From positions 1 through 24,103 of the IMG/VR virus record IMGVR_UViG_3300046000_001602: 24,103 nucleotides of DNA; one strand, written 5' to 3'. Shown here piece by piece: positions 1 through 24,103 of this stretch (position 1 is the stretch's first letter; each line of letters begins with the position of its first letter). Under the pieces are notes generated by a model, which ran no database searches, had not been told where the DNA came from, and saw nothing but the letters and a program-made list of their open reading frames with translations. Both the position numbers and the translations under genes were made by a program. Source of the stretch: a virus.

Positions 1-119
1 TCCAAAGGCTTGAGGCTGCTATGACAAACGACGTATGGAACGCAAGACCGAACTTCACATGCAGAAAGTTTTGCCACGTAAAAGACTGTGAGCACAATGG
101 AAAAGGACAATGGAGATGA
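1..119 (+). CDS. C-terminal end of a probable PD-(D/E)XK nuclease (partial, left edge)
   Basis: The reading frame is open from base 3 at the window edge to TGA 117-119, giving 39 residues. The end has three cysteines spaced C-x3-C-x4-C (FTCRKFCHVKDC) followed by HNGKG. From memory, this 'W.ARPN..C..C.V.DC' ending is the Cys-containing tail of phage RecB/Cas4-like PD-(D/E)XK exonucleases, where the cysteines help bind a metal or Fe-S cluster. The nuclease core lies outside the window, so the family call rests on the tail alone. An internal ATG at 21 could start a 32-aa peptide, but the uninterrupted upstream frame makes a longer protein more likely. Its stop overlaps the next start (ATGA, 116-119), which suggests translational coupling in the nucleic-acid metabolism operon. 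Confidence 0.5.
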   Translation, partial: QRLEAAMTNDVWNARPNFTCRKFCHVKDCEHNGKGQWR

Positions 120-283
120 CAGCCAAGAAAACCCCCAAAGTTGAAGAGGTTACTTTCCCTCTAAATGATGTACCTTATGAAATGCGTAAATTAGCGTGGC
201 CCTTTAAGACTCCAAAAGAGCATGAACTAATTCTTAAGTGGGCTAGAAAACAAACCAAGATAAGGAGAATTGTGTTTCCATGA
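116..283 (+). CDS. Small phage protein with WPFKTPxE motif (55 aa)
   Basis: This short gene starts at ATG 116, overlapping the previous stop (ATGA), and ends at TGA 281-283, overlapping the next start (ATGA at 280). It encodes 55 residues. The N-terminus is basic (MTAKKTPK). The centre carries LAWPFKTPKEHELILKWARK, a Trp-Pro-Phe-Lys-Thr-Pro stretch followed by an amphipathic helix. The same WPFKTP(K/Q)E core occurs in the 60-aa protein at 880-1062, so the two are probably diverged duplicates. Size and charge fit a small nucleic-acid- or protein-binding accessory protein, but no function can be assigned. The tight overlaps on both sides argue that the gene is real despite its length. Confidence 0.7.
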   Translation: MTAKKTPKVEEVTFPLNDVPYEMRKLAWPFKTPKEHELILKWARKQTKIRRIVFP

Positions 284-489
284 GCGCAAATGATGAACAG
301 GTTGGCGGTACGCATTACAAGGACAAGTCTATTCAGCCTTGGGATTACATAGCTGCCAACAACATCGGGTACTTTGAGGGCAACATTATTAAGTACGTTT
401 CTCGGTGGCAAAGCAAAGGTGGCGTTGATGATTTAAATAAAGCCGCGCACTACCTTGAAAAATTAATTGAGTTGCAAAAGGAGCAATAG
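280..489 (+). CDS. DUF3310 family phage protein
   Basis: The 69-aa product matches the DUF3310 pattern closely. It starts with VGGTHY (residues 8-13), continues with a 'QPWDYIAANNIGYFEGN' segment and 'IIKYVSRWQSKGG', and ends with DDLNKAAHYLEKLIEL. Family members are common in tailed phages, often as stand-alone proteins near replication genes, and are sometimes loosely labelled 'nucleotide kinase'. I see no P-loop here, so kinase activity is not supported. The start is ATG 280 with AAGGAGA about 11 bases upstream, and it overlaps the previous stop. The gene is complete and of normal length for the family. The biochemical role is unknown to me. Confidence 0.9.
   Translation: MSANDEQVGGTHYKDKSIQPWDYIAANNIGYFEGNIIKYVSRWQSKGGVDDLNKAAHYLEKLIELQKEQ
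478..483 (+). promoter_or_regulatory. Shine-Dalgarno site fixing the 491 start
   Basis: AAGGAG lies seven bases before ATG 491, at the very end of the DUF3310 gene. It makes ATG 491 the start of the next gene, in preference to an in-frame TTG at 467 that would add eight residues and overlap the DUF3310 gene by 23 bases. Confidence 0.8.
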
Positions 490-490
490 C

Positions 491-883
491 ATGTCATACG
501 AACTAGACTACAGGGCACAGGGCACTGCTAATCGTAGACTGCTATCTGCGGTTGTGGCTTTAGCGATTCAAGATGCGCAATCAAAACCCCGCAGACTAGG
601 GAGACTGCGTATACCCACAGATGAGGCAATTTCTGCAATCTACTTTTTGTTCCAGCATTCTGATACTTATTTGAGCATTTTAGACATAGATCCTCAGCAG
701 TTTCGTGAAAGATTATTGAAGTTGATGTTTGACATGAATAGAAAGATTGCTCAGTTTGACCCAATTAAGCGCCGAAACTTTAGGTACAACTACGAATGGA
801 TGCGACGTAAAGAAAACATATTAGACCTAACCAAGGCTTACGAAGCAGAACTTGAGAAACTAGATGAGGATGAGGCTGCATGA
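491..883 (+). CDS. Conserved phage protein of unknown function (130 aa)
   Basis: The product is a predominantly helical, soluble 130-aa protein. It opens with MSYELDYRAQGTANRRLLSA, has a central RLGRLRIPTDEAISAIYFLF segment, a basic RRNFRYNYEWMRR patch near residues 94-106, and a very acidic tail (EAELEKLDEDEAA). I recall similar proteins next to DUF3310 genes in other phages, but I know of no assigned function. No membrane segment, signal peptide or catalytic motif is visible. The Shine-Dalgarno AAGGAG at 478-483 supports ATG 491. The stop overlaps the following start (ATGA at 880-883), which places it firmly in the operon. Confidence 0.85.
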   Translation: MSYELDYRAQGTANRRLLSAVVALAIQDAQSKPRRLGRLRIPTDEAISAIYFLFQHSDTYLSILDIDPQQFRERLLKLMFDMNRKIAQFDPIKRRNFRYNYEWMRRKENILDLTKAYEAELEKLDEDEAA

Positions 884-1062
884 CTACTCAAACTCATACA
901 TCCCGGCACCCGTCAGGTCTGACATGGGAGAGATGGAATTGGCCTTTTAAGACACCGCAAGAACGGCAACTTGTAGCAAAGTATTTTAACCAAGTAAAAA
1001 AGATAACTGACAAAGAGGAAAAACAGAAAATGCTAAACGAAATAGGAGAGGCTTTATTATGA
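880..1062 (+). CDS. Small phage protein with WPFKTPxE motif, paralogue of the 55-aa protein
   Basis: This 60-aa protein has a polar N-terminus (MTTQTHTSRHPSG), the core WERWNWPFKTPQERQLVAKY and a charged helix (NQVKKITDKEEKQKMLNEIGEALL). The WPFKTP(K/Q)E core and the helix behind it are shared with the protein at 116-283, which points to an old duplication inside the operon. ATG 880 overlaps the previous stop and the end overlaps the next start at 1059 (ATGA), so translation is probably coupled. There is no recognisable enzyme motif. A structural or adaptor role is possible but not supported by more than size and charge. Confidence 0.75.
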   Translation: MTTQTHTSRHPSGLTWERWNWPFKTPQERQLVAKYFNQVKKITDKEEKQKMLNEIGEALL

Positions 1063-1394
1063 AAAAACTAATTGCGGGTTTGCTGTTTGTTCCCTGTGTG
1101 GCAAGCGCTGAGTTTCTTTCGGGTAATGACTTGCTATCAAGAATGAATAGCGAAGAGGTAGTTCAAAGGATGTTTGCCCTTGGGTATGTGGCAGGGGTTA
1201 GCGATGCCCAACAACACGTTTTCAGTTGTCCGCCAGCCGGTGTAACCAATGGTCAGGTCAGGGATGTGGCAAAAAGTTATATCGAAGCCAATCCCGGCAT
1301 ACGCCATAAGAGTGCAGATATGTTAGTTACCGATGCGCTGAAACAAGTGTGGCCTTGTGCGAACAGAAACAAAGGTAATGGAACCCGACTATAA
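1059..1394 (+). CDS. Secreted Rap1a/Tai-like immunity-family protein
   Basis: The 111-aa product starts with a classical Sec signal peptide: MKK, a hydrophobic core (LIAGLLFVPCV) and an A-S-A cleavage site after residue 17. The mature part matches my memory of the Rap1a/Tai family: 'FLSGNDLL' (19-26), 'ALGYVAGVSDA' (40-50), Cys57 followed by PPAGVTNGQV, 'ANPGIRHKSADMLV' (77-90) and 'WPC' with Cys100. Rap1a-type proteins neutralise periplasmic type VI secretion amidase effectors, and uncharacterised homologues occur in phages. A Cys often found near residue 28 appears to be replaced here, leaving Cys57 and Cys100 as a possible disulphide pair. GGAGAGG precedes the ATG. It would act in the periplasm of an infected Gram-negative cell; the actual target is unknown. 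Confidence 0.8.
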   Translation: MKKLIAGLLFVPCVASAEFLSGNDLLSRMNSEEVVQRMFALGYVAGVSDAQQHVFSCPPAGVTNGQVRDVAKSYIEANPGIRHKSADMLVTDALKQVWPCANRNKGNGTRL

Positions 1395-1406
1395 AGGAGA
1401 AGAACA

Positions 1407-1613
1407 GTGGCAATTGAGATGACCAATTTTGAAGAGAAGGTGTGGAAGTATCTACTTTCTCACCCCAAAACCCCCGTTCAGGCAAAGACTATTGCAAGGG
1501 AATGGATTGCAAGCGAGGGCAAAGTAGGTCGTACCTTAAACAGATTTGTTGAGAACGGTATTGCGGACTTAATACGAATGGGTTCTAAGAAATTTTATAA
1601 GGTGAAAGAATGA
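1407..1613 (+). CDS. Winged-helix DNA-binding protein (68 aa)
   Basis: The start is GTG 1407, supported by AAAGGAGA at 1393-1400 with six bases of spacing; the site overlaps the previous stop codon. The 68 residues fit a small winged helix. Helix 1 is FEEKVWKYLLSHP, the next segment AKTIAREWI leads into a recognition helix VGRTLNRFVENGI, and a beta wing follows (ADLIRMGSKKFYKVKE). The fold resembles a MarR/ArsR-like minimal wHTH without any sensor part, so it could act as a transcription regulator or an anti-repressor type switch within the phage programme. Its target cannot be read from the sequence. The TGA stop overlaps the next ATG (1610-1613). Confidence 0.75.
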   Translation: MAIEMTNFEEKVWKYLLSHPKTPVQAKTIAREWIASEGKVGRTLNRFVENGIADLIRMGSKKFYKVKE

Positions 1614-1762
1614 CCCCCGAAGAATACAAAGCCGAAATTGAACGCCTAAAAAAAGAAGTTGAGCATTTGAGACAGGCGTACCACAGGGTCAAGGATGAGA
1701 ACGAGCGGCTGGCCCTTGACTTAGGTATCAAAAATAATCCACAATTTGGGAAACCTTATTAG
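1610..1762 (+). CDS. Short coiled-coil peptide (50 aa)
   Basis: The gene begins at ATG 1610, overlapping the previous stop, and ends at TAG 1760-1762. The 50-aa product is highly charged with hydrophobic residues at roughly heptad spacing: EIERLKKEVEHLRQAYHRV then KDENERLALDLGI. That predicts one continuous helix that would dimerise as a coiled coil. The last ten residues (NNPQFGKPY) are probably unstructured. There is no DNA-binding basic region in front of the helix, so it is not a bZIP. No function is recognised. It may be a partner for one of the neighbouring small proteins. Confidence 0.65.
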   Translation: MTPEEYKAEIERLKKEVEHLRQAYHRVKDENERLALDLGIKNNPQFGKPY

Positions 1763-1771
1763 GAGACTACC

Positions 1772-2080
1772 ATGCCCTACGCAAACAAAGCCGACCGCAA
1801 CTACAAGCAAGAATACGAAAACTATGATGGCACCGAGATGGTTAAAAAGAAACGTGCCGAGCGCAACCGAGCACGGCGAATCATGGAAAAGGCTGGCAAA
1901 GTTAGCAAGGGGGATGGCAAAGACGTACACCACGTTAAGGCGCTGTCTAAAGGTGGTTCACATAAAGACGGTTTAAAAGTTACGTCAGCAGCCAATAATC
2001 GTTCGTTTGATCGTGACTCCAAACAGAAGTTAATTTCAGAAGTTAGCCCACGGGAAAAGAAGCGTGCAAATAATAAATGA
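1772..2080 (+). CDS. HNH-like endonuclease family protein
   Basis: The 102-aa product is strongly basic. Residues 1-45 are a Lys/Arg-rich helical lead (KKKRAERNRARRIMEKAGK). A compact HNH-like core follows: GDGKDVHHVKALSKGG (47-62) with His53-His54, then LKVTSAANNRSF with Asn75-Asn76. In the ββα-metal fold the second His would be the general base. No CxxC zinc knuckles are present, and the usual 'NL' before the helix reads 'GL', so activity is uncertain. Similar short proteins in phages are usually annotated as HNH endonucleases. ATG 1772 has AGGAG at 1761-1765, overlapping the preceding stop. The end overlaps the helicase start by 17 bases. Confidence 0.65.
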   Translation: MPYANKADRNYKQEYENYDGTEMVKKKRAERNRARRIMEKAGKVSKGDGKDVHHVKALSKGGSHKDGLKVTSAANNRSFDRDSKQKLISEVSPREKKRANNK

Positions 2081-3617
2081 CCGGATACTGCTAGTTAAGA
2101 CTAAGTTTCCTAGCCGTATTACAGAAACAATCAAGAAGAGCAAAGTTGTACAAAAAGAGGGGGAAGTTAGTGAGGTAGCCGTCAACTGGGGGCTGTCTGA
2201 AGCCCAAGCTTTGCGTAAGTTACGGATTAAAAAAGTACCGTCCCCAATTCAGCGTGACTACGATTGGCCGGGGTTGCATAAGCCAATGGAGCATCAAAAA
2301 GACACAGCATCGTTTCTGACCCTACACAAACGGGCGTTCTGCTTTAACGAGCAGGGCACTGGCAAAACGGCCTCTGCCATATGGGCTTCTGACTACCTGA
2401 TGGATGCAAAGATTATCCGTCGAGTGCTAGTTATTTGTCCCTTATCTATTATGCAATCCGCATGGCAAGCAGACCTATTTAAGTTTGCAATCCACAGGCA
2501 CGTAGACGTTGCTTATGGAGCCAAGCAGAAAAGAGCCGAAATCATCAACGGCGGGGCAGACTACGTCATTATTAATTTTGATGGGGTAGAGGTTGTAAAA
2601 GACGATATCAAGAATGGGAAGTTTGACCTAATCATTATTGACGAGGCAAACGCCTATAAGAGTTCCCGCACTCAGCGCTTCAAGATAATGAAAGACATTA
2701 TCCAACCGACCACATGGTTATGGATGATGACCGGCACTCCTGCTGCACAGTCTCCGCTTGATGCTTACGGGCTTGTCAAATTGTGCGTACCCGAAAGAGC
2801 GCCGATGACCTTGGGTGGGTTTAGAGATACTGTTATGTATCAATTGACTAGGTTTAAGTGGATACCAAAGCCGAAAGCAAACGAAGTCGTGCATGACCTG
2901 TTGCAGCCAGCCATTCGGTATACGAAAGAAGAATGCCTTGACTTGCCGGAAATGCTTTACACATCTCGGTATGTCCCCATGACCCCGCAGCAAGAGAAAT
3001 ACTACCGGCAGTTAAAGAAAGATATGCTTATTGCCGCTGCTGGAGAAGAGGTATCGGCTGTCAACGCCGCCTCAAGCCTGACTAAATTACTACAGATTTC
3101 AGGCGGTGCGGTCTACACCGACAACGGCAACGTAATTGAATTCGATGTATCAAACCGTCTCAAGGTAATTCAAGAAGTAGTTGAAGAAGCCTCACATAAG
3201 GTATTGATTTTCGTACCTTTTACTCACACTATTAATCTACTAAAAGATTACCTCACCAAACAAGGGATAGAGTCGGAGGTTATTAACGGCTCTGTAAGCG
3301 TCAATAAACGCACAGACATCTTCAAGCGCTTTCAGGAAAACCCTAACCCCAAAGTTTTATTAATACAGCCACAAGCCGCTGCACATGGAGTAACATTAAC
3401 TGCTGCAAACGTTGTTATATGGTATGCCCCAGTGACATCTATTGAGACATACTTGCAGGCTAACTCGCGTGCGCACAGGCAAGGACAAAAGAATCCTGTA
3501 ACTGTGGTGCATATCGAAGGTAGTCCTGTAGAAACAAAGTTGTATGCGATGCTGCAGAGCAAATTAGATTTCCACACTAAGATAATTGATTTGTACAAAA
3601 AAGAATTAGATACTTGA
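2064..3617 (+). CDS. SNF2-type superfamily 2 DNA helicase/translocase
   Basis: This 517-aa protein has both RecA-like lobes of an SF2 Snf2-like ATPase. Visible motifs are the Q-like 'MEHQKDTASFL' (75-85), Walker A 'NEQGTGKT' (95-102, Lys101), motif Ia 'VLVICPLSIM', motif II 'DEAN' (193-196), motif III 'MTGTP' (222-226), motif V 'GVTLTAANVVIWYA' and motif VI 'QANSRAHRQGQ' (465-475). It would be a double-stranded DNA translocase in phage replication or recombination, compact and lacking accessory domains. DEAN in place of the common DEAH/DEAQ is a mild variation. The start is GTG 2064, inside the end of the HNH gene; the ribosome site in front (GGGAAAAGA) is weak, so the start is less certain than the body. 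The stop lies inside the -35 box of the next promoter. Confidence 0.93.
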   Translation: MQIINDRILLVKTKFPSRITETIKKSKVVQKEGEVSEVAVNWGLSEAQALRKLRIKKVPSPIQRDYDWPGLHKPMEHQKDTASFLTLHKRAFCFNEQGTGKTASAIWASDYLMDAKIIRRVLVICPLSIMQSAWQADLFKFAIHRHVDVAYGAKQKRAEIINGGADYVIINFDGVEVVKDDIKNGKFDLIIIDEANAYKSSRTQRFKIMKDIIQPTTWLWMMTGTPAAQSPLDAYGLVKLCVPERAPMTLGGFRDTVMYQLTRFKWIPKPKANEVVHDLLQPAIRYTKEECLDLPEMLYTSRYVPMTPQQEKYYRQLKKDMLIAAAGEEVSAVNAASSLTKLLQISGGAVYTDNGNVIEFDVSNRLKVIQEVVEEASHKVLIFVPFTHTINLLKDYLTKQGIESEVINGSVSVNKRTDIFKRFQENPNPKVLLIQPQAAAHGVTLTAANVVIWYAPVTSIETYLQANSRAHRQGQKNPVTVVHIEGSPVETKLYAMLQSKLDFHTKIIDLYKKELDT

Positions 3618-3641
3618 CAAAGTACAGTTTTTAGATACAAT
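3614..3641 (+). promoter_or_regulatory. Sigma70-type promoter for the second replication unit
   Basis: A perfect -35 box TTGACA (3614-3619) is followed, after a 16-base spacer, by TACAAT (3636-3641), one mismatch from the -10 consensus. Transcription should begin near 3648, about 20 bases before ATG 3668, and AGAGGA lies in the leader. The -35 box contains the helicase stop codon (3615-3617), so the promoter is embedded in the gene boundary. It would give the SSB-like/HTH/primase genes their own start signal, using host RNA polymerase. Confidence 0.8.
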
Positions 3642-3667
3642 AGTAAAAAACAACCAAGAGGACATAT

Positions 3668-4057
3668 ATGGATAAAGCCATAGATAAAATCGTCGCCGTT
3701 TACATCAAAATTCGTAACGCTAAAGAAGATTTAACACGCGAGTACGATGGTAAAATTGCGACCCTTGATGAACAGATGCGAACTCTGAAAGAAGAGTTGC
3801 TAAAGATATCTAAAGAAACCGGCGTCACAAGTTTCAAAACCGAGAATGGCACAGCCTACCGAACAATTAAGAATCGGTACTGGACTAATGATTGGGAAAG
3901 TTTCTACGGCTTCATGCGTGAACATGGTGCTATGGAGTTGTTGGAAAAGCGCATACATCAAACAAATATGCGTGAGTTTTTAGAGGATCGACCCGATGTG
4001 CATCCACCGGGATTAAATGTGGATCAAGAGTACGAAATCACCATTAGGAGAAAATAA
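3668..4057 (+). CDS. Conserved phage protein with N-terminal coiled coil (129 aa)
   Basis: The product begins with a charged helical segment (about residues 8-50, including KIATLDEQMRTLKEELLKI) that should form a coiled coil. A small alpha/beta part follows: 'TSFKTENGTAYRTI', 'YWTNDWESFYGFMREHGAMELL', 'RIHQTNMREFLE', then 'PPGLNVDQEYEITIRRK'. I recognise this arrangement from many phage proteins encoded beside ssDNA-binding or primase genes, but I know no tested function. It is the first gene behind the promoter at 3614-3641, with AGAGGA before the ATG. The stop and the next start share one base (TAATG), so it is probably made in proportion to the SSB-like protein. A role as a replication or recombination accessory factor is inference. 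Confidence 0.8.
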   Translation: MDKAIDKIVAVYIKIRNAKEDLTREYDGKIATLDEQMRTLKEELLKISKETGVTSFKTENGTAYRTIKNRYWTNDWESFYGFMREHGAMELLEKRIHQTNMREFLEDRPDVHPPGLNVDQEYEITIRRK

Positions 4058-4923
4058 TGAGCAACGTTGCTTTGTTTAATCAAAATCTGCCCGACTACCT
4101 TAAGGAAGTTGAACTTGATGACTTAACTAAGTCTTTAGCGGGTAATACAGCACTAAAACGTATTTCTATTCGTGGCGGTGTATTCCGCATGATGGTTAGC
4201 GGTGAAGAGATTGCTAAGAACGAAAACCGTGCAATGAACGTAGTTATTGTTAACGGCAATCCGCACGTATCCCGACAGTTTTACTCTGGTGCTTATGTTG
4301 CTGGAGAGTCGGTTGCGCCTGACTGCTGGTCAAACGACGGTATTACGCCTGACTCAAGCATCGAGTCTGCACAAAACAAGACCTGTGATGGGTGCCCCCA
4401 AAACATTAAAGGGTCTGGTTCGGGCGACTCCCGTGCTTGCCGGTTCCAACAAAGGCTTGCTGTGGTTCTTGAGAGCGACATAGGTGGAGACGTATTCCAA
4501 CTAACGCTGCCTTCTACTTCAATCTTTGGTCGTGGCGATTTGGATAAGATGCCTTTCCAGCAGTACGCTAAGTATGTAGGGTCGCAAGGCAAGAACATCA
4601 ATACCCTAGTCACCGAGATGAAGTTTGACTCGGACAGCGCAACCCCCAAACTGACCTTTAAGCCGGTTAGGTTCTTGGAGCGTGAAGAGTGGTCAGTTGC
4701 TAAGGAGAAAGGCAATAGCCCCGCTGCTAAGTCTGCAGTCGTACAAACCCCAACGCAAACTGATGGGCCGAAGTCAAAGACCATATCGGTATCGGCAAAG
4801 CGGGTAGATGTTGCTGACGAAATAGCCGAGCCGACCAAGAAAACGGCTAAGAAAAATGTTGAGCCAGCAGCCAAGAAAGAATTTGCTGATGTCCTCAATG
4901 AGTGGTCTACCGACGATGAGTAA
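4057..4923 (+). CDS. Probable ssDNA-binding protein with four-Cys site and acidic tail
   Basis: This 288-aa protein has a beta-rich N-terminal part (KRISIRGGVFRMMVSGEE; NVVIVNGNPHVSRQFYSG) and four cysteines in a cluster (Cys90, Cys110, Cys113, Cys128; the last pair flank PQNIKGSGSGDSRA). A second beta-rich part follows (RLAVVLES, VFQLTLPSTSIFG). A linker rich in Lys, Ala and Thr leads to an acidic end, EWSTDDE. A metal-bound OB-like body with a disordered linker and acidic C-terminal tip is the typical architecture of replicative ssDNA-binding proteins such as T4 gp32 and T7 gp2.5. Its position before the primase-helicase agrees. I recall the family as common in uncultured phages without a proven role. 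The call is architectural, not by close homology. Confidence 0.6.
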   Translation: MSNVALFNQNLPDYLKEVELDDLTKSLAGNTALKRISIRGGVFRMMVSGEEIAKNENRAMNVVIVNGNPHVSRQFYSGAYVAGESVAPDCWSNDGITPDSSIESAQNKTCDGCPQNIKGSGSGDSRACRFQQRLAVVLESDIGGDVFQLTLPSTSIFGRGDLDKMPFQQYAKYVGSQGKNINTLVTEMKFDSDSATPKLTFKPVRFLEREEWSVAKEKGNSPAAKSAVVQTPTQTDGPKSKTISVSAKRVDVADEIAEPTKKTAKKNVEPAAKKEFADVLNEWSTDDE

Positions 4924-4925
4924 GC

Positions 4926-5180
4926 ATGGCAGAAACACGCGGCTACTCGTTTCGGCTAATAGAAACTAACAAACGCGCAATCGCAACCCACCCCGGTGTC
5001 ATGCTGGGGAGGTTGTGTATTGCTCAAGATATCCCAGTCTCGGACGCAGCACAGTTCTTCGGCGTAAGCCGTATGACCGTATACAAGTGGTTTAAGGGTC
5101 AAGAAATGCCTCGCAAAAAACAGATTGAGAAGATTGAGGAAGTCATTGCGAAACTTAAAACTAAAGTCCACTTGGATTAG
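4926..5180 (+). CDS. Small Cro/XRE-like helix-turn-helix protein
   Basis: The 84-aa protein contains a clear helix-turn-helix: helix 2 VSDAAQFFG (38-46), a turn, then the recognition helix SRMTVYKWFKGQ (48-59). 'PRKKQIEKIEEVIAKLK' follows as a final helix. The 'TVYKWFKGQEMPRKK' signature is typical of Cro/C1/XRE regulators. The protein has no additional sensor or dimerisation domain. It sits two bases after the SSB-like gene and just before the primase gene, so it may autoregulate this unit, possibly by acting at the 3614-3641 promoter. That link is inference, and I did not find a convincing palindromic operator there. The ribosome site is weak, consistent with coupled translation. Confidence 0.8.
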   Translation: MAETRGYSFRLIETNKRAIATHPGVMLGRLCIAQDIPVSDAAQFFGVSRMTVYKWFKGQEMPRKKQIEKIEEVIAKLKTKVHLD

Positions 5181-5182
5181 GA

Positions 5183-8062
5183 ATGGCTACAACAGACCTA
5201 TTGTCGGCGGTGCTATCCACAGAGGGGTGGTACTGCATTGTCGGCTTGAAGAAAAAAGGACTGCCCAAACAGGTCTTTGTACAGACGCTGGTAGAAGCAG
5301 ACCAAGAAATACAATCCCTTTTAAGCAAGCACTATGATGTTTATTTTGCCTGCTCGAAGTACGAAAAGCCTTCCACACGGACAGCGGATAACGTAAAAAA
5401 TATTAAGTCGTTTTGGCTTGATATCGATTGCGGAGAAGGAAAACCTTATGCAGATCAGGCTGATGGGGCTTTGGCCCTGCTCAACTTTTGCAAAGCATTA
5501 GGGCTTCCTAAGCCGACTATTGTTAATTCAGGGCGGGGGCTTCATGTCTACTGGCCTTTGATATCGGCTGTCCCTCGACTTGATTGGAAGCGTGTAGCAG
5601 AGAAACTAAAGAAACTTTGCGTCGATTACAACCTCGAAGCCGACCCTGCTCGTACATCAGATGCAGCATCTATCTTAAGAATACCGGAGACTTTAAACTA
5701 TAAACCTGATCCCCCTGCGCAAGTCCAACTACAGCACCTTTCGCAACCAGTAGACTTTGAGTCGTTTAAAACTTTATTAGGTGTATCCGACACAGACGGA
5801 GAAGCGCCTGACTATGCTACTAGCAATTTAAATGAACTAACCAAAGCCTTGATGGGTAACCGGCAATCTCGGTTCCAAACCATTTGGCTAAAAACTCAGA
5901 ACAGCGAGGGGTGTGCTCAGATAAAGTATGCGATGGATAACCAAGAAAGTTTGGAAGAGCCGCTTTGGCGTGGCGCGTTATCAATTGCAGCATACTGTGT
6001 AGATAGTGATACAGCCGTACATGAGATATCTAAAGGACACCCAAACTACTCTGAGCAAGAGACTGAAAACAAAGTTAAGTTAATTAAAGGCCCCTATACC
6101 TGCGAAGTATTTAATAAGAACAACCCCAACATCTGCGACAAGTGCCCGCATTGGGGTCAGATCAAATCGCCTATTGTGCTTGGTGCCGAGATTGCTGAAG
6201 CCGCACCGGAAGATAATGTTGTTCAAGTTACCCCACCGGCTGCGTTTATGCCGGTTACATACACTATTCCTGAGTACCCGTTCCCATTCTTTAGAGGTAA
6301 GAACGGCGGAGTTTATTCCCGCCCCGCCGAAGATGGCGAAGAGCCAGACCTAATTTATGAGCATGACCTGTATGTAGTAAAGCGTATGCGTGACCCCGAG
6401 TACGGCGAAATGGTTTGGATGAGGCTGCACACACCAAAAGATGGAGTCAAAGAATTTGCATTGGCGGCTATGGACTTACTTGCAAAAGAGAAACTGCGGG
6501 ACAAGCTTGCTTATCAAGGAATCGTTGCCATGACTAAGCAGATGGAAGCAATTATGTTCTATGTTGTGCGGTTTACTAAGGAGTTGCAGTTCAAACACGA
6601 GGCAGAAATTATGAGAACGCAGTTTGGTTGGACAGATAAATATAAATCTTTTGTAGTAGGCGACACAGAAATTTGCGCCGACGCCGACAGGTATAGCCCA
6701 CCGTCTAGTTACACTAAAGAACTAGCGCCGTGGTTTGAGCCACAAGGCACGCTAGAAGAATGGCAGTCTGTTATTAATGTTTATAACAACCCCGGCTTTG
6801 AGCCTATGGCATTTGGCTTCTTTACGGCTTTTGGTGCCCCCCTTATGAAACTGCTGAACCTCAAGGGAGCCATCATCAACCTAATCAACAACGAGTCCGG
6901 TACAGGTAAGACTACGACGCTGAAGGCTATGCATAGTGTGTACGGCCACCCCGAGGAGTTGATGCTGATTCAGAGGGACACTATGAACGTCAGGCTGCAC
7001 CGGCTTGGGGTTATGAACAACCTTGGGTTAGGCTGTGACGAGATTACCAAGATGACTCCAGACGACTTCTCCGACTGGGCATACGCTGTTTCTCAAGGCC
7101 GAGGCCGTGGCCGGATGAAGTCTAGTGCCAATGAAGAGCGTAAAAACTTTGCCCGTTGGGAGACTATCCTCCTGTGCTCGTCAAACGCATCGGTGGTAGA
7201 CAAGTTGAAGTCCTTGACTAAGTCGGCAGACGGAGAGTTAATGCGGGTTATCGAGTATGAAATCCCGTCAGTCAAGCTGCTCAGCAAGGAAGAAGCGGAT
7301 GAAATTTATCCTAAGTTGTATACAAACTATGGTCACGCGGGGCGTATATACCTGCGCGACTTGGTTTCTAACTTGGAAGAACGGCTTGAAGAAGTTCGTC
7401 AAATCCAAAAGATCATCGATAAAAAGGTTGGATTCACAAACCGTGAACGTTTTTGGTCAGGTGTTGCTGCTTGCAATATTGCTGGGGCTTTATTTGCTAG
7501 GCGTTTGGGGCTTTTTGATATTGATGTTGGCAGAGTGTTCAAGTGGATGCTCACCCATTTTGGGGAAATGAAAGAGGAGATTAAGCCACCCCTGACGAGC
7601 CAAGCCAGCGTCATCGGCGAGTTTTGGAATATGCACCGCAACAATACGCTGGTTATTAATGGTGAGGTTGACAAGCGAACCGGGGTAGAAATGTTGCCGA
7701 TTCTAGAGCCACGCGGGGAGTTGATGATCCGCATGGAGCCGGACACCATGAAGTTGTTTATTACGGCTACCGCACTGCGGAAATACTGTACCGAGCATCG
7801 GATCACGCTAAAGGATGTCCTGACTTCTTTGACCGCCGAGGGTGTCTATGGGGGCGCTACGAAGAAACGGATGTCTAAGGGCACTAAATTAAGCGCTGTG
7901 CCGCCCGTGGATGTGTACGTCTTTGACTGCTCTAGGGGTGATTTCCTTGACCCAGACGTCTTTATCGCCGCCGCCCAGCACGGTTTAGACGACCCTGATG
8001 CGGCTCAGGAAGAGGTTCAGGAGGAGGCTCCGGCGGAGGAAACACCGAAAGATGCAGGTTAA
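5183..8062 (+). CDS. Bifunctional primase-helicase (AEP primase + DUF927-type ATPase)
   Basis: The 959-aa protein combines two enzymes. The N-terminal archaeo-eukaryotic-type primase shows motif I 'WLDIDCG' with Asp80 and Asp82, motif II 'SGRGLHVYW' with His121, and motif III 'SILRIPETLNYK' (163-174). A likely zinc site follows: Cys307, Cys318, Cys321 and His323 (CDKCPH), then 'IKSPIVLG'. The C-terminal half is a DUF927/SF3-like ATPase with Walker A 'NESGTGKTT' (Lys576), a Walker B-like 'LGLGCDEITKM', and 'WETILLCSSN' as a sensor-like strand. The last 30 residues are Glu/Pro-rich and disordered. It should prime and unwind phage DNA at the fork. No DNA polymerase is encoded in the window. ATG 5183 follows the HTH stop by two bases, and GGA at 5174-5176 is a modest ribosome site. 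Confidence 0.9.
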   Translation: MATTDLLSAVLSTEGWYCIVGLKKKGLPKQVFVQTLVEADQEIQSLLSKHYDVYFACSKYEKPSTRTADNVKNIKSFWLDIDCGEGKPYADQADGALALLNFCKALGLPKPTIVNSGRGLHVYWPLISAVPRLDWKRVAEKLKKLCVDYNLEADPARTSDAASILRIPETLNYKPDPPAQVQLQHLSQPVDFESFKTLLGVSDTDGEAPDYATSNLNELTKALMGNRQSRFQTIWLKTQNSEGCAQIKYAMDNQESLEEPLWRGALSIAAYCVDSDTAVHEISKGHPNYSEQETENKVKLIKGPYTCEVFNKNNPNICDKCPHWGQIKSPIVLGAEIAEAAPEDNVVQVTPPAAFMPVTYTIPEYPFPFFRGKNGGVYSRPAEDGEEPDLIYEHDLYVVKRMRDPEYGEMVWMRLHTPKDGVKEFALAAMDLLAKEKLRDKLAYQGIVAMTKQMEAIMFYVVRFTKELQFKHEAEIMRTQFGWTDKYKSFVVGDTEICADADRYSPPSSYTKELAPWFEPQGTLEEWQSVINVYNNPGFEPMAFGFFTAFGAPLMKLLNLKGAIINLINNESGTGKTTTLKAMHSVYGHPEELMLIQRDTMNVRLHRLGVMNNLGLGCDEITKMTPDDFSDWAYAVSQGRGRGRMKSSANEERKNFARWETILLCSSNASVVDKLKSLTKSADGELMRVIEYEIPSVKLLSKEEADEIYPKLYTNYGHAGRIYLRDLVSNLEERLEEVRQIQKIIDKKVGFTNRERFWSGVAACNIAGALFARRLGLFDIDVGRVFKWMLTHFGEMKEEIKPPLTSQASVIGEFWNMHRNNTLVINGEVDKRTGVEMLPILEPRGELMIRMEPDTMKLFITATALRKYCTEHRITLKDVLTSLTAEGVYGGATKKRMSKGTKLSAVPPVDVYVFDCSRGDFLDPDVFIAAAQHGLDDPDAAQEEVQEEAPAEETPKDAG

Positions 8063-8249
8063 TGGGGTCAACTACGAGGTCGATTGGACTAAGTTTAGGG
8101 TAGGCAGATCCTTCTTTGTGCCCTGCCTAGATGTAGAGGAAGCCCGAGCCGTTGTAAAAAACACTATGGACAGACTGGGATTTGAGGTCAAAGTAAAGTT
8201 AGTAGTGGAGGACGGGTTCCGTGGCTTGCGTATTTGGAGAATTGGGTAG
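8052..8249 (+). CDS. Small phage protein of unknown function (65 aa)
   Basis: This gene starts at ATG 8052, eleven bases inside the end of the primase-helicase gene, and ends at TAG 8247-8249. GGAGG near 8035 lies in front, with rather long spacing. The product reads as a small alpha/beta protein: strand 'VNGVNYEVDWTKF', then 'RSFFVPCLDVEEARAVVKNTMDRLG', then strands 'FEVKVKLVVEDG' and 'GLRIWRI'. The 'SFFVPC' plus helix plus strand layout is familiar from short phage proteins of about this size, but I know of no function. It is the last gene of the plus-strand block and is followed directly by the hairpin cluster and terminator. Confidence 0.7.
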   Translation: MQVNGVNYEVDWTKFRVGRSFFVPCLDVEEARAVVKNTMDRLGFEVKVKLVVEDGFRGLRIWRIG

Positions 8250-8260
8250 TACACTTCGAC

Positions 8261-8324
8261 CTGACAGTGCCTCCTCGCTGTCGGTGCCTATGGCACTCCT
8301 CTTGGTGGTTGAACTCCTTCAACC
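8261..8324. other. Three consecutive stem-loops in the convergent intergenic region
   Basis: Three inverted repeats lie side by side. The first pairs 8261-8267 with 8278-8284 (CTGACAG/CTGTCGG, one G-U pair). The second is GTGCC-TAT-GGCAC (8284-8296), and the third GGTTGAA-CTCC-TTCAACC (8307-8324). The first two share base 8284, and AGTGCC (8266-8271) can instead pair with GGCACT (8292-8297), so alternative folds exist. They form the 3' untranslated part of the plus-strand transcript. They are also the 3' flank of the minus-strand giant gene. Confidence 0.6.
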
Positions 8325-8329
8325 TTGCA

Positions 8330-8356
8330 CCCCCGCCCAGCGCGGGGGTCTTTTTT
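8330..8356 (+). terminator. Intrinsic terminator of the plus-strand block
   Basis: A perfect seven-pair GC stem (CCCCCGC 8330-8336, GCGGGGG 8342-8348) with a five-base loop is followed by TCTTTTTT (8349-8356). It ends the plus-strand transcript where it meets the opposed virion block. The T-tract overlaps the stop codon of the minus-strand giant gene (8355-8357). On the minus strand the hairpin has no T-tract behind it, so it looks one-directional. Confidence 0.9.
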
Positions 8357-11300
8357 ACTCTCTGCCGTATTCCAACATTGGGGAAACCCGTGGGCGTAGT
8401 TTCTTCTGAATCTGCGCACCGAACACTTCGGCTTCCATTTGGTTCTGCCCCCGACGCTTGAAAGAGTCGATTACATCTTTTGGTTCAACTGCGTACTCTG
8501 GGTACTTTTGATTAAACTTTTGGATGTTTTCAATGGTGTCTGCATAAGCATCGGTATTGCCGCGCTCCATCCACAGTCTATTCATTAGGGTATTACGCTT
8601 GTCAATTACCTTTTGCTCGTAGGTCTTAGCCTCAATGGCTGCTTTCTGTTTTTGAGCAAGGCGCTCAGGCTGCAGTCCAATTGATTGCATTGCAAGTTCC
8701 CAAGCCGAAAAGTTATCTACTAGCGTAATTCCAGATCTAGTTTTAGCCCCCTCATCAGCCATGCGATAGGCAGCAGCAGGTTTAGACACAATTGCCGGAG
8801 CGGCTTTCTCAAAGGCACGTTGGTACTGCCCTTGCTCCATTAATTCGATAGCCTCGGCCCAATTTACCCCTAACCCAACTACAGGGCCAGCATTGGCAAT
8901 CACACTCTCCACCACATTCTCTCGGGTATCGGTAGAGAACCGAGGGTCGCGCAACCATAAATTTACGGGGTCAAGGCTGACACGCTCACTCAGTGAGCCA
9001 CCAGTTGCAACTGAAGCCGGGCCACGGACAACTGCCTCCATAGTTCCACGGCCAGCCTTACGGGCAGTGTCTTCACCCATGCCCATCTTCTTGTATATGT
9101 CGGCTACATAACCACCAAGTTCGACTTCCATGTAGTTCTTAAACCAGTTATCCCAGTCAAAGAACTCATCGTCGTCATCGTTTGCCATCATCTTGACCAG
9201 CGTGCCAATACCCAAAGTAAAGAACGGCAATGCCTCTGCGCCCCCAAGAAGGAACGTCATGCCTAAGATGCCAGCCAATCGACGGCGTCCCTCTTTATAA
9301 GTCTCACGGCGCTGGGCATCGGCCTCGGCTATACGCTGCTCAATAACATCCGGCGCAATCTTATCTTTCTCCAATTGCCTACGAAACTCTTCAATCTCAC
9401 CCTTGCGAAATGGCGCAGCAAATGTGTAATAGAAGTTACGCCCTATAATGTACGTAGCCAATACCGAGTACTGCTTAAACTTAGTCAGCACCGACAACAA
9501 CGGTGGGGTAAAGTACCGTGGCTTCATCTGACGAGTAAAATCGCCTAGGGACAGACCAGCAATATCTTTGGCTTCTGTAATCGCTAATTCAAAGGCTTCA
9601 TCAGGTGTATTGGCTATTGGATTGCCTTGAGCATCACGCTGTATAACACCACGCAAGTCTTTCTTAGGTTCTTTTAAAAACTTCTCATGTGCCAACTCAA
9701 AGGTTGACAGCAGCGTTACTTCTCGATTTAGCCGCTCAGACTGGTGGAAAAGGGCTGCAATTACCCGCTTAACAGTATTGTACCGACCAGTATAAAGTTC
9801 TGATGGGCGCCCCCCAATATCCATAATGTCATTGGTCTGCGAGATATTAATGTCGTTGTCTTCAATAAATCGGTCTGCGGCACGCTGAAGAAGAGGGTCA
9901 AGTTTGCCACCCTCTACAATTGATGGGAACTCCATCTGCATAATTTCACCCTTTAGCGCCGGAGATATTGTGCGCTTGGGTAGCGTAGCCGTATAACGAC
10001 CAAGATTCTTTAGCATTATTGCGTTGGCTTTAGCGTATCCGTACCGACCACCGATATAAGGCATTGTGATCGCTGCCATACCCAAAAGGTTTAGCATGGC
10101 CGAAAATGGCGAAGACAACATAAAGTAGAAGGTAGCATCAGAGGCTTTACCGGCTACAACCGCAGCCATGCTGGTGTCCTCGTTGCTCAGGATTGTCGGC
10201 GTGCGCTTCTCAACTTCCTTAATGTAATCATCATAGACGTCTGAGTTTGGTAGTTCTTTGATGTAATCTTTGGCGTTAATTAAGTTGTTTACAAACTTCT
10301 CAGCAAATTTAAACCGAGACTGCTGGTATGCGGTATGGACTGCCGTAGTAGCAAAAACACGGATCATATCCTCGCTGGCACCCTGAATTGACTGCCGGTT
10401 GATAAACATCTTCCGAACACTCTGCTGGGGAAGCAAGATATAAATTAGTTGGTCAAGGCTTTCTTTAAGTTCTTTCTTGACGTCGGCAACGTTATTAGAC
10501 GTAACCTTATCCACAAGGTCTTGGGCGTCCTTAAGAACCTGAGTTGAACTAACGTTTTGGTTGTACAACTCTGAGATGCCGTTACCCTTGCGCATGGTCT
10601 CGGCCAAGTCTCGCTGTTGTGCATTACCTTTTTCTAATTGGTTCTTCCGTTTTAAGAAAGCCATTTCACGGCCAAGCGCCGTTTCAAACTCATAGAACTC
10701 TTTGAAGTTGCCCTTGCCGACTTGGAACCAATAGTTACCAAAACGACGTAGGGGGAAGTAAGGTGCGACTAATTTATCACGACCAAACTTATCATTGATT
10801 TCTTTAATAACCTTTTGTCGCTCGGCTTTGGGCAGTTGCAACGCACGCTTCTTCATCTCCGAAATCATTGTATTAATGGAGTCGGCGTAGAAATCACGAA
10901 CTTTGCGGTAAACTTCTTTGAACTCAGGCCTCAAACCATCCCAAGCGGCTTGCATTTCTGGGTTTAGTGTCCCTGCTTTTGCAGTGTCTGGATCAACCCC
11001 ACGGATAGTTGCCTCTAACATAACGCGACCAGTAAGCCGAGACTGCCCCGGATAGCGTGCTTGCAAGCGAGTCCATTCGGCCAAGATGTCTTTAGCCTTG
11101 GTCATTGTGCGGTTCCGATCAGCAATCATCTGCTCAATAATTCGGATAGCGCCGCTAATCTGAGGGAACTTAGTTTTAGTTAAGTCATCAATTTGGCGTA
11201 AGTTAGCAAAGCCGAGAATAGACCGACGGAATATAGTATTGCCTGCACCCCACATTGCTTTGGAAATACGGGGTAGCATCTGACTCCACTGTTCGTGCCC

Positions 11301-14300
11301 TTTAATAGCATTTTGGATTTCGTCGGTAAGTTTGACGCCAACCTGCTCTGCGGTACGCCAACTCTTTGTGGATACGGGGCCACGGATTCTTTTACCTTTT
11401 GGGGCAAATCGAGCACCTGCTGCTGTAGGAGTACGGGTGCGCACTGCCGAGAACAACTGTGTGGCCGTAGCCATAGCGTTACTAGCGAGGTTATCTATGC
11501 CGACCATCTGGTAAATTGCACGGACTAGGCGTGTAAAGAACGGCATCTTAGCCGGTTTGTACATCATCTTTCTAAGTCGGTCTTGGAATGACTTATTAGT
11601 AAAGACCTCAGATACAAACTCGTGGATATCAGTTAGACCATACAAGTCCAGCGGGATATTAGCGACTGCATACTCATACATCTTTTGGAGTTCTTCACGA
11701 GCAGCACGCTGCCCTTCCGTAAGCGTATTGGGGTCGGCGTTAAGGATAGCCTCAGTAGCCGCGTGCAGTACTTCGTGTAAGAAGACGTCGTTTGTAGAGT
11801 TATCAAGGTCTATCGTAATAGCATCAAATGCCGGGTAATAAGCACCGGCAACCTCCAACCCACGGATGTTGTCTTCAAAGGCTTTGTTAACATCGGTAAA
11901 TTCTGCAATTACCGGCTGCATGTTATAGCGAGGAGAGCGTAGTTCTTTTATACCTCTATAGACTTTTTCAAGGTTTTCATCCCGGTCATAGTTTTCAAAA
12001 TATTTGCTATACAAATCCGGGTAGGTAAGCTGAACGTAATTAAACATTCGCTTCTGTTGATGATGTGTTTTTAAGTCAATCTGGCGACGGGTTAAGTCTC
12101 GAGCGCTATTGAAGCTAATCGTAGTTGGTAGGTCTAACGCTGCTAGTTTTGCGGCTAGTTCTTTGTATAGCGGATTAGTAAGCCGAGTTGAGAGTACCTC
12201 AAGAGCGCGCTTTAAATTGCCTTTGGCTATCTCATCGGCAACTGCAGGGGCAATATTTCGGGGCTTAGCAAGTCGATTTATTACTTGGTCTTCGATGCTT
12301 CCCGGCGTAGTTTGCCCAGAAAATCTGGCACGCTCGCGCTCTTCTGCAAGATCTGCAAGGCTGCGTTCAGTTCCTTCAGATACTCCGGGTTCGCCTTCTG
12401 TTGTTCCCCCAAGTCCCTCCATGCGCTCAGCACGGAGTTCATCTCTCCTTTCGTAGGAGCCAGAGTCTTGGAAGCGCTTTCCACGAGGTTTAGCGTTTGC
12501 ATTTGTATTTACCTCTCGAATAAATTCAAAAATATCTTTGTTATTACGATATGTTTTAAACAACCGCTGACGAATATCGTTTAATGTGGTATCCCCTACA
12601 AGAGATTCACCTTCCATCCGATACAGAATCCGTTGCATTTCAGCAGGGAAGTCGGCGTTGTGACTGCGAACTTTATGGTGTGCTAACTCATGCACCATCG
12701 TACCCAAGATACCTGCTGCAGCAAACCGTGGTTCAATTGACTCAGTTACAGCCGGGTTTACATACGAACCACTAAAAGGCAATCGTATGCTTACACCTCG
12801 ATAATTTGTGTCAAAACTTACGCCGATAGCCTCATTGCGAAGGTCATCGTACCCCATGAGGTCGGCAACATAAGACCTAAGTTTCTGGAACTCATCACCA
12901 ATTTCGTATATGAACTTGTCAAAACGTTGGTCAAATTTGTCTCGGGCCATCTGCACCAGAGATTGACCCCTAACATTTGCTATCTTACGTTCAAGTTCGG
13001 CTTTTTTAGATCCCCATTCAGCATCGGTAAGTTTATCGTCATACCAATCAGACCTAACGTCTTCCAATTCTTTTTTGAGTTTCTTAATTTCTTCTTGATC
13101 TGGGATTTCTACGTTGTCATGCAACATGACACGTTTAGCATCAACGTTGGCTTGGTCAATCTTAAATTCGTCAAGGTTAATTCTAGAATTCTTAAGGTCA
13201 TCTTGGGACAGTTCAGGGATAACCCGACCTTTAACAATTAAGCGGCCTTCTTTAACCTCAATGACATCGCCTTCAGAGATGTCAGAAGCAACTTTTACAA
13301 TTCCAGCATCGCCTTTAGGAGCAAGTTCTTCCGGTGCAGTTGCTTTAATAGTTCCTCTGTCGTCGTACAAATACTGTATTGACCCAAAGTTTTTAGCGTC
13401 ATTCCCTAAATCGACAGCTCCATAAACTAAGTTCAAATAACTAGTTAACTGTTCAAACCCTTTTTCCGTCGTTGGCGAAAACCGTTGCCGATTTAAGTCA
13501 AACGGATAATTAAAATCTTCTGGTTTTACATTTTTGTTAGGAGATACGTCAAGATAAAAATTTCTAGGTACTGTTTTAGAATCAAAGCCCGCACCTACTG
13601 CAATCCTTCCGTCAAACTGCCACAATCCATTAGATAGTATGTGTAAGTTATCGCTAGGTACATACCGTTGAGGGCTTTTTTCAACATAAATTCTTGCAGT
13701 GCCCCAATCAAACTTAACATCAGCAAATTGGGTATAGCTATCATATGGAAATTCATTACCTATGCGAACAGTACTATCGTTGAATGTAACAGAAATATCC
13801 GCAAACAACGGACTTTTTATTAAAACTTCATAATCAAATTGGCTATCAGGGATTTTAATTTGCTTAGTCTCCCCTGTATCTGAATCTATATAAGACTCAG
13901 GTACGCCTACTTCAGCATAAGTACCATGCCCATCTGGGAAAAGTTCAAGATATTGAAGAGGAATGTCATTACCTTTATACACCCGAATGTCTGGCTGCAT
14001 GGATGGATCGTCCATTGCATCTTCTAGTTCAACCCCAGTGCTTTCTAAAACACTTAGCACATCATCGCGCATAGTGACAACTTTTATGCGTTTGTTACCA
14101 AACAAAAATTGCATTTTGGCAATACCAAGACCACCAGAAGCTCGGGTGCTTTCTTTTTCCGTCCCTGCAACAGTTAGAAATGTAGTTGACAAAGTCTTAG
14201 GAGACATGCCAGTTCCATTATCTAATACTGAAATGATACGAGTAGCTGGATCTACATTTATATTAATAGCGCCTTCTTTAAGCTGCCCTTTTTCCTGCAG

Positions 14301-16613
14301 TGTTTTGATGGCATCAAATGAATTTTGAACCATTTCTTTAACCGACACAGTCGGCATTTTGTCAGGATTACCATACAACTTTTGCCCAAAAAGTTTATTC
14401 ATGCGGCGTTTGTTGTAGTCTGGTTTAGCCTTAATAGTTTCCCCAGACGGGCGCAGGTCAGCGGGCTTTGAAGTAGCCGCTAGTTCATCAAGTAGGGCTT
14501 CGCCTTCAGGCGACAATGAGTTATTTGATAGGGCTAGACCAGAATCTCTGAGTGCCTTTAAGGCTTGAAACTTAACCGCACCGACCTTGCCAGCACGAAG
14601 TTTGGTAGCCGCATCTAAAAACTGTGCGTCATTCATCCCTCTTGGCAACGCAGATGGCACGACTTCCGGTACAGTTTTACCCCTAAGCCCAGCCCGAATC
14701 TCATCTTCAATCTGCTTAATTTTGCCAGCACGCTGTTTCATCGGTAGAGCATTGATCTCGGCTTGACGAGCGGCTACACCTTTATTTACAACTAACTGCT
14801 CATTTAGTTGGTTAACCCGTGCTTGTACAGTGGGGTCTTCAACAGCGGCTAAAGCATCCGCAATAATCTTGTCTACCGAGTCGATCTCCCCTTGAACTTG
14901 CTTTAGGGCCGAATCTACCTTGGCTTGAGAACCTCGTTTGTTACCCGCAGTTAGGTCTTTAGATGCATTTACAAGGCGGGCTGCTGAACCGGTAGCAGAT
15001 GGATAATTAAGCAACGCACCTAGAGGGGCTGGTAATTGAACCCCTAACCCCATCATGTCTTCACCAGACGGAATGTTTAGTTGTGTAGCGACATCGGCGT
15101 AGGCATCTTTTGCCTTTTGTATTGACGCATCAAGAGAGTTTAATGACTGCGTTACCGGGTTTGCCAAGTCTGTCATTAAGGCGTTGTAGTGGATGTTTGT
15201 CTGTTTTTGTTGCGGGCTTACTGTGTCGCTTGGTTGAAACAGGGTTTCTAATGCACTTGGCTTAGCCGTTGCTCCAACTCCAACCCCACCAGCAGGAACC
15301 CCAGAAACTTCCACTCCTCCGGCTCCAGTTCCAGTAGGCTGCTCGGTAACTCCTGCTCCGACACCTGTTTCGTCAGGTACCTGAAGGCTAGGCTCAATTC
15401 TTCCGGCGGCATCCGCTGTAGCAACTCCTCCTGCCAGTTCTCGTTCTCCATAAGCCTTCACCAATTGGTCGAGTTCTTCATTAGTGGCATCACGCCCGTA
15501 CATCTGTTTAAAACCGGTAGCAAATGCTGCTTTTATTTCGGGAGTGACGGCTTCAGGTTCCGCAGATTCTTCAAGCTTTGCGTCTAACCCGGCAATAAGT
15601 CGTTCTTCGGGGGTTTGTAGCCCAGCAAATTTTTCCGCACCCTTTTGCATGGCTTTACCAACGATGACATTACCGCCAGTGCCAACAACAGTTGCAATAA
15701 AAGTTTGCGCTGCAGCAGAAGGGCGGTCTGCTAAATAACTAGAGAACGGTTTTTCAGGGTTTAATACAGCCCAATCGTTTAAGTCTTGCAGTATGGTTGC
15801 AAGTTGCTCTCCGGGTATTTCTTTCTTTAACTGATTAAGCAGCATCCGACCAAAGCCGGTCTTTTGGTTAATGTCGTTAAGCAAACTGCCAAGAGGCATT
15901 TTTTCAGTAGCAACCTCAATAACACCTTGAGATACGGCAAAGGGTAATGCTTGCTCAGGTCTTAGACCTTTTTCTCTAGCCTCTTGATATGCTTGACCAC
16001 CAGTAAGTCCACCAAAAGTACTAAGCACGGCAGCCTGACCGCCCGGGAGCATTGCGGCAGGCAATAAGGCTAGATTTTGCCCAAGACTTTCGAGGCCGGA
16101 TTCAACACCACTAAGTATTAGTCCTTGGTCGGCAGGAGGTTTTATCTTCCTAGCCTCTGATTCACGGGCCTGCTTTGCCATAAATTCAGCGGTTAGAGCA
16201 GCAGGATCTTTTTCTCCAATAGTGCCAGTAAGCGCTTGATATAACCTACCCTGTGGAGTCTTTTGGTATACATCACTTGCTTGTTCAGATAATGCACGGA
16301 ACGCCCCAGCCGCCCCAATGTTCATGCTTTCAGGGACATTTTTAACCACACGCCCTAAAAAGTCAGTGATTGAGTTTTCTGATGTAGCGGGGGGAGGCGC
16401 AACTTCTTCAGGAGTAGCCGGGGCTACTGGTGCTTCTTCTACCTTTGGCGCAGGCGCAGTCGGCGCAGCGGGGGCAACACCCAACCCGATACGGCCTGCA
16501 AAATCCTCAAACGGTAAATCAGAGTAAAACTTTTTGTGGAATCCAGTTGCTAAGTCTTGGTCTGATAAATCATTGTATTGAGGGTATTGTTTGCGAAGTT
16601 CTTGAATATTCAT
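8355..16613 (-). CDS. Giant multidomain virion/ejection-type protein: GHKL ATPase plus two metalloprotease-like motifs (2752 aa)
   Basis: The product is about 300 kDa. Residues 1-45 form a motif seen at the start of other phage proteins (ELRKQYPQYNDLSDQDLA). A Pro/Ala linker (48-78), a Gly-rich hydrophobic stretch (181-206) and a Gly/Val linker (about 395-460) follow. A GHKL/Bergerat ATPase comes next: N-box EMVQNSFDA (Glu760, Asn764, Asp767), G1 DNGTGM (798-803) and G2 GGLGIAKM (from 827). Then come HELAHH (1308-1313) and HEVLHA (1613-1618), the latter with IHEFVSE (Glu1665, Glu1669) as a gluzincin-like third ligand. The remaining thousand residues are helical with hydrophobic segments near 2170 and 2450 and an acidic DDDDEFFDWDNW patch. 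It fits the phage 'polyvalent protein' class, likely packaged and injected; that role is inference. The start overlaps the previous stop (TAATG). Confidence 0.85.
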   Translation of the reverse strand: MNIQELRKQYPQYNDLSDQDLATGFHKKFYSDLPFEDFAGRIGLGVAPAAPTAPAPKVEEAPVAPATPEEVAPPPATSENSITDFLGRVVKNVPESMNIGAAGAFRALSEQASDVYQKTPQGRLYQALTGTIGEKDPAALTAEFMAKQARESEARKIKPPADQGLILSGVESGLESLGQNLALLPAAMLPGGQAAVLSTFGGLTGGQAYQEAREKGLRPEQALPFAVSQGVIEVATEKMPLGSLLNDINQKTGFGRMLLNQLKKEIPGEQLATILQDLNDWAVLNPEKPFSSYLADRPSAAAQTFIATVVGTGGNVIVGKAMQKGAEKFAGLQTPEERLIAGLDAKLEESAEPEAVTPEIKAAFATGFKQMYGRDATNEELDQLVKAYGERELAGGVATADAAGRIEPSLQVPDETGVGAGVTEQPTGTGAGGVEVSGVPAGGVGVGATAKPSALETLFQPSDTVSPQQKQTNIHYNALMTDLANPVTQSLNSLDASIQKAKDAYADVATQLNIPSGEDMMGLGVQLPAPLGALLNYPSATGSAARLVNASKDLTAGNKRGSQAKVDSALKQVQGEIDSVDKIIADALAAVEDPTVQARVNQLNEQLVVNKGVAARQAEINALPMKQRAGKIKQIEDEIRAGLRGKTVPEVVPSALPRGMNDAQFLDAATKLRAGKVGAVKFQALKALRDSGLALSNNSLSPEGEALLDELAATSKPADLRPSGETIKAKPDYNKRRMNKLFGQKLYGNPDKMPTVSVKEMVQNSFDAIKTLQEKGQLKEGAININVDPATRIISVLDNGTGMSPKTLSTTFLTVAGTEKESTRASGGLGIAKMQFLFGNKRIKVVTMRDDVLSVLESTGVELEDAMDDPSMQPDIRVYKGNDIPLQYLELFPDGHGTYAEVGVPESYIDSDTGETKQIKIPDSQFDYEVLIKSPLFADISVTFNDSTVRIGNEFPYDSYTQFADVKFDWGTARIYVEKSPQRYVPSDNLHILSNGLWQFDGRIAVGAGFDSKTVPRNFYLDVSPNKNVKPEDFNYPFDLNRQRFSPTTEKGFEQLTSYLNLVYGAVDLGNDAKNFGSIQYLYDDRGTIKATAPEELAPKGDAGIVKVASDISEGDVIEVKEGRLIVKGRVIPELSQDDLKNSRINLDEFKIDQANVDAKRVMLHDNVEIPDQEEIKKLKKELEDVRSDWYDDKLTDAEWGSKKAELERKIANVRGQSLVQMARDKFDQRFDKFIYEIGDEFQKLRSYVADLMGYDDLRNEAIGVSFDTNYRGVSIRLPFSGSYVNPAVTESIEPRFAAAGILGTMVHELAHHKVRSHNADFPAEMQRILYRMEGESLVGDTTLNDIRQRLFKTYRNNKDIFEFIREVNTNANAKPRGKRFQDSGSYERRDELRAERMEGLGGTTEGEPGVSEGTERSLADLAEERERARFSGQTTPGSIEDQVINRLAKPRNIAPAVADEIAKGNLKRALEVLSTRLTNPLYKELAAKLAALDLPTTISFNSARDLTRRQIDLKTHHQQKRMFNYVQLTYPDLYSKYFENYDRDENLEKVYRGIKELRSPRYNMQPVIAEFTDVNKAFEDNIRGLEVAGAYYPAFDAITIDLDNSTNDVFLHEVLHAATEAILNADPNTLTEGQRAAREELQKMYEYAVANIPLDLYGLTDIHEFVSEVFTNKSFQDRLRKMMYKPAKMPFFTRLVRAIYQMVGIDNLASNAMATATQLFSAVRTRTPTAAGARFAPKGKRIRGPVSTKSWRTAEQVGVKLTDEIQNAIKGHEQWSQMLPRISKAMWGAGNTIFRRSILGFANLRQIDDLTKTKFPQISGAIRIIEQMIADRNRTMTKAKDILAEWTRLQARYPGQSRLTGRVMLEATIRGVDPDTAKAGTLNPEMQAAWDGLRPEFKEVYRKVRDFYADSINTMISEMKKRALQLPKAERQKVIKEINDKFGRDKLVAPYFPLRRFGNYWFQVGKGNFKEFYEFETALGREMAFLKRKNQLEKGNAQQRDLAETMRKGNGISELYNQNVSSTQVLKDAQDLVDKVTSNNVADVKKELKESLDQLIYILLPQQSVRKMFINRQSIQGASEDMIRVFATTAVHTAYQQSRFKFAEKFVNNLINAKDYIKELPNSDVYDDYIKEVEKRTPTILSNEDTSMAAVVAGKASDATFYFMLSSPFSAMLNLLGMAAITMPYIGGRYGYAKANAIMLKNLGRYTATLPKRTISPALKGEIMQMEFPSIVEGGKLDPLLQRAADRFIEDNDINISQTNDIMDIGGRPSELYTGRYNTVKRVIAALFHQSERLNREVTLLSTFELAHEKFLKEPKKDLRGVIQRDAQGNPIANTPDEAFELAITEAKDIAGLSLGDFTRQMKPRYFTPPLLSVLTKFKQYSVLATYIIGRNFYYTFAAPFRKGEIEEFRRQLEKDKIAPDVIEQRIAEADAQRRETYKEGRRRLAGILGMTFLLGGAEALPFFTLGIGTLVKMMANDDDDEFFDWDNWFKNYMEVELGGYVADIYKKMGMGEDTARKAGRGTMEAVVRGPASVATGGSLSERVSLDPVNLWLRDPRFSTDTRENVVESVIANAGPVVGLGVNWAEAIELMEQGQYQRAFEKAAPAIVSKPAAAYRMADEGAKTRSGITLVDNFSAWELAMQSIGLQPERLAQKQKAAIEAKTYEQKVIDKRNTLMNRLWMERGNTDAYADTIENIQKFNQKYPEYAVEPKDVIDSFKRRGQNQMEAEVFGAQIQKKLRPRVSPMLEYGRE

Positions 16614-18004
16614 TAACGAATGCCAAGGGGGTCATTAACATTTGGAGCGCCCATTCTACCACTGCTAAGATCTACGCCTTGAACTTGATACAGTTTAAAT
16701 ATGTCTTGCTGTATCTTATCTTTAATTGCTTTAACCCTTGTTTGCGCAGCAACATCACCAGCAGCGGCTTTTTTCATATCTTCTTGAAGTTTAGGATCAA
16801 ATGTAGCCCGTTGCATAAACTCAGCATTGGCATCTTTTGCCGCCGACGACACCGCAGTTCGAGTAGCATTGTAAGTATCTTTTGGAGCGAGTGCCTGTGC
16901 AGCTTGAGAAACTGAGTCTAAATACGACAAGCCGGGATTAGCCTTGCGTAATTGTGCTGCTGCTTGAAGGGTTTTATCAGGGATATTAGCAATTGCTAGG
17001 CGGTTTTCCCTATCCAAACGAGCAGTCTCTTCACGGGACTCAGTCTCACGCTCGCTTGCATACGTTCTTTCAGCCGACGAAAGCGCAGCAAGTTTCTCCC
17101 TGCGTGCAGCTTCATCAAGTTGCAATTGAAGTTGCATATCAGCCAGTGTCTGTTTACGGCGTTCCCTAACATCTTCAGCAAAACCCTTAACTGCGGCTTG
17201 AGAGCCTTTGCCAATATTAGTTAGAGCATCAGGAGACTCACCACCAAGAATGCCTAGACCTGCCTCTAGCGCACGAGTCCAAGCATCTGTCCGTACATCG
17301 GTATTTTTACGGGCTTGATCGTCAAGAAACTTTTGAATTGCATCAACTTTGGCAGATTGTGGTGCTTCTCTTTCCCTAATTGCTCTTGTTTCGGCGTAGA
17401 TATCTTCAAGCGTTCTTCCTCTACGCGGGGATCTTTGAGTAGACATAGTAGTGCCTAAGCCAAGTCCTGATCCAAATCCCGGTGTCTGAGAGTCTATATC
17501 TTGCTGGACTGCATTAGAGAACATAGACGCAAACGAGGGCGCAGATTCAGTGCTATATAAATTTTTGGAACGGTCACGCTCTAAGCTCATTAGAGTATCT
17601 ACATCATTTAAATCTCCACCTTCTTGAAATGCTACGATGCCACCACCTGCGTACTCGTTGCTGTACATTTCTTCAGGCACGGGTAATGAGGCAACCCCTG
17701 CGTCCATAGGCATCTGTTGTTGCGGTGCCATAGCCATCATCTGTGGCTGCGCTTGTGGCGCTTCGGCTTGGGCATTAATTGCCATATTTCTTTCAGTTAC
17801 CGAGGCTGGCATAGGTTTAGCCATCGCCTGCATATTGGCAGCAGCTTGTGCCATTTCGGCTTTTTCATTTAGGATAATTGGTAGCATGTCAGCCGGTATA
17901 CGACCTTGCTGTGCCATAGCCATAAGTTGCTGCTGTGGCAACTGTGCTAACGTGTTGATCGGCCCTTCCTGAAGTTTAAGGGCTTGAGTTATTCCCATTG
18001 CCAT
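16613..18004 (-). CDS. Probable internal virion/structural protein with GGGIVAF motif (463 aa)
   Basis: The N-terminal third is rich in Gln, Met, Ala and Pro (QQQLMAMAQQG, QAQPQMMAMAPQQQMPM) and contains a 'LPQQQLMAMAQQGRIPADML' segment of a kind found in phage structural proteins. YAGGGIVAFQEGG (118-130) is the GG-hydrophobic-GG signature that I know from many aquatic phage virion proteins; variants occur in the neighbouring 714-aa protein. Residues from about 190 on are almost purely helical and charged, with long runs predicted as coiled coil (RRKQTLADMQLQLQLDEAARR; AERTYASERETESREETARL). It lies directly before the giant gene and shares the TAATG junction with it. An internal-core or ejection role is inferred from this context; there are no enzymatic motifs. 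AGGG precedes ATG 18004. Confidence 0.75.
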   Translation of the reverse strand: MAMGITQALKLQEGPINTLAQLPQQQLMAMAQQGRIPADMLPIILNEKAEMAQAAANMQAMAKPMPASVTERNMAINAQAEAPQAQPQMMAMAPQQQMPMDAGVASLPVPEEMYSNEYAGGGIVAFQEGGDLNDVDTLMSLERDRSKNLYSTESAPSFASMFSNAVQQDIDSQTPGFGSGLGLGTTMSTQRSPRRGRTLEDIYAETRAIREREAPQSAKVDAIQKFLDDQARKNTDVRTDAWTRALEAGLGILGGESPDALTNIGKGSQAAVKGFAEDVRERRKQTLADMQLQLQLDEAARREKLAALSSAERTYASERETESREETARLDRENRLAIANIPDKTLQAAAQLRKANPGLSYLDSVSQAAQALAPKDTYNATRTAVSSAAKDANAEFMQRATFDPKLQEDMKKAAAGDVAAQTRVKAIKDKIQQDIFKLYQVQGVDLSSGRMGAPNVNDPLGIR

Positions 18005-18018
18005 TATGGTCTACCCTA

Positions 18019-18957
18019 TTATTTATTTGCTAAGTTATACAGACTTAAACCGGACAACCCAAGGCCAGCCAACTGACTTGCAAATGAGGGCGGCGGCGTG
18101 GTCGATGTGGTTGTCTGCTCGGTCATTGGAATACCACGGATAAAGCCACTAAGTTTTTCCAGTTGCTGCTCGGGGAACTGAATACCTTTAAGAACGTCTT
18201 GATACCGTGCATCAATCTGTTGCTGCTCAATGGCACGCTGTAAGTCTCCATATGCGCCAAGAGTTTTAAGTCGATCAATTTCTGCGGCTTGCTGTCCAAT
18301 ACCTAACTGCCCAAACTGTGCGCCTAGTGTACCAAGCGCTTGACCTTGTTGAATACGAGCAGCACGTTCTGTCTCCAAACCTTTTTGTGCAGCTTCATAT
18401 GCAGACTGTAGACCTCTGGCTTGAATATCACCTAAACCTTGTGCCAGTGCTTTTTCTCTTTCGGTAGTAGCCAATAACTGTCGTGCCCCACCATAAGTTC
18501 CTTGACGGGCCGCACCAAGATTTTGAGCTAGTTGGGCTTTTTGAGCATCCTCAATTGCCTTTGTCTTTTGAACGTCAATGACATTCTGAGCATAAGGGGA
18601 CATGTATTGTTGCATTAGCCCCTGATCTAACAGACTAGGTAAACCACCACCAAGATTTGAATATGCAGAACCTAAAGCCCCCGTGCCCATTTGAAACTGA
18701 GAGGGAGTCTGCATCTGCCCAAGTTGCGTACCAATCTGTTGTTGATATGGAGAAAGTCCAGCAACTCTACCGGCACCGTATACGCCCGCAGCTTGAAGAG
18801 GGTCTACGTATTGGGCTTTAAAATCTTGCGGTGTACCTTTGCCGTACAGGTTAAATGCTTGTGGGATTAAACCCTTAGAACCCTCAGCACCTTCTTTATA
18901 GTATGTTTCAAAGGCGGCTGGTAGTGACGAGGTTACGACTTGTGATGTAGTTGCCAT
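18019..18957 (-). CDS. Gln/Ala-rich helical internal virion-like protein (312 aa)
   Basis: The protein has an N-terminal part with 'YVDPLQAAGVYGAGRVAGLSPYQ' and a central, strongly patterned helical region: 'MSPYAQNVIDVQKTKA', 'ARQGTYGGARQLLATTERE', 'DIQARGLQSAYEAAQ', 'LGTLGAQFGQLGIGQQAAEIDRLK'. It then has 'QQQIDARYQDVLKGIQFPEQQLEKL', which ends in a hydrophobic tail. I recognise this pattern from uncultured phage proteins encoded in the tail/ejection cluster, where it is often left unnamed. The alternating Ala/Gln/Gly helices suit a protein that must unfold to pass through a tail, as T7 gp14-16 do; this is inference. AAAGGAT sits eight bases before ATG 18957. It lies between two other structural genes with 10- and 14-base gaps. 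Confidence 0.75.
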   Translation of the reverse strand: MATTSQVVTSSLPAAFETYYKEGAEGSKGLIPQAFNLYGKGTPQDFKAQYVDPLQAAGVYGAGRVAGLSPYQQQIGTQLGQMQTPSQFQMGTGALGSAYSNLGGGLPSLLDQGLMQQYMSPYAQNVIDVQKTKAIEDAQKAQLAQNLGAARQGTYGGARQLLATTEREKALAQGLGDIQARGLQSAYEAAQKGLETERAARIQQGQALGTLGAQFGQLGIGQQAAEIDRLKTLGAYGDLQRAIEQQQIDARYQDVLKGIQFPEQQLEKLSGFIRGIPMTEQTTTSTTPPPSFASQLAGLGLSGLSLYNLANK

Positions 18958-18967
18958 AATCTATCCT

Positions 18968-21112
18968 TTAAGCAGGCATCATTCTGCGAGTATTAACTTG
19001 AGGAGCCTGACGGGTTTTGCCTGTGCGTGATCTGCGAACCCGATCCATCATTGAATACAATCTTTTAGCCCCGGCATTAGACGAACCATTACCAAGGTGT
19101 GATACCACGTCAGCGGGAATTACGAACTCACCGTCAGCCAAACGGGCTTCTTGTTTGCCCCCAATATTAGCCCTAATAGAGTCGCTCATTCCATCTCCAC
19201 CACCACGAAGATACCGAGGAGGTAAGCCACCTTTGGCTAGAGCAGCAATACCACCCTGCATCATATTGTCATCACCACCGATTTCGTCGTCGTAAGAGTC
19301 GATCCGTCCACCACCAGCCATACCAAACCCAGAGACTTCTTGGCCTGTTATACGACGGTATTGAACTGGATAGTCTGCCAATATTTTACGGGCGTATGCT
19401 TTTTCTTCTTCGTTTTTATTATTAACATCTTGCAAAATTTTGTCGGCTTCTGCCTTGGCTTTCTCAAGTTCATCTAGGGTTTTCATGCCTGCTACCCCAG
19501 TGAAAGCCGCACTTGCCGCAGTACCAACGCCAATTGGCTTGTCTGTAAAGGGGTTAATAGCTTGTCCAGAAGTAAATGCCGCACGAGCACCGGGGGCACC
19601 GGTTACTGTGTCATATAACCCAGTAGCAGCCGTTTTGATATTTTGTCCTGTCTGATTGACGTAGTCCATAAATCCAGAGCCTTCAGGCATTGCCTCAGCA
19701 AACTTAGATGCTGCAGTGGCGGCTGCGTCAGTAGGTGGTAACACATCTCCAGTAACTGCATCCATCATGGTTCCGGGAGCAAAATCAGGCCCAGCAGGTA
19801 CAGCGTTAATACTTATTGCTGAGTCAGCAGCCTGTTGAGCACCAATATCTCCAATATTAGCCCCTGCGTTTGCGTTAGCAGCCGCACCAGCACCCTGTGC
19901 AAGTGACCCAATTCCATAAGTAGTTAGGCCAGACATTAGACCTCGCTTCAGGTCAAACCCTTTTTTGCCGCTAAGACCACCCACAGCCGTGCTCAATAAA
20001 GCCTTGGTAATAAGTGGCGATAGCCCAGCAAGACCGGGGATTGGAATAAATGGGAGGATTGGAGCAACAAACTTGGCAATCTTTTTAAACATCTTTTTGA
20101 GACTGAACGCCTCTGGCATACCTGTATAAGGGTTAACACTTAGTGAAGTGCCATTAGCCATCGCTAGTCGCTGGAGTCCTTGGACTTCTTGAGGCGACAT
20201 ATGCACCATCATAGAATCACCATAGCGACCTTTAGAGGCCATGTTGTTTGCCAAACTAGGCAAACCACCTTGTGCGTAGTTCATAACCCGACCCCCATAC
20301 CTAAATGCATCGCCAGCGCCGCCAGAGGCACTAGAATCGGCCCCACCAGTAGAACCATCGCCACCACCATCTCCACCAGAGCTACCACCACCATCTCCAA
20401 CTCCAGCGCCAGAATCTCCACCGGCACCACCTGAACCATCAGTTGCGCTATTAGAACCTACGCCACCCGAATCCGTGCCCATACCCATAGCGTCGGCTAT
20501 TCCACCAATTCCAGCATCCATAGCACCGGTCTCAGAGGCATTAGCGGCTGCTGCTGCGGCTGCGGAAACGGCTGCATTATTGGCGGCGTCTTCTTGTTCC
20601 TGAGCCTGTATAGCGGCTATTTGGGCTTCTATAGATGTCACCGGGGCTATGGGGCTAACTTCCTGTACGGCTGGTGGGGCTACAGGACTTACTTGAGCTT
20701 GGTTAGCAATTGCCTGCGAAATCTGGGCTTCCCGAGACTCAACCGGGGCTATTGGACTAACTTGCTGCACCGCAGGAGGGGCTACAGGACTAACCTCTGG
20801 TGCCTCTATTTGCTCCGCTTGCTCCTGCATTGCTTTTTGTTGTTGGTAAGCATTAACTACGGTATTTACCAGCCCAAGAATACCCAAAGGTTGAGAAAGT
20901 GCTGGAACAGCCAGACCAACCATGTTTGCTATACTTGGCCCAACTCGCCCCAATCCCGGAACATCAACACCAACTACTGGGCTAAAAAGTTGATCCATAA
21001 CCCCACCACCAGACTGAAAGTGCTTAGTGGGCAGGGAAGCCAAACCACCGCTAGCCATCATTGGCATGGGAGGGCCGTAGGCATATTGGGGGGTAGCGGG
21101 GGCTGAGTACAT
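18968..21112 (-). CDS. Large Gly/Ala-rich structural protein with internal repeats (714 aa)
   Basis: Several copies of a GG-hydrophobic motif are visible: 'MASGGLASLP' with 'HFQSGGGV' (19-38), 'YGGRVMNYAQGGLPSL', 'GMAGGGRID' and 'MQGGIAALAKGGLP'. Residues 107-170 contain a 34-residue repeat (VSPVAPPAVQ(Q/E)VSPIAPV twice). Residues about 200-270 are almost only Gly, Ser, Asp and Ala. A hydrophobic stretch (FVAPILPFIPIPGLAGLSPLI) follows. The C-terminal domain, 'MSDSIRANIGGKQEARLADG' then 'EFVIPADVVSHLGNG' and 'AKRLYSMMDRVRRSRTG', is a conserved ending that I know from many marine phage virion proteins. It is probably a tail or internal virion component that may insert in membranes. The exact role is unknown. 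AGGAT precedes ATG 21112. Confidence 0.8.
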   Translation of the reverse strand: MYSAPATPQYAYGPPMPMMASGGLASLPTKHFQSGGGVMDQLFSPVVGVDVPGLGRVGPSIANMVGLAVPALSQPLGILGLVNTVVNAYQQQKAMQEQAEQIEAPEVSPVAPPAVQQVSPIAPVESREAQISQAIANQAQVSPVAPPAVQEVSPIAPVTSIEAQIAAIQAQEQEDAANNAAVSAAAAAAANASETGAMDAGIGGIADAMGMGTDSGGVGSNSATDGSGGAGGDSGAGVGDGGGSSGGDGGGDGSTGGADSSASGGAGDAFRYGGRVMNYAQGGLPSLANNMASKGRYGDSMMVHMSPQEVQGLQRLAMANGTSLSVNPYTGMPEAFSLKKMFKKIAKFVAPILPFIPIPGLAGLSPLITKALLSTAVGGLSGKKGFDLKRGLMSGLTTYGIGSLAQGAGAAANANAGANIGDIGAQQAADSAISINAVPAGPDFAPGTMMDAVTGDVLPPTDAAATAASKFAEAMPEGSGFMDYVNQTGQNIKTAATGLYDTVTGAPGARAAFTSGQAINPFTDKPIGVGTAASAAFTGVAGMKTLDELEKAKAEADKILQDVNNKNEEEKAYARKILADYPVQYRRITGQEVSGFGMAGGGRIDSYDDEIGGDDNMMQGGIAALAKGGLPPRYLRGGGDGMSDSIRANIGGKQEARLADGEFVIPADVVSHLGNGSSNAGAKRLYSMMDRVRRSRTGKTRQAPQVNTRRMMPA
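20639..20794 (-). repeat. 102-bp-period tandem repeat inside the 714-aa protein gene
   Basis: Two imperfect copies (20741-20794 and 20639-20692) encode VSPVAPPAVQQVSPIAPV and VSPVAPPAVQEVSPIAPV, offset by exactly 102 bases (34 codons). Each copy also contains an 11-residue half repeat (VSP.AP). The residues between and behind the copies are also related (EAQI.QAI/EAQIAAI), so the unit is probably the whole 34 residues. Confidence 0.85.
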
Positions 21113-21143
21113 AATTAGATTATCCTAGATTTGTCAAGTGATG

Positions 21144-22556
21144 TCACTGGGTTAAGTCATAGAAGGAAATAGAGCCGACCCCGTCCCCTTTGGTTGCGCC
21201 AGAAATGGTTCTAACGCCAAGTGTGTAGATGTCACTGACACCCGTCAAGGACACGCCAAGTTGCTCATCCCAGTTAAATCCGGTAGGCGCAATAGTATTA
21301 GTCTGCCCGCCACCGCCGGAGTTTGCAACATAGGCTGTTTGGACGATTGTTCCAACAGTTGCAATAGCCGTAGCCGAAACATCAAACTCAACGTTGGCAT
21401 CAGAAGGAACGGCTGACCAACTGGCCCCCGTAAGGACTGGGTTTTTAATTAATGCAATCTCGTAGTTTTGCAGGGTTGTCGGCTGAAACTGTATGCGGTT
21501 TGGAAGTACCACTGCTCCCAGCGCTGTCGAAGCCAATCGAATTGACACAATAGGGTAGAAGTTTGCCGCTGTATCAATATTGGTGAAGATGCTGGTGCGC
21601 CGTGCAACGTGCTCAATTGATGTAGCCTCAAATCCACCTTCGGATATTACCGACGAGCAAATCTGCGTAAGCGTAGCGGCAACTGCTGCCGTTGTGGTAG
21701 TGATCTCGTAGCGGATAGGCAGTATGGCAGTGGTCATGTAGACCGTCGTGCCGTAGACGTTGGCGGTGTTAAATGTATGGCAAAGAACGTATTGCCCGTT
21801 AATAATGAAGCCGCACCGGACTGAACCGACCCCAAGCCACTCAAAGTCCATCCACAAGATCTGTGGGTGGGTCAGGTCAAGCGTGTATCCAGAGGTGCCA
21901 GTACCGTCTAGTTTGTCGCCATTCCAGTCGGCTTGGTTAACAAACCGTGCATCACTTGGCGTGCCAGAAGTGTTTGAACGCAATACGAGCGCATTAACCC
22001 CGCCGGTACGACGGAAGAACAGCCCGTTCTGGGTATTAAAGTACCCAACACTTTGATTAAGGTTGGCAGAAGTGCCGTTGTCCATCTGAAAGGTTGCTAG
22101 AACCAACAGGCTTTTCCCCGGCTGATACAGCATATTGCGGAATGACTGACGTACCACAGACCCAACGCCACCACCCGTCACAGCCAGACTAACGCTGGAC
22201 TGATTGGTATTAAATGTCGATGTCCCAGTACCAGATGTAGAAGTGCTAAATTGATTGTCAGCAGCGTAACGGCTTTGGCTGTCAAATAGGCTGTAGGGTT
22301 CGCTCACACGCAAACGCCCAAAAGCATCTACGTTGGTGCCGCCTATTGAAATTGGTAATGGGGTCATATTTCCCTCGCAAGCCGTTCCATTTAGTATGCC
22401 TGCTACGGCATTTTGAAAGTTGTCAATCTGGTTGAAGTACAGCCGCAAAATCCTAATAAGGTCTGTCGCATACTTTTGGTCGTACTCAACAGGCGGCACC
22501 GGTAGGGCAGGTGCAACGAAGGTCTTTTGAATATCATTATCAACACAGATGGTCAT
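21144..22556 (-). CDS. Fibre-like, beta-rich phage structural protein (470 aa)
   Basis: The N-terminus includes 'YDQKYATDLIRILRLYFNQIDN' (about 25-46), a helix of the kind that anchors phage fibres or decoration proteins. It is followed by the conserved 'AFGRLRVSEPYSLFDSQ' (78-94), a signature that I know from tail-fibre/structural proteins of diverse phages. The rest is Thr-, Ser-, Gly- and Asn-rich with alternating hydrophobics, as in a beta-sandwich or beta-helix (e.g. SVSLAVTGGGVGSVVRQSF). A C-terminal 'NWDEQLGVSLTGVSDIYTLG' ends the fold. There is no lyase or sialidase motif that I can see. It is probably a virion surface or tail-fibre protein for host recognition. ATG 22556 overlaps the stop of the hub-like gene (ATGA). 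Confidence 0.75.
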   Translation of the reverse strand: MTICVDNDIQKTFVAPALPVPPVEYDQKYATDLIRILRLYFNQIDNFQNAVAGILNGTACEGNMTPLPISIGGTNVDAFGRLRVSEPYSLFDSQSRYAADNQFSTSTSGTGTSTFNTNQSSVSLAVTGGGVGSVVRQSFRNMLYQPGKSLLVLATFQMDNGTSANLNQSVGYFNTQNGLFFRRTGGVNALVLRSNTSGTPSDARFVNQADWNGDKLDGTGTSGYTLDLTHPQILWMDFEWLGVGSVRCGFIINGQYVLCHTFNTANVYGTTVYMTTAILPIRYEITTTTAAVAATLTQICSSVISEGGFEATSIEHVARRTSIFTNIDTAANFYPIVSIRLASTALGAVVLPNRIQFQPTTLQNYEIALIKNPVLTGASWSAVPSDANVEFDVSATAIATVGTIVQTAYVANSGGGGQTNTIAPTGFNWDEQLGVSLTGVSDIYTLGVRTISGATKGDGVGSISFYDLTQ

Positions 22557-24103
22557 CGCTTACCGTCCGGTCTACCATCAAGCCTTGGCGTACCTAACTG
22601 CCACTGTACATTTAAGTCTTCGGATTGAATCTTGAACCCCATCTGACGGGCACGGGCGCGGATAAATACCTGATCGGTGTACTGCTCAATCGGCACCGTG
22701 GTGGATCGGGTAACTGATGGGTTATTAGTCGTGTTGTAGTTTGAACCCGGGAAGTTCCGTGGCTTCATGGTCATATACACGAGAGGGCTTGTTGCTGTGG
22801 AGCCTTCAAAATTAACGTCAGGGATAATCCTTTTAATCAGTAACAAGTTTTCGCCGTCACCAATATCAAAGTCGTTGGTCTGTATGTAGGAGGTCATGGC
22901 AGAAGAATCGTCGTTCGTGCCCTGCTCATGGTTAAATACATAGTTCCCACCAACCGCCTGCGGATACTGACGCAAAGGTGTGTCAAGCCAAGCCGTGCGA
23001 GAAATAGAGCCGTAATACCAGACACGCTCCATGTAGTTATAGATCACGTAACTGTCGTTTACACCGGAGTTCTGGCTTGGGTAGAACCACCAAATCTCAT
23101 GCCAGCCTTCGTTCGTGCCGCAGACAACCTGAGCCGCTTGGTTGTAGTTAAAGTTATTAAATACGTGGTTGCGCAGCGTGCAAGGTAGCGTCTCAACTCG
23201 GCCTGAGTAGGCATAAAACTTATCTGTACCCATCCAGTAGGTTACGTTGTTAGCCGAAATACAAGACCGTGGAGACATGATTGAGGTGTTATCAGCCAAC
23301 TCCTGCAACGAAAACACATCTGTTGTACCTGTAAATTGGAACGAATACAGGTGCGAGTCAGTAAATACTAATGTCTCCTGCCGGGTAGGTAGCGCCCTGA
23401 TAATCCTTGATCCGCGAGATACTCGGATAAAACCTGCGGAATTTGTCGCGGCTGGCGCCCAGTTAACAGGATCATCCTGATTAGCCCACCTAATAAGAAG
23501 GGGGTCAAAATCACCAGCGCTACTAGAACCGTAAGGCACGCAGCCAAAAGCGAGTAGATGCTTATCGTTTTGTGATACAAGAATTTGCATGGCTTGGACG
23601 GGGACACTGGCGGCTCCTGATAAAGAAGAAAGAAGAACTGCACGAGTATTAAATACCCCCGTGTACTCCCAGATATAGATCGGGCCATTGCGGATATTGG
23701 CGATCAGGTCATTATCAAAGTTATCCATGAACCAATCACGCTGCTGGTCTACAACCGGAGTAAGTGACCCCTCACCCCATGTCAGCCGACCCCAAGCACC
23801 GGCGCCCCAGCCGTAACCGTAAGCGACATACGGGTTGCCAATATTAATCTGAAAAACCGCCGTGATGGCTGTACCGCCGCCGTTAGTTGTCGTGCTAGTA
23901 GCCGCACTAGTCGTTTGGATAGTAAAGTTATCTAAATCCACTACGGTTTGAATTTGAAACTCTGCATTAAATTGCACCTGCGGGATACCACCTATTGGGC
24001 CAACGACGCCAGAAAAGGTAACGTAGGAGCCAGCCGTAGCGCCGTGGTTGACAATATTGACGTTTACCGTCCTTGACAAGTTAGTGGTATCAAAGCAGTT
24101 CTC
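22553..24103 (-). CDS. Tail hub/nozzle-like structural protein (partial, N-terminus beyond right edge)
   Basis: The frame is open to the window edge. The residues ENCFDTTNLSRTVNVNIVNH run straight through the TTG at 24077-24079, so that TTG is probably not the start and the gene begins outside. The first part is a small beta domain (VNIVNHGATAGSYVTFSGVVG, then FNAEFQIQTVVDLDNFTIQT). A Gly/Trp patch (YGYGWGAGAWGRLTWGEG) and a long beta-propeller-like body follow, with repeated features such as 'DFDPLLIRWANQDDPVNW', 'ETLVFTDSHLYSFQF', 'NNVTYWMGTDKFYAYSGRV', 'VWYYGSISRTAWLD' and 'WQLGTPRLDGRPDGKR'. I recognise the family from uncultured podovirus-like genomes, where it lies with tail genes. Assignment to the tail nozzle (T7 gp12-like) or P22 gp10-like hub is tentative. 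Confidence 0.75.
   Translation of the reverse strand, partial: ENCFDTTNLSRTVNVNIVNHGATAGSYVTFSGVVGPIGGIPQVQFNAEFQIQTVVDLDNFTIQTTSAATSTTTNGGGTAITAVFQINIGNPYVAYGYGWGAGAWGRLTWGEGSLTPVVDQQRDWFMDNFDNDLIANIRNGPIYIWEYTGVFNTRAVLLSSLSGAASVPVQAMQILVSQNDKHLLAFGCVPYGSSSAGDFDPLLIRWANQDDPVNWAPAATNSAGFIRVSRGSRIIRALPTRQETLVFTDSHLYSFQFTGTTDVFSLQELADNTSIMSPRSCISANNVTYWMGTDKFYAYSGRVETLPCTLRNHVFNNFNYNQAAQVVCGTNEGWHEIWWFYPSQNSGVNDSYVIYNYMERVWYYGSISRTAWLDTPLRQYPQAVGGNYVFNHEQGTNDDSSAMTSYIQTNDFDIGDGENLLLIKRIIPDVNFEGSTATSPLVYMTMKPRNFPGSNYNTTNNPSVTRSTTVPIEQYTDQVFIRARARQMGFKIQSEDLNVQWQLGTPRLDGRPDGKR

Follow-up and report, generated by a model that had tools for sequence, protein, structure and literature searches.

A GG-hydrophobic motif enriched in two predicted ejection proteins and its position ahead of a tape-measure-type module

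The window analysed here, the whole 24,103-nucleotide stretch of IMG/VR record IMGVR_UViG_3300046000_001602, encodes two predicted virion proteins, P3 (714 aa) and P1 (463 aa), that carry a short GG-hydrophobic motif. We give a probability of about 0.5 to the reading that these are ejection proteins with a tape-measure protein (TMP)-type anchor, in which a strand formed by the GG motif is the docking motif and is used alone by P1. On this reading the last module of P3 would be a homologue of the hook found at the C-terminus of siphophage TMPs, and the GG motif would be the leader of this hook-type module, also heading a second conserved module in P3. P1, encoded two genes downstream, would bear the leader but lack the hook core, the leader being a conserved short linear motif within a linker of predicted disorder. 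The motif would become a strand upon binding, and this strand would dock P1 and P3 on the tail hub or nozzle lumen, retaining them in the channel before DNA ejection or holding them in register during ejection. To our knowledge, how such ejection proteins are held in the virion is poorly understood. Predictions make both P1 and P3 mostly disordered, and the two diverge fast; a strongly selected linker motif common to the TMP anchor region offers a short target for tests of retention and release.

Gene block and motif enrichment

All genes between 8355 and 24079 lie on the minus strand, a region that we read as an ejection block. Two virion structural proteins, P0004 and P0005 (21144..24079; phrog_1645, E 2e-97, and phrog_3287, E 3.4e-48), for which several relatives bear the annotation "stabilization protein", are followed by P3 (18968..21112), P2 (18019..18957), P1 (16613..18004) and a 2752-aa giant polyvalent protein with LPD39 and HATPase_c_3 domains (8355..16613), which ends the block. 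Relatives of P0005 served to sample phages with no selection on the motif. P2 is a 312-aa DNA ejection protein (phrog_4287, E 1.5e-16) encoded beside P3, and P1 had no match in Pfam or PHROG. The preliminary description had called the two motif-bearing proteins adjacent; the P2 gene separates them. This gene order resembles that of the podophage ejection proteins, the internal virion proteins of P22, T7 and LUZ24-like phages. The gene order and the relatives suggest that P1 and P3 are virion proteins, which are probably sent via the virus tail into bacteria, and the virus appears to be of podophage type. In the phiM5 block, the annotation of three genes describes the products as internal virion proteins that were detected in particles. 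Unlike the block described here, those of phiM5, Pa223 and Ss1 gave no score for the GEFV module discussed below, under a pattern that can overlook it.

Every string quoted in the preliminary description was found: YAGGGIVAFQEGG in P1, and MASGGLASLP, YGGRVMNYAQGGLPSL, AGGGRID and QGGIAALAKGGLP in P3. With the pattern [YFMH]x(1-2)GG[GA]?[VILMFRY], devised after the first relatives had been seen, P3 contains 7 matches compared to 0.98 expected, a number attained in 0 of 1000 shuffles. The one match in P1 (0.10 in shuffles, P 0.093) is not significant as a single copy. An earlier, looser pattern, GG[GAS]?[LIVMF], did not reach significance in the window's P3 (P 0.06).

Counting was extended to relatives, using lists that held 80 of 124, 80 of 291, 80 of 599, 80 of 545 and 80 of 252 loci. 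Among non-redundant sequences of the first locus set, the P3 family had 128 matches versus 39.5 in shuffled sequences, with at least one match in 48 of the 53 listed, and the P1 family had 57 versus 8.5 (30 of 34 listed sequences). No excess was seen in the P2 family (4 versus 15.9; 4 of 30 listed) or the giant protein family (16 versus 19.2; 12 of 31 listed), and the other ORFs of this set gave 76 versus 60.5 (50 of 171 listed). A second sample of contigs was collected through another gene; this sample is fresh but comes from related phages, with a P2 gene in 44 of 160 listed loci. The P3 position again showed an excess (76 matches versus 24.1; 26 of 37 listed). The 11 ORFs without a match, each of only 138-154 aa, occupy the place of P3, and were scored as misses because the P3 position was defined simply as the ORF before P2. 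The P1 position gave 42 matches versus 10.4 (24 of 32 listed), and P2 gave no excess (14 versus 14.5; 9 of 37 listed). Locus L191, whose contig is shared with L001, was excluded from these motif counts and retained in the module count (27 of 38). Among the groups counted, motif enrichment is confined to the P3 and P1 families. Composition alone was rejected as an explanation, since the shuffles speak against it for P3 and conservation speaks against it for P1.

Co-occurrence of the motif with the module was not supported in the neighbourhoods of 19 isolates. In isolates scored as bearing the module, the remaining genes of the ejection block showed no excess, with 8 motif matches versus 8.5 expected; where the module was scored as absent, there were 27 matches versus 18.7 expected. 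Linkage between a P1 motif and the hook across diverse phages was thus not supported, under a scoring pattern that overlooked MinM2, a phage with the module. Several distant relatives scored as lacking the module have tail tubular protein genes in the neighbourhood.

Conservation of the P1 motif

The P1 motif YAGGGIVAFQEGG (residues 118-130, 17615..17653, minus strand) is located in a predicted disordered linker between helical regions, and a companion motif, GVASLPV (residues 103-109, 17678..17698, minus strand), lies shortly before it. Of 34 aligned relatives, 32 retain the GG pair, the exceptions being L064 and L077. Twelve columns of P1 are invariant or almost so, and G121, G122 and G129 belong to them. 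A lack of positional conservation between homologues, which the preliminary description had named as evidence against a common signal, was checked for and not found: the place of the P1 GG is conserved. Codon comparison revealed N of 0.041 and S of 0.490 per codon pair for GGGIVAF, with a fraction of 0.008 of 379 windows equally constrained (0.016 for the overlapping window YAGGGIV). For GVASLPV these values are 0.000 and 0.544, with a fraction of 0.005. Both GVASLPV and GGGIVAF fall within the most constrained 1% of 7-codon windows of P1, and the P1 motif is under protein-level selection.

These data bear on the unlikely proposal that the motifs are structural linkers only: flexible Gly-rich joints between domains, maintained through composition and the shuffling of modules and not by a binding partner. 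The motifs do occur where modules begin or end and where coil is predicted, and the window's P3 holds an extra segment of ~250 aa bounded by GG motifs. Against this, constraint on the P1 residues around GG ranks with the highest in the protein, and the linker that directly follows has an N/S of 4.3, in a region where the alignment is uncertain; the enrichment also exceeds that of composition-matched shuffles. A DNA-level repeat or recombination site is disfavoured as well, because synonymous change is frequent at the P1 motif.

Structure prediction with AlphaFold2 placed the motifs mostly in coil, at pLDDT below 50. A fold search of the P1 model against BFVD returned no match at 0.001. The P3 model is mostly of low confidence (mean pLDDT 52.8), and its best BFVD match was an uncharacterized phage protein (E 8.7e-6; no TM-score above 0.10), so that this search gave nothing usable.

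P3 modules and their relation to tape-measure proteins

The copies in P3, all on the minus strand, are arranged around its conserved modules. An N-terminal pair, MASGGLASLP (residues 19-28) and FQSGGGVMDQ, whose FQSGGG starts at residue 32 (together residues 19-41, 20990..21058), borders a segment of ~250 aa (residues ~20-269) that finds no alignment in near relatives and has GG motifs at its bounds. The next copies, in YGGRVMNYAQGGLPSL (residues 272-287, 20252..20299), stand ahead of module A; here near relatives retain GGRV only, and newly sampled relatives carry FAMGGIANL, FAEGGIATL and similar strings. Module A itself, GRYGDSMMVHMSPQEV...NPYTGMPEAF (residues 295-336, 20105..20230), has many invariant or nearly invariant columns across 47 relatives. 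AGGGRID (residues 599-605, 19298..19318) corresponds to AMGGRI at the same place in near relatives and is unexceptional in codon constraint (fraction 0.317). The leader of module B, QGGIAALAKGGLP (residues 619-631, 19220..19258), is more constrained, with fractions of equally constrained windows of 0.064 for QGGIAAL and 0.027 for AKGGLPP; overall, the P3 copies show less codon constraint than the P1 GG motif. Module B, LRGGGDGMSDSI...ADGEFVIPADVV...GAKRLYSMMDRVR (residues 635-697, 19022..19210), contains a core resembling the TMP hook. A GG motif precedes the conserved P3 modules in many relatives.

Profile comparisons show, through relatives, that the P3 module is homologous in sequence to a tape-measure module; the window's own module B scores weakly, reaching E 0.1 against tape-measure PHROGs with none at 0.01. 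Module profile A1 matched the Douge TMP with a whole-sequence E of 2.5e-8; besides Douge, it matched in the PDB only a designed repeat protein (E 0.029). The same profile aligns to residues 1020-1056 of the JBD30 TMP, overlapping the published hook at residues 1022-1066, which was predicted as two helices and a short hairpin and for which baseplate anchoring of the TMP was proposed (PMC11445458). The 23 module sequences matched 12 PHROGs, 8 of them tape-measure families. The module of relative L193 matched 691 phage records, and 36 of 40 among the matches listed carry a TMP gene annotation. Records with the module include two titled Myoviridae and Siphoviridae, which are not podophages. Neither T5 pb2 nor HK97 gp16 matched the module profile meaningfully, with none in the anchor region of T5 pb2, and lambda gpH gave a marginal score only. 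Searches of the module against Pfam and NCBIfam returned no convincing match (best E 0.017, unrelated-looking families). Six core peptide strings were not found in the open-access papers searched, and a literature search on podophage proteins with tape-measure homology returned no paper that combined all four terms of the search.

The siphophage hooks of JBD30 gp46 (1022-1066), Douge gp16 and lambda gpH (~733-785) share with module B a DS[IM]-type start, a GEFV-type core, which reads NDEFM in JBD30, and an upstream GG leader. In the window, the leader at 619-631 lies upstream of the core at 635-697; the combination of GEFV core, upstream DSI and downstream conserved glycines is recognized through relatives and is weak for the window alone. 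Unlike the siphophage proteins, the carrier here is a 714-aa ejection-block protein rather than the ruler of a long tail, and the window's core has additional residues between its DSI and GEFV parts. The AlphaFold2 model of module B has helices at 667-671 and 679-697, with a pLDDT of ~55-77, and no hairpin. Upstream GG was found in 43 of 55 distinct modules (17.0 when shuffled) and 15 of 19 (4.7) from the listed loci of two sets that overlap in part, one of them sharing at least 6 of its 79 loci with the other. The pattern used here was looser and post hoc, and it did not match the core in the first locus set, so that this set has no score. In JBD30-like modules the upstream GG was not significant (8 of 11 versus 5.7 shuffled). 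A stricter GG pattern gave 4 of 12 versus 1.8 for the JBD30-like modules and 13 of 53 versus 6.1 for the other set.

Taken together, the enrichment, the conserved position in P1, the placement before P3 modules and the constrained P1 windows support the earlier proposal that different proteins of the cluster share a common signal. Of the three roles suggested for it, docking, membrane insertion and processing, we favour docking because the P3 module is homologous to the tape-measure hook, and from these sequence comparisons we infer that the GG strand docks P1 and P3. In long-tailed phages the tag lies at the predicted TMP anchor, a hint that they and podophages may dock their tail-channel proteins alike. 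A broader and more tentative extension, to which we give perhaps one chance in four, is that the GG strand is a general address tag at the tail hub for proteins held in a phage tail channel or travelling through it, common to siphophage TMPs and podophage ejection proteins, and that P1 acquired the bare tag. With the same hub anchor in both, such ejection proteins would be the functional, and partly evolutionary, equivalents of TMPs.

Alternative roles for the motif

It is improbable, in our estimate, that the motif is a processing signal, part of a T5-like recognition site, with protease cleavage at the GG or immediately ahead of it. The T5 TMP is described as cleaved after R1127, a site mapped by mass spectrometry that falls between VPR and AEGGMMYPG, two residues before GG, and in that account the last 43 residues of the mature protein were modelled into a crevice that the hub offers once opened. 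T5 pb2 thus has a GG adjoining a processing site and a C-terminal segment in the opened hub, but that region lacks a GEFV-type core and did not match the profile. Lambda gpH undergoes C-terminal processing, and its GG motifs at 736 and 781 are on either side of the GEFV core. An arginine or lysine within three residues before a GG was found in 13 of 24 newly sampled P1 sequences, yet in 0 of the 32 aligned P1 relatives with GG, the window included, where the Arg just before GG seen in T5 is accordingly missing. The basic residue is not constant, and cleavage at multiple copies would cut P3 into fragments. The double-glycine leaders of C39-processed peptides likewise have a GG pair, but there it ends a short N-terminal leader, whereas the motifs here are internal or C-terminal and several per P3 (P1 residue 118; P3 residues 19 to 629).

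We similarly doubt that the motif is a capsid or portal packaging tag that brings P1 and P3 into the procapsid during assembly and does nothing in the tail. Such an address tag would suit a short motif that is conserved within the otherwise variable linkers of two cargo-like proteins. However, TMPs, whose place is inside the tail and not the head, also have a GG leader before the hook core, and P2, which would likewise need packaging, shows no motif excess.

Membrane insertion, with the motif as a hydrophobic anchor entering the host membrane during ejection, is very improbable: published accounts propose that TMPs form envelope channels (PMC11445458, PMC10038345, PMC13033339), but the motif is short, its few hydrophobic residues are often beside polar ones, and coil is predicted for most copies.

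The GG-hydrophobic motif and its gene block

The window covers one virus record in full (24,103 bases), and its block is transcribed from the minus strand in the order P0005 (phrog_3287), P0004 (phrog_1645), P3 (714 aa, 18968-21112), P2 (312 aa, 18019-18957; a DNA ejection protein, phrog_4287), P1 (463 aa, 16613-18004) and a 2752-aa polyvalent protein (8355-16613) with LPD39 and HATPase matches. The motif strings quoted in the preliminary description are present in P3 and P1, and the GG motif it noticed is something real; the two genes are not adjacent as it had claimed, since the P2 gene sits between them. No Pfam model matched P3 or P1 at E 1, no PHROG matched P1 at E 0.1, and P3 had only two PHROG matches (E 0.098 and 0.099). 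Because of the ejection block, and of tail tubular protein genes in distant relatives, we infer that the virus is of podophage type. The 2752-aa protein, whose ATPase match is of the GHKL type, also contains two HExxH-type strings, MVHELAHH and FLHEVLHA, that resemble metallopeptidase motifs.

Matches to the pattern [YFMH]x(1-2)GG[GA]?[VILMFRY] were counted and compared with shuffled sequences. P3 of the window has 7 matches (0.98 in shuffles) and P1 has one (0.10). A first set of relatives was fetched with P3 (best 80 of 124 loci) and with P1 (5 loci). Non-redundant relatives gave 128 matches versus 39.5 shuffled for the P3 family (53 sequences) and 57 versus 8.5 for the P1 family (34 sequences); the counts were 4 versus 15.9 for the P2 family (30 sequences), 16 versus 19.2 for the giant-protein family (31 sequences) and 76 versus 60.5 for 171 other ORFs. 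As the pattern was composed after inspection of this first set, new contigs were sampled with the stabilization protein as the sole query (P2 gene in 44 of 160 loci). Here the P3 position yielded 76 matches versus 24.1 shuffled (37 ORFs) and the P1 position 42 versus 10.4 (32 ORFs), with P2 at chance level (14 versus 14.5).

In P1, the GG is kept in 32 of 34 aligned sequences, 28 of the 33 relatives having only 16–31% identity to the window protein, and 12 columns that are invariant or nearly so include G121, G122 and G129, which shows conservation of the motif. In the AlphaFold2 model the motif falls within a coil of low confidence (pLDDT under 50 over residues 82-134), flanked by helical regions. 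For the GGGIVAF codons, comparisons among seven close relatives show a synonymous difference in 49% of pairs and a non-synonymous one in 4%. Only 0.8% of 379 P1 windows are equally constrained (GVASLPV, 0.5%; YAGGGIV, which overlaps GGGIVAF, 1.6%). Restricting the comparison to the five closest sequences gives 0.9% for GGGIVAF, 0.4% for GVASLPV and 5.6% for YAGGGIV. The linker directly after the motif has an N/S of 4.3, in a region of uncertain alignment. This pattern of change looks like selection on the peptide rather than the DNA. Constraint was weaker in P3 (LRGGGDG, 1.1%; AKGGLPP, 2.7%; QGGIAAL, 6.4%; DGEFVIP, 14.4%; AGGGRID, 31.7%).

A tape-measure-type module in P3

Two modules are conserved across the P3 family: A (residues 295-336 in the window's P3; GDSMMVHMxPxEV...NPxTGxPEAF) and the C-terminal B (residues 635-697 there; DSI...GEFV...G.G...GA..L), the latter reading GPGTGTSDSIPAMLSDGEFVFTAKAV in many of the freshly sampled contigs. 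Many of these contigs have FAxGG[IL]- or MAxGGI-like strings ahead of both modules; some, such as L224 and L244, have no GG string ahead of module B. About 250 residues of the window's P3 (20-269; 20306-21055), unaligned in near relatives, are bounded by GG motifs and include a very Gly/Ser/Asp-rich stretch.

Searching the PDB sequence set with a profile built from 23 sequences of module B gave a match to the tape-measure protein (TMP) of Douge at a whole-sequence E of 2.5e-8, arising from two stretches that are each weak singly. The same 23 sequences matched 12 PHROGs at 0.01, eight of them tape-measure families, and full-length bridging proteins matched tape-measure PHROGs with E down to 2.7e-8. 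The 77-aa module of one relative, L193, matched 691 phage records; among the 40 matches listed, sampled evenly down the ranking, 36 are annotated as tape-measure genes. Of the records that carry the module, two bear the titles Myoviridae and Siphoviridae, not that of a podophage. The window's own module B matched no PHROG at 0.01 and scores only E 0.1; the tape-measure link therefore goes via relatives. These comparisons establish homology of the module to TMPs. The GG motif is best classed as leading into this tape-measure module, for which our searches turned up no family name; here one ejection-block protein carries the module with its leader, and a second has a bare copy of the motif.

GG upstream of the module core was significant in two larger, partly overlapping sets (43/55 versus 17.0 shuffled; 15/19 versus 4.7) and not in JBD30-like modules (8/11 versus 5.7); a stricter GG pattern gave 4/12 versus 1.8 in JBD30-like modules and 13/53 versus 6.1 in the other set. 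Across 19 isolate neighbourhoods, phages scored as bearing the module had 8 motif matches in their other ejection genes versus 8.5 expected, and phages scored without the module, among them MinM2, which does have it, had 27 versus 18.7. We therefore cannot claim that the P1 motif accompanies the tape-measure hook in diverse phages.

Proposed anchoring and possible processing

The JBD30 TMP matches the module at 1020-1056, preceded by FASGG. A published prediction has its residues 1022-1066 forming a hook (two helices plus a short hairpin); the authors speculate, from the T5 case, that this hook anchors the cleaved TMP within the baseplate (PMC11445458). For T5, the last 43 residues of the processed TMP were modelled in the crevice between hub subunits after opening (PMC10038345). 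The T5 TMP lacks a GEFV-type core. In lambda gpH, GG motifs flank such a core on both sides, although its profile score is marginal. Douge TMP has two modules (964-1004 and 1412-1452), both outside residues 1658-1699, the part assigned (PMC13033339). No solved structure that includes the GG leader turned up in our search. Two apparent GEFV-type modules lie in tandem at or near the C-terminus in each of L103:12069-13988 and L094:8103-8684.

We infer docking of P3 and P1, its site and its timing as follows. Before ejection, both would wait inside the particle, their chains mostly disordered, with the GG-hydrophobic strand of each docking on the tail hub or nozzle and the GEFV module providing a second grip for P3. 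On opening, they would be released or threaded, and the anchor would keep the delivered channel in register. Counting against this reading are the neighbourhood counts, the GG upstream of JBD30-like modules being no more frequent than chance allows, and the missing core in T5.

Processing at the GG, by analogy with T5, is a less likely alternative. In T5 pb2 (L105:8122-11781), cleavage at VPR|AEGG follows R1127, two residues ahead of the GG in AEGGMMYPG, and was mapped by mass spectrometry (PMC10038345). No basic residue occupies the three positions ahead of the GG in any of the 32 aligned P1 sequences that have it, but 13 of the 24 newly sampled P1 sequences with the motif carry one there, and in these processing may occur. 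The JBD30 TMP (L106:4599-8075) has a second GG downstream of the hook (PVRHATGGQIG, residue 1084), with an Arg ahead of it, somewhat T5-like; cleavage may take place here rather than at 1066, the position guessed in the published work.

In L103, the gene in the ejection-protein position (13992-15230) encodes a protein that terminates in a conspicuous cysteine-rich tail with CCC runs and two GG motifs; its label in the record, coronavirus S2 glycoprotein, is probably a misannotation. Six pelagiphage-like contigs (L116, L139, L144, L160, L184 and L189) have a small ORF of 138–154 aa between P3 and P2, and a CRP901 (L091) gene at a similar place is, by annotation only, a GNAT acetyltransferase.
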